From NCBI GenBank assembly GCA_015058945.1, contig SVBF01000017.1:1-64000 (forward strand): 64,000 bases of DNA. The letters run 5' to 3'. This stretch comes from Erysipelotrichaceae bacterium (GTDB lineage: Bacteria > Bacillota_I > Bacilli_A > RFN20 > CAG-826). The notes under the pieces are model-generated. The model was not told the DNA's origin. It saw nothing but the letters and a program-made list of their open reading frames with translations, and made no database searches. Position 1 is the first letter of the stretch. The number at the start of each line of letters is the position of its first letter. Shown piece by piece: positions 1 through 64,000 of this stretch. Both the position numbers and the translations under genes were made by a program.

Positions 1-82
1 GTCGCCTTCGCGAATCCCCTTCGCCCCATGGCTGAAGGAGGCTTACGCAAAAACTCAGATTATGGATGTTTTGAAAAGAAAA

Positions 83-146
83 GGGGCCGTAATCCTCGCC
101 TTCTTGCCAGTGGTTGGCTTGAGGTTTTGTTACAGCCCCTTTTTTG
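83..146 (+). terminator. Long hairpin with T-run, probable terminator
   Basis: Two 10-base arms (83-92 and 130-139, one G-U pair) enclose a second weaker stem (CCTC at 94-97 with GAGG at 121-124). On the plus strand the structure is followed by seven T; on the minus strand it is followed by a TTTTCTTTT-type run. It lies just past the stop of the YccF gene, so it could end that minus-strand transcript, and also a plus-strand transcript entering from outside the window. The loop is long for a simple terminator, so the 3' end of a small RNA is an alternative. Confidence 0.5.
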
Positions 147-154
147 GTGTCGCT

Positions 155-544
155 TTAGGCGACGATTAACTCCACCCCATGCGGCGCCCAATAGGCTTTG
201 GCCAGCTTGAAGATCTGCAAGCCGATGGGGATACCGATGATGGTGATGCAGAAGAGCGCGCCGACCAAATAATTGGAAAGCGCGACGGCCCACCCGCCGA
301 AGATGAGCCACCAAATGTTGAGGAAGATATGCGTTCCGAAATGAAGAGCGGCCTTTCTCCCAAACGGATGCCATAGAATCTTAAGGGTACGGAACAACGC
401 TAGACCATTTGGAATACCGATAAGGGTAATCATGTAAACAACGGCGAAAACCGCTTGGATGATCGTGGCCCAAAGGCCGAAGAGGATAATCCAAAAGAAA
501 TTGAGGAATTTGGAGAAACCGCCAACTTGTTTTGTCTTTGCCAT
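155..544 (-). CDS. YccF-domain inner membrane protein
   Basis: A 129-residue integral membrane protein of the YccF type, function unknown. It contains two copies of a YccF-like unit: IGIPNGLALFRTLKILWHPFG near residues 42-62 and IGIPIGLQIFKLAKAYWAPHG near 103-123 (each ends in HPFG or APHG after a basic amphipathic stretch). Hydrophobic segments lie near 15-42 and 75-105. An AGGAGG sequence sits eight bases before the ATG, which supports the start. The length matches the family. The large repeat protein gene lies just upstream on the same strand with about 40 bases between, so the two may be co-transcribed. The molecular role is not known. Confidence 0.8.
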   Translation of the reverse strand: MAKTKQVGGFSKFLNFFWIILFGLWATIIQAVFAVVYMITLIGIPNGLALFRTLKILWHPFGRKAALHFGTHIFLNIWWLIFGGWAVALSNYLVGALFCITIIGIPIGLQIFKLAKAYWAPHGVELIVA

Positions 545-587
545 AAAAGGCCTCCTGGAAATAAGCGGCCGACTTTTATTAGCCTGA

Positions 588-2567
588 TCAGGGAATGAGG
601 GAGAGGACTTGGCTCAGGTTATAGGATTTCACCAGGTCACTATATGGGTCGCTCGGATCGTCGGTGACGACGCCGGCGCTGAGAAGCTGGTACATACGCG
701 ATTTGCCGATCGTGTCGGAGAAGGAAGACGCATCGCTTTGCAAATCATGGAAGGTGACCGTGGATGGGGTGAAGCGTTTGGCCATTCCGTTGGTAGCGTC
801 GATATCGGCCTCCGCCACATCATAGGAGAAGAGCAGCCACACGCCGGCCTTCGCGGAAATGTAGAAAGCGTTGTCCGGAGCCGGATCGGAGGATTCGATC
901 GTTGATTGCCAGACATAGTTCGAGCCATCGAAGGTGTACGCGTCGACGTAGGATTTGCCCACGTTGCCCTTATCGTAATGCACGAAGGCCTCCGAACGTT
1001 TGTCGGTGAAGCATTCCGAGCCGAAGAGCTGATGGATCGTTAAGGCATCGATCTTGTCGGACAAATTGCCGATGGTGACGGTGTCGTCCGCGAGCAAAAC
1101 GTCGAGGATCGCGTTGCCGGTGTCTTTGCTCTGAGTGCCCCAGACCGAGGAGAGTCGGACGGCGGAGAAATCGAGGTCCTCCATGTCCTCGAGCAAGACG
1201 GTTTCCGCCGTGCGGGTGGCATATCCTTTGGATTCGGGGTCCGGCTTGGCGTGGACCATGTCGAGGATGACGGTATAGAGGCTCGGGTTATCCGCAGGGT
1301 CGATGAAGGTGGAGAGCTTGATGAGCTTCATGTTCGCACCATCCAGCGCATTGACGGTGAGCTTCTTGTAGTCGGTCTCGCCCGTGACGTCGAGGAGGAT
1401 GGTGTAAAGCCTTTCGTTGCCATCGTATTTGAGGAAGCTCGTGAGTTTGGCTTTGCCAATATCAATGCCATTTAAGTCAGAGACGAGGATGTCTTCCTTT
1501 TCTTTGCCCGTCACATCGACGAGGATCTGATAGAGCTTGTCGTTTCCGGAGTCCTTCGGGTCGATGACGGTGGAGAGGTGGCACTTATCGATGTCGATGC
1601 CGGTAAGTTGTCCGATGGTGATGTCCTCGGCTTTCGTGGAAAGGGCATCCTCGAGCAAGTCATAAAGCTTCTTGCTGCTGCTATCCTGGGGGATGACGGT
1701 GACGAGGTGGACGTCATCGGTGGTGACGGTATGGAGGTCGCCGATGGTGATTTCGTCGCGGGGCTTGCCCGTCATATCCTCGAGGATGTGCATGACGTCC
1801 GGGTTATCGATGAACAGTTTTAGCTTGAAATCGTCCGCCTTAACCGTAGACAGCTCTTCGATTTTCTTGTCGCCGATCAAATCTTTGATTGCGGGGTCGA
1901 GGGATTGAGAGCCCACAAAATCCTCGATGAACTCGTTGACGGTCATCTTCGGCAAACGATAGGAGATGTGGACGAAGAGGTCGACCACCGGGATTTCGGA
2001 AAGGTTGCCGAAATAGAGCGGGGTCTCGGCGGTGACGCCTTCCACCCTCGTGCCGTCTTGGTTGAAGGCGCGGGCGTATTTGCCATCGGCGGTCTGGTAA
2101 TAGAAGATGGCAGGGTTGGCCTTGATCTCTTCCTCGGTCGGGTTGGCCGCTTCCCAATTCTTGAACATGGAAAGGTTCCCGAATTTGCCCAAATCGACGT
2201 TCAACGATTTGAGCGTGGCCGTGATTTTCACAGCGTTGGATAGTTTGTTGGCGAGTTCGGGATCGGTAAGGGCGATGTTGCGAATCGCTTCGTAATCGAC
2301 GCCGATGAATTTGCCGAAAGCGTCCTCCTTGAGGATGTTGTCGAGGAGCATTTTGATGGCCGGGACGTCGTCGACAGTGAACTTTTTGATGTTCATGATG
2401 ACGTCGAGAAGGCCGCGGTCCCCGATGTTCGCGCCGACGATCTCCGTGCCGGCGATGTTGTTCGTATAGACCTTGGTCGGAACCGCCGCCACGACGATCG
2501 CTTCCGCGCCGACGGTGGTCACGATGCCAGTAAGCATGCCAAGGAACCAGCAGACACCTTTATTCAT
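588..2567 (-). CDS. Exported tandem-repeat protein of unknown function
   Basis: A 659-residue protein starting with a short hydrophobic segment (residues 5-29), a signal peptide or membrane anchor with no clear lipobox. The middle carries at least five or six degenerate repeats of about 43 residues. Each has a core like LYxILxDVTG, then ITIGxLxGIDI, then LSTxIDPxD; unit starts fall near residues 261, 301, 345, 387, 430 and 486. The C-terminal 130 residues are rich in Asp, Ser and aromatics and are not repetitive. AAGGAGGG lies seven bases before the ATG. The architecture suggests an extracellular solenoid or adhesin-like protein, but I do not recognise a named family. Acidic composition and lack of cysteine in the repeats fit a surface location. 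The protein is certain to exist as an open frame; the function is not. Confidence 0.75.
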   Translation of the reverse strand: MNKGVCWFLGMLTGIVTTVGAEAIVVAAVPTKVYTNNIAGTEIVGANIGDRGLLDVIMNIKKFTVDDVPAIKMLLDNILKEDAFGKFIGVDYEAIRNIALTDPELANKLSNAVKITATLKSLNVDLGKFGNLSMFKNWEAANPTEEEIKANPAIFYYQTADGKYARAFNQDGTRVEGVTAETPLYFGNLSEIPVVDLFVHISYRLPKMTVNEFIEDFVGSQSLDPAIKDLIGDKKIEELSTVKADDFKLKLFIDNPDVMHILEDMTGKPRDEITIGDLHTVTTDDVHLVTVIPQDSSSKKLYDLLEDALSTKAEDITIGQLTGIDIDKCHLSTVIDPKDSGNDKLYQILVDVTGKEKEDILVSDLNGIDIGKAKLTSFLKYDGNERLYTILLDVTGETDYKKLTVNALDGANMKLIKLSTFIDPADNPSLYTVILDMVHAKPDPESKGYATRTAETVLLEDMEDLDFSAVRLSSVWGTQSKDTGNAILDVLLADDTVTIGNLSDKIDALTIHQLFGSECFTDKRSEAFVHYDKGNVGKSYVDAYTFDGSNYVWQSTIESSDPAPDNAFYISAKAGVWLLFSYDVAEADIDATNGMAKRFTPSTVTFHDLQSDASSFSDTIGKSRMYQLLSAGVVTDDPSDPYSDLVKSYNLSQVLSLIP

Positions 2568-2696
2568 AATTAGCCCTCCTTCTAAAAAGAACCCGGTTCC
2601 CCCTTATTGTGAGGAATCACCCGTAAAAGACAAGCGCAAACGCACATGGCGCACGCAAACTGTTCCATGTGTTCCGTATCCACGTAAAATTAAATC

Positions 2697-3800
2697 GTGA
2701 ACCTGCTCCGCTACGTCGAAACGAACAAGGAAACGTTTGAAACGTCCCCCATCAACAAGCTCGACGTGCTTTGCTTCGTGTGGGCGACGTATTCCAATTT
2801 AACCTCGATCGCTCCGCGTTTTCCCTTATCTTTCCCCGACTTCGCCAAAGAGCCGATATGCGACGAACTCGAGCTTCTGCATGAGTCATTCGTCCCGGAA
2901 ACTTCCGCACGTTTGTTCCGCTCGATGCTCGCATCCCCGCGTTATCAAAATTGCTCCTTCCTCGGCTATGACCACGTCAAAGACCAAGACAAAGACATCC
3001 AGTTTGGCGCGATCGCTTTTCAGGCGGATGGGAAGATCGTCGTCGTATTTGAGGGAACCGATTTAAGCTACGTCGGCTGGAAGGAAGACTGCGTGATGAG
3101 TTACAGCGACTCCATCGGTTCCTATCCCTTGGCGATGCGTTTCCTGAAACAGATGATGGGACGCTTTGAGGGCAACCTCATCCTCGCCGGCCATTCCAAA
3201 GGCGGAAACATCGCCGCCTATCTTTTAGCGAACATCGCCGACGATTCCCGCATCGAGAAGGTCTATTCCTTTGAAGGGCCGGGATTCCGTAACCCCGACG
3301 TGTTCGCCGCCTTTCCGGAACGCGCCGCAAAGCTGGAGAAGTTCATCCCCCATAGTTCCGTCGTCGGCGTCCTTCTCAACAACGAAACCGAGGCGCGCAT
3401 CGTCAAATCGCGTTCCATCGCCGTCTTGCAACATAACGCCTTGAAGTGGGTCATCCGCGATGGCGATTTTGTCTATTTATCCAAACGCACCATCTCCAGC
3501 CGCTTCGTCGACAAGACCGCGAACCAATGGATCGACAGTTTAAGCGACCAGGAGAGGGAACGCTTCGTCGGCCTGCTTTTCTCCGCGCTACACCAAACTA
3601 ACGTCAGCGGCTTTGGCCAATTGGTCTATGACATCGCCCACGAATTGCCGCTTCTCTATCGAGCCTACAAAGGGCTTAACGAGGAAGACCGTGCCTTCTT
3701 CCGACGCGTCATTCGCGCTTTGGGGAAACAGGCCTTAGCCACGACGTTTTCGAAAAAACGCGCAAAACCCGCCCTGAAAATCGAAAAGCCCAGCGAATAA
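2697..3800 (+). CDS. DUF2974 (Mbeg1-like) alpha/beta hydrolase
   Basis: A 367-residue soluble protein resembling the DUF2974 lipase-like family. The nucleophile elbow GHSKGGN is visible with Ser near residue 167, after a strand LILA. The oxyanion-side motif VVVFEGTDLSYVGWKED (near 115-131) is also typical. The expected substrate is a lipid or ester, but no substrate is known for this group. The chosen start is GTG with no Shine-Dalgarno; a TAAAAT hexamer lies seven bases upstream, so translation may be leaderless or the true start may be internal. It is divergent from the repeat-protein gene, with a 129-base shared spacer. Confidence 0.75.
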   Translation: MNLLRYVETNKETFETSPINKLDVLCFVWATYSNLTSIAPRFPLSFPDFAKEPICDELELLHESFVPETSARLFRSMLASPRYQNCSFLGYDHVKDQDKDIQFGAIAFQADGKIVVVFEGTDLSYVGWKEDCVMSYSDSIGSYPLAMRFLKQMMGRFEGNLILAGHSKGGNIAAYLLANIADDSRIEKVYSFEGPGFRNPDVFAAFPERAAKLEKFIPHSSVVGVLLNNETEARIVKSRSIAVLQHNALKWVIRDGDFVYLSKRTISSRFVDKTANQWIDSLSDQERERFVGLLFSALHQTNVSGFGQLVYDIAHELPLLYRAYKGLNEEDRAFFRRVIRALGKQALATTFSKKRAKPALKIEKPSE

Positions 3801-3863
3801 CGCGAAGCATGTGCGTTGCGCGTTTTCCAAAAGGCGGTATCATCTTGCCCGGAGGAAAACACA

Positions 3864-5234
3864 ATGTATCGCAAAAACGCATGGAAAAAATACGAAGACA
3901 AAGCCCCGGTAATGGACTTTGCCGAAGGCTATAAGGAGTTCATCTCCTATGGCAAAACCGAACGCCTCGTCGTCAAGGAAAGCATCGAGCTTTTGGAGAA
4001 GGCGGGATTTAAAAACGGCGAAAAGGCCTCCTCGCTTAAGCCCGGGGACAAGGTCTATTTCATTAACAAGAACAAGAACGTCGCCGCCTTCATCATCGGC
4101 AGCAAACCGTTAAAGGAAGGCCTTCGCGTCCTTGGCGCCCATATTGACTCCCCACGCCTCGACCTCAAGGAGAACCCCTTCTATGAGGATCATGACTTCG
4201 TCTTGGGTGACACCCATTACTACGGCGGCGTGAAGAAGTATCAATGGGTTACCATTCCCCTCGCCCTTCACGGCGTCGTCTGCAAGAAGGACGGGACCCG
4301 CGTTGAGGTGAATATCGGCGAAGCGGAGGACGATCCCGTCGTCGGCATCACCGACCTCTTGATCCATCTTTCCGCCGATCAGCTCCAAAAGCCTGGCGCG
4401 AAAGTCATCGAAGGCGAAAACCTCGATATCTCGCTTGGCTCCATCCCCGTCAATGATGAGAAGGAAAACGAGGCCGTCAAAGCCAACGTGCTCCGTATCC
4501 TTAAGGAAAAGTATGGCGTCGAGGAAGAAGACTTCATCTCCGCCGAAATCGAAATCACCCCCGCCGGCAAAGCCCGCGATTATGGTTTGGATCGTTCCAT
4601 GATCGCCGGTTATGGCCATGACGACCGCGTCTGCGCCTATACCTCGTTGAAGGCGTTGCTCGACACCAAGGAAGTCGAATACACCGGCGTCTGCATCCTC
4701 GTGGACAAAGAGGAAATCGGCTCCGTCGGCGCGACGGGCGCGCAGTCTCTCTTCTTCGAGAACCTTATCGCGAGACTCGCCAAACTCACCGGCGAGAACG
4801 ACGCCCTCTTCTCCGCCAGGGAAATCATGGAGAACACCCGCATGCTCTCCAGCGACGTCTCCGCCGGCTATGACCCGCTTTACGCTTCCGTTAACGACCC
4901 CAAAAACGCCGCCTACTTCGGCCAAGGCTTGGTCTTTAATAAATACACGGGCTCCCGCGGCAAGAGCGGTTCCAACGACGCGAACCCCGAATATTACGCC
5001 TGGGTGCGTCGCACGATGGACGAAGCGAACGTCCATTGGCAAAACGCCGAACTCGGCAAAGTCGACCAAGGCGGAGGCGGCACCATCGCCTACATCCTTG
5101 GCAACTACAACATGAACGTCATCGACGCGGGCATCGCCGTCCATAACATGCACGCCCCGATGGAAATCGTGTCCAAGGTCGACGTCTACGAGGCCTACCT
5201 CGGCTACAAAGCCTTCCTCGTCGCGAAAGACTAA
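3864..5234 (+). CDS. M18 family zinc aminopeptidase
   Basis: A 456-residue cytosolic metalloaminopeptidase of the M18 (aspartyl aminopeptidase / aminopeptidase I) family, which removes N-terminal residues from peptides using two metal ions. Visible family motifs are LGAHIDSPRLDLKENP (metal His and Asp), DKEEIGSVGATG (catalytic Glu region) and a C-terminal GIAVHNMHAPMEIVSKVD with a metal-binding His. An open frame extends 16 codons upstream, but GGAGG sits seven bases before the ATG at 3864, which fixes this start. It is followed by a strong bidirectional terminator shared with the convergent ABC gene. Family length is normal. Confidence 0.92.
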   Translation: MYRKNAWKKYEDKAPVMDFAEGYKEFISYGKTERLVVKESIELLEKAGFKNGEKASSLKPGDKVYFINKNKNVAAFIIGSKPLKEGLRVLGAHIDSPRLDLKENPFYEDHDFVLGDTHYYGGVKKYQWVTIPLALHGVVCKKDGTRVEVNIGEAEDDPVVGITDLLIHLSADQLQKPGAKVIEGENLDISLGSIPVNDEKENEAVKANVLRILKEKYGVEEEDFISAEIEITPAGKARDYGLDRSMIAGYGHDDRVCAYTSLKALLDTKEVEYTGVCILVDKEEIGSVGATGAQSLFFENLIARLAKLTGENDALFSAREIMENTRMLSSDVSAGYDPLYASVNDPKNAAYFGQGLVFNKYTGSRGKSGSNDANPEYYAWVRRTMDEANVHWQNAELGKVDQGGGGTIAYILGNYNMNVIDAGIAVHNMHAPMEIVSKVDVYEAYLGYKAFLVAKD

Positions 5235-5239
5235 AAATA

Positions 5240-5278
5240 ACGGGACCCGTGCGATTGTGATGTGATGGGTCCCGTTTT
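5240..5278. terminator. Bidirectional intrinsic terminator
   Basis: Perfect 9-bp arms ACGGGACCC (5240-5248) and GGGTCCCGT (5267-5275), an 18-nt loop and a T-run after the plus-strand arm; an A-rich stretch before it gives a U-run on the other strand. It separates the convergent M18 aminopeptidase and ABC exporter genes. Confidence 0.85.
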
Positions 5279-5280
5279 CC

Positions 5281-7065
5281 TTATGCCTCTTGGTCGGCGT
5301 ATTGAAGCTGGTAAAGCTTATAGTAATGGCCGCGTTTGCGCAGCAACTCTTGGTGATTGCCCTGCTCGATGATCTCGCCGTTTTGCAGCACGATGATGCA
5401 ATCGGCGTGCTGAATCGTGGACAAGCGGTGGGCGACGACGAGCATGGTGCCGATGTTTTTGATCTTCTCCAACGAGTCTTGGATCAGAAGCTCGGTTTCC
5501 GTATCGATGTTGGCGGTGGCTTCGTCGAGGATCAGGATTTCCGGCTTATGGAGGATCGTGCGGGCAAAGGACAATAGTTGGCGTTGGCCGGCGGAGAAGT
5601 TCTCGCCGCGTTCCAAAACCTCCTCGTCGAACTTGTTCGGCAGACGTTGGATAAAGGAGGAGGCGTTGACGTAATCCGATGCGGCGACGAGCTCTTCGTC
5701 GGTGAAGGACTCATCGTGCAACGTGAGGTTGGAACGAATGGTCCCCGAGAAGAGGAAGACGTCCTGGAGCATCTGGCCGACGCGCTTACGCAAACAGTCG
5801 ATTTTGATTTGGCGCACGTCGACGCCATCGATGAGAATCTCGCCCTTTTGGATTTCGAAGTTGCGGACGATGAGTGAGAGGATCGTGGTCTTGCCCGCGC
5901 CCGTCGCGCCGACGAAGGCGACGGTGTCATGAGGGTTCACGACGAAGCTCACGTCTTTGAGAATCCAATTCTCCCCCTCATAGGCAAACCACACGTGGCG
6001 GAATTCGATGCGGCCTTCGAAGTGGTCGATTTCTCTGGCTTCCGGGACGTCGACCACCTCCGGTTTGACGTCGAGGATGTTATAGAGGCGCTCGGCCGCG
6101 GTGAGGGCGCGCTGAATCTGATTCAGCTGGTCGGCGATGTTCTGAATCGGGTTGAAGAAGCGGGACAAGAACAGATAGAAGGAGACGATTTCGGCGGCGC
6201 TTAACGCGATGGAAAGACCGACGTAGAACGTCACCCCGACAGAGCCGAAGTAGAGCAGATTCAAGAAGGGACGATAGATGGCGAAAGCGATGACGACTTG
6301 GTAGTTCGCGCGGCGAATGTTTTGGTTCTTCTCGTCGAATTGCGCGGCCTTTCGCTTCTCTTGGTTGAAGATTTGCGTGATTTTCATGCCGGAGAGGTTC
6401 TCAGATAAGAACGTGTTCAAATCCGAAATGTACCTTCTCTCGTTGCGGAAGATCTTGCCGACGATCTTGCCGAAGACGAACGAAGTGACCCCCGCGACCG
6501 CGGCGAAGATGAGCAGATATAGAGACAAGCGGATCGAGATGACCATCATCACGACCAAAACGCCGACGACGGTGAGCAGGTTGGAGAGAAGGTTGACCAA
6601 GACGCTGGTGAAAAGGTCCGAGACCGCGGCGGTGTAGTTGCATACCCTGGTGACCAATGAGCCGACCGGCATCAGGTTGAACTGGTTTTGGGACATGCTT
6701 TCGATATGGGTGAACACTTCCATGCGTAAGCGATAGACGATGCGCTGGCCCGCCTTCTGCAACACCATGGACTGGACGTACAAAATGATCTGGCTGACCA
6801 GGCTTAAGGCGGCATAACCGACCGCAAAGCCGATGATGATCTGCAGCGTCTTGGAATCGAAAGTGCCCTTGAGCACGCCGACGAAGCGTCCGGTGAAGAT
6901 GGGGAAGACAATATTGACGGCGACGTTTAACCCGATGAGGAGGATGGCCAAAAGAAGCGGCCACTTTTCTTGCCAGATGTACGGCTTGCTGTGGCGGAGG
7001 ATTTCCTTGAGCGTCAACTTATGGTCGCCGAAAAGCTTTTCTTTTTCTTCATCCATGACGCTCAC
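5281..7065 (-). CDS. ABC exporter, permease-ATPase half-transporter (catalytic half)
   Basis: A 594-residue type IV ABC half-exporter with about six transmembrane helices (roughly residues 35-320) followed by a nucleotide-binding domain (about 345-585). Walker A is GATGAGKT, the signature is FSAGQRQ rather than LSGGQ, and Walker B is ILILDEATANID with the catalytic Glu intact. It overlaps the upstream partner gene by 17 bases, so the two are translationally coupled and should form a heterodimer. Such pairs export drugs, peptides or lipids; the cargo cannot be told here. The start has an AGGAGG-like site inside the partner's coding end. Confidence 0.93.
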   Translation of the reverse strand: MSVMDEEKEKLFGDHKLTLKEILRHSKPYIWQEKWPLLLAILLIGLNVAVNIVFPIFTGRFVGVLKGTFDSKTLQIIIGFAVGYAALSLVSQIILYVQSMVLQKAGQRIVYRLRMEVFTHIESMSQNQFNLMPVGSLVTRVCNYTAAVSDLFTSVLVNLLSNLLTVVGVLVVMMVISIRLSLYLLIFAAVAGVTSFVFGKIVGKIFRNERRYISDLNTFLSENLSGMKITQIFNQEKRKAAQFDEKNQNIRRANYQVVIAFAIYRPFLNLLYFGSVGVTFYVGLSIALSAAEIVSFYLFLSRFFNPIQNIADQLNQIQRALTAAERLYNILDVKPEVVDVPEAREIDHFEGRIEFRHVWFAYEGENWILKDVSFVVNPHDTVAFVGATGAGKTTILSLIVRNFEIQKGEILIDGVDVRQIKIDCLRKRVGQMLQDVFLFSGTIRSNLTLHDESFTDEELVAASDYVNASSFIQRLPNKFDEEVLERGENFSAGQRQLLSFARTILHKPEILILDEATANIDTETELLIQDSLEKIKNIGTMLVVAHRLSTIQHADCIIVLQNGEIIEQGNHQELLRKRGHYYKLYQLQYADQEA

Positions 7066-8845
7066 CTCCTTCCACTTCTTTCTCGAGTTCTTGGAGATGG
7101 ACCATCTTCTTGTAGAGTTCGGAGGTCCGCATCAGCTCCTCATGTGTGCCAAAGCCTTCGAGCCTTCCGTTATCGAGGACGATGATCTTGTCCATATGGG
7201 TCACGGTGGATACGCGTGAGGCGATTAATAACGTGGTTTTGCCCTTGCGGCTCGCGGCGATGTTGGCCAAGATACGTTCTTCTGTCTTCACGTCGACGGC
7301 GCTGACGCAATCGTCCATGACCAAAATCGGGGCTTGTTTATAGAAGGCTCGGGCGATGGAGACGCGCTGTTTCTGTCCGCCGGAAAGCGTCACGCCACGC
7401 TCGCCCGAAACGGTTTGGTAACCCTTGGGGAAACCGTCGATGTTGTCCGCCACGTCGGCGAACTTCGCCGCAGCGACGACTTTTTCGTGGTCTGGGGAAT
7501 CGCTAGAGAAGGCAATGTTGTTCTCGACGGTGTCGCTGAAGAGGAAATTGTCCTGGGGCGCATAAGCGACGATGTCACGCAAGCCAGGGATATCGCAATC
7601 CATGATGTCGATGCCATCGACGAAGAGATGATCGCGTTCGACGTTATAGAGGCGGAACAAAGAATTCACCAACGTCGTCTTGCCTGAACCGACCTTGCCG
7701 ACGATGCCGACGTGTTCGCCCGGGGCGATAGTCAACGTAATGTGTTCTAATGAGGGGGTTTGATTACCAGGGAAGGAGAAAGTGAAGTCGCGGAACTTGA
7801 TCTCGCCTTTGGGCTCGGTGAGGACGATGCCGTTGGTCGGGTTGATGACGTCAAACGGCGTGTCCAAGAAGGCCCCAATACGTTTTAATGAGCCTTTGGC
7901 GCGTGAGCGCATCGAGATGATTTGGCCTAGGGCGATCATGGGCCAAATGATGAGGTCGATATAGCCGACGAATTCGACGAGTTCACCGGCGGTCAGGCGG
8001 ATTTCGTTTCCGAAAATGACGACAGGCGAGCCCGTCGCGACCGCATAGATAAACCACCCGCCGACGCCAAGGACGAAGGCGAATTCCAGCCCGAGAATGA
8101 ACTCAATGATGACATCAAAAATAACGGAAATCCTCGCAAATTCGACGTTAACGTCTTTGTTTTTGCGGGCGATTTTCGCGAAAGCATGGATTTCTTGGTT
8201 CTGTTTGACGAAGGATTTGATGACGCGGATGCCGGTGAAATTCTCCTGGGCGAAATCGTAGAGGCGATCGAACTCGTTCTGCCTCCGTTGCCAGTGTTTC
8301 GACATGAAGCGATCCACCAAGGCGCCCCAGATGATGATGAGCAAAATGGGTAAGGAGGCGATGAGGGTCATCCATGGGTTCAGGTTGAGCATGGAAACGA
8401 TGACGGACAGAGATAGGAATAGGGCGTCGACGATCATGACTGTGCCCCAGCCGAAGAACTCGCTGATCTCGTCGATGTCGCTGGTGAACCAGTTCATGAT
8501 GTTACCGACCTTGGTCTCCTGATAGAAGGAAGCGCTGAGCTTCTCCGCCTTATCGAACATCTCTTTGCGGATGCCCGCAGCGATACCGGTGGAGGCACGG
8601 AAGATCACCAGGCGCCAAATGATGCGCCCGACGAACATAATGCCGGCGCAGAGCATGATATAGCCCACGATGACGCCTAGTTGGCTCAGGTCAGCGATCA
8701 GTTGGTTGTCGTTATCGATGATGCGGCCCAAAAAACGTGGAATGAAAGTCTGAGTGACGTCCACCGCGATAAGAGTCAGAACACCGATGAGGAAGAGATA
8801 CCAGTATTTCCGATAGTATTTATTGACGTGTTTGCCGAATAACAT
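7049..8845 (-). CDS. ABC exporter, permease-ATPase half-transporter (degenerate-site half)
   Basis: A 598-residue ABC half-exporter: six predicted membrane helices (about 15-310) and a C-terminal nucleotide-binding domain. Walker A is GKVGSGKT and the signature is LSGGQKQR, but Walker B reads ILVMDDCVSAVD, with Asp in place of the catalytic Glu. That substitution is the classic sign of the non-catalytic site in heterodimeric exporters such as BmrCD and TM287/288. With the partner's FSAGQ signature this predicts one consensus and one degenerate ATP site. First gene of a two-gene operon; cargo unknown. Confidence 0.93.
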   Translation of the reverse strand: MLFGKHVNKYYRKYWYLFLIGVLTLIAVDVTQTFIPRFLGRIIDNDNQLIADLSQLGVIVGYIMLCAGIMFVGRIIWRLVIFRASTGIAAGIRKEMFDKAEKLSASFYQETKVGNIMNWFTSDIDEISEFFGWGTVMIVDALFLSLSVIVSMLNLNPWMTLIASLPILLIIIWGALVDRFMSKHWQRRQNEFDRLYDFAQENFTGIRVIKSFVKQNQEIHAFAKIARKNKDVNVEFARISVIFDVIIEFILGLEFAFVLGVGGWFIYAVATGSPVVIFGNEIRLTAGELVEFVGYIDLIIWPMIALGQIISMRSRAKGSLKRIGAFLDTPFDVINPTNGIVLTEPKGEIKFRDFTFSFPGNQTPSLEHITLTIAPGEHVGIVGKVGSGKTTLVNSLFRLYNVERDHLFVDGIDIMDCDIPGLRDIVAYAPQDNFLFSDTVENNIAFSSDSPDHEKVVAAAKFADVADNIDGFPKGYQTVSGERGVTLSGGQKQRVSIARAFYKQAPILVMDDCVSAVDVKTEERILANIAASRKGKTTLLIASRVSTVTHMDKIIVLDNGRLEGFGTHEELMRTSELYKKMVHLQELEKEVEGGERHG

Positions 8846-8999
8846 AAATACGTCTACATAATTTGCCCGAGCACCCCGAAAATAGCAATGAAAAAGCAGT
8901 TCTTTTTTCTCCTTTGGAGAAGGTTTGGCACATATTAGAAAAACACATTGGGGAAAACATCCTTTTGCACTCTATTTGTTAATTTATATTAACTTTTGC

Positions 9000-9027
9000 T
9001 TGACTATCCTATTTGCCGCCCTACTAT
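9000..9027 (+). promoter_or_regulatory. Sigma-A-type promoter of the ZIP gene
   Basis: TTGACT (9000-9005) and TACTAT (9022-9027) are separated by 16 bases in an otherwise AT-rich spacer. The start codon follows 37 bases later, behind GGAAAGGAG. Confidence 0.7.
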
Positions 9028-9064
9028 TACCTCCTGCCTTAAGGGTGGGAAAGGAGCGTGAACT

Positions 9065-9853
9065 ATGGATAATGTTTGGCTAACAGTGTTCGGCTTTGCC
9101 TTGATATTCCTCGCAACGACCCTCGGCGCGGCTTTGGTTTTTTTCTTTAAGAAAGATCTATCGCCCAAGGCGAATACGATTTTCCTTGGATTTGCCGGCG
9201 GCATCATGATTGCCGCATCCGTCTGGTCTTTGCTTCTCCCCGCCATCGAATCTTCGCAGGACTATGGCAATTGGAAATTCGTGCCGGCCGTGATTGGCTT
9301 ATTGCTCGGCGCCCTCTTCATGGTCGTCATCGATAAGCTCGTCCCCCACTTCCATAAAGGAACAGGCGAGGAAGAGGGATTGCATTCCTCCTTGTCCAAG
9401 CCCAAAAAGATGTTTTTGGCCATGACCATACATAATGTTCCTGAGGGCTTAGCGGTCGGCTTTGCCTTTGGCGGGGCCGCCTTGATCGGAACCAACGAGG
9501 CGTTCCTCGCCGCGTTAGGCTTATCGATCGGCATCGCGATTCAGAACTTCCCCGAGGGAGCCGCGGTTGCCTTGCCGATGGTCGGTCAGCTAAACAGCAA
9601 GCATAAAGCCTTTCTCTACGGCGCATTAAGCGGCATCGTCGAGCCCATCGCCGCCATCATCGGTTATTTCTTGGCCTCCGCCCTCGCCAGCGCGATGCCT
9701 TGGCTGCTCGCCTTTGCCGCCGGAGCCATGCTCTTCGTCGTTGTTGAGGATCTGATTCCCGACGCCCATTTGGAAAGCCACCCCCACTTAGGAACGTGGA
9801 GCATCGTCATCGGCTTTGCTTTGATGATGGTCCTCGACGTCGCGTTAGGCTAA
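9065..9853 (+). CDS. ZIP family divalent metal transporter
   Basis: A 262-residue polytopic membrane protein of the ZIP (ZupT/GufA-like) family, expected to import zinc or other divalent metals. About eight hydrophobic segments are visible. The family's metal-binding helices are clear: HNVPEGLAVG in one helix and QNFPEGAAVALP in the next, supplying His/Asn/Glu and Gln/Asn/Glu ligands, and VVVEDLIPDAH near the C terminus. GGAAAGGAG lies eight bases before the ATG. It is a single-gene unit with its own promoter. The large RNA gene begins about 160 bases downstream on the same strand, and no strong terminator is visible between the two. Confidence 0.92.
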   Translation: MDNVWLTVFGFALIFLATTLGAALVFFFKKDLSPKANTIFLGFAGGIMIAASVWSLLLPAIESSQDYGNWKFVPAVIGLLLGALFMVVIDKLVPHFHKGTGEEEGLHSSLSKPKKMFLAMTIHNVPEGLAVGFAFGGAALIGTNEAFLAALGLSIGIAIQNFPEGAAVALPMVGQLNSKHKAFLYGALSGIVEPIAAIIGYFLASALASAMPWLLAFAAGAMLFVVVEDLIPDAHLESHPHLGTWSIVIGFALMMVLDVALG

Positions 9854-9932
9854 ATCATTAATTAGATTTAACGCACGCGCATATATGAGAGCAAAAAAGC
9901 CAAAAATGATCGATAAACAGAAATTGAAAATT

Positions 9933-9949
9933 TAGATACTATGTATCTA
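9933..9949. promoter_or_regulatory. Perfect palindrome upstream of the large RNA promoter
   Basis: TAGATAC-TAT-GTATCTA, 7-bp arms around a 3-bp centre, lying 33 bases before the -35 box of the large RNA. A-tract DNA (runs of AAAA and TTTT) fills the space between, like an UP element. A dimeric regulator site is the natural reading; the protein is not identifiable. Confidence 0.45.
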
Positions 9950-9982
9950 CAAAAGATTTTCAAAGATTTTTGCAGAAAATGC

Positions 9983-10010
9983 TTGCACACCTTTTCAAGG
10001 AGAGTATAGT
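9983..10010 (+). promoter_or_regulatory. Promoter of the large structured RNA
   Basis: TTGCAC (9983-9988) and TATAGT (10005-10010) with a 16-base spacer, preceded by A/T tracts. The predicted first transcribed base is near 10016, exactly where the first hairpin begins (GUUCC 10016-10020 with GGAAC 10025-10029). Confidence 0.7.
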
Positions 10011-10015
10011 TATGT

Positions 10016-11475
10016 GTTCCGCAGGGAACGCCAAGCCGCAAGGCAGGGCGAAACTGCTGAACCACCTTAACAAAGTTAAGGTGCGGAGAGCGCCAGATGC
10101 TCCTAGGGAACTTCGGTTCCTCAAAGGTCTGCTTCCTCGAAAGAGGATGAAGCGAATCGGTCCTTGAATCCGGTTCGTCAAGGAACACTCCGCCGCCAGG
10201 TAAACCTGGAAATGGGAGTCCGGTCGAAGAAACCCGAGGCTGAAACGCTTCGAGAGGGAAACGATCGCGAAGGGCTCCTCGTCTGGGACGAGGGAAGCCA
10301 CCGCCGAAGCAAAACCCTGGCGGCTCGTAAACGAGAAAGAAAGGGGGCGGCGGAAAGCCCTGAAAAGGGAATATCCGGAAGACGGGATCAACGAACTTCG
10401 TCGAAGTCCCGCGTGGAACGATGACCTCCACCTCGTAATCGAGAAAAAGAATCATCTGGCTCTCGTGAAAGCTTGCCAAAGCCGTAGCAAAAGCCAAAGG
10501 GTAACGCCCGGGAAGAATCCTGCTTCCACCGGTAAACCGGAAAAACCTGGGATGACGGCAAGACCAAGGCTGAACTCCTTGATCAAACCGCCCAAGAGGA
10601 GAAGGCAATTTCCCCTCGCGGAACGAGAATCCGCTCGATAGGATCGAAGAACAACCTCAAGCGTAAACCCCTCCTCTTCATTGAGACGGGCCACCGCTTC
10701 AAGGGGCTATAGCGAAAGCTGATGTCCCCGGCGAAAGTCGCATCGCCGTCAGGTATACCCCTGAAACTCAACTCAGCGAACTGGATGGTAACATCCGAAG
10801 GAGAGAAAGACTCCCGGCCCCGCGGAAAGGCCCCGGTAAACCGAACAATCTCCGCTCCTCCCAAGACCGTGGCCCAATAAGCCCTCCCCTTGGAAAGGTA
10901 GAAACCCCCACAGGTTCCTCGAGAATTCCCTCGAGCCGTGAAACGGAAAATCGGAATTGCGAACATGTCGGTCTGGCTTCGGCCCCTCAGGCATGTCCGT
11001 GAACACTTGGAAATTCATAACCAGGTTGGTGCCCAAAGAGGCCCGGCGCGCGGTAAACCGCTGGAAAGGCCTCTTCCTCAAGGAGCGATCCTTGGGTGAG
11101 TGAGGAGACCACGGTCCCCTCGGGAAGTCGTTCCACCCCTCAATCGTGAAGTCGGAACGTGGTAGAGATACCTGAGCGAACGAAGACGTAACTCAGGATC
11201 GACATCGAGACCCATCAGGAGCGATCCGAAGTGGGCCTAGGAAGATAAGAGCTCTTCTCAGCGGTACACCGCAGAAACAAAAACTTGCCCCTGAACGGAA
11301 CGGATGATCAAGCATCCGCTTCAGTAAGGAACGAATCCCGCAAGGGATGTGGTTGGTTGGAATCTCCCACGAGGTAAACCTCAAATACGAAATGTCCCGT
11401 CAAAATTGGAGCTATACAGGACGTTAAATCGGAAAGCCGAGCGACACCACGCAGCGATGCGTGGCGTTTTCTTTT
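10016..11475 (+). ncRNA. Candidate giant structured non-coding RNA (about 1.46 kb)
   Basis: No frame here gives a protein-like sequence, yet the plus strand is packed with short perfect hairpins. Examples: CACCTTAAC/GTTAAGGTG (10063-10083), GGAAC-UUCG-GUUCC (10107-10120), CCTC-GAAA-GAGG (10135-10146), CCTCGTC/GACGAGG (10277-10293), GGATG-GUAA-CATCC (10783-10796), GGC-UUCG-GCC (10975-10984), CAAGGA-GCGA-TCCTTG (11079-11094), CGGATG/CATCCG (11301-11318) and ATCCC-GCAA-GGGAT (11335-11348). GNRA and UUCG loops and A-rich single strands between helices are typical of compact folded RNA. At least nine hairpins close a UAAA-like loop and most are followed by an A-rich stretch. Longer stems enclose some of these, for example AAGAGGCC (11036-11043) with GGCCTCTT (11068-11075), CCGCCG (10301-10306) with CGGCGG (10348-10353), and ACCACG (11108-11113) with CGTGGT (11158-11163). 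A promoter precedes it and an intrinsic terminator ends it. I see none of the hallmarks of rRNA, tmRNA, RNase P RNA or a group II intron. It is longer than OLE, ROOL or GOLLD as I recall them. Function unknown. Confidence 0.8.
11447..11475 (+). terminator. Intrinsic terminator of the large RNA
   Basis: Perfect 7-bp stem CCACGCA (11447-11453) and TGCGTGG (11458-11464) closed by a GCGA tetraloop, followed by TTTTCTTTT (11467-11475). It lies just before the stop codon of the convergent gene. Confidence 0.88.
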
Positions 11476-11483
11476 ATGCGCGC

Positions 11484-12320
11484 CTATTCGCAGTGTTCTT
11501 TGAGATAGGGAATCGCTTCTTCTGGCGCTCCGTCTTTACGTAAGAACAAAAGCATCTTCCTTCCGTCTTTGATCGAGCGCAGAACGATCGCGTCTTTGGC
11601 CTCGAGCAAAACGCGGACCAAGCCATAGGCCACCTCATATCGTTCTTCTATCTTGGAGCCGTCCTCACTGATGGCGAAGCCTTGAATATGGTCCTCATAT
11701 AGTTTGACGCTCTTGCTCTGCTCGAGCTTCTTTTGGATGCGCGATGGCATAAGAAAGATAAAGACGTGGCCGCCTAAGGCCAAACATAGAGCGACGATCA
11801 TCGTGACGCGGATCGATAAGGCGACCGGATTTAGGAAGTAATAGACCGTCACCCAGACGAGCGCGAGGGTCAAAACGCCTAATGCGGCGACATAGATCCA
11901 CGAACAACGGACAAATGCCTTGAAGACGGTCGAATACTCAATCCCGTTTTTGGCAGAAGGCACGATCCATAACGCGCCGCTTTTGTCCGCGGGCTTCTTC
12001 TCTTCTACTGAGGCGGTTTCCTTTGCCGGCCTCTCCATCATAGGCTCGGGCACTTGGCCATTAGCCTTCTTTTTGGATAGATAGGCAGCGAGGTCCGCGA
12101 TGAAATAAACCAGGACGAAGACCGCGATGAATAGCAGCGATACGACCGTCATGGTTTGGGCTTGGCTCGGTTGCCAAGACGTATCCCCCGCGTTTCTTGC
12201 GGCGATGCCGATGCCGATGACCGTAAAGAACGTCGCGAATAACGCGACCTGCGTCGCCACCATCAACGAAAAGGCGATGATGTGCGAAGGCGTTTTCCAA
12301 TAGGGTTTTAGAGTCTTCAT
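11484..12320 (-). CDS. Four-helix membrane protein with YcxB-like C terminus
   Basis: A 278-residue membrane protein. Hydrophobic segments are seen near residues 12-37, 55-82, 138-165 and 170-195, in two pairs. A charged linker rich in Glu, Lys and Pro (about 84-115) separates the pairs. The last 70 residues, from KLYEDHIQGF to the end, are soluble and resemble the C-terminal domain of YcxB-type proteins, where a beta-rich module follows paired membrane helices. No catalytic motif is visible. It converges on the large RNA gene, and its stop codon is nine bases from that gene's T-run. Confidence 0.65.
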   Translation of the reverse strand: MKTLKPYWKTPSHIIAFSLMVATQVALFATFFTVIGIGIAARNAGDTSWQPSQAQTMTVVSLLFIAVFVLVYFIADLAAYLSKKKANGQVPEPMMERPAKETASVEEKKPADKSGALWIVPSAKNGIEYSTVFKAFVRCSWIYVAALGVLTLALVWVTVYYFLNPVALSIRVTMIVALCLALGGHVFIFLMPSRIQKKLEQSKSVKLYEDHIQGFAISEDGSKIEERYEVAYGLVRVLLEAKDAIVLRSIKDGRKMLLFLRKDGAPEEAIPYLKEHCE

Positions 12321-12532
12321 GCCGGATCAGTCCGCTAAATATGATGCATTGCTTGAGATACAAATTACAAACTGTTGTTGTTTTCAAAATCGATGAAACA
12401 ACCCAAATTTGCGGCTTTTTTATGTTTTTTGCAGAGTTTTGCAAGTTTATTGATGCATAAAAACAATCGCTCGATCACGCCACAAGAACAAGAAACGGAT
12501 AAAATGAAGTTCGTAGTTAAGGAGGCTCTCTC

Positions 12533-12988
12533 ATGGAACGCATCAATAACGAATTCGACCTGACCTTACCCGAAGGATTTGCTTTGCTTAGTCCTGAGGA
12601 GCTCGCTAAGATCTATCACAGTTCCGCCCCCCATACCGTCGGCTACCGCAACGAGGAAAACGGTGACTTTGTTATCCTAAGCTGGCGGAAAGCCTTTTCC
12701 TTATCCTTACGCTTCTCCGACCTCCGTTCCGCCATGCACCGCGTGCAAAGCCAAGTCGCCCATTCCTATCAAAACAAGGAATATGTCTTTCATGAATATT
12801 TGGAACGCGAATGCAATGGCATCCACCTCTATGGGTTTTCGTTCTCTTTCCAAAGCGTGCGCGGCAAAGTAAACGCCACCGTCTTTACCTTCAAAGGCAA
12901 GAAGCATTACTATTCCCTCGAGTTCTATCCGTTAGAAGGCAAAGGCGAGGATCTTTTGGATCCCCTGCTCTCTTCATTAAGCGCTTAA
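12533..12988 (+). CDS. Hypothetical small soluble protein
   Basis: A 151-residue protein with no recognised domain. AAGGAGG sits eight bases before the ATG, so the gene is very likely real. The first 20 residues (LTLPEGFALLSPEELAKIY) and the later alternating pattern suggest a small alpha/beta fold, with a run of strands around residues 90-135. There is no signal peptide or membrane segment. It stands alone between a divergent membrane-protein gene and a convergent YdeI-like gene whose end overlaps its own stop by four bases. Confidence 0.7.
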   Translation: MERINNEFDLTLPEGFALLSPEELAKIYHSSAPHTVGYRNEENGDFVILSWRKAFSLSLRFSDLRSAMHRVQSQVAHSYQNKEYVFHEYLERECNGIHLYGFSFSFQSVRGKVNATVFTFKGKKHYYSLEFYPLEGKGEDLLDPLLSSLSA

Positions 12989-13548
12989 TCTTTTAGCAGT
13001 CTGCCGTAATCATTCCACTCGCCATACATCTCGCCCTTTTTCGTATATTGGATGAGGCGGGCTAAAGCGCTTTGGTATTGCTCTTTGTCGATTCGTTTAT
13101 AAAAGCTGACGTTATAGGCGCGGACCCGTTGGTATAGCTCGGGGAAAGCCTTGAATTTGCTATAGACGCGCGCCTTCTTTAACGCCGCGACGACATCGGG
13201 GTCGATCTTAAAGCTTCGTGGGCCAAGCGGAGGCAAAGCCTTTTTGCCGTGCTCGGTCATTAACCCTAGGCGGATCAATCGGCGCGCCCGTTCTTTGTTT
13301 AGTTCCGTCCAGGGGCTGCGTTTGCCGCGCGGCGAAAAGCGCTGGACGATGATGCCATCGATGTTCTTTTGGATGCTGTCAATCCAGCCGAAGCAAAGCG
13401 CTTCTTCCACCGCGTCAAGGTAATAAAATGAGCCGTCGTTTTTCGGCTCGCCGCGCTTCACTACCACATAACATTCTTTGGCTTTGCCGGCGGAAAGTTC
13501 CAGCCAATGACGGAACTCTTCTCGGTTATGCGCCTCAATAATGTTCAT
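12985..13548 (-). CDS. YdeI-like protein
   Basis: A 187-residue protein resembling the YdeI / OmdA family (DUF1801-adjacent group, some members linked to bacteriocin protection). Family-like features are the N-terminal FRHWLELSAGKAKECYVVVKRG, the WIDSIQKNIDG core, RFSPRGKRSPWTELNKERARRL, and a helical C-terminal tail. An upstream in-frame ATG would extend the protein by 10 residues into the cstA gene. I prefer the ATG at 13548 because the family-like sequence starts there, but no good ribosome binding site decides it. It directly follows cstA and may be co-transcribed. Confidence 0.75.
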   Translation of the reverse strand: MNIIEAHNREEFRHWLELSAGKAKECYVVVKRGEPKNDGSFYYLDAVEEALCFGWIDSIQKNIDGIIVQRFSPRGKRSPWTELNKERARRLIRLGLMTEHGKKALPPLGPRSFKIDPDVVAALKKARVYSKFKAFPELYQRVRAYNVSFYKRIDKEQYQSALARLIQYTKKGEMYGEWNDYGRLLKD

Positions 13549-13555
13549 CCATCGA

Positions 13556-15073
13556 TTACTCGGCGACGCCAAGCGCACCTAGGTCGGGTTCCGAATCGGT
13601 TTCCGGCGGACGTTTGTTGAACCTGAAGACGATAAGACAAATATAGGTGACGAAAATGGCGCCAGCGATCGAAGCGCCGATGATCCAAGCGGCCCACAAG
13701 GGGATATAACGGCCTAAGGCGATTCTTGGCTCACCAAAGATGTAGGTGATGACCACCGCGGTCATGATGAGCGCGGGTATGGACGTGAACAAGGAAATCC
13801 ATCGGTTGGCTTTTGTTTTCACCAAATATGCCGTCGCGACCCATAAGCAAATCGCGGCCAAGAATTGATTGCTCCACGCAAACCACCGCCAAAGGATATT
13901 GAAGTTCGCTTCGTTAAGGAAGTTCCAAATGCTGATGCCGACGACCATCGCGAAAAGAGGCAACGTCAAAATCAGACGGTTCTTCATCTTCTTTTGGTCC
14001 ATATGCAGCCACTCGGCCAAAATCAGACGACAACTTCGCAAAGCGGTGTCGCCGCTGGTAATCGGGCATATGACGACGCCGATGACGGCCAAAACCGTGC
14101 CTACCGGCCCAAGTAAGGTCGAACAGATTTGCTCCACGGACTCCGAGGATCCGCCAATTGCGGAGAGCTCTTGCCATCCAGAAGACGTGCCCACGCGATA
14201 GAACGCCATAGCCGCCGCGGCCCAAATCAAGGCGATGATGCCTTCCGCGACCATCGCGCCATAGAAGACCTGACGGCCTTCCTTTTCGCTTTTGATGCAT
14301 TTCGCGATCATCGGCGATTGGGTCGCGTGGAACCCGCTGACCGCGCCGCAGGCGACGGTCGTGAGCATGAACGGCCACCAGGGTAAGCCACCGTTCGCGG
14401 CGGAGAAATCGCGGAGGTTGCCAATGAGTTCCAACATCGGGTAATTCCCCTGTTGAAAAAGCACGCCGCCGATGACGGCCAAAGCCATCACAATGAGGAT
14501 GACGCCAAAGACGGGGTAAATCTTACCGATGACCTTGTCGATGGGGACGATGGTGCTGAGCAGGTAATAAGCCAGGATACCGATCATCCAAATCCATGCC
14601 ATCACCTTGCCGCCGGTTAGGGATTCGAGCAAGGAAGAAGGCGATACGACGAACACGGCGGTGACGAGGATCAAGAGCAGAATCGAGAAGATACGCATGA
14701 TGACCTCCATCGCCCTACCGATGTACTTACGGGAGAGGCGCACGATGGAATCGCCGCCGTTGCGGCTGGAGATCATGCCGGAGAAATAATCGTGCACGGC
14801 GCCGCCCAAAATGCAGCCGAACACGATCCAAAGGAACACGATAGGGCCAAAGAGGGCGCCGCTGATCGCGCCGAAAATCGGACCAGTGCCCGCGATATTG
14901 AGCAACTCGATCAAAAACGCCTTCCATTTGGGAAGCGGGGTGATGTCCACGCCATCTGGATGGGAGATGGCCGGGGTCGCGCGCCCATCGATGCCGAAAA
15001 CTTTCTCAGTGACGCGGGAATAAACGAAATAGCCGCCGATGAGTAATGCGATAGCGATGAAGAACGTCCACAT
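13556..15073 (-). CDS. cstA: CstA family peptide/pyruvate transporter
   Basis: A 505-residue membrane protein of the carbon-starvation CstA family, with about 14-16 hydrophobic segments over its whole length. Recognisable CstA features include DGVDITPLPKWKAFLIELLNIAGTGPIFGAI near residue 45-75, GAVHDYFSGMISSRNGGDSI near 90, and SGFHATQSPMIAKCIKSEKEGR in the middle. Homologues import pyruvate or peptides; E. coli CstA and BtsT are the studied members. The protein is shorter than E. coli CstA (about 700) and close to the short Gram-positive form. Start is the first ATG after an AT-rich spacer. Confidence 0.93.
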   Translation of the reverse strand: MWTFFIAIALLIGGYFVYSRVTEKVFGIDGRATPAISHPDGVDITPLPKWKAFLIELLNIAGTGPIFGAISGALFGPIVFLWIVFGCILGGAVHDYFSGMISSRNGGDSIVRLSRKYIGRAMEVIMRIFSILLLILVTAVFVVSPSSLLESLTGGKVMAWIWMIGILAYYLLSTIVPIDKVIGKIYPVFGVILIVMALAVIGGVLFQQGNYPMLELIGNLRDFSAANGGLPWWPFMLTTVACGAVSGFHATQSPMIAKCIKSEKEGRQVFYGAMVAEGIIALIWAAAAMAFYRVGTSSGWQELSAIGGSSESVEQICSTLLGPVGTVLAVIGVVICPITSGDTALRSCRLILAEWLHMDQKKMKNRLILTLPLFAMVVGISIWNFLNEANFNILWRWFAWSNQFLAAICLWVATAYLVKTKANRWISLFTSIPALIMTAVVITYIFGEPRIALGRYIPLWAAWIIGASIAGAIFVTYICLIVFRFNKRPPETDSEPDLGALGVAE

Positions 15074-15133
15074 GGTTGTTTATGATAAATCGCGATTTTA
15101 TAAATACAAGGCTAAAGCCTTCCCGCGTGTCAA

Positions 15134-15991
15134 TTAAGGCTGTTTCTCGTAGTTCATGCGAATAAGCGGCATGAACATGCGCACCGCCCAACGCGGGAAA
15201 TTGTAATAACGTTTCTTGCGGTCCAAAGCCTGAATGCGCCCCATCTCCTCCTCGGTCAACTCGAAGTCGAATAAGTCGATGTTTTGGTCGATGTGCGACG
15301 GGGTCTTCGAACCGGGAATGACGCAGAAACCGCTTTGGACGTGCCACTTTAAAATGATTTGATGCGGGGTCTTGCCGTATTTCTTCGCCAAATCCTGGAA
15401 CACTTCCTCCGCGACGAGCTTGGGATCGCCTTGGCCTAAAGGGAACCAAGACTGGAGCAAGATGCCGCGCTCATCCAAATAACGTTTGAGTTCGCGGTTT
15501 TGCCCATAAGGATGGCATTCCACCGTCAGCAAGACGGGCTTGATGCGGCAGATGGACAAAACCTTCTCGAGGTCTTTGCCATAGAAGTTGGATAAGCCGA
15601 TGGCTTTCACCCTGCCTTTGTCCACTTCTTCCTCTAACGCCTGATACGCTTCCACGAACTTGCCCGCCGGCTGATGGAGGATGAGCAGGTCCACATAATC
15701 GAGGTCAAGGCGCCGCAAAGTGGCGTCCACGGCCTTCGTGATTTTCTTTTTGCGGAAATCCTTCGGCCAGATCTTGGACGTGATGAAGAGTTCCTCGCGG
15801 TTACGCTTAGAGGCTTTGATGGCCCTACCGACGGCCCGCTCATTCATGTAGATGTTCGCGGTATCGATCAAGTCATAGCCGTGGGTCAAAGCATGAAGGA
15901 CCGCCTTCTCGCAGGGTTCGGGCTTGATGAGATAAGTCCCTAGCCCCACCGGCGGGATCGTCATGCCGTTATTTAATGGGATGCACTGCAT
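15134..15991 (-). CDS. Aldo/keto reductase
   Basis: A 285-residue NADPH-dependent aldo/keto reductase with a TIM-barrel pattern. The catalytic tetrad is visible: Asp and Tyr in DLIDTANIYMNE, Lys in ITSKIWPKD, and His in LLILHQP. The cofactor signature IPGSKTPSHIDQN is near residue 220-235. The 2,5-diketo-gluconate reductase / YtbE-like subgroup fits best. The substrate cannot be predicted. The S41-like lipoprotein gene lies 11 bases upstream on the same strand, so they may share a transcript. Confidence 0.92.
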   Translation of the reverse strand: MQCIPLNNGMTIPPVGLGTYLIKPEPCEKAVLHALTHGYDLIDTANIYMNERAVGRAIKASKRNREELFITSKIWPKDFRKKKITKAVDATLRRLDLDYVDLLILHQPAGKFVEAYQALEEEVDKGRVKAIGLSNFYGKDLEKVLSICRIKPVLLTVECHPYGQNRELKRYLDERGILLQSWFPLGQGDPKLVAEEVFQDLAKKYGKTPHQIILKWHVQSGFCVIPGSKTPSHIDQNIDLFDFELTEEEMGRIQALDRKKRYYNFPRWAVRMFMPLIRMNYEKQP

Positions 15992-16002
15992 CGTTTTCCC
16001 TC

Positions 16003-18147
16003 CTACGCCTTCAGCGTTTTCAGCTTGGCGTCTAATTTCGCGAGGTTATAGACATCGGCGACGTCCATGGCCACCATCGGCGTCGTGCCGGCTTCCGAAT
16101 TCACATAGCTCCCGTCCGCGCGATGCTCCGGGAAACCAAGCGGGCCATTATATTGGAAGTAGTAACCGGTGATGTCCGCCCTGGCCATGACCCCGCATCC
16201 GCCACCGGCAGTAGCCTCGCCAATGGTCGTCGCATAGCCGCCGTTTTTCGCCGCGGTGGGGAAGATGTTGCCCGCGGAAAAGCTGCCGCCGGCCTGGATG
16301 ACGTAATAGTTGTATTTCCCTTTCCAAGTATCGCCCGTTCCGCCAAAGACGCCATCCGCGTTTAGGTCCGCGGTGTAATGGGCTTCTATGCGGGAATGGG
16401 AAATCGAGTTCTCGACAGTGACGACCGGATCATCGGTCATGATCGCGGAGAGGAAGGGCACGAACATGACGTAGCCACCGATATTGAAACCGACGTCGAA
16501 GCAGACGTTTTTGATCGCTGCGTTCTTCGCCACTTCGTTTAGCGCGTAGCACACGCCCTCAACGAAATGGGTCGTCATCTTGGAGGTCAGGAACGCGTCG
16601 ACGTTCTCCGTGCCTTCCGGTACTTTGTAGGCGTCGATGCCCTTGAATTCTTTTTTGTAATCGGCCACGAAGCTGGAGAAGGTGATCACCGCGGTCTCGC
16701 CTTCGATGTTAAGCGTCGTGTTTTTATAGGTGCCGTTTGACCTCGCTTGGCTCACCTTGGCGGAGCCTTCCTGAAAACGGATCATGCGCTCGCCGGCATA
16801 GCTGCCATATTTTGCGCCGACGCTTTCGCCGGGGTGAAGCGAGGAGAAGCCTTCCGCGATCGCGCGGTAATGGCCGTCGCCCATCTTGCCGGAGACGAGC
16901 CATTTCGACAGCGTGTCCTGATAGGCGTCGACGTCTTTGCCGATGAGAGTTTCCTTATGGCCGAGACGCTCAAACTCCGCGTCGAAGGAGGAAATCTGCA
17001 GCATGTCCTTCAGCCCGTATTGGTAATCGAAATCCATGCAAAGTTGGTAATAGGTGGCCGCGGCCATCGAGGCGGTGCGCTCGGACTTACGGTAATACCC
17101 GCCTTCGGACAAATCGATGTACTGGGTCTCTTTGCCGCCCATCCCTTCCGAGACGAGGTTCGCGACGAGGATGTCGCCTTCTTGCTTCCAATCGCCCTTA
17201 TAGTCCACGGTTTCCATCATGTCCTCGCTTTTGATGGTCAAGGTGCCGTCAGAGAGGAAGACCGCGTTGCATTTCACTTCTTTCTTCAACATGTCTTTCA
17301 TGGTGCCTTCGAAGCGGTAACGCTCGCCCTCTTTTGGGGTAACGCGCGAGAAATGGATGCCGGTGTCCGGAGTCTTTTGATACGCCCAAAGGAAACCGGT
17401 CGAGTTGGAATAGGCGCGGACGACGTTGGCTTCTTGGCCGAGGAGCTTGTTGCCGTAAAAATCCTTCCCGTTATAGGCGATGCACATATGCGCGGGGTTC
17501 ACCAAAAGATGGGAGGCGAGAGAGAAAGGAAGATAGAGATGGCCGTCTTGCTCCACCAGGTCCATGTGGTAGTTCTTCAGGGAATAAGTCGTCTTGCCCC
17601 CTTTGGTGAGGTATTTCGTTTTGGGCGATCCCTTCAAATACGCATAACCGGCGCACGGGTCGAGGAAATCACCGGTCAGGCCTTCGCTGATCTCGGTATA
17701 GAAGCGGTCGGCGTCATCGATCTCGACCATCTGTTGCTTCACGTCGAAATAGCAATGTCCCCCGTAAGAGGAAGTGAGGTCGAAGCGCCCATCTTCCAGA
17801 CGGGTGAGGTTATGGTGATGAAGCGCGGGGTCGATGAGCCTGCGGACGTGTTGGAATTCGTCGAGGTCAACGAAAGGGACGTCCTCCCGATATTTATGGC
17901 GATAGGTTTTGAGGAAGGGGTTGTTCTTCTCGTTCGCGTCCTTGATGAAAAGGTGCGACGAGGCGCGATGGAGATATATGAGGTTTTCCGGCGCGAGGGA
18001 AGAGCTGCTTTCGGATATGGTGGTCTGCTCTATGGAGGAAACCGATTGTTCCCTTTCCGAGCTCACGGAAGATTCCGCGGAAGAAGAGACGGGGGAGGAG
18101 CATCCCACGAGCAAGGCGGCGACGGCCAAAGGAAACAAATACTTCAT
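16003..18147 (-). CDS. S41-like lipoprotein peptidase
   Basis: A 714-residue exported lipoprotein: after MKYLFPLAVAALLVGCSS the lipobox LVGC puts the lipidated Cys near residue 16. A Ser/Glu-rich linker (about 20-55) follows. The last 250 residues resemble the S41 (C-terminal processing / TSPc) peptidase fold, with CFDVGFNIGGYVMF and then GGSFSAGNIFPTAAKN, where SFSAG would supply the nucleophile, and GEATAGGGCG after it. No PDZ domain is obvious. Upstream in-frame codons (MRDNSR) lack a binding site, so I start at MKYLF. The likely place is the outer face of the membrane; the substrate is unknown. Confidence 0.75.
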   Translation of the reverse strand: MKYLFPLAVAALLVGCSSPVSSSAESSVSSEREQSVSSIEQTTISESSSSLAPENLIYLHRASSHLFIKDANEKNNPFLKTYRHKYREDVPFVDLDEFQHVRRLIDPALHHHNLTRLEDGRFDLTSSYGGHCYFDVKQQMVEIDDADRFYTEISEGLTGDFLDPCAGYAYLKGSPKTKYLTKGGKTTYSLKNYHMDLVEQDGHLYLPFSLASHLLVNPAHMCIAYNGKDFYGNKLLGQEANVVRAYSNSTGFLWAYQKTPDTGIHFSRVTPKEGERYRFEGTMKDMLKKEVKCNAVFLSDGTLTIKSEDMMETVDYKGDWKQEGDILVANLVSEGMGGKETQYIDLSEGGYYRKSERTASMAAATYYQLCMDFDYQYGLKDMLQISSFDAEFERLGHKETLIGKDVDAYQDTLSKWLVSGKMGDGHYRAIAEGFSSLHPGESVGAKYGSYAGERMIRFQEGSAKVSQARSNGTYKNTTLNIEGETAVITFSSFVADYKKEFKGIDAYKVPEGTENVDAFLTSKMTTHFVEGVCYALNEVAKNAAIKNVCFDVGFNIGGYVMFVPFLSAIMTDDPVVTVENSISHSRIEAHYTADLNADGVFGGTGDTWKGKYNYYVIQAGGSFSAGNIFPTAAKNGGYATTIGEATAGGGCGVMARADITGYYFQYNGPLGFPEHRADGSYVNSEAGTTPMVAMDVADVYNLAKLDAKLKTLKA

Positions 18148-18179
18148 ACGCGAATTATCGCGCATGGGAAGAAATTCTC

Positions 18180-18974
18180 CTATCGGTTTCTTTTACGGCA
18201 AATATAGAGCAGATGGTTCGTCATGCCGAGAAGTTCGCGCTTCTCGCAGAAGGACAAATACCATTCCGCCATGGCGTCGAAATCCTCATCGGACAAGGCG
18301 AAGTCGGACCGTTCCTCGATGGGTTCCAGCAAGCCATCCACGCCGGCGGTCGTGATCCACTCGACATCTTTGCCTTTGAATAGGTCCTCGAACTCCGTGA
18401 TGTCGTAGCCCGTGAAAAGCTGTTCCTTAAAATGGCAAACCCTGTTGTCCTTATCGAAGTTCATTTTCTGCCCTTCGGTCCAGTGACCATAAAAGTAATC
18501 CGAGTACATCACGGCGTAGATGGAGATGAAGGCGAACATGATCACGCCGCCGGGCCTAGTGACGCGGATCGCCTCGTCGATCGCACGGTTTACTTCGTTT
18601 GCCTCATAGAGGTGATACATCGGCCCAAAGGAAAGCGTCAGATCAAAAGACCCGTCTTGAAAACGGCTTAGGTCGGTCGCGTCGCCTTGGCATGCGGCGA
18701 GGTTCTTTAGGCCTTTGCTATTGCGGCGAAGCGTGGCGAGGTTCGCCTCGGTGAGTTCCACCGCGGTGACGTCCATCCCCTCTTTGGCGAGGGCAATGGA
18801 ATATCTTCCGGTCCCGGCGCCGAGCTCGAGGATCTTGGAGCCTTCCTTCGCATAGCGATGGACATAGTTCATCGTGGTGCGGTATTCGAGTTGGCCGTGG
18901 CGCGACCTAATCGTGCGCGTGTCTTCGTCATAGTTTGAATAAAGATCGTTGATGATTTCTTGTCTGGTACTCAT
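18180..18974 (-). CDS. Class I SAM-dependent methyltransferase
   Basis: A 264-residue Rossmann-fold methyltransferase. Motif I is ILELGAGTGRYSIALAKEG (about residues 53-71), the acidic residue ending strand 2 is in VTAVELTEANL, and motif IV is FDLTLSFGPMYHL followed by a typical ALREAIRVTRPGGVIMF-like segment. The subgroup is the UbiE/BioC-like small-molecule set. The substrate cannot be inferred. The gene lies 14 bases from the membrane protein upstream and 32 bases from the lipoprotein downstream, all on one strand. Confidence 0.88.
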   Translation of the reverse strand: MSTRQEIINDLYSNYDEDTRTIRSRHGQLEYRTTMNYVHRYAKEGSKILELGAGTGRYSIALAKEGMDVTAVELTEANLATLRRNSKGLKNLAACQGDATDLSRFQDGSFDLTLSFGPMYHLYEANEVNRAIDEAIRVTRPGGVIMFAFISIYAVMYSDYFYGHWTEGQKMNFDKDNRVCHFKEQLFTGYDITEFEDLFKGKDVEWITTAGVDGLLEPIEERSDFALSDEDFDAMAEWYLSFCEKRELLGMTNHLLYICRKRNR

Positions 18975-18988
18975 GGGATTTCCTTTCT

Positions 18989-19726
18989 CTAAGGCGCCCC
19001 GAAGAGCAACGCCACGACGGCGAGCCGTTGACCCAAGGAAAGCGGTCCGGAGATCTCAAACCGCTCGCTTAAGTCGTTCGTTTGGAGGAACCCTCCGTTA
19101 AAGGTGGCGAAATACCCGCCGAAGGTTTTGCTCACGTTATCGCCGGAAATCTCAAAGAGATAACCGCCGAAAGCCGCGCGGATGCGGTTACCGGAAATTT
19201 CAAACACGGGTCCGTATCCGTTTTGGTTCACCACGTTGCCTTCGATTCGATAGTAAACGTTCGTGCGCATATCGAGGATTTCGCTGCCCGTAACGCGAAG
19301 CACGGGTCCGTATCCGATTTTCTTTACATAGGCGCTTTCACTATCGCCGCGGTCATATCGAGAGATGGAGGGTTTGCGAATATAGGAACCATCAGAAGGG
19401 GCCGGCGCCATCTTCTCCGCCGGACATGGGGTTTCGCTCGGGCGCTTCTTTGGCTCGCTTTCTTTTTTCATCTCCTCTCGCACCGCTGGTTTTTCTTCTT
19501 TCTCCGGTTTTGGCCCGAAAGCCCCTCCCTTCGTCTTTTCGCGACGCGAAAGAAGGTAGAAAACGAGGCATAAGAGGAGCATGACGCCGCCGATGATCAG
19601 CAACGTGAGCCCCGGTACGAAAACACCTTTGCCTTGACTCAGGTTTTGGATAAAGGAAAAGCTACCGTAAACGGTGAGGACGATTGCCAATGCCAGGAAG
19701 GCCCAAACAAAACGCTGCCGGCGCAT
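18989..19726 (-). CDS. Two-helix membrane protein with C-terminal beta-repeat domain
   Basis: A 245-residue protein. Two membrane helices (about 8-28 and 38-63) are followed by a Lys/Glu/Pro-rich linker (about 65-115) and a C-terminal domain made of short repeats. The repeats read GYGPVLRVTGSEI, YYRIEGNVV, GYGPVFEISGNRI, GGYLFEISGDNV and GGYFATFNGGFL, one every 12-25 residues, which suggests a small beta-solenoid or stacked hairpins. No catalytic residues are evident. Similar proteins occur near peptidases and sensors, but I cannot name a family. Confidence 0.65.
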   Translation of the reverse strand: MRRQRFVWAFLALAIVLTVYGSFSFIQNLSQGKGVFVPGLTLLIIGGVMLLLCLVFYLLSRREKTKGGAFGPKPEKEEKPAVREEMKKESEPKKRPSETPCPAEKMAPAPSDGSYIRKPSISRYDRGDSESAYVKKIGYGPVLRVTGSEILDMRTNVYYRIEGNVVNQNGYGPVFEISGNRIRAAFGGYLFEISGDNVSKTFGGYFATFNGGFLQTNDLSERFEISGPLSLGQRLAVVALLFGAP

Positions 19727-19779
19727 GTCTTGATTTTACCGCCCGTGCCAAAGAGGAAAAGACGGGAGCGGACGCTTGC

Positions 19780-20844
19780 TTATTTGCCGCGGTTAAGCAG
19801 TTTGTTCTTCTTTGCTAGCGCGTCTTGATAGGTGACCTCGTCGTCGCTCATGTCCCATTCTTCTTTAAGAAGGCGCAACAAGCGATCGTAGGTCTCGATT
19901 TCCTTTTCGGTCTCGCCCATGATGTCGTAAATGGCGATGATGCCGAGCAAGGCGTCGGTATAACGCGGCCTCTGCGGGTCGTTGGCGAAGGATTTCTCGT
20001 AAAGTTGGATGGCTTCTTCGTATTGCCCTTGCTTGGTGTGGTACTGGGCTAGCTCGAAGCAGAAGGCGGGGTCGTCCCCATATTCTTTCGCGAGGTTATG
20101 CATGATGTCATCCGCCTCTTGCTTATTACCTCGGGCCAAAGCGATCTCGGCGCGATAGGACTCCGTGATGACCGCGTAAACCGGCTTTTGCTCTTCAAGT
20201 TTGCCATAGAGCTCCTTGAGCTTTTCAAGGTAACGGGTCGCCTCTTCGAGTCGGCGGTCGTCGATAAGGTTCCAGAGTAAGTGGTGATAAGGGTCGATGA
20301 TTTCCGGGTTAGCGTCCACCACTTCTTTATAGAACTCGATGAGTCCCGTGTGGTTCGTGATGTCCCAATCCCAGCATCGGCCCGCCTCGGCTTTGCTGAT
20401 CATCCATTGGGCGTTTTCGCTCTTACCGGGGTCTAGGCGAATCGCCTCGCGTCCGTATTTGCTGATTTTCTTCGAATCGCTCATCAGGCGGTTGGTATAA
20501 AGGTAAGCGAGAAGGTAGTTCACCCGCTGGGCCTCTCCCTTTTCGTTTAAGCGGCCTTTTAAGAACGTCTCGATATCTTCGAATTCCCTGGTGGTCAATT
20601 CGTCGGTGACGTCCAATTTGTTTTCGATACGGTCCATCTTCTGCTCGATGGATAAGTCAAAGAGTTCGTCGATGGTGACGCCAAATACCTCAGAGAGGAT
20701 GGGAAGAAGGGTGATGTCCGGGGTGGTGGTTTGGTTTTCCCATTTGGATACCGCTTGGGGAGAGACGCCGATTTTCCTCGCGAGTTCATCCTGGGTATAG
20801 CCGCATTTGGTTCTTAATTGTTTGATCTTGCTTGCCAGTTGCAT
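19780..20844 (-). CDS. XRE-family regulator with TPR C terminus
   Basis: A 354-residue cytosolic protein. An N-terminal Cro/CI helix-turn-helix (residues 5-58) has the familiar GYTQDELARKIGVSPQAVSKWENQ. It is followed by helical repeats of the tetratricopeptide type from about 100 to 330 (for example ELAQYHTKQGQYEEAIQLYEKSF). This layout is shared with peptide-responsive and stress regulators of Bacillota. GGAGG seven bases before ATG at 20844 sets the start; a 43-codon upstream extension overlaps the next gene's end and lacks a site. Target and signal are unknown. Confidence 0.85.
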   Translation of the reverse strand: MQLASKIKQLRTKCGYTQDELARKIGVSPQAVSKWENQTTTPDITLLPILSEVFGVTIDELFDLSIEQKMDRIENKLDVTDELTTREFEDIETFLKGRLNEKGEAQRVNYLLAYLYTNRLMSDSKKISKYGREAIRLDPGKSENAQWMISKAEAGRCWDWDITNHTGLIEFYKEVVDANPEIIDPYHHLLWNLIDDRRLEEATRYLEKLKELYGKLEEQKPVYAVITESYRAEIALARGNKQEADDIMHNLAKEYGDDPAFCFELAQYHTKQGQYEEAIQLYEKSFANDPQRPRYTDALLGIIAIYDIMGETEKEIETYDRLLRLLKEEWDMSDDEVTYQDALAKKNKLLNRGK

Positions 20845-20957
20845 GGTTGTTTCCTCCGGCTTCATCACGATTTTACGAAAAGGGATAGCCTTAGGCGATA
20901 ACGCAAAAAGATAACCGTCTATCCATTTGGTTGCGTGGCTTCGAATCGCTAAACGGA

Positions 20958-21392
20958 TTATTCGAAATCCCAAACCTTGGGTCCGGGGATTTGTCCCGGC
21001 TTCGTCTTGATGACGCCGCCCACGACGGGTCGGATTTCGATTTCGGCCGTAATCAGGACGCGCAGCGAAAGCAAATGCCCGCCCGTGAGCTTGATCTCAC
21101 CGTTTTCCTCAAAAGAAAGGCAGGCGTGTGCATGAATTAATGGTCCCTGATCGCTGTCTTTGACGTCGCCGTTGAGGCTCACGAGTTCGAGCATACCTTG
21201 CTTCTCGTATTCCCCATACGTTCCTTGGTCGGGGCGGAAGGTGCCGAGCTTTGCGTAATCGCATCCGCCGATGCCGGAGAAGACACAGCTTTTGAACCCT
21301 TCTTTTTCACAAACGCTAAGGATTGAGGAAAGAACTTCGTCTCCTCTGTCTAAACGTAAATAGACGACGTTGTTGTAATTGCGGTATTCCAT
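20958..21392 (-). CDS. PPC (DUF296) domain protein
   Basis: A 144-residue single-domain protein of the PPC/DUF296 type, a homotrimeric fold named from plants and prokaryotes. Family marks are VLRLDRGDEVLSSILSVC at the N terminus, the SGIGGCDYAKLGTF turn, and HAHACLSFEENGEIKLTGGHLLSLRVLITAEIEI with the conserved His and Gly-His pair that can bind metal. Often annotated as DNA-binding, but a binding role is unproven for the bacterial members. It lies upstream of the XRE-TPR gene and may be in the same transcript. Confidence 0.88.
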   Translation of the reverse strand: MEYRNYNNVVYLRLDRGDEVLSSILSVCEKEGFKSCVFSGIGGCDYAKLGTFRPDQGTYGEYEKQGMLELVSLNGDVKDSDQGPLIHAHACLSFEENGEIKLTGGHLLSLRVLITAEIEIRPVVGGVIKTKPGQIPGPKVWDFE

Positions 21393-21569
21393 GGCCCTGC
21401 TCCTGGATTATGTGTTTCTTATTTTACTTACACAAACCGGACGATGTGCGCCCTATGTGAAAGACCTTCGATGCAAGCGACGTGGTCAACGGTCACCTAA
21501 AAGAGCGAACGAAATGCGGGACGGTTGCCCTTTATTCCGTTCGTTTATGGTCTTTGCTTAGGCTTGGGA

Positions 21570-21857
21570 TTATTTTTCGTTCCAAGCGTAGCCGCAGTGC
21601 GGGCAGACGAAATGATAATGGCCATCCCCCGGGGTGGTCTCCACGTACTCGCCGTTGGCCATCGTGCTGCATTGCGGGCAGGCGGCGGAGCGGGATTGCG
21701 GCCCCGAGTGGCAGCCACCGTTGATCTGGCGGAGTTGCTCGTCGCTAAGCTCGACGCCTTCTTCTTTGGCGAGGGAGAGCAGTTCCGTCATGTTTTTGCA
21801 GTGACTCGCTTTTTCGATCTGCTCTTCGGTCATCCCTTTCAATAGTTCTTTGTTCAT
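21570..21857 (-). CDS. Nif11-like leader peptide fused to zinc-ribbon core
   Basis: A 95-residue protein. Residues 1-48 look like a Nif11-class RiPP leader: TEEQIEKASHCKNMTELLSLAKEEGVELSDEQLRQINGG, ending in a double Gly (47-48). The remainder is a Gly/Ser-rich segment with two CxxC knuckles (Cys60/Cys63 and Cys85/Cys88), as in a zinc ribbon, ending CGYAW. A perfect AAAGGAGG sits before the ATG. No maturation enzyme, protease-transporter or immunity gene is close by; the nearest genes are a nucleotidyltransferase and a DUF296 protein. Either an orphan precursor or a zinc-ribbon protein that reuses the leader fold. Confidence 0.8.
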   Translation of the reverse strand: MNKELLKGMTEEQIEKASHCKNMTELLSLAKEEGVELSDEQLRQINGGCHSGPQSRSAACPQCSTMANGEYVETTPGDGHYHFVCPHCGYAWNEK

Positions 21858-21914
21858 AGCAGAACCTCCTTTGTCTTTTTTATGAAAAACGTACCACGTT
21901 GATTTCCAATACGC

Positions 21915-22625
21915 TCACATAACAGTTTTTAGCCATTCGTTGACTTCGGCAACCATCTCTTCCTGCGACACATTGTATTTGGCTTGAAGCGTCGGAACGA
22001 CGAACGGCGGAGCGAAACGCTTCGTTATGGGAATTTGCTTCGGAAGGACGTATTCCTTGATTCCGGCCCTTTTTCGAAACCGGTTCTCTTGGTCGTTGAT
22101 CAAGGACATGTATCGCTGAATTTCTCCCTTGTCGAAGAGAGAGGGGTCAATATGGGAGAAGGAATAGACGTCCACGAGATGCTTATAAGGGCGGGGTAAT
22201 TCGTTTAAGACGGCGACGAGCTTCTCCGCGATCGCGTATTCGAGGCAAACGCCAGGAAAGACAATGCCTTGATACGAATAGGAATCCGTTTTGACCTCCG
22301 GGAGGAAATCGATCCTTTTCCCTTCGACCTGTCCTAAGAGCCCCCCGATCTTCACAAAACCGGTGAACGACGGCTCATAGAACGTTTCCGTTTCCTCGTT
22401 ATAGGTGAAGTCGATGGTTCCGAAAGCCGCCTTGAGTTTCTCCTCCACCGTTTTCCAGTCGCCGAGGAAGAGGATGTCGACGTCTTTCGTGCGCCGAGCG
22501 TGGTCTTTGAGATAGTACTGGCAAAGCAATCCGCCGATCACGCAGAAATCGAGGTCGGCTTGGACCAGCTTTTTGAGCACGCCCTCAATCGAGGGGTCGG
22601 TTTTTCCGGTGGCGATTCTTTTCAT
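21915..22625 (-). CDS. AbiEii-like nucleotidyltransferase-fold protein
   Basis: A 236-residue protein with the N-terminal nucleotidyltransferase signature of the AbiEii/AbiGii toxin and related families: FCVIGGLLCQYYLKDHARRTKDVDILFLGD (residues 32-61), where GG, the Arg-Arg-Thr-Lys and the DVD acids are the family hallmarks. A second acidic residue in KRIDFLPEV (about 125) fits the third catalytic position. Length is near the shorter family members. A cognate AbiEi-type antitoxin is not next to it; upstream are two small genes of another pair. Could be a nucleotidyl-transferring toxin of a type IV-like system or a house-keeping relative. Confidence 0.7.
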   Translation of the reverse strand: MKRIATGKTDPSIEGVLKKLVQADLDFCVIGGLLCQYYLKDHARRTKDVDILFLGDWKTVEEKLKAAFGTIDFTYNEETETFYEPSFTGFVKIGGLLGQVEGKRIDFLPEVKTDSYSYQGIVFPGVCLEYAIAEKLVAVLNELPRPYKHLVDVYSFSHIDPSLFDKGEIQRYMSLINDQENRFRKRAGIKEYVLPKQIPITKRFAPPFVVPTLQAKYNVSQEEMVAEVNEWLKTVM

Positions 22626-22757
22626 CGTCTATAGGCTTCCTCCCACGATAATTGAAACATGGGGCGCGTCACAAAGTTGCCACATCAAAAACACGAAAGG
22701 AAAAAATCGTATGTTAAACATATCCCAATCGGGTTATCCGAGGAAAAATCCTTGAGA

Positions 22758-22940
22758 CTATATAACGTAGCGCAAACCATAACGTTCAATCTCGATGTAA
22801 TTGCCTCCATAAATGTCGACATAGCTCAGTGATTCCGCAAAGATTCCAGACGAACCAATCAGAATTACGTCTTTCAGAAATCCGGCATCGGAAAAGGCCT
22901 TAATTACTTGATATAGTTTCTCTTCGTTCTCAATCACCAT
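22758..22940 (-). pseudogene. Truncated nucleotidyltransferase-fold remnant
   Basis: A 60-residue frame overlapping the end of the upstream gene by 11 bases. Residues 1-30 (KLYQVIKAFSDAGFLKDVILIGSSGIF) look like the first strand and GS signature of nucleotidyltransferase-fold partners (GSU2403-like) that normally follow the coiled-coil gene upstream. The rest of the domain is missing and the last 20 residues do not match. The acidic catalytic residues are lost, so I call it broken. Confidence 0.5.
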
Positions 22941-23244
22941 AATGCCTCAAGGCCTTTGTAAGCCTCGCCTCCTCTTTTCTTAGCTGTCTGAGCGCAGCCT
23001 CTAGTCTCTTACGCTCTGAATAATCCGCTTTGGCCTGTTTTGCTTCGTCGGATCCATCCTCGCCTACATAGCAGGACAGTATTTTGCTCCCCTGCCGCCA
23101 CTTGCGGTAGCAATAGGCGCGGCCGTTTTTGGCCTGAACGTAAAGATACCCTTTCGGAAGGGTGGAAAGCTTTTGCTCATAAGCGGCGATGTTGGTCCGT
23201 AGCCGCTGCAGTTCTTCTTGTAGAACGCCTTTGAGAATAGACAT
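22930..23244 (-). CDS. Small coiled-coil protein, partner of nucleotidyltransferase pair
   Basis: A 104-residue basic protein with heptad-like helices at both ends (about 5-28 and 70-100) and a short beta segment between: LPKGYLYVQAKNGRAYCYRKWRQGSKILSCYVG. This layout (LPKG then YxYRxWREG-like strand then a helix) is common in Bacillota small proteins encoded just before a nucleotidyltransferase-fold gene. It has a good promoter 18 bases upstream. The downstream partner is truncated, so the pair is probably no longer functional as a unit. Function unknown. Confidence 0.6.
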   Translation of the reverse strand: MSILKGVLQEELQRLRTNIAAYEQKLSTLPKGYLYVQAKNGRAYCYRKWRQGSKILSCYVGEDGSDEAKQAKADYSERKRLEAALRQLRKEEARLTKALRHYGD

Positions 23245-23261
23245 AGGAAACCTCTATAAGA

Positions 23262-23289
23262 AGTATACTACAATTTTAATTTTTATCAA
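23262..23289 (-). promoter_or_regulatory. Promoter for the small coiled-coil gene
   Basis: Read on the minus strand: TTGATA (23289-23284) and TATACT (23267-23262) with a 16-base A/T-rich spacer, 18 bases before the start codon. Confidence 0.7.
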
Positions 23290-23301
23290 CAATGTAGGAT
23301 A

Positions 23302-23580
23302 TTATTTAAGAACCAACGAGGCGACGGACTCCACATGCATCGTGCAGGGATTGGAAACATAAGGACGCGTCTGTGTCACGTGATTGGGAACATGTCGGGA
23401 ACATGACTGGCAAGCCAGGGTTGGGTCGTCACGTTCGGTGGAAATGTGGGTTAGTGCCTCGCAAAAATCAAGATTCAAGAAACTCTGGTTAAAGATTTCT
23501 CTAGCAACACGCCAGAAGAATGATTGAAGCGCTTTATCGTCAACGGCTTGCATAGCTCTTTTTTTCGGCCCTTCGACCAA
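23302..23580 (-). pseudogene. Decayed 3' end of an rlmD-like gene (distal copy)
   Basis: The end of a 92-codon frame reads PCTMHVESVASLVLK, matching the C terminus of the intact RlmD-like enzyme at 27165-28535 (PHTMHVETVAMLSLR). About 22 of 33 bases align without gaps. The earlier residues do not match that enzyme and are not recognised. No start signal is evident. I interpret the frame as a gene end left behind by an insertion, fused by chance to other sequence. Confidence 0.5.
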
Positions 23581-23671
23581 TCAATAAAACTTTTTGCTAT
23601 AAGAGTGACCGGCACTTCCCTTCCCTTTTTTCGAGCAGAAGCTATCGTTCGTTTAACTGGAGCAAGAAATG

Positions 23672-24505
23672 CTATGGCACCAATGAGAGGGCGCTCTCAA
23701 ACCCGAACAACTCAGAAGATTTGATAACGATTCCAAGGTTGTTTGGAACCTGGGAGTATAGTTGGGTTTGAACCGCCGTAGGGATTTGCACCACGCGGAA
23801 TTTGCCATCTACATCGTGTAAGTAGGTCTGGCTAACAACCCCCACAAACAAAAGCCTCTCCCCAAGAGTAATACTTGCACCGTCAGAGAAAGATCCTTTG
23901 TTATAAACCAAAACAGGGGATCCACTTGAACCTGGAAAAATGGCGCAGTCAATTAGGAACTCATGCCTTCCTTTAAAGTCAATTCTTACAGGCGTAGCAG
24001 TGATCCCCTTCCGAATAATAGGAAGATTGTTTATCTCGTCCCATATTCCATCGGGATAACCAACGACTATTACATCTTCGACAGTAGAAAGGTGACTGTT
24101 CAAATAATCAAGTGTTGGAATGTTCTCTTTTAGCAAGGTAGCAATAAATAATTCAGACCCATCTGCGTGTGCCTTCTCGTAAATCGGGTTTACAAACAGA
24201 ATGCTTAGATCTATCCCTTGCGGGTGCCTCATAACAAGCGAGGAAACGTCGCCATCAAAACGATAATGCTCTTTCGCGGGTCCCCCATCCGCGCCTTTCT
24301 TTGAAAAGACAAGCGTCACCCTATGCCCGTCCCCGATGACGTGTGTGTTCGTTACAACACATGGGAAAGTCTTTCCCGAAACTTGAAACTGATAGAAAAA
24401 TCCGGTTCCAGTCGATAATATCCCGGGAGCAACCTCTGAGACAATTCTTATAGTGAATCTCTGAAAGAATTCGTCAGCCGAAATCGTGTTTTTGCCTTCG
24501 TTCAT
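23672..24505 (-). CDS. Trypsin-like serine protease
   Basis: A 277-residue chymotrypsin-fold protease without signal peptide, so probably cytosolic. The triad is visible: His in VVTNTHVIG (about residue 55), Asp in GIDLSILFV (about 100), and Ser in IFPGSSGSPV (about 193). Between them VVGYPDGIWDE and RKGITATP fit the family. It starts three bases after the stop of the AlbA_2 gene, so the two form one operon and probably one pathway. Cytosolic trypsin-like proteases with an associated regulatory gene occur in several anti-phage systems, but neither this pair nor a target is known to me. Confidence 0.85.
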   Translation of the reverse strand: MNEGKNTISADEFFQRFTIRIVSEVAPGILSTGTGFFYQFQVSGKTFPCVVTNTHVIGDGHRVTLVFSKKGADGGPAKEHYRFDGDVSSLVMRHPQGIDLSILFVNPIYEKAHADGSELFIATLLKENIPTLDYLNSHLSTVEDVIVVGYPDGIWDEINNLPIIRKGITATPVRIDFKGRHEFLIDCAIFPGSSGSPVLVYNKGSFSDGASITLGERLLFVGVVSQTYLHDVDGKFRVVQIPTAVQTQLYSQVPNNLGIVIKSSELFGFESALSLVP

Positions 24506-24508
24506 TAG

Positions 24509-25915
24509 TTACATCTTCCTATAGCGCTGGTTCGGGGATTTTTTAGGTGACACAGTTTCAATTAAGCCTTTTTCGAGCATGGGTTGGAGAACCTTCCTCA
24601 AAAAGTAACTAACACTTTTGATTCCGACCGCCTCCTGAAGTTCTTTTCGGCTCTTTGGACTTTCGGCACACAGCCTCAAGACGAGCTGCTCAACCTCCGA
24701 TTCTGACGTTTCGCCGAAACCCCGTTCGCCAAACCCTGTTTTTTCATACAACAAGTCATACAGCGTAATGCAGAAGAAATCGCCAAAATCCTCAAGGACT
24801 GGCATTGTTTGCGGATAGGCCTTATAGAAGTTAGCTATCTTCTCGAAACCGGTGCCGCTCCTTTCCATCAGGCCGCACAACTCGAAGCAAGCGGAGATTG
24901 AGTCGTTCCTTCTTTTGGACGGGATCTTGTCCAAGGCGTATTGCGACGGCTTTTTCGAAAGAATCCATCCACCGGGCGACTTCACCTCTATTCTGTCCGC
25001 GAAGATATCGATGTCTATCTGGGTTCCGGTGATCGAATAATCGCGGTGCGCGATTGCGTTCACAAGGACTTCCCTAATGGCCAACTCCGGATAGGAATGC
25101 GTGTTGGTGCGGCTGCCGTCCTGATTCTTAATGACTCCCGTTTTTGTGTTTCGGATGATGAAGGACCTAGCAAATCGGAAGCATTCACCCAAAGGCCCTT
25201 TAAAGGATTTCTTGTCGATGATCTCGTCCTCGCCTTTTCCCAAGCCGCGCCAAAGCCTGCAAGACACAAGGGTGAGGCTATCGGTACAGGAGTCCGCAAA
25301 CAGCGAAAGGCCAAAAGTGATTTCCCCGGCGTCCGAAACGACTTCTTCGGAGACGAGGTCGTTGAATTCAGGGGCTTGGTGATCCTTTCTGTATTCCTTC
25401 GCCAAGGACAAATATTGAGAGAAGTCTTCCTCTTTGAAGAAAGACCCGGTCAATTGCAAATCAAAGCCCTTTCGTCCGCGTCCCATTGATATGATTTCTT
25501 CTGGGGTCGCCTCCGTGCTCGCCCCATCCTTTCGTTTGTATACGATCTCGTTAAAGTCGCCATCTCGATATCTTACGACGGACTCCGCCTTAAAGATGTA
25601 GACCGCCAAGACAAAGCGATCTTCGCGATCCGGAACCTCAATGAAGGAAAAGGATAACCTTGCGTGGGGAAACACGTGTCTGTCGTTTTCCCTTATCACC
25701 AGGAGGCGGGTCTTGTCGGCTTCCTCCTTGGTCAGGCCGAAAACCGTCCAATCATCATTCACCCCGACATAAATTGTGCCGCCTTCTTCGTTGGCGAAGG
25801 CAACCAGCGATTTTGCCCATTTCCACGTTTCTTTTTCCTTGTCGGTCAACTTGGCTTTGTAGTCGAAGTCCGTATTCTCGAAAAGGTGTTCCGGAATCAA
25901 TTCTTTCAGAAGCAT
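24509..25915 (-). CDS. AlbA_2 (Schlafen-like) / HATPase_c_4 regulator with winged-helix tail
   Basis: A 468-residue protein in the COG2865 style. Residues 10-130 are an AlbA_2 / Schlafen-like domain (KSLVAFANEEGGTIYVGVNDDWTVFGL is the characteristic run). A GHKL-type ATP-binding fold follows at about 260-390 (EVLVNAIAHRDYSITGTQIDIDIFADRIEVKSPGGW, with Asn and the Gly-containing loop). The C terminus (about 405-465) is a winged helix (SRKELQEAVGIKSVSYFLRKVLQPMLEKGLIE). It is the first gene of an operon with the trypsin-like protease and lies behind a six-copy repeat array. Relatives are usually called transcriptional regulators, with little experimental proof. Codon use is more AT-rich than in neighbouring core genes. 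Confidence 0.85.
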   Translation of the reverse strand: MLLKELIPEHLFENTDFDYKAKLTDKEKETWKWAKSLVAFANEEGGTIYVGVNDDWTVFGLTKEEADKTRLLVIRENDRHVFPHARLSFSFIEVPDREDRFVLAVYIFKAESVVRYRDGDFNEIVYKRKDGASTEATPEEIISMGRGRKGFDLQLTGSFFKEEDFSQYLSLAKEYRKDHQAPEFNDLVSEEVVSDAGEITFGLSLFADSCTDSLTLVSCRLWRGLGKGEDEIIDKKSFKGPLGECFRFARSFIIRNTKTGVIKNQDGSRTNTHSYPELAIREVLVNAIAHRDYSITGTQIDIDIFADRIEVKSPGGWILSKKPSQYALDKIPSKRRNDSISACFELCGLMERSGTGFEKIANFYKAYPQTMPVLEDFGDFFCITLYDLLYEKTGFGERGFGETSESEVEQLVLRLCAESPKSRKELQEAVGIKSVSYFLRKVLQPMLEKGLIETVSPKKSPNQRYRKM

Positions 25916-25956
25916 GGTTCTTTCCTCCTTGTTTTTTAAATTATCCGCGCTTTTTT

Positions 25957-26022
25957 ACTTATTCACCAGCTTATTCACTACTTATTCTCTAACTTATTCA
26001 CCAGCTTATTCACTACTTATTC
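25957..26022. repeat. Six-copy CTTATTC array, phased at one helical turn
   Basis: The heptamer CTTATTC starts at 25958, 25970, 25981, 25993, 26005 and 26016, giving steps of 12, 11, 12, 12 and 11 bases. The same bases form two identical 31-bp direct repeats (25957-25987 and 25992-26022) separated by TCTA. Read on the minus strand it is GAATAAG repeated 40-110 bases upstream of the AlbA_2 gene start. Phasing on one face of the helix suggests cooperative binding of a protein, probably an autoregulator of the operon. Confidence 0.75.
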
Positions 26023-26112
26023 CGTCTTGGCCAACCAATCCACAAATCTTTTGGGATTTTTCGCCGCCATGGCCTTTCTTGAAGGTGGTGTGGGGATACT
26101 CCATCGACAGAG

Positions 26113-26295
26113 TCACCAAACGCTCGAACCAGCTTCTAAAGAGCCCCTTCTTCCCTTGGGCTTTCCGCCCGAAATCGCCATTTCCAAAAAAGATCGATGG
26201 AAAGCCTGCTTTTTTGTTTCTCTGAGGCTCAACATAGCCACTGTCTCAACGTGCGTCGTCGCCTGTCGAGGAACATAAAGATTCTCCTGCGTCAT
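26113..26295 (-). pseudogene. Decayed 3' end of an rlmD-like gene (proximal copy)
   Basis: The frame contains TTHVETVAMLSLRETKK (bases about 26215-26256), almost the exact C terminus of the intact RlmD-like enzyme 0.96 kb away (TMHVETVAMLSLRDSRK). Over one 33-base ungapped stretch 28 bases match. Upstream and downstream residues do not fit the enzyme. Same strand as the intact gene. Interpreted as a displaced gene end that marks an insertion junction. Confidence 0.6.
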
Positions 26296-26324
26296 GCCAT
26301 TAGGAACATAAAGCGTCAGCAGAT

Positions 26325-26750
26325 TTGCCTTCTTTGCCCTTGGCTGACGGCTTTTTCACATTGATTGAGGTCAGGAAATCCTATGGGCACAAACGGTCCG
26401 ACGTAGCGAAGAAGCTCGGTATCTCCATGGGGTCTTATTCCAGGTGGGAGAACCTGGAGTACCAGCCGAACCTGAAGCAGCTGAAAAGGCTGTCAGAGAT
26501 CTTCGCCGTGAGCATCGACTGGCTTTTCTACAACGACCCGTTCGCGTCCGTCTCGCCCAGCCACACCAGAAACGTCATGATGGTTGCACTACAGGCACGC
26601 GAATGGGAGTTATCAACCCTTTTTGGCTACCCCGATGATTGCGAGCCGAAGACGCTGGCTGGTCTCATCGCCTATACGATTAAGAAACTAGCCATCGACG
26701 ACTACATCAGTGCGAGGAAGTCGAAAGGCTCTTCAAGGGAACGCCCATAG
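26325..26750 (+). CDS. XRE-family helix-turn-helix protein
   Basis: A 141-residue protein with an N-terminal Cro/CI-type DNA-binding domain (about 13-65: LIEVRKSYGHKRSDVAKKLGISMGSYSRWENLEYQPNLKQLKRLSEIFAVSIDWLFY). The C-terminal 75 residues are unrecognised. Only a TTG start is available for the frame and it lacks a clear ribosome binding site, so the start is uncertain or the 5' end has been lost. It lies beside a 19-bp palindrome and a small frame, and may control them. Confidence 0.65.
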   Translation: MPSLPLADGFFTLIEVRKSYGHKRSDVAKKLGISMGSYSRWENLEYQPNLKQLKRLSEIFAVSIDWLFYNDPFASVSPSHTRNVMMVALQAREWELSTLFGYPDDCEPKTLAGLIAYTIKKLAIDDYISARKSKGSSRERP

Positions 26751-26822
26751 ACGACCCGTTCCGTGAAGAGAATAAATAACGGTTTTTTCAAAAAATATCG
26801 ATGAGATGTGCGTTTTCAAAAA

Positions 26823-26841
26823 GTGGTATCACTGATACCAC
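26823..26841. promoter_or_regulatory. 19-bp perfect palindrome, likely operator
   Basis: GTGGTATCACTGATACCAC: two 9-bp arms around one central base, 22 bases before the start codon of the mini-ORF and 73 bases past the stop of the XRE gene. Size and symmetry suit a dimeric XRE repressor. Confidence 0.65.
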
Positions 26842-26862
26842 AATTGAATCGGAGGAAAATCA

Positions 26863-26967
26863 ATGGCAAATAAATGGCTAAGACTTCTCTCTACTTTTGG
26901 TAGAACTGTTATTTTCGACGTCGCCAATCGGTTTTTCGCCCATATATCTACGCAGTTCAGAAATTAG
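26863..26967 (+). CDS. 34-codon small ORF of unknown function
   Basis: ATG at 26863 follows GGAGG by seven bases. The 34-residue product starts MANKWLRLLSTFGRTVIFDV and has no recognised motif. The good binding site and the upstream palindrome argue that it is translated, but it could be the start of a gene lost to rearrangement. Confidence 0.4.
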   Translation: MANKWLRLLSTFGRTVIFDVANRFFAHISTQFRN

Positions 26968-27164
26968 CGGGGGTCGTCGTGCCAGGGAACATAAGAACCT
27001 CGTTTTTCATCAAAAAACTAGCATTTATCGTTGTTTTCTTTACATATCTACGGCGTCGAGGTCTAAAACGCATAGGATTTTGATGGTCGTCCTTATGACC
27101 TTTTGACGCTCAAAACGGCCCTTCTCAACAAAGGTAGCATGGCTACAAAACATCGATAACTCCG

Positions 27165-28535
27165 CTACTTTCTCGAATCTCTTAAGCTCAACATTGCAAC
27201 AGTCTCGACGTGCATCGTATGCGGAAACATGTCCACGGGCTGAACCGATTCAAGCTTGTATTTCTTGCTTAGATAGGCAATGTCGCGGGCTAAGGTCGAG
27301 GGATCACAGGATACATAGACGACGCGGGACGGGGCCAATTTGCAGATGGCATCCAAGCAACGCTGATCCGATCCTTTGCGTGGCGGATCGAGGAAAACGA
27401 CGTCCACGTGTTGCTTCTTTTCCGCCATGTTCACCATGAACGCGCTCGCGTCGCCGCAATAGAAAGAAACATTGTCGATATGGTTCGCCTTGGCGTTGCG
27501 GCGCGCATCGGCGACCGCTTCTTTCACGATTTCCACCGCGATGACTTGCTTGCAGTGACGCGAAGCGACCATGCCGATCGTCCCGATGCCGGAATAGGCG
27601 TCGAACACGACGTCGTTCTTCGTCAGCTTTGCCGCCTCAATGGCTTTGCCATAGAGTTGCTCGGTCATGATGGGGTTCACTTGATAGAAAGACTTCGCCG
27701 AGATGCGAAAAGTGATGCCGCAGAGGACGTCCTCGATATAGCCTGGCCCATAAAGCACGCGTTCGAATTCACCGAGAATCACATTCGTGTGACGCGAGTT
27801 CACGTTTTGGACGACCGTGGTGATGAAGGGGCATTCCTTGACGAGCGCCTTCACGAAATTATTGCGTGAGGGGAAGGCGTCTTTATAAGTGACGAGGACC
27901 ACCATCACCTGCTCTTTGTGCTTGGCGCAGCGGATCAGGACGTGACGGAGCAATCCCCTACCCTCGTCCTCTTCGTAAGGCTCGATCCGAAAAGACTTTC
28001 CGAGTTTCTTTACCGCGTCGAGCACTTTCTTCGCCCGCTCATCCTCGATGTAGCAGGTTTCGACGGGGACGATGACATGCGTGCCTTCTTTATAGAAGCC
28101 GCAGTAAAGGTTGCCTCTTTTGTCTTTTCCAAAAGGCATCTGGATCTTGTTTCTATAGAAATAGGGCTCGTCCATGCCAAGGCAAGGCAAAGGTTCGATA
28201 TCCATCTTGGCGATCTTGCGGAACTGTTCCTTCACCTTTTCACGCTTATAGACGAGCTGCGCGGGATAGGCGTATTGCTGAAAGGAGCATCCGCCACAGG
28301 CGGAGCAGATTTTGCATCGCGGTTCGATGCGATTGGGTGAGATTTTGTCGAGTTTGACGACGCGGCCGAACTTTTGCCCGGCGCGCATATAGGCGAATTC
28401 AATATCGCCTTCTTCGCTGGGGAAGATTCCCGGAACGAAATACACGTCCCTGCCGTTTTTGACGACGCCTTTGCCTTCGAAGGAAAGGTCGACGCAGACG
28501 CCGTGGAATGTTTCCCTAGCGATGGGTTTGCCCAT
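27165..28535 (-). CDS. 23S rRNA uracil-5-methyltransferase (RlmD/RlmCD-like)
   Basis: A 456-residue enzyme of the TrmA/RumA family that methylates C5 of uracil in 23S rRNA (U1939 and, in Gram-positives, also U747). It has an N-terminal TRAM-like domain, the iron-sulfur cluster cysteines in CKICSACGGCSF (about residues 76-87), motif I DAYSGIGTIGM, and the catalytic Cys in VYVSCDPSTLARD. The C-terminal HVETVAMLSL is the family's last motif. Decayed copies of that end occur at about 26.2 and 23.3 kb. The gene is three bases downstream of metG, so the two are probably co-transcribed. Which uracil is modified cannot be told. Confidence 0.92.
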   Translation of the reverse strand: MGKPIARETFHGVCVDLSFEGKGVVKNGRDVYFVPGIFPSEEGDIEFAYMRAGQKFGRVVKLDKISPNRIEPRCKICSACGGCSFQQYAYPAQLVYKREKVKEQFRKIAKMDIEPLPCLGMDEPYFYRNKIQMPFGKDKRGNLYCGFYKEGTHVIVPVETCYIEDERAKKVLDAVKKLGKSFRIEPYEEDEGRGLLRHVLIRCAKHKEQVMVVLVTYKDAFPSRNNFVKALVKECPFITTVVQNVNSRHTNVILGEFERVLYGPGYIEDVLCGITFRISAKSFYQVNPIMTEQLYGKAIEAAKLTKNDVVFDAYSGIGTIGMVASRHCKQVIAVEIVKEAVADARRNAKANHIDNVSFYCGDASAFMVNMAEKKQHVDVVFLDPPRKGSDQRCLDAICKLAPSRVVYVSCDPSTLARDIAYLSKKYKLESVQPVDMFPHTMHVETVAMLSLRDSRK

Positions 28536-28538
28536 GGA

Positions 28539-30140
28539 TTAGGCCGCGGCCTTCTCCTTCGGCCCGTTCATCATTTCGATGATGGCCTCGGTTTCCTTCA
28601 CCGCGTCTAGGCGCGGGAAGAGGACTTCGCCCTTATGGACTTCGTTGCCCGCGAGGACGCCGAGTTTGTCGATCTCCTCATAGTCGGGTTTATCGATGCC
28701 CAAGGTAGCGTAGACTTCGCCGCACTTCTCCACCAAGATTGGGGAGAGCATCAACGCGCCGGCGTAGACGACGTGGGCGAGGCGCGCCATGACGCCTTCG
28801 AGTTCGCCTTTCTTGGCTTCGTCCTTGGCGAGGGCCCAAGGCGCTTTCTCTTCGATGTATTTGTTGGCCCTGGAGATGAGTTCCATGACCTTTTCATAAG
28901 CTTGGGTGACCTGGAGGTCGTCGTTAAGGGCCTCATAGGCGACCTTGGTCGCGCGAATCGAGGCGTCGAGTTCTTCGTCAAGCGCGTCGCAGGGCGCGTT
29001 ATAGGCGGGAACCACGCCGCCGAAGTATTTGATGATCATCGACACGGTGCGATTCATAAGGTTGCCGAAGTTGTTGACGAGGTCCTGGTTGATCCTCATG
29101 ACGAACTGTTCTGGGGTAAAGGTGCCGTTTTGGCCGAAAGGAACCTCGCTGACGAGGTAATAACGGACCGCGTCGACCCCATAACGTTCAATGAGGGGAT
29201 AGGCGCTGATCGCGTTGCCTTTGGATTTGCTCATCTTGCCGTCTTTCATCATGAGCAAGCCATGCACGAAGACACGGCTCGGACGACGTAAGCCCAAAGA
29301 GGTGAGGAACATCGGCCAGTAGATGGTGTGGAAACGGTTGATGTCCGCACCGATGACGTGAACGATTTCGGTTTCTTCGTCCATCCAGAACTTCTGGAAG
29401 AGCGAATCGTCGTCTTGGAGATAGCCTAAAGCAGTGATGTAGTTCGTCAACGCATCGAGCCAAACATAGACGACGTGGGAGGGGTTTTCCACCACTTGAA
29501 TGCCCCAAGAGAAGGAGGTGCGGGAGACGCAAAGGTCCATAAGACCCGGCTTGATGAAGGTATTCACCATCTCGTTCTTGCGGGATTCCGGGGTGATAAA
29601 TAAGGGATTTTGGTCATAGAAGTCCAAGAGGTCGTCGACATATTTCTGGCAACGATAGAAGTAGGCTTCCTCGTCTTTCTTTTCGCAGGGCCTGCCGCAT
29701 TCGGGGCAAAGATGGTCGTCCCCAACCTGGGTCGCGGTCCAATAGGATTCCTCGTGGACGCAATACCAGCCGGTGTAGGTGGAAAGATAGATGTCGCCCT
29801 TCTCTAGCATCGTGGAGAAGATCTTTTGAACGGTCTTCTCGTGACGGGGCTGGGTCGTGCGGATGAAATCGTCGTTGGAGATCTTCATCGCGTCCCACAA
29901 AGAGAGGAAGCGCGTCGCGACTTCGTCGACGAACTCCTGCGGGGTGACGCCTTTGGCCTCGGCGTTTTTCTGAATCTTCTCGCCGTGCTCGTCTAGGCCC
30001 GTGAGGAAGAACGTTTCGAACCCACGCATCCTTTTGCCCCTGACGATGACGTCGCAAAGGGTCGTGCAATAGGCATGGCCGAGGTGCGGCGAGGCGGAAG
30101 GGTAATAGATGGGGGTTGTGATATAGAATTTCTTGCTCAT
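28539..30140 (-). CDS. metG: Methionyl-tRNA synthetase
   Basis: A 533-residue class I aminoacyl-tRNA synthetase that charges tRNA-Met. The HIGH motif is HLGH in ASPHLGHAYCTT (about residue 18) and the KMSKS loop is exact in DGKMSKSKGN (about 300). The connective peptide keeps one zinc knuckle (CPECGRPC) plus a WYCVHEE partner, as in the two-zinc-site or single-site forms. The C-terminal anticodon-binding helices are present, and there is no appended EMAP/Trbp111 domain. No T-box leader is seen; the leader is short and the promoter carries a palindrome. Start is supported by AAGGAG before ATG. Confidence 0.97.
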   Translation of the reverse strand: MSKKFYITTPIYYPSASPHLGHAYCTTLCDVIVRGKRMRGFETFFLTGLDEHGEKIQKNAEAKGVTPQEFVDEVATRFLSLWDAMKISNDDFIRTTQPRHEKTVQKIFSTMLEKGDIYLSTYTGWYCVHEESYWTATQVGDDHLCPECGRPCEKKDEEAYFYRCQKYVDDLLDFYDQNPLFITPESRKNEMVNTFIKPGLMDLCVSRTSFSWGIQVVENPSHVVYVWLDALTNYITALGYLQDDDSLFQKFWMDEETEIVHVIGADINRFHTIYWPMFLTSLGLRRPSRVFVHGLLMMKDGKMSKSKGNAISAYPLIERYGVDAVRYYLVSEVPFGQNGTFTPEQFVMRINQDLVNNFGNLMNRTVSMIIKYFGGVVPAYNAPCDALDEELDASIRATKVAYEALNDDLQVTQAYEKVMELISRANKYIEEKAPWALAKDEAKKGELEGVMARLAHVVYAGALMLSPILVEKCGEVYATLGIDKPDYEEIDKLGVLAGNEVHKGEVLFPRLDAVKETEAIIEMMNGPKEKAAA

Positions 30141-30166
30141 GGGGTCGTCTCCTTAAAGCCGACATA

Positions 30167-30183
30167 TTGTAGCATTGCTACAA
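30167..30183. promoter_or_regulatory. Palindrome over the metG promoter region
   Basis: TTGTAGC-ATT-GCTACAA, perfect 7-bp arms. The minus-strand TACAAT -10 candidate for metG (30171-30166) overlaps its left arm, so binding here would block initiation. A similar shorter dyad (GTAGC-ATG-GCTAC) lies at about 27135-27147. Confidence 0.4.
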
Positions 30184-30199
30184 GCGGGGAACAGCAAAT

Positions 30200-30228
30200 A
30201 AAGAAAGCCGAGGCGGTTGGCCTCGGCT
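30200..30228 (-). terminator. Intrinsic terminator of the linker-domain membrane protein gene
   Basis: On the minus strand: 8-bp stem AGCCGAGG/CCTCGGCT (30206-30213 and 30221-30228) with a 7-nt loop and a T-rich tail (TTCTTTATTT). Confidence 0.75.
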
Positions 30229-30233
30229 CTGGA

Positions 30234-31454
30234 TCACTTCTCCTCTTGGGTTTCCGACGGGGCCGGTCCTTCCGGCTTGGGTTGGCCCTTCGCGGCCATG
30301 ACGTCGTCGATGAGTTGCTTCGCGCGGCGATAGGAGAGATCGCTGCGGACCTTCAGCATGCACGGGAGGTCTTCGTATTTTTTGGAATCGACGGCCTCGA
30401 CGGGGATCGTGCTGCCCTGATACTTCGCGGGATCGAGGGCGAGGTAGATCTTGATGTGTTTGCCGTTGATGGTGATGAAGGCATAGCGTTCGCGATGGAG
30501 CGAGAAGGTATCGCCCGGGATCGAGATGCGGTTATTGACACCGTACCACTTGATATAATCGCGGAGGTCATAGTATTTGTGGCGGAGGTCGTATTCGCTA
30601 TTGCGGAGACGGGTTTCGAATTTTGCCCTGCGGCGTCCGTTGCCGAACACCTTGTCCTCGGCGCTAGGCGCGGCGGGCTCGGGTTTCTTCTCTTCGACCG
30701 GCTTCCTTTCGGGCTTCTTCTCCGGCTTGGGTTCCGGCTTCTTTTCTTCTTTGGGTTCCTCGACCGGCTTCGGGGCTTCCTTTTCCTCTTCTTTGGGTTC
30801 CTCGACTTCGCGAAGCATGATCACGCTCTTATGACGGTCGAGCACGTGCTCATGGATCAGTTCGCTGGCGATGGTGCGGACGTCTTTCTCCGTGATGGAG
30901 GGTTCCGGTTGGGGTTTGACTTGCGGTTCTTCCTTCGCAGAGGCGACTTCTTCCTTACGCCCAAACAGAATCGGGGCGGTCGGTCCGACGAGAAGAACGG
31001 CCGCGAGCAAACAGCAGGCCGTGCCAGCCGAAACGATAATCAAAGAAAGCTGGGTCTGGAGATTGAATTTGGCCAAAGGAGTGACAAGGATAAAGAAATA
31101 CGGAAGACCCGCCAAGGCGATGGATAAAAGAATCGCGGAGACGATGCGCGCCTTTTTCTTTCGCACGAAGGCGACGATGACGTTAATGATCAGCAGCAAC
31201 ACCGCCAAGATGACAAGCATGACGGTGACATAGGCGACCCAGTGCGGGAACTGGTTCGTCCAGACGCCGATGTAGCTGAAGAGCGCCCCCTTGGCTCCGT
31301 ATTGGATCGTGACTCCTCCAAGGGTTTCGGTGCCGGTGGGAATGAGGTTCACCAAAGCGCCGATCGCGACGATAAACGCCGCGAGGAATAAGAACACGCC
31401 GCTGAGCAACGTGGGCAAAAGTATGCCTTTTGCTTTTGAGGATTTTTCGCTCAT
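30234..31454 (-). CDS. Four-helix membrane protein with charged linker and conserved C-terminal domain
   Basis: A 406-residue protein. Hydrophobic helices at about 10-33, 53-80, 90-112 and 125-150 are followed by a low-complexity Glu/Lys/Pro linker (about 205-265) and a compact C-terminal domain of about 110 residues. That domain has RLRNSEYDLRHKYYDLRDYIKWY, then an alternating FxITINGKHIKIYLALDP strand pair, then MLKVRSDLSYRRAKQLIDDVM. I recognise this pattern as a module that recurs in gut Bacillota proteins, function unknown. GGAGG lies six bases before the ATG at 31454, so the four preceding in-frame codons are excluded. Confidence 0.7.
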   Translation of the reverse strand: MSEKSSKAKGILLPTLLSGVFLFLAAFIVAIGALVNLIPTGTETLGGVTIQYGAKGALFSYIGVWTNQFPHWVAYVTVMLVILAVLLLIINVIVAFVRKKKARIVSAILLSIALAGLPYFFILVTPLAKFNLQTQLSLIIVSAGTACCLLAAVLLVGPTAPILFGRKEEVASAKEEPQVKPQPEPSITEKDVRTIASELIHEHVLDRHKSVIMLREVEEPKEEEKEAPKPVEEPKEEKKPEPKPEKKPERKPVEEKKPEPAAPSAEDKVFGNGRRRAKFETRLRNSEYDLRHKYYDLRDYIKWYGVNNRISIPGDTFSLHRERYAFITINGKHIKIYLALDPAKYQGSTIPVEAVDSKKYEDLPCMLKVRSDLSYRRAKQLIDDVMAAKGQPKPEGPAPSETQEEK

Positions 31455-31616
31455 AAAAGCCTCCAAAACTATGAGAGTATGTTAGTTCCGTGGGCAAATC
31501 TTTTCAACGCCAAACAAATAATGTAATTGGCGGTTTTTCTTTATAAAATCCACGTTTTTCAATCTGAATATCCTTGCAAACCTTCGCCCTTTGTCGCAAA
31601 AACCGTATTCTTGCAC

Positions 31617-31640
31617 GAAAAAAGACCGCCGAAGCGATCT
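31617..31640 (-). terminator. Intrinsic terminator of rpmE
   Basis: On the minus strand: AGATCGC, UUCG loop, GCGGTCT, then TTTTTTC. Stem bases are 31634-31640 and 31623-31629; one G-U pair. Confidence 0.8.
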
Positions 31641-31651
31641 TTCCGTTTTTA

Positions 31652-31864
31652 TTACTTGCCCTGGGACTTGGCGAGCTTCTTGTTGAAGCGATCGATGCGT
31701 CCGTCGTTGGCCACGAAGCGCTGCTTGCCAGTGTAGAAGGGGTGGCAATTCGAGCAGGTGTCGACCTTGATTTCCTTGAGGGTCGAACCGGTTTCGAAGG
31801 TGGAACCGCAGGTGGTGCAGGTCACGGTGCACTTGTGGTAATTGGGGTGGATGTCTTTCTTCAT
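31652..31864 (-). CDS. rpmE: 50S ribosomal protein L31
   Basis: A 70-residue L31, the zinc-binding form with cysteine pairs CTTC and CSNC (residues about 16-40). Starts [14 protein letters not shown] and has the standard [11 protein letters not shown] segment. It sits in its own unit with a strong promoter and terminator. The bL31 C-minus paralogue is not in the window. A leader hairpin precedes the ribosome binding site. Confidence 0.97.
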
Positions 31865-31884
31865 TTTCCTTATCTCCTTTCGCC

Positions 31885-31905
31885 GTGAGGCTCATGCGTC
31901 CTCAC
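31885..31905 (-). promoter_or_regulatory. Hairpin in rpmE leader
   Basis: GTGAGG (31885-31890) and CCTCAC (31900-31905) form a 6-bp stem with a 9-nt loop about 20 bases before the start codon. L31 leaders that bind the protein are known in several phyla; whether this one does is inference. Confidence 0.35.
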
Positions 31906-31918
31906 AGAGAGCGCGATA

Positions 31919-31947
31919 ATAATAGGGAAGTCTGGACGAAATTACAA
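31919..31947 (-). promoter_or_regulatory. rpmE promoter
   Basis: On the minus strand: TTGTAA (31947-31942), 17 bases, TATTAT (31924-31919). The downstream leader is about 50 bases long. Confidence 0.72.
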
Positions 31948-31963
31948 CACTTTTCGGTGTGCC

Positions 31964-32851
31964 CTATTTTTGACGTACTTTGATGATGTCATCGTCTTGG
32001 ACGCGTCCGATGAGCAAGGAGGAACTCGGGTCGTGCCGCGCCATGTTTTCTTTGACCTTGGACTCATCGAAGTTGGCGTAACAATATTTGCAGCCGTGCG
32101 GGCAGCAATTGTAGTCGCCGATGTCGCACATCCTCATGCATCGGCATCCCCCGCCCTTCCGCGCCGTCTGGACTGGATATTTCTTTCCGGTGAGGGACGA
32201 AGCCTTCGCCGCGGAAAGACATTCGCCAGGATAGAAGCCATACTCGAAAAGATTGCGTTCCTCATAGCAGGTTTGCACGACCATGCCCGCTTTTGTTGCG
32301 AGGGAGGAAAAGCCCTCCCCGATGCGTCGGTAGTCCTCTTCGGTAAAGATGCGGGCGCGGAGTAAGCTCGCGTTACGTTTCACCGATTTGCATTCGTCGA
32401 GGAAAGAGACGATTACCGTTTCGATATAACCACTAAGTTCCCGGGTCAGTTTCTCAAAGGCGCGCAGATGATAATCGACGTCATAAACATCCGACAAAAG
32501 GATGGGGTCATAACGGACGACGACGTTTTCCTTGCCGATCATTTCCGAGAGGCGCTTCACGGCTTCGATGACCGCCTTTTTATCCACTACGTTAGGCTCG
32601 ATGTCCCTGCGGTACGGCGTGATTGTGACATGAAAAATCATCGGTCGATCAAGCCGCTTGATTTTATCGAGGAACGGGACCGGGTTTTTCGAGCAGAAAA
32701 AGAGCAGGTCGACGTCTTTGAAATAGATGCGGCTCACCAGCTTGGGATAAAAAGGGTTTCGCGTATCCACGTAGCCCTCTTCGTATCTATGAAGGAACCA
32801 ATCCCCATAGAAGGCGGGTATGTCGGTGCGTCCGGAAGCAAAAAGGATCAT
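31964..32851 (-). CDS. DUF1848 family protein
   Basis: A 295-residue protein of the DUF1848 family, distantly related to radical-SAM TIM barrels. The start MILFASGRTDIPAFYGDWF is characteristic. Conserved internal parts include the FCSKNPVPFLDKI and YDPILLSD segments. Its C terminus holds a cysteine cluster (CRCMRMCDIGDYNCCPHGCKYCYA), fit for an iron-sulfur centre. The reaction is unknown. It is downstream of an MBL-fold hydrolase on the same strand (32 bases), so they may be co-transcribed. Confidence 0.85.
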   Translation of the reverse strand: MILFASGRTDIPAFYGDWFLHRYEEGYVDTRNPFYPKLVSRIYFKDVDLLFFCSKNPVPFLDKIKRLDRPMIFHVTITPYRRDIEPNVVDKKAVIEAVKRLSEMIGKENVVVRYDPILLSDVYDVDYHLRAFEKLTRELSGYIETVIVSFLDECKSVKRNASLLRARIFTEEDYRRIGEGFSSLATKAGMVVQTCYEERNLFEYGFYPGECLSAAKASSLTGKKYPVQTARKGGGCRCMRMCDIGDYNCCPHGCKYCYANFDESKVKENMARHDPSSSLLIGRVQDDDIIKVRQK

Positions 32852-32883
32852 GGCATAACCATGATACCTTATGCGTCAAACGG

Positions 32884-33486
32884 TCAGTTTTCGTGGACGA
32901 GCTCGATTTCGTCCCCAGGCCTCACGAGCATCGTGTGCTCATAGGAGACCCTCATGTCTTGTTTGATGTCGAAGAGCATGCCGGGCTTCATATGGTAGGG
33001 AATCAAATGTTTGGGCTTGATGATGTTCGCCACGCGGGTCGCCTCTTCCGGCCCCATGTTGAAGACGCCGTCGATCGGCAACAACGCATAATCGATTTCT
33101 TGCCTGGCGAGGCGGTCCATAAACGGCATGTAGTCCGTGTCGCCGGCGACATAGATGCGCACCCCATCGACATCGATGAGGTAACCGACACATTCTTGGG
33201 GGTTATGTCGCGCGTTGCCCGCGGGCACGGCGCGTACCTTAAATCCAAAATAATCGAATTCGCGATAGATGCCGTCGGAGAAAGCGTCGCTGCTATGGAT
33301 CGCGATCGTGCGTTGGCTTAAGGGGACAAGGTGGATGGCGTTATGGTCGCTATGCTCGTGGGTCACCAAAACCAAATCCGCCGTCGGGACATACCCTTCT
33401 CCGGCAAACGGATCGACGTAAAGGACCCTCCCTTCTTTCGAGGTAATCCTTAAAGATGCGTGTCCTTGGTAGAGCAGTTTCGCCAT
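32884..33486 (-). CDS. Metallo-beta-lactamase-fold hydrolase (UPF0173/UlaG-like)
   Basis: A 200-residue metal-dependent hydrolase. The HxHxDH motif is THEHSDH (His43, His45, Asp47, His48), with later metal-ligand regions GNARH, GDTDYM and LIPYHMKPG. It belongs to the small UlaG/UPF0173-like branch, which includes phosphodiesterases and lactonases. Substrate unknown. Confidence 0.88.
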   Translation of the reverse strand: MAKLLYQGHASLRITSKEGRVLYVDPFAGEGYVPTADLVLVTHEHSDHNAIHLVPLSQRTIAIHSSDAFSDGIYREFDYFGFKVRAVPAGNARHNPQECVGYLIDVDGVRIYVAGDTDYMPFMDRLARQEIDYALLPIDGVFNMGPEEATRVANIIKPKHLIPYHMKPGMLFDIKQDMRVSYEHTMLVRPGDEIELVHEN

Positions 33487-33701
33487 TTCCTAAACTTTAT
33501 CACAACGTTTTCTTTTGTGTGGACATAGATATCTCCTCCCCCTTATTCCTTATATATAAAACGCGCGGGTGCTTAAGCACTGATGGGCGCGATTTTGCCA
33601 TCAAAAATGTTGCAAAAACAGCCTGTTTTTTCCGTTTTTGCGCTGTTTTTAATGGAAATATAAAGAGGCGGCGATGGCGCCTCGAGGGAGGAAAAACGAA
33701 A

Positions 33702-34076
33702 ATGAAATTCTATTACTTGGTGAACAACGAGAAGGTTTACATCGAGGAAAATGACCGGCTATTCGCTTATAAAGAAAGGCAGGTTCTGCCCGCGGATGCC
33801 GGAGAGCATCCCCATAAACTCGACATGACCAAGAACCGCGTGGACCTGTTCTTCGATGCGGAGGAGTTGAACGACTATGTATTGGAACATGGGCTGGACG
33901 ATTCGCTACTCATCCCCTGCCACCGCTTTCCCAAAAAAGACGAACCCGTCGTATGGGTGACCAAAGTGGTCGATGGTCGCCTCATGTCCTTCCCGATTCC
34001 ATCGAGCGAGGCGTTATCGACACAACGCCGAAAACACTTGCAAGCGCAGAAAGAAAAAGAGGGCGAAAAGAAATAG
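33702..34076 (+). CDS. Hypothetical 124-residue protein
   Basis: A small soluble protein of unknown function. The chosen ATG follows GAGGGAGG by nine bases; an 82-codon extension upstream in the same frame has no binding site and crosses AT-rich non-coding DNA. The 20 C-terminal residues are basic and charged. A hairpin (GAGGCG/CGCCTC, 33665-33683) ends two bases before the ribosome binding site and could affect translation. A second inverted repeat GCAAAAAC/GTTTTTGC lies further upstream (about 33612-33641). Confidence 0.65.
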   Translation: MKFYYLVNNEKVYIEENDRLFAYKERQVLPADAGEHPHKLDMTKNRVDLFFDAEELNDYVLEHGLDDSLLIPCHRFPKKDEPVVWVTKVVDGRLMSFPIPSSEALSTQRRKHLQAQKEKEGEKK

Positions 34077-34167
34077 GCTTGATTCCCTTAATCATTCCTT
34101 GTCTCGCGTTCGCGACATGTTAACCTTTTAAAGCCGCTTCGTTTGAAGCGAAAGAAAGGAAAACCAC

Positions 34168-35574
34168 ATGATTAGCAATTCATTAGCGCAAAAAGTGCTT
34201 AACGCCGCCCTAGCCACCGGTGGCGATTATGCGGAAATCTACGTGGAAGAGAGAGTGCCCGACGCGGTGATGCTCGAAAACGGCAAAGTCGAAAGCGCGG
34301 CCTCTTCCAAAAGTTATGGTTGCGGCCTTCGCATCCTTAACGGTCTCCGCTCCGTCTATGGTTACACTTCCGACCTCTCGGCCAAAAGCCTCATCGGCCT
34401 CGCCGAGAAGCTCTCCGCCTCTTACGCCGAGGAACGGAAGATCACGGTCGAGAAGATCCAGAAAGCCAAGGTAAAGCAACACATACACATCGAGGACCAT
34501 GTCAAAGACGTCCCCGTGGACGAGAAGATCGCCTACCTCAAGGAAATCTCCGGCATCGTCTCTGGCGTCGACCCCCGCATCGTCCGCGTCCAAACCGGTC
34601 TCACCAGCGACTACAAAGTCACCCAACTCTTCAACGCCGAAGGCCCCATCGCCAAGCGTTTCGATAACGTCGAGGAGCGCACCCGCGTCTTCATCGTCGC
34701 AATCGCCGCGGGACAAGAAGGCATCGAAACCTCCTTCGCCGGTCCCGGCGCCTCCGCGGGTTGGAATTACTTCACCAAAGTCCTCGACTATAAGGCCATC
34801 GCTAAGAGGGCTGGCGAAAAAGCCATCATGATGCTCACCGCGAAGGAATGCCCCTCCGGCAAATACACGGTCGTCATCAAAAACGGCTGGGGTGGCGTCT
34901 TGTTCCACGAAGCCTGTGGGCACCCCCTCGAGGCTTCCGCGACCAGCAAAGGCCTCTCCGTCTTCTCTTCCTCCATCGGCAAGCAAATCGCCTCGCCCTG
35001 CGTCTCCGCCTGGGATGACGGCACAATCGAAAACGGTTGGGGTTCGGATAATGTCGACACCGAAGGCGTCCCGACCCATAAGAACGAATTGATCCGCGAC
35101 GGCATCTGCGTCGGCTTCATGGTCGACCGCTTCAGCGGACGTCGCCTCAACATGGAGCCTAACGGCACCGCGAGACGTCAGTCCTATCGTTATTGCCCCA
35201 CTTCCCGTATGTCCAACACCTACATCGCCGCGGGCAAGGACGATCCGGAGCAGATCATCAAGGATACCCCGCTTGGCATCTACGTCGCCGATTTCGGCGG
35301 CGGTTCGGTCCAGCCGGCCACCGGCGAGTTCAACTTCTCCGCCTCGGAGGCCTACATCATCCGCGACGGCAAGATCTGCGAACCCGTCAAAGGCTGCACC
35401 CTCATCGGCACCGGCCAGGAGGTTCTCATGGCCATCGACCGCGTCGGCAACGACCTCGCCTTAGGCCAGGGCAATTGCGGCGCCGCGAGCGGATCGATCC
35501 CCGTCAACGTCGGCCAGCCCACCATCCGCCTTAAGGAAATCACCGTCGGCGGGAGAGGAGGAAAACTCGAATGA
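34168..35574 (+). CDS. tldD: TldD-family metallopeptidase subunit
   Basis: A 468-residue TldD homologue. The metal-binding motif HExxxH reads HEACGH at residues 247-252, with the third ligand expected in a Cys/Gly-rich region further on (GCTLIGTGQEVLMAI). With TldE it forms a heterodimeric peptidase in which TldD carries zinc. Known roles include microcin B17 maturation and CcdA degradation in E. coli. The RBS is AAAGGAAAA. The downstream tldE overlaps by four bases (ATGA). No RiPP gene lies next to this pair; the Nif11-like precursor is 12 kb away. Confidence 0.94.
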   Translation: MISNSLAQKVLNAALATGGDYAEIYVEERVPDAVMLENGKVESAASSKSYGCGLRILNGLRSVYGYTSDLSAKSLIGLAEKLSASYAEERKITVEKIQKAKVKQHIHIEDHVKDVPVDEKIAYLKEISGIVSGVDPRIVRVQTGLTSDYKVTQLFNAEGPIAKRFDNVEERTRVFIVAIAAGQEGIETSFAGPGASAGWNYFTKVLDYKAIAKRAGEKAIMMLTAKECPSGKYTVVIKNGWGGVLFHEACGHPLEASATSKGLSVFSSSIGKQIASPCVSAWDDGTIENGWGSDNVDTEGVPTHKNELIRDGICVGFMVDRFSGRRLNMEPNGTARRQSYRYCPTSRMSNTYIAAGKDDPEQIIKDTPLGIYVADFGGGSVQPATGEFNFSASEAYIIRDGKICEPVKGCTLIGTGQEVLMAIDRVGNDLALGQGNCGAASGSIPVNVGQPTIRLKEITVGGRGGKLE

Positions 35575-36890
35575 ACTTCAGCCAATTCTTCGCCCTTGCC
35601 AAAGAAAAGGGCATCAAAGAGAGCCAACTCAGCTTCTCGCGCTCCAAAGCCCTCTCGGTGAGCTTGTTCTGCCACGAGATCGAAGACTTCCGCATCAACG
35701 ATTCCCAAAGCGTCATCGCCGCGGGCATCGTGAACGGAAAATTCGGCTCCAGCCGCACCGAGAAACTCGATAAGGACACCTTTTCCTTCCTCACGGATGG
35801 CATCTTGCTCACCGCGAGGCTCAACGAGAAGGAAGATACCGCGGACATCTTCGCCGGTTCAGAAAAATACCACAAAAAGAGCGCCTATAACCCTGCGTTG
35901 AACGACGTTCGCGTCGAGGAGAAAATCTCCCTCATCCGTTCCATTGAGGAAGCCATCTACGCCGCGGATAGCCGCGTCGCCGACGTGGAGGTCGGTTATA
36001 CCGAACGCGAATCCGAAAGCGCCTTCTATAACTCCTTCGGTCTAAAGCTCAAGCAAAAGGGCAACTACTTCTACATCTACGCGGAAGTCGTCATGCGCGA
36101 AGGTGAGGTCACCAAGACCAACTACAACGTCTTCCTCGAGAAGGATCTTAACGCCTTCGACAAAGACGCCTTCGTCAAGGAGACCGTCAAGGGCGCCGCG
36201 CGCAAATTCGGCGCCGACAGCATCGCCTCGAAGAAGTATCCGACCATCATCGACCGCGAGGTCATGGCGGACCTCATCAACTACTTCCTCTCCTCGGCGA
36301 TCGCTGACGAAGTCCAGCGCCATTCCTCCATGCTTGAAGGCAAGCTCGGCACCAAGATCGCCTCGAGCAAACTCACCATCGAGGAACGCCCATTAGAGAA
36401 AAACGTCTTCTTCTCCTACTTTGACGGAGAGGGCGTCGCGACCCGCAACAAAGTCGTCGTCAAAAACGGCGTGCTCCAGACCTATTTCTATAACCGCGAG
36501 ACGGCAAAGAAAGACGGTGTGGAGTCCACCGGCAACGGCACCTGGGGCGGTGGAAAAGTCGGCACCGGCTTCTCCAACGTCTTCGTCAAACCGGGCAAGC
36601 AATCCTTCGATGAGCTCATCTCCGGCATCAAAGACGGCGTCTACATCACTGAGGTCGCTGGGTTAGGCACGGGCATGAACGCCACCTCTGGCGACTTCTC
36701 CTGCCAAGCCGAAGGCTTCCATATCGTCGACGGCAAACTCGCCGAACCGCTGACCCTCATCACCTTGTCGGGCAACTTGCTCAAGATGCTCGGCGATCTG
36801 AAGGGCTTCGCAAACGATGCCAAGATGACCTTAGGTTCCATCTCGGTGGCTTCTGCCTTCATCAAATCGATGAATATCGGCGGTAAGTAA
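35571..36890 (+). CDS. tldE: TldE/PmbA-family peptidase subunit
   Basis: A 439-residue partner of TldD, lacking the HExxxH motif as expected for TldE/PmbA. The C-terminal half has typical family stretches FFSYFDGEGVATRNKVVVKNGVLQTYFYN and GLGTGMNATSGDFSCQAEGF. The ATGA overlap with tldD implies coupled translation and 1:1 assembly. Ends seven bases before a region leading into a strong bidirectional terminator. Confidence 0.93.
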   Translation: MNFSQFFALAKEKGIKESQLSFSRSKALSVSLFCHEIEDFRINDSQSVIAAGIVNGKFGSSRTEKLDKDTFSFLTDGILLTARLNEKEDTADIFAGSEKYHKKSAYNPALNDVRVEEKISLIRSIEEAIYAADSRVADVEVGYTERESESAFYNSFGLKLKQKGNYFYIYAEVVMREGEVTKTNYNVFLEKDLNAFDKDAFVKETVKGAARKFGADSIASKKYPTIIDREVMADLINYFLSSAIADEVQRHSSMLEGKLGTKIASSKLTIEERPLEKNVFFSYFDGEGVATRNKVVVKNGVLQTYFYNRETAKKDGVESTGNGTWGGGKVGTGFSNVFVKPGKQSFDELISGIKDGVYITEVAGLGTGMNATSGDFSCQAEGFHIVDGKLAEPLTLITLSGNLLKMLGDLKGFANDAKMTLGSISVASAFIKSMNIGGK

Positions 36891-36903
36891 TCTCCCATGA
36901 CGA

Positions 36904-36936
36904 AAAGAGTCGGGCTTGCTTAGGCCCGACTCTTTT
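36904..36936. terminator. Bidirectional intrinsic terminator
   Basis: Stem GAGTCGGGC (36907-36915) with GCCCGACTC (36924-36932), 8-nt loop, T-run after it and A-run before it. Serves tldE and the convergent lipoprotein gene. Confidence 0.85.
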
Positions 36937-36939
36937 TCA

Positions 36940-37476
36940 TCAGTGTGTCGGCGATGCGCTGAGGTATGTCCACGAGGTATGAATCGTGATCTCGCCGGTG
37001 GGGACAATGTCCTTGGGTATTGGGAAGAATAGATGCGAATTGCAAACGACGAACCATGCGCCGTGACCGCGGTCCATCACGCCATAAAGGTTCAACTCGT
37101 TGCCGGAGAAGCTATAGTTCGTCGGGTAGAAAGTGTGACCGGTGTCTGGGACGTATTTTAGCCAATAGGCAAGGCAGTTTTTTTCAAAGAAAGCCGCGTC
37201 GAACCTTTCGAGGAATTGCTCATCCGTGGTGTCTTCGAACGAAAAAGCGCGGAGTTCGGCTTCGTCGGAGAAGAAGTCCGTAAACGAGTCCTCGCGTTCG
37301 GAATCGACCCCTTCCTGCATCGTCTTAGCCTCATAAAAGACGCGCCCGTCCGCTAGATGGACCTCGAACTGCCATGTGGTTCCTTCGATGTCTTTTACGG
37401 TGAACCCCATTGGATCGGTGTCGCCGCAGGAAACAAGAAGGAGAGGAAATAATAAAGTCGAAAGCGCCCGTTTCAT
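36940..37476 (-). CDS. Small lipoprotein of unknown function
   Basis: A 178-residue exported lipoprotein. The lipobox is LLVSC (Cys near residue 17) after MKRALSTLLFPLLL. The mature part is acidic and aromatic-rich with alternating strands (WQFEVHLADGRVFYEAK) and no named domain. It sits alone between the tldDE terminator and the next minus-strand operon. Possible surface or envelope-stress factor; function unknown. Confidence 0.72.
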   Translation of the reverse strand: MKRALSTLLFPLLLVSCGDTDPMGFTVKDIEGTTWQFEVHLADGRVFYEAKTMQEGVDSEREDSFTDFFSDEAELRAFSFEDTTDEQFLERFDAAFFEKNCLAYWLKYVPDTGHTFYPTNYSFSGNELNLYGVMDRGHGAWFVVCNSHLFFPIPKDIVPTGEITIHTSWTYLSASPTH

Positions 37477-37516
37477 AATTCCATTATAGATTGGGAGAAA
37501 AAGCCCATCAACGGGC

Positions 37517-38668
37517 TTATTCCTTCGGTTCTTCTTTTTCTTCCCAAGGGAGGCGGTAGACGTCCCAGCTCGGGTGGGCGGACCTGGTGATATCGACGTC
37601 GAGCTGAAGCAGGGATTTCTCCGCTTCTTTGATGTTTGGCTCGCAGGACTTGATCGCCTTCTCAGCTTTGTCGATCGCGTAGTTCGCCTCGGATTCGCTG
37701 CCTTCGACGAAGGAGGCGATTAAGAGATAGGCGCGAAGCGCGGTGAGCGAGGAGAGGTTCGCGATGTATTTCTTTTCCTCGTCGGAGAGTTCTTCGTAGA
37801 GCTTCTTGCCCTTGGTTTTGTCGTCTTGCTCGAGCAAGGTCGCGAGCTTTAAGGTCTTGGACTGCAGTTTGACCATGGCGGAAGAGGCGGACCCTTCGGC
37901 GAAGACCGGTTCGAGGATCGGCAGTGCCTCCTGGGGCTTGCCATCCACCAAAAGGCGGTAGACGGTCAGGGAGTTGAGGTAGGCGGTGAAGTCGGTGATC
38001 TCGGTGTAGATTGGGGTCTCGGGGATCGGCTTTCCTTCGTAAGCGGCAGCCTCGGCGAGAAGCAAATTGTTGTACGCCTCTTTGTTCGCGGGTTTGCTAA
38101 GCAAAACGAAGAGATAGCCATCGGTGCGCGACTCGATGTTCGCGGGGAAAAGGTCATAGAAATAGATCATGCCCCCGACGGTGAGAATCGTGATGAGGAA
38201 GACGCGGAGCCAGGAGAGCGTCGCGCCAGCGTTTTGGCAGACGACGATGCCAACCATGCAGCCGATGAATTCGAGGAAGAGGAAGAGGATCGGGAAGAAG
38301 ATGAACCCGGTGAGGGTGGATTCCTTCACGTCGCGCGGGGCGATCTTGGTCTCGCCGACGAGTCCGTCAAAACCGGAGAAGCCGAATTTCTTTTTCCCGT
38401 CCACGTCCTTGATGGAAAAACCAAGGACGGTCGAGCGAAGCACGCGGTATTTGCCACTCTTCGCGCCGAGAAGATGTCCGCCTTCAAGCATGATCGCGTT
38501 GAGGAAGACGCCCGCGAGCAAACCGAGGACCATGATGATGGCCGGATGTAGCGGAAGCAAGGCATAGTCCGAATCGATGATCGGTTTGATGACGGTCAAA
38601 CCGACGACCAAAGCGATGGCGAACATGCCGATATAGACGATGAAAGTCGCAAAATCGTTTTTCTTCAT
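37517..38668 (-). CDS. M50-like membrane protein with a damaged HExxH motif
   Basis: A 383-residue protein. Membrane helices occur at about 7-30, 40-62, 120-145 and 153-172. In the second helix LNAIMLEGGHLLGAKSGKYRVLRSTVLGFSI resembles site-2-protease (M50) helices, where HExGH binds zinc. Here the first His is Leu (LEGGH), so zinc binding should be lost or altered. A following segment GFDGLVGETKIAP fits the M50-type loop. The last 200 residues are soluble helical repeats. An AGGAGGG site sits before the ATG at 38668; the 25 in-frame codons upstream fall in the neighbouring gene's region. Confidence 0.6.
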   Translation of the reverse strand: MKKNDFATFIVYIGMFAIALVVGLTVIKPIIDSDYALLPLHPAIIMVLGLLAGVFLNAIMLEGGHLLGAKSGKYRVLRSTVLGFSIKDVDGKKKFGFSGFDGLVGETKIAPRDVKESTLTGFIFFPILFLFLEFIGCMVGIVVCQNAGATLSWLRVFLITILTVGGMIYFYDLFPANIESRTDGYLFVLLSKPANKEAYNNLLLAEAAAYEGKPIPETPIYTEITDFTAYLNSLTVYRLLVDGKPQEALPILEPVFAEGSASSAMVKLQSKTLKLATLLEQDDKTKGKKLYEELSDEEKKYIANLSSLTALRAYLLIASFVEGSESEANYAIDKAEKAIKSCEPNIKEAEKSLLQLDVDITRSAHPSWDVYRLPWEEKEEPKE

Positions 38669-38678
38669 ATTTGCCCTC

Positions 38679-39848
38679 CTACAGAAGTAAGGTGAGGATC
38701 GCCTCAACGTCCTCTTGTCCCAATGATTGGTGGCAACAGCCAATCATACGTGTGTTGTTGCCAGTCGCTAGAGACGCTAACGGAGGGATGTCGTCTTTGC
38801 CTAACCCGACCTCTTTCAAGGTGGTGGGCATACCGATGGAGGAGAAGAACTCCTTCATGCGTGCGATGCCTATTATAGACGCCTTTTCGTCATTTGGCTC
38901 GCTTTCGTTGAAAAGCACGCGAGCCATGCGCGCGAGTTTCGCCTCGTTGCGTTTACGCGTATAAGTGGCCCACGCGGGGAAAATCAATGCCACGCCGGCG
39001 CCATGGACGATGTCCGGTTTGTATCCGGACAAAGCATGCTCGATCGGGTGGACGACGAAGCCAAAAGGCTTTCCGATGCCGGTGAGGCCGTTATGGGACA
39101 AAGAGGAATCGAGCATCAACGCAGCCCTTCCTTCATAGTCCTTGGGGTCTTTGAGGACGCGCTTGAGCGCGACCATGACGTTCTTCACCAAAGATAACGC
39201 CCATTCGTCGCTTAATTGGTTATCCTCCGAAGGATCGAAGTAGCGTTCCAACGAATGCATCATGGTGTCGCTTGCGCCCACCGCGGTCTGATAGGCGGAG
39301 ACACCATAGGTGAGCTCTGGGTTTTCCACGACGAATAACGGACGGACCAGGTCGCTATTGATCCCGCCTTTGAACTTGGTTTCGTCGTCTTGGATGACGC
39401 AGGAATTGGACATCTCGCTGCCCGCGGAGGCGTGGGTCAAGATCACGCCGACAGGCAAAGCTTTCTTCGGGGTGGCTTTCTTTAGGTTGAAATCAAAGGG
39501 GTCCCCATCGTAGTAGGCGCCGACGGCGATGGATTTCGCGGTGTCGATCGGCGAGCCGCCGCCGATAGCCAAAAGGAGGTCGATGTTTTGTTCACGAACC
39601 ACCGCGACGCCTTCGCGCACCTTGGACGCGACGGGGTTGGGGCGGACGCCTCCAAAGCGGAACGAGGCGACGCCTTGCTCAGATAGTTTCCTTTCGACCA
39701 TGGGAAGCAAGTCGGACTCAATGCGCTTCGAGCCGTAGACGATCAAAACGCGGCGAAAGCCATAGGAGGCGACGATTTCCCCAATCCTTTCTTCTTTGCC
39801 CTTGCCGAAATAGATCTTGGTGGGCGAAACAAAATCGAAGTCGATCAT
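38679..39848 (-). CDS. Iron-containing alcohol dehydrogenase
   Basis: A 389-residue NAD(P)-dependent group III alcohol dehydrogenase (YqhD/BDH-like). Typical parts are GGGSPIDTAKSIAVGA for the nucleotide loop, THASAGSEMSNSCVI, and a metal-binding His set in GIGKPFGFVVHPIEHALSGYKPDIVHGAGVALIFP. The frame extends upstream but the family sequence begins with MIDFDFVSPTKIYFGKG at 39848, which overlaps the TetR stop by four bases with GGAAGAG just before. TetR and ADH are therefore coupled. Substrate could be butyraldehyde-like or other short aldehydes. Confidence 0.93.
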   Translation of the reverse strand: MIDFDFVSPTKIYFGKGKEERIGEIVASYGFRRVLIVYGSKRIESDLLPMVERKLSEQGVASFRFGGVRPNPVASKVREGVAVVREQNIDLLLAIGGGSPIDTAKSIAVGAYYDGDPFDFNLKKATPKKALPVGVILTHASAGSEMSNSCVIQDDETKFKGGINSDLVRPLFVVENPELTYGVSAYQTAVGASDTMMHSLERYFDPSEDNQLSDEWALSLVKNVMVALKRVLKDPKDYEGRAALMLDSSLSHNGLTGIGKPFGFVVHPIEHALSGYKPDIVHGAGVALIFPAWATYTRKRNEAKLARMARVLFNESEPNDEKASIIGIARMKEFFSSIGMPTTLKEVGLGKDDIPPLASLATGNNTRMIGCCHQSLGQEDVEAILTLLL

Positions 39849-40405
39849 TTGGTCTCTTCCTTTTTGCTGAGTCCAATCAAAGCCGGGAGAACTTCCTCGA
39901 TGAGGTTTTGATTGAACTTGCTCATGCGGTTCACGAAGCGTTCCGGAGTCAACTTCGGGTCCTTGAAGCAATAGCCGTATTCGTCGGCGACGATGTGGGC
40001 GAAGCGCCTGGCGACGGTGCGGGCGCCCTCTTTCTTTAGGCCAATCGGCTTTTCGGTCGTGGACCATAAGGAGAAGAGTTTGGTGTTCAATTTGCCGAAG
40101 ATGAAATCGTCGGTTAGATCCCTCGCCGCGGAGTTATAGGTCGCGCGAAGGAATGCGAAATTTTCTTTTACGTAGGAGAGAAAAGCCCGCAAAACCCCAC
40201 GAACGTCCACCGCTTCCTCCGCTTCTGCGGGGTTTTCGTTGAGCAAAATCGCGGCGATGAGGTCGTAGATGTCTTGGTAATGGTAATAGAAGGTTTGACG
40301 ATGGCAGCCGATCTTCGCGCATAGGGCCGTGACGTTGATGTCCCCTAAGGGCATCGTCTTCATCATGTCCTTGATCGCGTATTTGAATTTCGCTTCAGTG
40401 ATCAT
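39845..40405 (-). CDS. TetR/AcrR family regulator
   Basis: A 186-residue repressor. The N-terminal helix-turn-helix (INVTALCAKIGCHRQTFYYHYQDIYDLI, about 23-50) is typical of TetR. The C-terminal ligand domain is variable. It sits between psuG and the alcohol dehydrogenase in one operon, suggesting control of the dehydrogenase or of the whole cluster. No operator is recognisable. Confidence 0.88.
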   Translation of the reverse strand: MITEAKFKYAIKDMMKTMPLGDINVTALCAKIGCHRQTFYYHYQDIYDLIAAILLNENPAEAEEAVDVRGVLRAFLSYVKENFAFLRATYNSAARDLTDDFIFGKLNTKLFSLWSTTEKPIGLKKEGARTVARRFAHIVADEYGYCFKDPKLTPERFVNRMSKFNQNLIEEVLPALIGLSKKEETK

Positions 40406-40406
40406 G

Positions 40407-41312
40407 TTACCTCCTTTTCGCGGAGAGCTCTTTGGCGATCTTCGCGCCGAGCTCCGCGTTATGGCATACGAGCGCGATGTTGGATTCGAGTGATTTGCCG
40501 CCCGTGAGTTCCACGATGCGTTTGAGTAAGAACGGGGTGGCGTCTTTGCCCTTGATTCCCTGGCGCTCCGCCTCCTCGACGGCTTGGTCGACGATGGAGT
40601 CGATGTATTCGTGGGGCAAGGCCATCTCTTCGGGGATGGGGTTGGAAATGAGGACGCCTCCCTTTAGGCCGAGTTTTTCTTTGGTGAGGAGAATCTCCGC
40701 CGCCTCTTCCGGGGTTTGGAACGCATAGTCCACGGGTCCGTCGGTCGCGAGGCTATAAAAGTTCGCGAATTTCTCCGCCTTGTACGAGAGGACGGTCACG
40801 CCTTCTGTCTCGAGATATTCGAGCGTCTTTGGGATGTCGAGGATCGCCTTCGCGCCAGAGCAGACGACGGTGACGTCGACTTCGCCGAGTTCCTTGAGGT
40901 CACGGGAGATGTCGAAGGTCTTTTCCGCGCCGCGATGGACGCCGCCGATGCCACCGGTGACGAAGATCTTGATGCCCGCCATCTTGGCGATGATCATCGT
41001 CGCGGAGACGGTGGTCGCGCCATAGAGTTTCTTCGCACAAACGATGGGGAGGTCGCGTTTGCTGACTTTGGCGATACCCTTCTTCTTGCCGAAATCCTCG
41101 ATTTGTTCCGGGGTCATGCCGACGACGATCTCACCGTCGATGATGCCGATGGTCGCGGGAGTCGCCCCGTTATCGCGAACCGTCTTTTCCACCTTCAAGG
41201 CGGTCTCGACGTTTTTCGGATAGGGCATGCCATGGCTGATAATGGTCGATTCCAAAGCGACCACGGGGTCGCCGGAAGCGATGGCTTTTTGGATTTCTGG
41301 AGCGATGATCAT
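40407..41312 (-). CDS. psuG: Pseudouridine-5'-phosphate glycosidase
   Basis: A 301-residue PsuG homologue, which splits pseudouridine 5'-phosphate to uracil and ribose 5-phosphate with a manganese ion. Characteristic runs are VALESTIISHGMPYPKN at the N terminus, the catalytic Lys region, FVTGGIGGVHRGAEKTFDISRDL and SNPIPEEMALP. The PsuK kinase is not adjacent. It overlaps the P-type ATPase gene by four bases and precedes tetR by one base, so it belongs to a dense operon with genes of unrelated apparent roles. Confidence 0.94.
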   Translation of the reverse strand: MIIAPEIQKAIASGDPVVALESTIISHGMPYPKNVETALKVEKTVRDNGATPATIGIIDGEIVVGMTPEQIEDFGKKKGIAKVSKRDLPIVCAKKLYGATTVSATMIIAKMAGIKIFVTGGIGGVHRGAEKTFDISRDLKELGEVDVTVVCSGAKAILDIPKTLEYLETEGVTVLSYKAEKFANFYSLATDGPVDYAFQTPEEAAEILLTKEKLGLKGGVLISNPIPEEMALPHEYIDSIVDQAVEEAERQGIKGKDATPFLLKRIVELTGGKSLESNIALVCHNAELGAKIAKELSAKRR

Positions 41313-43804
41313 TGATGTGCCTCCTTGATTCTTTTGGGTCTTATCTCAACGAAATAGGCAATGAGGAAATAGGCGCCCGTGGCGACGAGCAACGTCGCTA
41401 GCAGGATCAAGGGCGCGCTCCAAGCGAAGCCGCCCCACATAAAGCGAAGCAACACGCCTTCGCCTTGGTGCTCCCCGGTTTGGACGCGGACGAAATAGTC
41501 CGGGACAAAGATTAGGATGCCGATCACCAAAGAGGTGAAGAACACGGTCGCACGGTATTTGTTTAACGGCAAACATACGCGCAGTAATGTTCCGTAACTC
41601 ATGATGGAGAAGGAGATGATGCATAGGGAAACAAGAACCTTATAGACCTCTTCCGGGTTATAGGAGATGAGAGAGGGCGCAATCGCATAGAAAAGATAGG
41701 GAACCGCGACGCATAAGGTCTCCGCGATACCAAAAGGTATGGCGCGGACGAAGATGTTCTTCATCATCGAGCCTTCGATGCGTTCGGAACTCGGTTGAAG
41801 CGCAAGGAAGAAAGACGGGATGCCAATGGAGAAGATTTCCCAGACGAGCATGTGCGAAGTGGAGAAAGGATAACGGGGCCCACCACAAAGAACCGAAATC
41901 AAGAAGGCGGCGGAGACGAGCATCGCGAAGACGGTCTTGCTTAGGAAGAGCGAGCAGGAACGCTGAAGGTTGTTGATGACGCGCCTACCCTGAGCGACGA
42001 CGTCGGGTAACGAAGAGAAGTCCGACTTCGTGCAGACGAGGTGGGCGACGCTTTTGGCGGCGCTGCTGCCGCTAGCCATCGCGATGGAGCAGTCCGCGGA
42101 TTTCAGCGCGAGGATATCATTGACGCCATCGCCGGTCATCGCGACTTTGTGCCCCTCTTTTTTGAGCGCCTCGACGATCAATCTCTTTTGTTCTGGCAAG
42201 ACGCGACCGAAGACGCGACAAGTCTTCACAAGCTCAGGAATGTCCTCGTCCTTCACGCTCGACATATCGGCGTAGCAGTCTGCCTTTTTGATGCCGCATT
42301 GCTTGGCGATCTCGGAGACGGTGATGGGGTTATCGCCGGAAATGACGTAGACGGTGACGCCGCTATTTTGGAACCAGTCGATGTTGTCTTTCGCGGAAGG
42401 TTTGATGCGATCGGACAAAACCAAAAGGCCGCAAATCTCGAAATTCTTTGGCAAAACCCCGTTGCTTATCTCGTTTTCGCTATGGCCGATGATAAGGCAA
42501 CGATAGCCTTCTTTTTCATAGCTTTGCAAAAGCAATTCGACTTCCGGTTCCTTTTTGATTGGCGCGAATTCGTAGGCGCCGACGACAAACGAACCGATAT
42601 CCGTGAGACATACGGCGGAGTATTTTTTGTGGGAATCGAACGGCAAAGACTCGAGGACCTTGCCTTTGTTGCGCGCGCCAAACCTTTCCTTCATCGCCCT
42701 GGCGGTGACGTTGTCGTCCCCGGTCGAATGGAGCAAGGCGGAGATGGCATAGGCGATCTCGGCTTCGTTGTAATTATGGAACGAAATCACTTCCTTCACC
42801 GTCATGTCGCCATCGGTGAGCGTGCCGGTCTTATCGAAGCAGATGGTATCGACGCGGGCGAGCATCTCGATGCAGTAAAGCTCTTGGACCAACATGTTTT
42901 TTCTGGCCAAGGCGATGACGCCGGTGGTAAGCGCGACGGAGGTGAGTAGGAACATGCCCGTGGGGAGCATCGCCACCATCGAGCCGGAAAGGCTTTCGAT
43001 GAAAAAGCTCCCGTCCTGAGTCATCGGGAAAAGCGCGTCCAAAGAGACGTGGCGTTTGACGAAGGCGATGACCGTGAAGATGACGCCATAAATCAAGGCG
43101 GTGAGCGCGCAGGTCACGGTGATGTTCCAAATGGATTGGGCAATCTCCGACTTTGGGCGGGCAAAGGCGGAGGCGGTCGCGCGAAGTTTTTCGGCGTAGG
43201 CGTCGCCACCTACCGCCACCACTTGAGCAACACAACTACCCGAAGCGAGGAACGAACCGGAATATAGGGGGTCCCCAGGACCTTTCGCCGCCGCGATGGA
43301 TTCGCCGGTGAGCAGCGATTCGTCGCAAGAGCAATGTCCTCTGAGAATCACCGCGTCCGCGGGGATTTGGTCTCCTTGTTTAAACACGATGATGTCGGAC
43401 AAAACGATCTCGTTGGTGAAGATCTCCGTGTCTTTGCCATCGCGGAGCACAACGGCCTTGTTGTCGGAAAGAACCTTCAATCGCTCCAGTAGGATTCGTG
43501 CATGGACATCTTGATAAATGCCGATCGCGATATTAAGCCCGAATACGCCGGCGAAGATGAAGTGTGTGATCGAAAGCCGTCCCCAAATCATCACGCCGGT
43601 GATGACGAGCAAAAGCAGGTTGAACGGATTGCAAAAGTTATCAAAAAGGATCTTCCCGTAGGACTTGGTGACCGTCTTTTTCGTTTTGTTGACGAGCTTT
43701 TGCTTGTGGCGTAGCTCGACCTGTTCGGCGGTTAGCCCCCTATCGGGATCAACGGCCATAAAACGCGGTCCTTCTGTAGGTATTTCGATCTTCTCGAGCG
43801 TCAT
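41309..43804 (-). CDS. P-type ATPase, CtpE-like cation transporter
   Basis: An 831-residue P-type ATPase with ten or so membrane helices. The phosphorylation motif is CFDKTGTLTDGDM (about 330), the TGES loop is SLLTGESIAAAKG (about 165), and the hinge is MTGDGVNDILALKSADCSIAM (about 580). The membrane helix 4 motif region lacks the CPx of heavy-metal pumps. The overall form matches the CtpE / YfgQ-like group, proposed to handle calcium. It is three bases from the MacB-like gene stop and overlaps psuG. Confidence 0.92.
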   Translation of the reverse strand: MTLEKIEIPTEGPRFMAVDPDRGLTAEQVELRHKQKLVNKTKKTVTKSYGKILFDNFCNPFNLLLLVITGVMIWGRLSITHFIFAGVFGLNIAIGIYQDVHARILLERLKVLSDNKAVVLRDGKDTEIFTNEIVLSDIIVFKQGDQIPADAVILRGHCSCDESLLTGESIAAAKGPGDPLYSGSFLASGSCVAQVVAVGGDAYAEKLRATASAFARPKSEIAQSIWNITVTCALTALIYGVIFTVIAFVKRHVSLDALFPMTQDGSFFIESLSGSMVAMLPTGMFLLTSVALTTGVIALARKNMLVQELYCIEMLARVDTICFDKTGTLTDGDMTVKEVISFHNYNEAEIAYAISALLHSTGDDNVTARAMKERFGARNKGKVLESLPFDSHKKYSAVCLTDIGSFVVGAYEFAPIKKEPEVELLLQSYEKEGYRCLIIGHSENEISNGVLPKNFEICGLLVLSDRIKPSAKDNIDWFQNSGVTVYVISGDNPITVSEIAKQCGIKKADCYADMSSVKDEDIPELVKTCRVFGRVLPEQKRLIVEALKKEGHKVAMTGDGVNDILALKSADCSIAMASGSSAAKSVAHLVCTKSDFSSLPDVVAQGRRVINNLQRSCSLFLSKTVFAMLVSAAFLISVLCGGPRYPFSTSHMLVWEIFSIGIPSFFLALQPSSERIEGSMMKNIFVRAIPFGIAETLCVAVPYLFYAIAPSLISYNPEEVYKVLVSLCIISFSIMSYGTLLRVCLPLNKYRATVFFTSLVIGILIFVPDYFVRVQTGEHQGEGVLLRFMWGGFAWSAPLILLATLLVATGAYFLIAYFVEIRPKRIKEAHQ

Positions 43805-43807
43805 AGG

Positions 43808-46714
43808 TTATTCGGTCCTAAGGCAAACGACGGGGTCTTTCTTCGAGGCGATGCGGGCGGGGATGAAGCCGCTGACGAAAGCCAAGAGAATCGAGATGGC
43901 GAGCAACACCAGAGCGTGCCACGGATTAAGCTGGGCGATCGAGGAGAGGTTGTTGCCGGGGAATTGGTGATCGAGAATGGCGTTGATCGGGAAGCACGCG
44001 ACAAAGGTGAACGCGATGCCGATAAAGCCCGCGATAAAGCCGATGATGACGCATTCGGCCTCAAACAAACGCGACACGTCCTTCTTCCTTGCGCCGCAAG
44101 CGCGCAAGACGCCGATTTCCTTTGTGCGCTCAATGACCGAGACATAGGTGATGATCGCGGTCATGACGGAAGAGACGACGAGTGAGATGGAGGCAAACAC
44201 GATCAAGACGGCCGAGATGACCGAGATCATGGTGGAGAGCCCGCCCATCAAATCCTCCATGACGTCGCTATAAGTGATTTCGTTGTTCGGATGCTTCTCA
44301 TTCCAGGCGTCGAGGTATTCATGGATGGTCGCCTTAGTGGTAAGCGAGGTCGGGAAGATCAAAACAGAGGAGATCAAGGAATAGGAATTGGCATAGGCCA
44401 CGAGGTCCATGATGTTCTCGGCGGCATCCGGATTGAAGTATTCGGCAAAACCGATCGCGGCGATGCGCGCCATGTAGTTGGTGATGTCGTCCTGGCTGGT
44501 GAGTCCGATGCGCTCGAACTCCGTGCCGAGGTTGCGACAATGGGAGAGGAAGTCCGAGATGCCGCGCCTCGTGTTCCATGACATTGAGGAATACATATGG
44601 AAGCAATTGGGTAAGCCGCTAGTCAAAACCTGCATGGCTTGGAAGACGTTGGATTCCAGGTTCTCGGAGGTGGAGGAATTGATGAGCGCGGTGACCGAGG
44701 CGAAGAGCTTCTTCAAGTTCTGGACGCCATCCTCATCCGGATTATCGCTGCGCGGGATGAACCAGTTGCGGCGCTGAACCTCGCCTAACGCCGCGGAGGG
44801 GGTCCCTTCCGCGATGTCGTCCGCCATGATTTGGGTCAGCTGCGGGGTATAGGCCAAAGAGGCGGGCATGAGCTGGATATAAGAGGTCGGGGTCGGACGG
44901 AGGACGCCGACGATCTTCATTTTGATCGGATTATATTTCGCGTCGTCGTTAAAGACGATGGAGGCACCGGGCGTACGGACGCTCTTGATATGGAATTGCG
45001 ACGGCTCCGAAGTGATGTCGACGCTCAAATCGTGAGTCTCTTGTGATCCGCTGACGGTGACGTTGAGGTTGGAGTGGCTGTCCCGGACGTTGTCATCGAG
45101 GACGCTTTCAAGATCTGCCGGATTTTTCGGAAGCTGGTAAAAGTCCGAATTGCGGTAGCACTTATATTCGACTTTTCCGGGATTCGCTTCGTCTTTATAG
45201 AGAATGTCCGCGAAGGAAATGGTCTTTTGCTCCGGGGTAAGGGACTTAAAGGTTTCGTCGCTGCCGAAATAGCCGAGTTTGCGGAGGGTCGCGAAATCGA
45301 TGCGGTTATAACGGTCGACGACGATCGCCATCTCGTCCGCCTTTTCGGGGAATTTGCCTTCGATGGTGTCGTAAAGCGACTTCATGTGTTCCTTGTCGCC
45401 GTAGATCTCATGAATGATCGTCGCGGGAAGCGAAGTCACGGAGGAGATCGCGGAACCAAAGGATCCGGCGGAGCTATATTGGTTGATCGTACTGATGGTG
45501 TTGTCGGCCTTTTTCGCGATGAAATGGAAGTCGAGGCCCTGACGGTTATACATAATCGACATCGCCGTGCCATAAGCGGTGCAGGTCGGATCACTCGTCA
45601 TGCGGTTGAGATAGTCGAAGTAATCGTTGCTCAGATTGTTATAGACCGGCGTGGCGATCGTGGTCGACGAATCGTAGACGCGAACGTTTTTGTCCGTGGG
45701 GAAATCTTCGGGGAGTTCGATGTCCATCGCGTTGATTTTGTAGCTCACGGGGTTGATGGAAATCGGTACTGAGGAAGCGATGGAAACCTCCACGTCCCCG
45801 ACATATTTGGAGAAGCCGTTGCTCGTGGCGAGGACTAAGGCGACGCCGATGATGCCGAAGGAGCAGGCGATGGCGGTCAAGATAGTGCGCCCTTTCTTCG
45901 TGCGGATGTTGCGCGCGGAAGAACCTAAGGCCGTCCAAAAAGACATCGCGCTCTTCTTACCCGTCTTCGGGTTGTATTCTTCGTTGGTCAAAGGCGGATC
46001 GAGGGGATCGCTATCACGCTCGACGCGTCCATCTTTCATCTCGATGATGCGATCGGCGTATTCGTTAGCGAGTTCGCGGTTATGGGTGACCATAATGACG
46101 CAGCGGTCTTTACCGACGTCGCGAATCAAATCCATGACCTGAACCGAGGTGGTGGAGTCGAGCGCGCCGGTAGGTTCGTCGGCCAGGATGATGTCGGGGT
46201 CGTTCACGAGGGCGCGGGCAATCGCGACGCGCTGCATCTGACCGCCGGAAAGTTGGTTTGGGCGTTTTTTGACATACTCCCCTAGGCCGACTTTTTCCAA
46301 GACGGCGAGCGCCTTGGCCTCACGGTCCTTGCGGCTAAGTCCGCCGAGCTGCAACGACATGACGACATTTTGCAAAACGCTGAGGTGCGGAATGAGGTTA
46401 TAGGATTGGAAAACGAAGCCGATCCTCTTGTTTCGGTAGTTGTCCCAATCGCGGTCTCTGTAATCCTTCGTCGACTTGCCGTCGATGATCATGTCGCCCT
46501 CGGTGTAGTGGTCGAGGCCGCCGATGATATTGAGCAAGGTGGTCTTGCCCGAACCGGAATGTCCGAGGATTGCGACGAAGCCTTTGTCCGGGAAACAAAG
46601 CGATAGGTCGTGGATCGCGGTGAAGGGCTTCTTGTCGACGTAATAGTCCTTCTTGATATGGGAGAGTTGTAGGCAGACTCTCGGGCTAGTTTTCGTGGTG
46701 TCGTTGTCTTTCAT
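43808..46714 (-). CDS. MacB-like ABC transporter with fused ATPase and FtsX-type permease
   Basis: A 968-residue single-chain ABC transporter. The N-terminal ATPase (about 8-245) has Walker A GHSGSGKTT, signature LSGGQMQR and Walker B DIILADEPTGALD. A helix near 270-295 leads to an extracellular part of about 500 residues. Three C-terminal helices carry the FtsX signature (SVIERTKEIGVLRACGARKKDVSRLF). Such type VII systems act as mechanotransducers for export or cell-envelope signalling. MKDND is chosen as start over an earlier in-frame ATG. A TATAGT hexamer lies close upstream of this start, so its leader would be very short. First gene of a long operon. Confidence 0.92.
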   Translation of the reverse strand: MKDNDTTKTSPRVCLQLSHIKKDYYVDKKPFTAIHDLSLCFPDKGFVAILGHSGSGKTTLLNIIGGLDHYTEGDMIIDGKSTKDYRDRDWDNYRNKRIGFVFQSYNLIPHLSVLQNVVMSLQLGGLSRKDREAKALAVLEKVGLGEYVKKRPNQLSGGQMQRVAIARALVNDPDIILADEPTGALDSTTSVQVMDLIRDVGKDRCVIMVTHNRELANEYADRIIEMKDGRVERDSDPLDPPLTNEEYNPKTGKKSAMSFWTALGSSARNIRTKKGRTILTAIACSFGIIGVALVLATSNGFSKYVGDVEVSIASSVPISINPVSYKINAMDIELPEDFPTDKNVRVYDSSTTIATPVYNNLSNDYFDYLNRMTSDPTCTAYGTAMSIMYNRQGLDFHFIAKKADNTISTINQYSSAGSFGSAISSVTSLPATIIHEIYGDKEHMKSLYDTIEGKFPEKADEMAIVVDRYNRIDFATLRKLGYFGSDETFKSLTPEQKTISFADILYKDEANPGKVEYKCYRNSDFYQLPKNPADLESVLDDNVRDSHSNLNVTVSGSQETHDLSVDITSEPSQFHIKSVRTPGASIVFNDDAKYNPIKMKIVGVLRPTPTSYIQLMPASLAYTPQLTQIMADDIAEGTPSAALGEVQRRNWFIPRSDNPDEDGVQNLKKLFASVTALINSSTSENLESNVFQAMQVLTSGLPNCFHMYSSMSWNTRRGISDFLSHCRNLGTEFERIGLTSQDDITNYMARIAAIGFAEYFNPDAAENIMDLVAYANSYSLISSVLIFPTSLTTKATIHEYLDAWNEKHPNNEITYSDVMEDLMGGLSTMISVISAVLIVFASISLVVSSVMTAIITYVSVIERTKEIGVLRACGARKKDVSRLFEAECVIIGFIAGFIGIAFTFVACFPINAILDHQFPGNNLSSIAQLNPWHALVLLAISILLAFVSGFIPARIASKKDPVVCLRTE

Positions 46715-46899
46715 TGCCCGCACACTATAACACCATTAATTATTTCGGCTAGACCTTGTTTTTCGTCTATTTTTTATACAGCGTAAAATTCCGCGTAAGA
46801 CCCCGTCTTTTCTTATAAAGAAAAAGTTTCTTGGCATTTTTCGACGATTATATAGGGTTAAACGATAAAAACTCTTCAATCTCGGCTTTGTGTTTTTGC

Positions 46900-46924
46900 A
46901 AAGAAAAACCGCTAAATTGCGGCC
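46900..46924 (-). terminator. Intrinsic terminator of tadA
   Basis: On the minus strand: CCGC, 6-nt loop, GCGG, then TTTTTCTTT; stem bases 46909-46912 and 46919-46922. A second hairpin (GGCTTTT/AAAAGCC, about 46941-46961) lies closer to the stop codon. Confidence 0.6.
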
Positions 46925-46964
46925 TTTGCGTCGGAATTGCTGGCTTTTTAAAAACAAAAGCCGC

Positions 46965-47423
46965 TTATTTTTTCTGATTTCGGCGCTTTGCGAAAAACGC
47001 TTTGATCAACGTGGAGCACTCGTTTTCAAGCACGGAGGCGATGACGCTTTGGGCTCCGTTATCGGAATCGAGGACGTGGTATTTGGAAACGATCGCGCCC
47101 TCTTCCTCGTCCTTCGCGCCAAAAACGATCGAGGATAATCTCGCCTGCTTTATGGCGCCGGCACACATCAGGCAAGGCTCCAACGTGACATAGAGGGAGC
47201 AGCCTTCCAGGGTCCATTTGCCAATCGCTTTCTCCGCCGCGACGATCGCATTGATCTCCGCGTGTCCGGAGATGTCGTTCTCCCTTTCCCTGGTGTTATG
47301 GCCGCGCGAAATCACCTCGCCGTTTTTGACGATGATCGCCCCTACCGGGACTTCGCCTAGGCGGGCGGCTTCCCTCGCCTCTTCCAGAGCGAGTCGCATA
47401 TAGGTTTCGTCGCGCGTTTCCAT
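46965..47423 (-). CDS. tadA: tRNA-specific adenosine deaminase
   Basis: A 152-residue TadA that converts A34 to inosine in tRNA-Arg(ACG). The zinc ligands are His54 in the HAEINAI motif (catalytic Glu56) and the cysteines of PCLMC (Cys84, Cys87). Length and motifs are typical. It starts 26 bases from the SRP RNA 3' end on the same strand, so it may be read through from that promoter. Confidence 0.96.
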   Translation of the reverse strand: METRDETYMRLALEEAREAARLGEVPVGAIIVKNGEVISRGHNTRERENDISGHAEINAIVAAEKAIGKWTLEGCSLYVTLEPCLMCAGAIKQARLSSIVFGAKDEEEGAIVSKYHVLDSDNGAQSVIASVLENECSTLIKAFFAKRRNQKK

Positions 47424-47448
47424 ATACCTATTAAATATTTATAAAGAA

Positions 47449-47528
47449 AACCACCGCACAGGGGAAGATACGTTAAGGCTGCTACGTTCCCGTCCTGACC
47501 TGGTTCCCTACCCGCTCCTCGCGATGGC
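47449..47528 (-). ncRNA. ffs: Small signal recognition particle RNA (4.5S-type)
   Basis: The minus strand reads ACCAGGTCAGGACGGGAACG then TAGCAGCC, the Ffh-binding domain IV of SRP RNA (compare ACCAGGUCAGGUCCGGAAGG in E. coli 4.5S RNA). The ends pair: GCCAUCGC at the 5' side with GUGCGGUGGU at the 3' side. A TATAAT box on the minus strand (47540-47535) is seven bases before the predicted 5' G at 47528. A U-run follows (UUUUCUUU). The length of about 80 nt means it lacks the Alu domain found in Bacillus. Confidence 0.92.
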
Positions 47529-47597
47529 GGAGTAATTATAGCCTCTTCCGCGAACAAAGCCATCTCTATCCGCGTTCCTCGCGTTACAATGTTTGGC

Positions 47598-48302
47598 ATG
47601 GAACCCCTACTGGAAGCCAAGGGCTTGACGAAAACCTATGGCGAAAGCGAGACGAAAGTCACCGCCGTCGACCATATCGATTTCGTCATTGGCAAAGGCG
47701 AGTTCGTGGTAATCCTCGGTCAATCCGGGGCGGGTAAGTCCACCTTATTGAATTTGATCGGCGGCATGGATCAGATCAGCGAAGGCGCCTTGTTGATCCG
47801 TGGAGAAAATCTCGCACGCTATAACAAGCGCCGCATGACCGAATATCGCCGCGCGAAAGTCGGGTTCGTCTTCCAGTTCTATAACCTGATGCCCAACCTC
47901 ACCGCGAAGGAAAACGTCGAGATCGCGACCGAGATTTGCAAAGACTCATTAAACCCCGAGGAAACGCTCCGTTCCGTCGGACTAGGCGAACGACTCGACT
48001 TCTTCCCGGCGCAGCTTTCCGGCGGTGAGCAACAACGCGTCTCCATCGCCCGCGCCATCGCGAAGAACTCCGACATCATCCTTTGCGACGAGCCGACCGG
48101 CGCCCTCGATGACGAAACCGGCAAAGGAATCCTTTCGTTGTTGCAAAGCCAAGCCCATGAAAAGGGCAAAACCGTCATCGTGGTCACCCATAACTCCGCG
48201 ATCGCCGAGATGGCGGACCACCTCCTCCGCATCAAGAACGGAAAGATCGTCCTCGACGAAAGAAACACCCATCCGAAAAAGGCGGAAGAAATCGCTTGGT
48301 AG
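47598..48302 (+). CDS. Lone ABC transporter ATPase (LolD/MacB type)
   Basis: A 234-residue ATPase with Walker A GQSGAGKST, signature LSGGEQQR and Walker B DIILCDEPTGALDDE. It belongs to the LolD/MacB-type group, whose partner is normally an FtsX-like permease encoded next door. No permease gene follows; the next gene is an XRE regulator. The fused transporter at 43.8-46.7 kb has its own ATPase. There is no Shine-Dalgarno, and a TACAAT hexamer at 47585-47590 is seven bases before the ATG, so the message may be leaderless. The gene diverges from the SRP RNA gene. Confidence 0.88.
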   Translation: MEPLLEAKGLTKTYGESETKVTAVDHIDFVIGKGEFVVILGQSGAGKSTLLNLIGGMDQISEGALLIRGENLARYNKRRMTEYRRAKVGFVFQFYNLMPNLTAKENVEIATEICKDSLNPEETLRSVGLGERLDFFPAQLSGGEQQRVSIARAIAKNSDIILCDEPTGALDDETGKGILSLLQSQAHEKGKTVIVVTHNSAIAEMADHLLRIKNGKIVLDERNTHPKKAEEIAW

Positions 48303-48456
48303 GCGGTTGCGCCTCCTTTTTCATCTTTGATGAAACATTAGTTCCGTAAAACCATCGGTTGCGGGAATTTACAACTGCCGGTTGTGTAAAAGCAACTTTC
48401 GCTCAATCATTCTTTTTGGGTTAGCCCGTTAAGATGATGGCAAGGAGGTCCGAACA

Positions 48457-48969
48457 ATGGACAACAAAAAATTCGCACAAAAACTCACGAGCCTTCGCAA
48501 AGAGAAAGGCCTCACCCAATCGGACATCGCGGAGAAGTTACACGTCTCCCCGCAGGCGGTATCCAAATGGGAAAACGGCGACTCGATGCCCGACATCGAT
48601 CTCCTCCTTCCCCTCGCGGAACTGCTCGACGTCAGCGTCGATGAACTCTTAGGCAGGGAAAAGGAGAAAGTCGTCTTCGCCGAGCCCCAGGAAGGCCCCA
48701 TCGACTTATCCAACCTCTTCCTGCGCATCCAGATCACGACGACAGACGAAGACCACGCCAAGGTCAACGTGAACCTCCCGCTCCAACTCTTGGAAGTCAT
48801 CATGGACAAAAACGGCCACTTGAACATCGATCTAGGCAACAACCCACAGGTGAAGAACATTGACTTCCGCAAATTGGTCGCCTTGGTGGAAAAAGGGGTG
48901 CTTGGCAACCTCATCGACATCCAATCGGATGAAGCGACCATCAAGATCTTCGCCGAAAGGATCTCGTGA
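48457..48969 (+). CDS. XRE-family regulator with C-terminal beta domain
   Basis: A 170-residue protein. Residues 4-60 are a Cro/CI helix-turn-helix (GLTQSDIAEKLHVSPQAVSKWENGD), close to the one in the XRE-TPR gene. The C-terminal part has a run of hydrophobic strands and a helix resembling SHOCT-like bactofilin-type tails in stress regulators (VNVNLPLQLLEVIMDKNG). AAGGAGG lies eight bases before the ATG. It overlaps the next small gene by four bases. Confidence 0.8.
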   Translation: MDNKKFAQKLTSLRKEKGLTQSDIAEKLHVSPQAVSKWENGDSMPDIDLLLPLAELLDVSVDELLGREKEKVVFAEPQEGPIDLSNLFLRIQITTTDEDHAKVNVNLPLQLLEVIMDKNGHLNIDLGNNPQVKNIDFRKLVALVEKGVLGNLIDIQSDEATIKIFAERIS

Positions 48970-49181
48970 AACTAAAAATCAGGGACAAGGAATCCGGCTT
49001 TCGCCTCTCCCTTCTCTTACCTATACGCGCGACTTTGTGGGTTCTGAAGAAGGCCGTGGCGGACGATTACCCTTGGCTCATCCCCTTGCTCACGGAAGCG
49101 AAGAAATCGAAGAAGCTCATGAAGGGCAGGCCTTTGGTGGAAATCGATTCCGATGATGCCTACGTCCGCATCACCCTATGA
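48966..49181 (+). CDS. Small protein coupled to XRE regulator
   Basis: A 71-residue basic protein (KLKIRDKESGFRLSLLLPIRATLWVLKKAV), no membrane helix of full length. It overlaps the XRE gene by four bases (GTGA), so both are translated together. This pattern, a regulator with a small amphipathic protein, resembles anti-sigma-like or SHOCT-type partners, but I cannot name it. Confidence 0.65.
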   Translation: MKLKIRDKESGFRLSLLLPIRATLWVLKKAVADDYPWLIPLLTEAKKSKKLMKGRPLVEIDSDDAYVRITL

Positions 49182-49184
49182 GAA

Positions 49185-49218
49185 AAACTCACGTTCAGGC
49201 GGGACGTGAGTTTCTTTT
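49185..49218. terminator. Bidirectional intrinsic terminator
   Basis: AAACTCACGT (49185-49194) with ACGTGAGTTT (49204-49213), 9-nt loop, then TTTCTTTTT. Serves the XRE pair and the convergent serS. Confidence 0.82.
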
Positions 49219-49222
49219 TGAT

Positions 49223-50503
49223 TTATTTCTTGACGGGGTGGATAACCTCGAGCCCGCCCATCCATTTACGCAGGACTTCGGGGATCACGATGCTGCCATC
49301 CTCGAGTTGGCATTGTTCCACGAGGGCCGGGAAGACGCGGGAAGTCGCTAAGCCGGAGCCGTTAAGGGTATGGCAGAAATGCATTTTGCCCTCGGCGTCC
49401 TTATACCGGATCATGCCGCGACGGGCCTGATAATCCCTGGCGTTGGAGACGCTGGAGACTTCTTTGTAGATGCCCATCGAGGGGATATAGACCTCGATGT
49501 CGTAGGTACGGGCCATCGAATGGGAGCAATCGCCGGCGGCGAGCTTATCGACCTGATAGGTGAGGCCGAGGCCTTCGAGAAGCTTCTGGGCCTTGTGGTA
49601 CATCTCTTCGAAAGCGGCGTCGGAGCCTTCCTCGGTGGTGTATTGGACCATCTCGACTTTGTTGAATTGATAGCCACGGATCATGCCGCGTTCCTCGGTG
49701 CGGTAGCTGCCGGCCTCTTTGCGATAGCAAGGGGTGTAGGCGAAGTATTTGCGCGGCAAGTCGTTTGCCGTGAGGACTTCGTTACGGTGAAGGTTCACCA
49801 GCGCAGTCTCCGCGGTCGGGAGGATGAACTTACGCGGTTCCATGCCCTCGAGCCAGAAGACGTCTTCGGCGAACTTGGGGAATTGTCCCGCGGTATAGCC
49901 GGATTCGTAGTTGAGGATATGCGGCGGTAGGATCATCTCGTAGCCGTCGTTAAGATGGCATTCGATGAAATAGTTGATCAAAGCCCATTCGAGCCTCGCG
50001 CCGAGGTTGGTGTAGATCCAAGTGCCGGCACCGGAGATCTTCGCGGCGCGCTTATAGTCGATGAGGCCGCACATCTCGCAGAGAGTGACGTGGTCGCGCG
50101 GGGTGAAGTCGAACTTGCGCTCCTGCCCGAAATGATAAAGCGGGGTGTTGTTTTCCTTGCCGCCGCCAAGAAGATCGTCGTCGGGAAGGTTGGGAAGGAC
50201 CTCGATGAGGGATTTGAGCTCCGCCTCGACTTTGCCGAGCTCCTCTTCCTTGGCTTTGTTGTCCGCGGCGAGGGCTTTGACCTTGGCAAAGACGGGCGCG
50301 GGGTCCTTGCCTTCTTTCTTTAACATCGGGACGGAAGCGGAAAGTTTGTTCTGTTCCGCCTTGTTGCTTTCGACGGCGACCAAAAGCTCTTTGCGTTTGG
50401 CCGAGAGGGCAATGATGGGCTCCGGGTCGAAATCCCAAAGCTTTTTGGCGAGTGCGGCTTTCACGTACTCCGGTTTTTCCAAGATGAGTTTGATGTCGAT
50501 CAT
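49223..50503 (-). CDS. serS: Seryl-tRNA synthetase
   Basis: A 426-residue class II synthetase. An N-terminal coiled-coil arm (about 28-100) precedes the catalytic core with class II motifs 2 and 3 (FAYTPCYRKEAGSYRTEERGMIRGYQFNKVE and FCHTLNGSGLATSRVFPALVE). The length is normal. It overlaps the upstream glycosyltransferase by four bases. No T-box is visible. Confidence 0.96.
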   Translation of the reverse strand: MIDIKLILEKPEYVKAALAKKLWDFDPEPIIALSAKRKELLVAVESNKAEQNKLSASVPMLKKEGKDPAPVFAKVKALAADNKAKEEELGKVEAELKSLIEVLPNLPDDDLLGGGKENNTPLYHFGQERKFDFTPRDHVTLCEMCGLIDYKRAAKISGAGTWIYTNLGARLEWALINYFIECHLNDGYEMILPPHILNYESGYTAGQFPKFAEDVFWLEGMEPRKFILPTAETALVNLHRNEVLTANDLPRKYFAYTPCYRKEAGSYRTEERGMIRGYQFNKVEMVQYTTEEGSDAAFEEMYHKAQKLLEGLGLTYQVDKLAAGDCSHSMARTYDIEVYIPSMGIYKEVSSVSNARDYQARRGMIRYKDAEGKMHFCHTLNGSGLATSRVFPALVEQCQLEDGSIVIPEVLRKWMGGLEVIHPVKK

Positions 50504-51504
50504 CGTGATTCTCCTGAAGCGAGCGCTTCGTAATGACGTTTTAATTCCTTGCCATAGACGATGAGGTTGTGGGCCTTGGCGATGGCGTAAGCGGTGTCGA
50601 TCGTGCTTTCGGCGGAACCTTGGGCGAGGGAGTTGAGGTATTTGGCCATCTTCTCCACCGAGGTGAAGAAATAGCAGGACTCATTCTCGACGAGCAACGG
50701 GTTATGTCGATCGGAATCGAACGCGACGACCTGGGTTTGTGAGGCGAAGGCCTCGACGGTTCCGACCGGGTCGGGTCGGACGGAATCGTTGGAGATGTAG
50801 GCGAGCGAGTTCATCAGCGCGCTGCGATAGACGTCGTCTTGGACGATGTCCTTGAGGTGCAAATTCGAGGTGCGGCGCAGCCTCGCAATGCGCTTATGAA
50901 GGTTGAGCGGATCGAATTTGCCGGGTGCCCCGAAGAAGTAAAATTCCAAATTTGGGCAGGCTTCTGCGATCTTTTTTATCGTAATGATGGCGTTTTTGTC
51001 ATCATACGACCCTTTGGCGACGACGACTTTTTGATCTTCGCTCACGCCGAAGTAGCGGCGGAAGATTTTGCTTTCGGACGCCACGCGGGAGAAGCGGTTG
51101 AGCCGCACGGCGGGGAGCAAGACCTCCATTTTGGCGTGGACGCCTTCCTTCTCACAAAGCGCGATCATCCTCTCGTCCGGAACCAAGACCAAGTCCGCTT
51201 CCCGGAGCAAGAGCTTCGCTTTCGGGGTGAGGTGTGGGACCTTGTCGGAGGTCAGGAAGGAAGCGTTAGGATCGTTCTCCGCGTAGAAGGCGGAGACGAC
51301 CGTCGCCACCCCTGCCTCTTTCTGCCTTTTGAGCAAGGCGAAGTCGTCCGGGGAAAGGAAGTGCGCGACGTCGACGTCCTCTTGCGGGCTGTCCACCCAG
51401 GAGACGTCGACGACCTCGCAGGCGCCCTTGATGGTTTTGCGCAAGCGCGTTCCCTCAAAGGCGTCGGCGGCGTTATGCGGTTTGTAATGGACGAAGACCT
51501 TCAT
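50500..51504 (-). CDS. GT4-like glycosyltransferase
   Basis: A 334-residue GT-B fold glycosyltransferase. The N-terminal half begins MKVFVHYKPHNAADAFEG, and the C-terminal donor domain has KVVVAKGSYDDKNAI, FYFFGAPGKFDP and a late acidic segment in NDSVRPDPVGTVEAFA. Several gut Bacillota and Mollicutes keep such an enzyme in this place for glycolipid synthesis, but no specific substrate can be claimed. It follows gyrA by 11 bases and overlaps serS, so it sits inside the origin operon. Confidence 0.72.
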   Translation of the reverse strand: MKVFVHYKPHNAADAFEGTRLRKTIKGACEVVDVSWVDSPQEDVDVAHFLSPDDFALLKRQKEAGVATVVSAFYAENDPNASFLTSDKVPHLTPKAKLLLREADLVLVPDERMIALCEKEGVHAKMEVLLPAVRLNRFSRVASESKIFRRYFGVSEDQKVVVAKGSYDDKNAIITIKKIAEACPNLEFYFFGAPGKFDPLNLHKRIARLRRTSNLHLKDIVQDDVYRSALMNSLAYISNDSVRPDPVGTVEAFASQTQVVAFDSDRHNPLLVENESCYFFTSVEKMAKYLNSLAQGSAESTIDTAYAIAKAHNLIVYGKELKRHYEALASGESR

Positions 51505-51515
51505 GGTCCCTCCGC

Positions 51516-54212
51516 TTAGTCGATGCTATCCGGGGTGAAGGGGGTGTCGTCGACGAGAGTTTCGTCCACGGTCTCTTCCTCAGGTTCGTATTCCTCTTCC
51601 GGTGCGTCGGAATGCGGGATGATGGCGATGGAGGCGACGCGGGTGCTGTCGTCCATGTTGATGATCTTGACGCCTTGGGTGTTGCGTCCGGCGATCTTGA
51701 TCTCCGCGATCGGGGTGCGGATGACGATGCCGTTTTGGGTGACCACGAGCAAGTCCTCGTCGCCGGAGACGGCCCTGACGCAGCAGAGTTTGCCGTTCTT
51801 CGGGGTGAGGTTCATCGTGGTGACGCCTTTGGCGCCGCGTTTGGTGACGCGGTAGCCGTCATAGTGGCGGATGCCATCCTCCATCTCGATGTCCGTGTCG
51901 GTAGCGTAGGAGATCTTGCCATAGCCACGGGTGGAGAGGACGAGGAGCTTGTCGCCTTCGAAGGAACCGGTGACGCCGACGATGACGGAGCCATCCTTGA
52001 GGTCCATGCCGGAGACGCCGGCGGCGGTGCGGCCCATGACGCGCACTTCTTCTTCTTTGAAGGTGCAAAGCTTGCCGTTGCTGGAAGCGAGCGAGATGTA
52101 GGAGTTGCCGTCGGTGCGCTTGACGTCGAAGAGGTCATCGCCCTCCTTTAGGCCGACGGCGATCTTGCCGTTACGGTTGATGGAGGCGAATTCCTTGAGC
52201 GAGGTGCGCTTGACGACGCCGTGGACCGAGGTGAAGAAGAGATAGTTGTCTTCGGGGTAGTCGTCGCAAGGAACGATGGCCACGACTTTCTCGTTCTTGT
52301 CGAGGTTGAGGAAGTTCTGGGCGGGCACGCCTTTGCCGACGCGACCGGAATCCGGAATCTGATAGCCGCGGAGGCGGTAGACGCGTCCGAGGGTCGTGAA
52401 GAAGAGGATGTCGGTGTGGGTCTTGGTGTGCTTGATGAGGCGGGTGATGTCGCCGGCGGTCATCTTCATGCCGGTGAGGCCACGTCCGCCGCGATGCTGC
52501 GCGGAGAAGGTGTCGTCGTCCATGCGCTTGATGTAACCGTTGCGGGTGAGGGCGATGATGATGTTCTTCTGCGGGATGAGGTCCTCGTTTTCGATGTCGG
52601 CGGCCTCGTCGGAGATCTCGGTGAGGCGGGAATCGCCGAAGCGGTCCTTGATCTCGGAGATTTCCTTGATCATGAGGTCGACGATGTTTTCCCTGGAGGA
52701 GAGGAGGCGGTTGTATTCGGCGATGTTGGCCTCGAGCTCGGCCTTTTCGGCGAGGAGCTTGTTCTGCTCCATGCCTTGGAGGCGGCGGAGGGTCATCGCG
52801 AGAATCGCGTCGCACTGCTCTTCGGAGAGACCGAAGGCCGCGTTGAGACGGGATTTGGACTCGGCGTCGTCGGCGGAGTCGCGGATGATGTGGATGACTT
52901 CGTCGATGTTGTCGTGGGCGAGGATCAAGCCTTCGACGATGTGGAGCCTATGGCTGTCTTCCTCTAAGAGGAACCTGGTCCTCCTGGTGAGGACGGAAAT
53001 CTGGAACTCGATGTAGTCCTTGATCAGGGGGACGATGCCAAGGGTCTTCGGGGCACCGTCTTCAAGGCAGAGGTTGATGATGCCGAAATTGGTCTGAAGC
53101 GCGGTGTGCTTCAAGAGGTTGTTCGCGACGACTTCGGGGATGGTGTCCTTGCGGATCTCGATGACCACGCGGATGCCTTCCTTGTTGGATTCGTCGCGGA
53201 CGTCGGTGATGCCGTCGATGACTTTTTCGCGGACGAGTTGGGCGATGTTCTCAATCATCGCGGACTTGTTCACCTGATACGGGATCTCGGTGACGATGAT
53301 GCGGGATTTGCCGTTTTCCATCTCCTCGATGTGGTATTTCGAGCGGATGGTGATGGTGCCGATGCCGGTGGTGTAGGCGTCGAGGATGCCCTGACGGCCC
53401 AAGATGATGCCGCCGGAGGGGAAGTCCGGGCCATGGAGGTAGTTCGCCATGATCTCGGCCGGGGTCAAATCGGGGTTCTTCGCGACGGCGATGACGGCGT
53501 CGATGGCTTCGGACATGTTGTGCGGGGCCATGTTGGTCGCCATACCGACGGCGATGCCCTGGGAGCCGTTGACGATGAGGTTCGGGAAACGGGAAGGCAA
53601 GACTTCCGGTTCTTGGAGGGTGCCGTCGTAGTTGGGTTGGAAGTCGACGGTGTTCTTGTCGAGGTCGCGGACCATTTCGAGCGAAAGTTTGCTCATCCTG
53701 GCCTCGGTGTAACGCATGGCCGCGGCTTCGTCGCCGTCGATGGAGCCGAAGTTGCCGTGTCCGTCGACTAAGGTGTAACGGAGGGAGAAGGGCTGGGCCA
53801 AGCGGACGAGGGTGCCGTAAAGGGCGGAGTCGCCATGGGGGTGATATTTACCCATGACGTCGCCGACGATACGGGCGCATTTCATGTGCGGCTTGGAAGG
53901 AAGCATGTTGGTTTCTTTCATGCCGTAGATGATGCGGCGCTGAACGGGTTTGAAACCGTCGCGGACGTCAGGGATGGCGCGGCTTACGATGACCGACATC
54001 GAGTAGTCGAGGAAGGCCGTGCGGACTTCGCTGGTGACGTCACGGTCGATGAGGCCGGGGATGATGCCGCTGACGGCGGCTTCATGGCCGAACATGGCGT
54101 CTTCGGATTGGGCGCCTTCGTGCGAGAAGGAAGGAGCGTTGGATTCTTCCTGGGCGACTTCGTCTTCTTTGGCTTCCTCGCCCTCGAGGATTTTCTTTTC
54201 TTCGTTGTCCAT
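51516..54212 (-). CDS. gyrA: DNA gyrase subunit A
   Basis: An 898-residue GyrA with the catalytic Tyr at about residue 168 ([12 protein letters not shown]), the GyrA box ([10 protein letters not shown]) and six C-terminal beta-pinwheel blades. An acidic 50-residue extension precedes the usual start [15 protein letters not shown]. In the quinolone-resistance region [14 protein letters not shown], Ser129 keeps the position of E. coli Ser83, but position 133, equivalent to Asp87, is Gly. That is a resistance-type residue in E. coli. Downstream of gyrB by 15 bases. Confidence 0.97.
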
Positions 54213-54227
54213 TGTCTTTCCTCCTTA

Positions 54228-57342
<3,115 letters not shown>

Positions 57343-57346
<4 letters not shown>

Positions 57347-57555
57347 GCCCCTATCGCGTACGCCTTGCCCAGCGTTTCGACGACGTCGCCGGGATAGAGC
57401 TTGCGGCCGCGGCGCTGGTCCTGCTCCCCGTTGACCCGGACCTCATGCTCCGCGAGGAAGGCTTTCGCCGCCCCGCCGTTATCGATGAGGTTCACGAGCT
57501 TGAGGAGTTGCCCCAAGGTGATGTAGGGAGTGGTGATTTTGACGCTTTGTGCCAT
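57343..57555 (-). CDS. yaaA: S4-domain RNA-binding protein YaaA
   Basis: A 70-residue S4-like protein (YaaA/YbcJ type) with PYITLGQLLKLVNLIDNGGAAKAFLAEHEVRVNGEQDQRRGRKLYPGDVV, the S4 fold pattern. It lies between dnaN and recF as in other Bacillota; it is thought to bind RNA but its role is unclear. A palindrome and an inverted repeat lie upstream in the dnaN-yaaA spacer. Confidence 0.88.
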
Positions 57556-57590
57556 AACTCTAAAAAGGCGGTTTTTTCCCGCAGGAAAAG

Positions 57591-57609
57591 TTTACTACAT
57601 AGTAGTAAA
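57591..57609. promoter_or_regulatory. Palindrome upstream of yaaA-recF
   Basis: TTTACTAC-ATA-GTAGTAAA with perfect 8-bp arms, 36 bases before the yaaA start on the minus strand. It overlaps the likely promoter for the yaaA-recF-gyrBA operon, so a repressor or a stalled-fork element is possible. Confidence 0.45.
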
Positions 57610-57638
57610 AAAGGGTAGCCTTTTCGCTGCCCTTTTTT
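57606..57638. terminator. Terminator of dnaN
   Basis: GGGTAGC (57613-57619) and GCTGCCC (57626-57632), 6-nt loop, one G-U pair on the plus strand and one mismatch on the minus strand. A-run before and T-run after, so it may work in both directions. Confidence 0.6.
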
Positions 57639-57735
57639 CATTGTTTTTTCGCGTTGTTTTGCCGGGGACGCCTCGGGGTACGCCCGACCCTTTTTCGCGC
57701 TTCAGCGAGCCGAAAAACGAGGGTAAAGCGATACC

Positions 57736-58860
57736 TTAGTAAGTCCTCATCGGGGTGATGAGTTGGATGACGGAGTCGTCCTTGGGGTCGAGGACCACGA
57801 AGGGTTTCATCTCGGCCTGGAAGCAGATGCGCACGTCCTCGGACTTGAGCGCCTTGATGGCGTCGACGACGAAGACGGAGTTGAAGGAGACCTCAAGGCG
57901 TTCGCCGGTGAATTGGAACGTCTGGATGGATTCTAGGGCGGAGCCGGTCTGTTCCGAACGGGCGGAGACCTGGACCTCCTCCTCGTTCATCGAGAGTTTG
58001 ACGACATAGTCGCGCTCAGCGGAAAGCAAGGAGGCGCGGGACATCGCGGCGAGGAGCTCTTGGGCGTTGACCTCGAGGTAATAGTTGAACGTCTGCGGGA
58101 TGATGGCTTTGGTGACGGGGTATTCGCCCGAGATGAGCCTGGAGCAGACGATGGTGTTCTCGAAAAGGAAGAGAATGCTCGCGTCGGAGACGGCGATGGT
58201 AACGCGTTCGGCGCCCTCAAAGAGGTGCGTGACGTCGGAGAGGGTGCGGGCCGGCACGTTGCAACGGAAGCGGACGTCGCTATCGACGGGGATCGATTTG
58301 CGGGCGAGGCGCGCGGAGTCGGTCGCGGTGGCGACGAGGACCCCATCTCCCGCTTCGAGGTTCAAGGCGGTGAGGACGGGGCGTTGCTCCTTGGTCGAGG
58401 CCGCGAAGGCGCTTTGATCCACGAGCTCGGCGAATTCCGCGCAGGGTAAGGTGAGGATGACGCCGGAAGGCTCCAAATCGATGTCGGTGAAGGCTTCGGC
58501 GCGGACGCAGTTCAGCTTGAAGGAGGAAGAACGGCCGTCGTCGATCTTGGCGATGGAATCGTCGATGACCTCCAACGAGAGTTCGGTGCCGCCCATGCGG
58601 CGGACGACCTCGGTGAGGAGTTTGGCGTTGATCAAAGCCGCGCCGAGTCCGGCGGAGCGGATGATCTCTTTATCGCCGATGCGATAGGGAACGAGGCACT
58701 GGATGGTGATTTCTTTGTTGGTCCCGGTGACTTCCAAACCTTTCTCGTTAAGATCGAGCTTCAGGTTGGCGAGTAAGGGGTCCGCCGATTTGGAGGCGAT
58801 GGCCTTGGAAGCGGTGTTAAGCGCTTTGAGGAACTGTTCTTTGTCAATGCTTAGGCGCAT
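57736..58860 (-). CDS. dnaN: DNA polymerase III beta subunit (sliding clamp)
   Basis: A 374-residue clamp with three structural repeats and the typical endings (C-terminal FVVLDPKDDSVIQLITPMRTY, near the peptide-binding groove). The start MRLSIDKEQFLKALNTASKAI matches the family. It is downstream of dnaA with a 150-base origin spacer. Confidence 0.96.
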   Translation of the reverse strand: MRLSIDKEQFLKALNTASKAIASKSADPLLANLKLDLNEKGLEVTGTNKEITIQCLVPYRIGDKEIIRSAGLGAALINAKLLTEVVRRMGGTELSLEVIDDSIAKIDDGRSSSFKLNCVRAEAFTDIDLEPSGVILTLPCAEFAELVDQSAFAASTKEQRPVLTALNLEAGDGVLVATATDSARLARKSIPVDSDVRFRCNVPARTLSDVTHLFEGAERVTIAVSDASILFLFENTIVCSRLISGEYPVTKAIIPQTFNYYLEVNAQELLAAMSRASLLSAERDYVVKLSMNEEEVQVSARSEQTGSALESIQTFQFTGERLEVSFNSVFVVDAIKALKSEDVRICFQAEMKPFVVLDPKDDSVIQLITPMRTY

Positions 58861-59010
58861 GTTTTACTTCTCCTACATTTATTTGTTCGTTGATTGATTA
58901 GTAATAGTAATAAGGGGTGTGCGTAATGTGCGTAACTCTGCCTTCACGCGCTCCTGTTATTCTATCACGCACGCGAGGCCCTGACGATTACTTTATTTAT
59001 AATAAAGAGG
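58861..59010. other. dnaA-dnaN spacer: origin unwinding region candidate
   Basis: Two tandem 9-mers TGTGCGTAA (58918-58926 and 58927-58935) resemble the DnaA box TTATNCACA in reverse with one mismatch. Next comes GGGG and then a triplet run TAG-TAA-TAG-TAA-TAA (58899-58913), then an AT-rich stretch (58870-58897). Boxes, GC cluster, DnaA-trios and AT-rich DNA in this order match the basal unwinding system described for Bacillus subtilis. Confidence 0.65.
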
Positions 59011-60369
59011 TTATTTCGTCAGTTTGGTTTTGAGCTCGTCCACCGCCTTTCTCATGTCGGGGTCGATTCGTAACGATTTCTCCACTTTTTCCACACCCTT
59101 CATCGCCGTGGCGTGATCGCGTCCGCCGAAGTATTGGCCGATTTTGGTGAAGGGCAATTGGAGCATCGTCTTCACGAGGTACATGGCGATGTGGCGGGCG
59201 AGGGCGATCTGCGAGGTGCGGATCTTGCCGGTGAGCTGCGACGGGGTCAGGTTGTAATAATCCGCGACCACGGAGACGATGCGCGATTCGCTTAGGCGCG
59301 CTTTCTCGTCCGTCGTGGAGACGAGGCCTTGTATCGCCTCGACCGTGACGTCCATCGTGATGTGCTTGGTCGGCTTGAAGTTGACCGTATAGAAGAGTAA
59401 GCGGTTCAACGCCCCCTCTAGTTCGCGCACGTTATTGGAGAAACGCGCGGCGAGGAAGGCGATGACGTCTTCGTCGAAATCGTTGACGTCCAACCCTCCG
59501 GCGGTGATTTTGCTACGCAATATCTCCGCGCTGGTCGCGAGGTCCGGGCGCTTGATGGATAAGACCAAACCCGCTTGGAACCTCGATTTCAGACGGTCGT
59601 CGAGGCCATCGAGGAAACCGGGGTGCTGGTCGCTGGTGATGACGATCTGCTTGCCGGACTTCTCCATGTCCGAGAACACGACGAAGAACATCTCCATCGT
59701 CTTCTTTTTGCCCACGAGGAACTGGATGTCGTCGATGAGGAGGCAATCCACCTCGGTCTTGAAGTACTGGGCCAAGGATTGCTCCTCTTTGTAGCCCTGG
59801 GCGAATTTGACGTACTCGTCGACAAAGTCGGCGGCCGCGACATAGAGGACTTTCTTGTTCGGCATCTCCTCGCGGATGGCGTTGCCGATGGCTTGCATTA
59901 AGTGCGTTTTGCCTAAGCCCGAATCGCTATAAAGGAGCAACGGGTTGAACAATTTCCCAGGATTCTTGGAAATCATCAACGCGCCTTGATACGCTTCGCG
60001 GTTGGAATCGCCGACGACGAAGTTCTCAAAGGTGAATTTGCCGTCGAGGTGGCTGTTCACGAAGAAGGAAGGCTTTTCTTTGCGCTCTTCCTGGATCTTT
60101 TTGATTTCGCCCTTTTCGACGAATTTGGTTTGGAAATTGGTGCCGGTGACTTCTTCGATGCAGCGATCGACCAAATCCTGATATTTGGAATTGATGATGA
60201 CGGCCGCTAAAGCGGAGTTGGCCACGACGATCATCGTGGAGCCGTCGAGCGAATCGACGTAGGTCTTGTCGAAGAAGGAGTCGTAAACCCTTTGGTCACC
60301 GAGACGATCGTGGATCTTCAGCAACACGCGGTCCCATAACTGGGCGATTTCTGACACGGTGGAACTCAT
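59011..60369 (-). CDS. dnaA: Chromosomal replication initiator DnaA
   Basis: A 452-residue DnaA. The AAA+ Walker A is SDSGLGKTHLM, Walker B is CLLIDDIQFL, and the DNA-binding domain has the recognition helix GGRDHATAMKG. An AGGAG site precedes the ATG at 60369 by nine bases; a TTG codon eight codons upstream also opens the frame but lies over a TATAAT box, so I reject it. Gene order and strand agree with bidirectional replication from the adjacent spacer. Confidence 0.97.
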   Translation of the reverse strand: MSSTVSEIAQLWDRVLLKIHDRLGDQRVYDSFFDKTYVDSLDGSTMIVVANSALAAVIINSKYQDLVDRCIEEVTGTNFQTKFVEKGEIKKIQEERKEKPSFFVNSHLDGKFTFENFVVGDSNREAYQGALMISKNPGKLFNPLLLYSDSGLGKTHLMQAIGNAIREEMPNKKVLYVAAADFVDEYVKFAQGYKEEQSLAQYFKTEVDCLLIDDIQFLVGKKKTMEMFFVVFSDMEKSGKQIVITSDQHPGFLDGLDDRLKSRFQAGLVLSIKRPDLATSAEILRSKITAGGLDVNDFDEDVIAFLAARFSNNVRELEGALNRLLFYTVNFKPTKHITMDVTVEAIQGLVSTTDEKARLSESRIVSVVADYYNLTPSQLTGKIRTSQIALARHIAMYLVKTMLQLPFTKIGQYFGGRDHATAMKGVEKVEKSLRIDPDMRKAVDELKTKLTK

Positions 60370-60393
60370 TCTCACTATCTCCTGCGGGTTCAA

Positions 60394-60399
60394 ATTATA
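60394..60399 (-). promoter_or_regulatory. -10 box of dnaA promoter
   Basis: TATAAT on the minus strand, 24 bases before the chosen dnaA start codon. A convincing -35 box is not seen at the expected distance. Confidence 0.5.
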
Positions 60400-60763
60400 G
60401 GAGGGCGCGCGTTAAATTCCACGGGCAATTTCGGCCAAAATTAAACTTTGCACATTTCCTTGGTCAAATACCCTCGAAATCAGTGGGTTTTCCCCACTTA
60501 TTCACTTTTGCACAGTGTGCGCAACTTGTGGAAAACTACCCTGTGGATTACTCGGTGTGAATAACTGACCGCCGATACGGCTTGCTCACTGTCGCTTTTT
60601 GGCGAAAAACATCGAAGCGATGCCCTCTTCTTTCGTTTCGTCACGAAAATGTGAATAGGTCCGCACCGCGAGGAGAAAACAGACCTGATGCCCTTACCCA
60701 CGCCCACCGACATATTCGAAAGAAATGTGCGTAACCCACTTCCTGCGCGGGCACATGATTTTG
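60400..60763. other. oriC upstream DnaA-box cluster
   Basis: The spacer between dnaA and rpmH holds several DnaA-like 9-mers: TTATTCACT (60498), TTTTGCACA (60506), TGTGCGCAA (60516), TGTGGAAAA (60527), TGTGGATTA (60542), TGTGAATAA (60556, perfect reverse consensus), TGTGAATAG (60650) and TGTGCGTAA (60726). Six lie between 60498 and 60564. No gene is seen. Together with the downstream spacer this is a bipartite origin candidate. Confidence 0.8.
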
Positions 60764-60792
60764 TTGCCCTCCCCCGAGCAAGCCCCTATAAT
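60764..60792 (+). promoter_or_regulatory. rpmH promoter
   Basis: TTGCCC (60764-60769), 17 bases, TATAAT (60787-60792). The start codon is 33 bases further on behind AAAGGAG. Confidence 0.6.
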
Positions 60793-60825
60793 ACCCCTTG
60801 CTTAAAAGCAAAGGAGAACCTCGTC

Positions 60826-60963
60826 ATGGGAAAGAAAACCTACCAACCTTCGAAGAAAAAACATTCGAACACCTGCGGATTCCGCGCCAGGATGTCGTCC
60901 GCGAGCGGCCGTAAAGTCCTCGCCAGCCGCCGCGCCAAAGGCCGCGTCAAACTCGCCGACTAA
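60826..60963 (+). CDS. rpmH: 50S ribosomal protein L34
   Basis: A 45-residue L34 with the family run [19 protein letters not shown] followed by [22 protein letters not shown]. In most bacteria the middle is basic (RKRKKTHGFRARM); here HSNTC replaces several basic residues, with a Cys. The ATG follows AAAGGAG by seven bases; the longer in-frame frame starts far upstream in the origin spacer and is rejected. First gene of the rpmH-rnpA-yidC-jag operon. Confidence 0.95.
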
Positions 60964-60977
60964 GATCGCCTCAAGCC

Positions 60978-61313
60978 ATGAAGAAGATCAACACGGTCAA
61001 AGCGCATCGCGAATTCGATCGGATCATCCGTCATGGCCACGCGATTAAGTCCCCCCACTTCGCCGTCTATCACGTTCCTTCTTCCCTCGAACATGCCCGT
61101 ATTGGGATCTCCGTCGGGAAGAAGAACGGCATCGCGGTGAAAAGGGTACGCATCAAGAGACAGGTCCGGGCGATGATCGCCAAGGCGGACCTACTCCCCC
61201 TTAAGGTGGACGCGATCGTCGTCGTCCGCCCTAGTTACGACCCCGACCAATATCCGGGTCTTGAGGAAGAGTTACTCCTCTCCCTCACACGAATGAAGGA
61301 AACGATCCATTGA
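60978..61313 (+). CDS. rnpA: Ribonuclease P protein component
   Basis: A 111-residue RNase P protein with the basic signature RIGISVGKKNGIAVKRVRIKRQVRAM, the helix that binds the RNA subunit. It starts 15 bases after rpmH ends and overlaps yidC by three bases. The RNase P RNA gene itself is not in the window. Confidence 0.95.
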   Translation: MKKINTVKAHREFDRIIRHGHAIKSPHFAVYHVPSSLEHARIGISVGKKNGIAVKRVRIKRQVRAMIAKADLLPLKVDAIVVVRPSYDPDQYPGLEEELLLSLTRMKETIH

Positions 61314-63130
61314 AACAGCTCAAGCATAAAAAACTGCTCGCCTTCGGCGGCTTAGGCCTCGGCGTTGTTTTGCTCACTTCCTGCACCGCGAATTTCTGCT
61401 CCGTCGTCGACCAAGCGGCGATGGCTTATCCCTACGATCAAGGCGTCACCGTCTACCTCTCCAAGGCCGAATATGAGATCTTGAAGACCAACGGCGACGA
61501 GATCACCCAAGCGTTGATCGCCATGGAAGAGGAAATGAGCCTTCAGGCGCAAGCCCTCGGTTTGGGTTTGCCGAACATCGCCGGTCCCGCATACCTCGCC
61601 AAAGACGGCACCGTCTTAAACGACAACGTTTACAAATACGTTCCTTACGTCGGAAGCGGCGACACCATCACGTTCACCTCGAACAAGGTCAACGGCTTCC
61701 TTAAGGACTTCCTCTTAAATGCCGCCAAGGCGGGTCAATCCCTCCCCGGCATTTATTACTTCACCCTTCTCGACGATTATGTCCTGAAGGCGGCGACCAC
61801 CGAGTTCCTTTTGGCCAACCCGGACTACCATTACGCCAACGCGTCCGAATTCGACACCCGCATCGCGGAAAATGAGCAGATGAGCGCCAAGCTCGCCTCG
61901 GTCATCGCCGGCAGCGGCATCACCGACCTCTCCGCCGAGTTCGTCGCGGTCAACCCCTACGTCGAAGCCGACCCCAAGGAGAAGCCGACCGAGATCCCGG
62001 TCAACAAATCGATCCTCCGACAGAACGGTTCCGTCAAGTTCAGCGGCTATAAGATCAATGAGAAAAACGAGGTCGAGCGTCCGTTCTTCGGCCACATCCT
62101 CGCTTGGAACGACCTGATCCGCGATACCGCCCATGCCATCGGCGACGACCTCCCCTACTTCGACATTTACGATGTCCCCGGCAAAGACATGGTCACCTAT
62201 TACCAGAACCAGATCAGCGCCAGGGTCAACGCCGTCCGTTCCTGCATCGCGACCAAGGATGGCTACTTCGGCCACTACGGCACCTTCGCCGATTGGCGCG
62301 TCTCCATCGAGCAGAAGAACTGGGGCTATGCCTGGGGCAAAGGCTTCCTCGAGGGCTTGCTCGTCTACCCCGTCACCTGGATGCTCGACACCATGGCCTA
62401 CTCCTTCGACCCCGGCCTCACCGGCAGGGGCCAGATTTGGGCCTTGGTCATCGTCACGTTAATCGTCCGTGGCTTGTTGCTTGCCGCGAGCTGGCGCACC
62501 ACCCTCGATAACCAGAAGATGCAGGCGCTTCAGCCAGAACTCGCGAAACTGCAGCAGAAGTATCCCAACGCCAACTCCAACCCCGCGGAGAAGCAGCGCA
62601 TGAGCCAAGAGCAGATGATGCTCTATAAGCGGCATGGCATCAAACCATTCCGCCAGATCATCGTCATGATCGTCCAGTTCCCGGTCTTCATCTCCGTCTG
62701 GGCCGGTTTGCAAGGTTCCGCCGCCCTTTCCACCGGCGAAATCCTCAACATGAGGCTCTCGGATAACCTCAACAGCATCCTCTTCAACACCACCGGAACC
62801 TGGTATTACAACACCACCGGTTGGTGGACCGCTTTGGTCCTCTTCATCCTCATGGCCACCACCCAGATCATGGCCATGCTCTTGCCGCGCATCATCGCCA
62901 AAGCGAACAGCAAAGGCGTCTCCAAGATGAATAAGAGCGCCACCGCGGCCAAACAAAACAACACCATGAAATGGGTCTCTTACGGCCTCATCATCTTCAC
63001 CATCATCATGGGCTTCTTCCTCCCGTCAGCCATGGGCGTCTACTGGTTGATCGGTGGTTTGATCTCCATGGTCCAGACCTTCGTCACCCAGATGATCATG
63101 GCCAAAAAGAAAGGAAGGAAAAATCCATGA
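61310..63130 (+). CDS. yidC: YidC-type membrane insertase with large N-terminal domain
   Basis: A 606-residue insertase. A lipobox (LLTSC, Cys25) follows a hydrophobic start. About 330 residues of extracellular domain come next (about 27-350), then the conserved five-helix core (about 355-600; QKMQALQPELAKLQQKYPNA and QFPVFISVWAGL are typical) and a basic tail KKKGRKNP. Gram-positive YidC is normally about 260-290 residues, so this is nearer the size of the E. coli form but with a lipid anchor. The start codon is TTG, overlapping the rnpA stop as TTGA. Confidence 0.92.
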   Translation: MKQLKHKKLLAFGGLGLGVVLLTSCTANFCSVVDQAAMAYPYDQGVTVYLSKAEYEILKTNGDEITQALIAMEEEMSLQAQALGLGLPNIAGPAYLAKDGTVLNDNVYKYVPYVGSGDTITFTSNKVNGFLKDFLLNAAKAGQSLPGIYYFTLLDDYVLKAATTEFLLANPDYHYANASEFDTRIAENEQMSAKLASVIAGSGITDLSAEFVAVNPYVEADPKEKPTEIPVNKSILRQNGSVKFSGYKINEKNEVERPFFGHILAWNDLIRDTAHAIGDDLPYFDIYDVPGKDMVTYYQNQISARVNAVRSCIATKDGYFGHYGTFADWRVSIEQKNWGYAWGKGFLEGLLVYPVTWMLDTMAYSFDPGLTGRGQIWALVIVTLIVRGLLLAASWRTTLDNQKMQALQPELAKLQQKYPNANSNPAEKQRMSQEQMMLYKRHGIKPFRQIIVMIVQFPVFISVWAGLQGSAALSTGEILNMRLSDNLNSILFNTTGTWYYNTTGWWTALVLFILMATTQIMAMLLPRIIAKANSKGVSKMNKSATAAKQNNTMKWVSYGLIIFTIIMGFFLPSAMGVYWLIGGLISMVQTFVTQMIMAKKKGRKNP

Positions 63131-63726
63131 AAGAATTCACCGCGAAATCGGTTGAGGAAGCCGTCGCCTCCGCCGCCGAATCCCTCGGCGTCGAACCCGC
63201 CCACCTCGTCTATGAGGTAAAGGAAGAGAAGAAGGGCCTCTTCAAAAAGTCCGCGACCATCGCCGTCTACCTCGACGAAGACGCCGCCTCCTACGCCGAG
63301 AGCTACCTCAAGTCCGCCCTCGCCGCGCTTGGCGTCCAGATCGAGACCGAATCGAACATGGAGGACGGAATCATCAAAATCACGATCGATTCCGACGCCA
63401 ACCCGATCCTCATCGGCAAAGGCGGCAAGACCCTTCAGGCCCTCAATGAGATCGCCAAGTTCGCCGTCTCGACCAAGTTCAGGAAACGCTACCGCATCCT
63501 CCTCGACGTCGGTGGTTATAAGGAAGACAAATACGACCGCGTCGCCCACATCGCGACCCGCACGGCCAAGACCGTCCTCCGTACCCACATCGACGCCTCG
63601 CTCGACCCGATGACCCCCGACGAGCGTAGAGTCGTCCATAACACCCTCTCCGATTGGGACCACATCAAGACCGAGTCCTCCGGCGAAGGCAGCGACCGCG
63701 CCGTCACCATCAAATACGTCGACTAA
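63127..63726 (+). CDS. jag: Jag/KhpB-type RNA-binding protein
   Basis: A 199-residue protein with a Jag-N domain (KEFTAKSVEEAVASAAESLGV), a KH domain with the loop IGKGGKTLQALNEIAKFAV, and a C-terminal R3H domain (RRVVHNTLSDWDHIKTESSGEG). It acts with KhpA on RNA and cell elongation in Gram-positives. It overlaps yidC by four bases (ATGA). A longer in-frame extension into yidC is rejected. Confidence 0.93.
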   Translation: MKEFTAKSVEEAVASAAESLGVEPAHLVYEVKEEKKGLFKKSATIAVYLDEDAASYAESYLKSALAALGVQIETESNMEDGIIKITIDSDANPILIGKGGKTLQALNEIAKFAVSTKFRKRYRILLDVGGYKEDKYDRVAHIATRTAKTVLRTHIDASLDPMTPDERRVVHNTLSDWDHIKTESSGEGSDRAVTIKYVD

Positions 63727-63733
63727 CGACATG

Positions 63734-63760
63734 GCCGCCTCATGACGAGGCGGCTTTTCT
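63734..63760 (+). terminator. Terminator of the rpmH-jag operon
   Basis: Perfect 8-bp stem GCCGCCTC (63734-63741) and GAGGCGGC (63747-63754), 5-nt loop, then TTTTCTT. Confidence 0.85.
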
Positions 63761-63763
63761 TAC

Positions 63764-63799
63764 AGAAAAAACCACCGACTCATCATCGGTGGCTTTTTT
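63764..63799. terminator. Second terminator, probably bidirectional
   Basis: CCACCGA with TCGGTGG separated by CTCATCA, flanked by A-run and T-run. The minus-strand form would end the incomplete gene to the right. Confidence 0.75.
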
Positions 63800-63813
63800 C
63801 ATGTTGGGGTTGG

Positions 63814-64000
63814 TTAGGCCTGAACCGTCCATCCAAGGGCGGTCTGCGCGGCTTTGGAGCCGAGGTAGGCGACGTTGTTCTTGAGGCCGATGGCCAAATC
63901 ACTGGTCTCACCAGTGAAGATACGGCCAAAGGTGGACATGTTCTCGTCGAACCAGGTGGAGGCGCTGTTGATGTCGGCGAAGAACCAGGCGAAGAAGCTG
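63814..64000 (-). CDS. C-terminal part of an unidentified protein (incomplete at window edge)
   Basis: The minus strand has an open frame from the window edge to the stop at 63814-63816. The visible 61 residues end TFGRIFTGETSDLAIGLKNN, then about 20 more ending ALGWTVQA. No motif is recognised. Codon use is like the surrounding genes, and a terminator-like hairpin follows the stop, so it is likely the end of a real gene. Confidence 0.6.
   Translation of the reverse strand, partial: SFFAWFFADINSASTWFDENMSTFGRIFTGETSDLAIGLKNNVAYLGSKAAQTALGWTVQA

Follow-up and report, generated by a model that had tools for sequence, protein, structure and literature searches.

Evidence for a free-standing gene for a structured RNA of about 1,460 nt in an Erysipelotrichaceae bacterium, very likely the type member of a new family

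The window, as we call here the whole stretch of 64,000 nt of an Erysipelotrichaceae bacterium that was analysed, very likely contains at positions 10016-11475 of the plus strand a free-standing gene for a highly structured non-coding RNA, whose transcript is inferred without RNA-seq data. The predicted molecule has a size of ~1,460 nt with roughly 60-70 helices, and its gene comprises the following elements, each given with its evidence:

9931-9954, plus strand: palindrome TTTAGATAC-TAT-GTATCTACAAAA, a putative operator with its dyad at 9933-9949 and its centre 63.5 bp before the -10 box (genome-wide specificity, spacing)
9950-9982, plus strand: A/T-tract region from the operator to the -35 box, UP-like and probably curved (recurring A-tracts)
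9983-10010, plus strand: promoter, with -35 TTGCAC (9983-9988), 16 bp, and -10 TATAGT (10005-10010) (kept across homologues)
10016-11475, plus strand: structured non-coding RNA, ~1,460 nt (homologues, covariation measured against nulls, no conserved ORF)
11444-11475, plus strand: intrinsic terminator ACACCACGCAGCGATGCGTGGCGTTTTCTTTT (terminator scan and conservation)

A generic promoter scan was silent on the TTGCAC/TATAGT pair, which lies below its cut-off, and in the absence of transcript data the promoter call rests on conservation across homologues: a comparable pair of hexamers precedes nearly all of them, with a spacer of mostly 16 and in a few cases 17-18 bp. Copies whose 5' flank is readable have A-tracts at similar places, and a role of this region as an UP-like element is inferred. 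At the other end of the gene, the terminator scan found the stem CCACGCA-GCGA-TGCGTGG (11447-11464) followed by CGTTTTCTTTT, within a tail that reads TTTTCTTTT, and this terminator is kept in complete copies of the RNA. Elsewhere than in RNA genes and copies truncated by contig ends it was met in one case only, after a toxin-antitoxin pair behind another copy of the same genome (see below); an isolated terminator in G018:C136 corresponds to a contig end within another RNA copy.

The window copy sits among ordinary non-phage genes, with a ZIP zinc transporter upstream and a 278-aa protein without any Pfam match downstream, and where the neighbours of other RNA loci could be identified these were ordinary genes as well. 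No conserved neighbour gene exists among the 36 RNA loci, and tRNA genes are nearly absent from the 18 flanks examined. An M18 aminopeptidase (window 3816-5234) is the sole frequently recurring neighbour, found near the RNA at 8 of the 36 loci, and this proximity likely marks the ancestral locus of the gene. When the region after the ZIP gene was compared for an empty site, synteny was seen to vary among relatives. Two genomes of different genera carry a tmRNA gene within ~3 kb of the RNA (L037 5665-6065 and L124 5945-6343), a proximity that is likely due to chance. The sole Rfam match in the window is a bacterial small SRP RNA on the minus strand at 47445-47530.

Chance ORFs do occur within 10016-11475, none of them conserved among homologues. 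Depending on the copy, the longest stretch free of stops measures 107 to 349 aa; shuffled versions of the window copy average 165 and reach 297 at most. Of the gap lengths in the alignment a mere 12.6% are divisible by three, and together these observations rule out a protein gene. Much of this had been anticipated in an initial annotation made from the letters alone. Its promoter was confirmed in position and by conservation, and its roughly 1,460 bases without a credible protein and its perfect terminator stem with a tail held equally well; of its placement between a metal transporter and a membrane protein, the former is the ZIP transporter and the latter has no Pfam match.

A BLASTN search with the 1,460 bases against 61 genomes revealed homologues in 19 of the 31 genomes of the same genus and in none outside it. 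A covariance model, R1, was built on the 155 best-conserved positions, which correspond to the most conserved stretch of the RNA:

11005-11160, plus strand: GAAUUCAUAACC loop, GGCGCGCGGUAAACCGCUGG and GGAAGUCGUUCCACC (basis of model R1)

This model finds the family at E-values down to 1e-43 and extends its distribution to 4 genomes of a second genus in the same bacterial family. R1 detected no copy in 12 members of the own genus, among them the genome of highest completeness (G004, 100%). Further matches were absent from the rest of the bacterial family and, beyond it, from 279 order-level genomes, a phylum sample of 392 and a class sample of 395. An 18-base pattern drawn from one of the modules described below (A5) was scanned against 84,980 prokaryote species and returned 27 contigs, all of them true family members. 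Their record titles point to uncultured Bacilli, Bacillales or Erysipelotrichaceae assemblies, and where a host is given it is always a ruminant: roe deer, water deer, goat or reindeer (rumen, omasum, abomasum). Among 2.9 million viral contigs this pattern had no match, and BLASTN with 378 conserved bases gave none in phage and plasmid collections. These negatives, together with flanks nearly devoid of tRNA genes, rule out an RNA of phages, plasmids or tRNA islands.

Altogether, ~36 homologues were found, among them 29 complete core copies of 1,387-1,473 nt and four divergent ones of 1,521-1,603 nt. Median pairwise identity among the first 26 copies is 64% with a nearly constant length. Carrying genomes have one to three RNA genes; these are minimum counts, because assemblies break at the RNA repeats. 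In this regard, several contigs end at or within RNA genes (G026:C29, G026:C38, G018:C26, G018:C136, G017:C95, G017:C205 and G019:C1), and the identifiable relatives are, or resemble, metagenome assemblies. The own genome carries three full-length copies, on contigs C16 (the window), C7 (76% identity) and C10 (71%), which differ from each other by about 24-30% (identity 71-76%). Copies within a genome are non-syntenic, and the two genera are intermixed in the RNA tree.

Some particular loci deserve a mention of their own. The divergent subfamily (L060 7575-9170, L061 6160-7726, L128 4434-6032 and L127 6086-7601; 1.52-1.60 kb) has 42-48% identity to the core copies in sequence alignments and the same arrangement of promoter and terminator, and genome G010 carries one copy from each subfamily. 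The RNA of G003 at L040 (G003:C198) is flanked on its left like one of the G023 copies and on its right like the other (compared with L041, which is G023:C11), and its sequence is 98% identical to the second G023 copy; such mixed flanks could possibly reflect recombination between RNA copies, or an assembly artefact. Directly behind copy b of the own genome (L032 8211-9055, C7) there is a pair of RelB antitoxin and PIN_3 toxin genes, followed by a second copy of the last 39 bases of the RNA, terminator included, at 97% identity. The pair looks as if inserted at the 3' end of copy b, which remains a possibility only.

The covariation of the paired positions is overwhelming. RNAalifold predicted 411 pairs from 23 sequences, with 88% of the cells canonical and 273 pairs showing double compensatory changes, and 399 pairs from 27 sequences, of which 284 had double changes and 87.5% of the cells were canonical. 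In the latter alignment, the canonical cells fell to 37-46% once the 3' partners were shifted by 1-3 columns. Moreover, in eight null alignments simulated with the same tree, root sequence, substitutions and site variability, the consensus energy was -228 to -248 kcal/mol, in comparison with -598 kcal/mol for the real one, and only 34-62 pairs had double changes, compared with the 284 of 399 observed. We also tested all pairs of columns with a script of our own, similar to R-scape without being R-scape itself (G-test with average-product correction, 20 phylogenetic nulls). This analysis gave 23 column pairs at E<=0.05 and 41 at E<=1, and of these 41, 38 fall inside the predicted structure, one is adjacent to it and two come from a pseudoknot. 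Selection maintains the RNA fold, with covarying helices spanning its whole length. The supported helices are almost all local, with spans of up to about 50 nt; neither RNAalifold nor the covariation test gave good support to any helix spanning more than ~50 nt, including a long-range closing helix. The 3' third of the RNA (11005-11410) contains long invariant segments: GAAUUCAUAAC, GAUAAGAG, AAAAACUUG and GGAAGUCGUUCCACC.

A closer look at the fold reveals a recurring module, in which a hairpin with a 7-9-nt loop is followed by a second hairpin, whose loop is usually of the G-U-N-N-A-C type; after an A-rich joint comes a strand pairing with the first loop. Six such modules were put to a swap test, which compares how well the loop of each copy fits the strand of that same copy and those taken from other copies. 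These modules, together with a long-range loop-loop contact and the most frequent hairpin, are as follows:

10413-10456, plus strand: module A1, loop GATGA (10420-10424), GUAAUC hairpin, A-rich joint and strand TCATC (10452-10456) (swap z=-6.3, 0/20000 permutations)
10511-10555, plus strand: module A2, hairpin, CCGGUAAACCGG hairpin and strand to the first loop (z=-3.5, 17/20000)
10618-10660, plus strand: module A3, pseudoknot (z=-4.7, 0/20000)
10729-10784, plus strand: module A4, loop TCGC (10738-10741) with GCGA (10776-10779) across a GUAUAC hairpin (z=-7.8, 0/20000)
11236-11288, plus strand: module A5, CCUAGG-GAUAAGAG hairpin, GUACAC hairpin and AAAAACUUG (conserved in all core copies)
11349-11412, plus strand: module A6, same layout, with conserved GGUUGGUUGGAAUCUCCC and GGUAAACC (z=-2.0)
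10396-10400, plus strand: loop CUUCG, 5' partner of the long-range contact (covaries with 11181-11185; z=-6.1)
11181-11185, plus strand: loop CGAAG, 3' partner, 785 nt downstream (covariation, swap test, blind segment test)
10197-10208, plus strand: G[UAAA]C hairpin (loop count against shuffles)
10324-10335, 10529-10540, 11050-11061, 11261-11272 (UACA) and 11371-11382, plus strand: further G[URNA]C hairpins (loop count against shuffles)

Four modules, A1 to A4, pass the swap test and A6 does so weakly, while four mismatched controls reach |z| values of at most 1.2. Relatedness of the sequences may somewhat inflate these z values, and the controls share the same relatedness. In A1 the pairing of strand and first loop is supported by both the alignment and the swap test, the pairing of A4 is also the top covarying helix off the predicted structure, and that of A2 emerges as an off-structure covarying helix too. 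It is thus very likely, as inferred from the swap tests on sequences, that A1-A4 form local pseudoknots of one recurring design. Module A5 shares the layout and is almost invariant, and this very invariance leaves its pseudoknot without swap-test evidence; the one in A6 is possible, with weak support.

The contact between 10396-10400 and 11181-11185 occurs in the variants CUUCG/CGAAG, CUUCA/UGAAG, CUUCC/GGAAG and CUUUG/CAAAG. When 2,808 pairs of unpaired segments were tested blindly, the top five included A4, A1 and this 785-nt contact, along with a local helix and a pair that is hardly complementary at all. When the pairing loops of a copy were matched to the copy itself or to a same-genome paralogue, the energies were -9.1 against -5.1 kcal/mol for A1, -4.9 against -2.5 for A3 and -6.7 against -4.7 for A4. 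The loops of these three modules mismatch the paralogues, and therefore their pairings should take place within one molecule or between identical molecules; the 785-nt contact is not copy-specific in this sense (-9.1 own, -8.4 kcal/mol paralogue). The dominant loop of the RNA is G[URNA]C, mainly G[UAAA]C, present 5-8 times per copy with a perfect 4-bp closing stem, compared with 0.035 in dinucleotide shuffles. Perfect complements of the invariant loops are absent from the 16S rRNA locus of the own genome, save for chance hexamers.

Upstream of the promoter, a perfect palindrome with arms of 7-9 bp was found in 19 RNA copies, with 53.5, 62.5-65.5 or 73.5 bp between its centre and the -10 box, in steps of a helical turn; it is absent in 14 of the 33 copies with a readable 5' flank. 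Allowing <=2 mismatches, TTTARATAYNNNRTATYTACAAAA has exactly three sites in the own genome, one before each RNA copy, and the exact core TAGATACNNNGTATCTA occurs in 3 of 31 genomes, solely before RNA genes. Among copies that bear the operator, the arms are identical within a genome and symmetrically changed between species (TAGATAC, TAAATATC, TAGATATC, TAGGTATC and others). In two cases the arms track the genome and not the relationship of the RNAs: copy c of the own genome is nearest in the tree to a G018 copy, yet has the palindrome arms of its own genome, and two G018 copies on different branches have common arms. Because the palindrome keeps its helical phase, is specific to the RNA genes, and has arms uniform in each genome and symmetric between species, a dedicated dimeric activator acting in trans at a class-I-like position is a likely inference, for which no protein has been identified. 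An rRNA-like promoter was rejected, since the region upstream of the own 16S gene, which lies at a different place from the RNA gene, has no palindrome.

How does this RNA relate to those already known? At the gathering threshold, Rfam 15 (including ROOL, GOLLD, OLE, HEARO and the raiA motif) gave no match in the window copy or in 14 homologue loci, and relaxing the cut-off to an E of 5 retrieved nothing but eukaryotic and viral models at chance level, two of them within 9850-11500, which rules out a known RNA family. Covariance models of SSU and LSU rRNA, group I and II introns, RNase P and tmRNA did not match the RNA either. The criteria of a large ornate bacterial RNA are met by the extensive covarying structure with pseudoknots and, judging from conservation and without transcript data, by its own promoter and terminator and the lack of an ORF. 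Among the closest in style is ROOL (Rumen-Originating, Ornate, Large), likewise a large free-standing structured RNA with pseudoknots and no known protein partner, also first known from the rumen, whose kissing loops were detected by covariation (PMC12286853). However, the examples of ROOL cited have 520-659 nt, in comparison with ~1,460 nt, and ROOL is encoded by phages, prophages or megaplasmids, often near tRNA islands, whereas the new RNA lies among ordinary genes, in one to three divergent copies with their own operator and no Rfam match. Of the three ornate classes with a cryo-EM structure GOLLD is the largest; it has a universally conserved 3' region and forms a homo-oligomer (PMC12286853); many of its members are just over 800 nt, found in phages and prophages near tRNA islands, and no covariance model relates it to the new RNA. 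OLE is also a free-standing ornate RNA of Bacillota, but has 577-610 nt and known protein partners, and HEARO/OMEGA, another large ornate class (343 nt in the example cited), works with an endonuclease (PMC12286853), whereas no conserved neighbour gene accompanies the new RNA. The supermotifs of Lactiplantibacillus plantarum (LPSM) resemble it in being multi-copy, lineage-restricted and long intergenic sequences of 800-1000 nt (PMC5643018), but they are shorter and L. plantarum gave no match in the scan of 84,980 species. The sizes and contexts of ROOL, GOLLD and OLE are taken from PMC12286853 and PMC5643018. ROOL, GOLLD and OLE have only a general style in common with this RNA.

No description of the new RNA was found in the literature searched, although our coverage left out the 2017 catalogue of 224 candidate RNAs and most papers behind subscription, and an earlier description is not excluded. 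Within the sources searched, we consider it very likely to be the type member of a new family. The initial annotation had proposed a new class of large structured RNA, which is supported by the lack of Rfam matches, the existence of homologues and the massive covariation, with the transcript still unobserved. Its alternative of a larger member of OLE, GOLLD, ROOL or HEARO found no support in sequence or covariance models. The dozens of hairpins it saw are far beyond chance by covariation, and its emphasis on GNRA and UUCG loops was partly right: both occur, but the dominant loop is G[URNA]C. The Rfam and BLASTN searches it suggested were run, the former on 10016-11475 giving no known class and the latter revealing homologues, and neither of the two sequence-level outcomes it regarded as refuting, an absence of covariation or a conserved protein frame, was met.

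The function of this RNA is unproven. It has been reported that ROOL, GOLLD and OLE form RNA-only oligomers through kissing loops and A-minor contacts (PMC12286853), and by analogy with them we would propose a structural particle, monomeric or homo-oligomeric, a reading that seems to us slightly more apt to fail than to hold. Each pseudoknotted module would fold on its own. Contacts between loops, together with A-rich joints and the many G[URNA]C and GNRA loops, may pack the modules into a compact body, which would probably be monomeric or homo-oligomeric and need no obligate protein encoded nearby, in the manner of ROOL and GOLLD. Copies would keep their local pseudoknots to themselves, as the loops of A1, A3 and A4 suit their own copy over a paralogue, and the RNA would be transcribed independently under its dedicated activator. 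In favour of the particle are the supported structure with its recurring loop motif, a family of constant size, the lack of a conserved neighbour gene as obligate partner and the self-matching loops of A1, A3 and A4. Against it, assembly is only an analogy, there are no RNA-seq data, the palindrome is missing from 14 of 33 copies, and the 785-nt contact, not being copy-specific, could be intramolecular; unlike rRNA, moreover, the molecule shows no well-supported helix of more than ~50 nt, and a flexible string that needs protein to be compacted is equally possible.

This last objection leads to the main rival, a protein scaffold, in which the RNA would be the backbone of an RNP with proteins encoded elsewhere, as for OLE, and the G[URNA]C modules would be repeated sites for one protein. 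Such an explanation is possible: an identical loop recurring in each copy is expected of a multivalent protein-binding RNA, and with only local helices a protein could be required for compaction. No conserved neighbour gene appears in 36 loci, however, and there is no candidate protein. That the RNA acts in trans as a regulator or serves as a sponge, its repeated loops titrating a protein or an RNA, we regard as unlikely; these loops and a dedicated operator, which suggests condition-dependent synthesis, would fit this idea, but the constant length of 1.45 kb and the extensive covariation are more than a sponge requires, and the 16S locus offers the invariant loops no perfect complement beyond chance hexamers (mRNA targets were outside the comparison).

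A selfish or mobile element is similarly improbable. In that case the gene would spread among intergenic sites with the palindrome and the terminator as its ends, in line with its patchy presence (19 of 31 genomes), several non-syntenic copies per genome, two genera mixed in the tree, a unit bracketed by palindrome and terminator, and a toxin-antitoxin pair sitting between two terminator copies behind copy b. Recent transposition is nevertheless contradicted, since the own-genome copies differ by about 24-30%, and the palindrome is helically phased with the promoter and missing from 14 copies, whereas the fold is selected in all of them. Mobility of the IS200/IS605 type was rejected for the own genome, which has no Y1 transposase; across the genus this enzyme is present in 7 of 31 genomes without tracking the RNA. 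A ribozyme, whose catalytic core would lie within the ornate fold at the invariant 3' third (11005-11410), is also unlikely: the long invariant segments there would speak for it, but no self-cleaving or splicing family of Rfam matches, and neither exon-like flanks nor conservation of a cleavage site was seen.

The structural particle remains our preferred reading, and it allows a bolder version, to which we give rather less credit than to the particle itself. The family would be an entirely new class of giant RNA of 1.4-1.6 kb, built nearly exclusively from self-contained tandem pseudoknot modules with G[URNA]C hairpins and not from long-range helices, kept in one to three versions per cell under a dedicated activator, and forming particles with about the mass of 16S rRNA per chain. 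Large ornate bacterial RNAs fall into few known classes, and for three of these assembly in the absence of protein has recently been demonstrated (PMC12286853). The new RNA is unrelated to those three and almost twice the length of the largest, and it offers an alignment of ~30 complete and diverse sequences, along with a supported fold and a clear site of regulation. With such a multi-copy, aligned and fold-supported family, the size limits of RNA self-assembly and the purpose of ornate RNAs therefore become directly testable.
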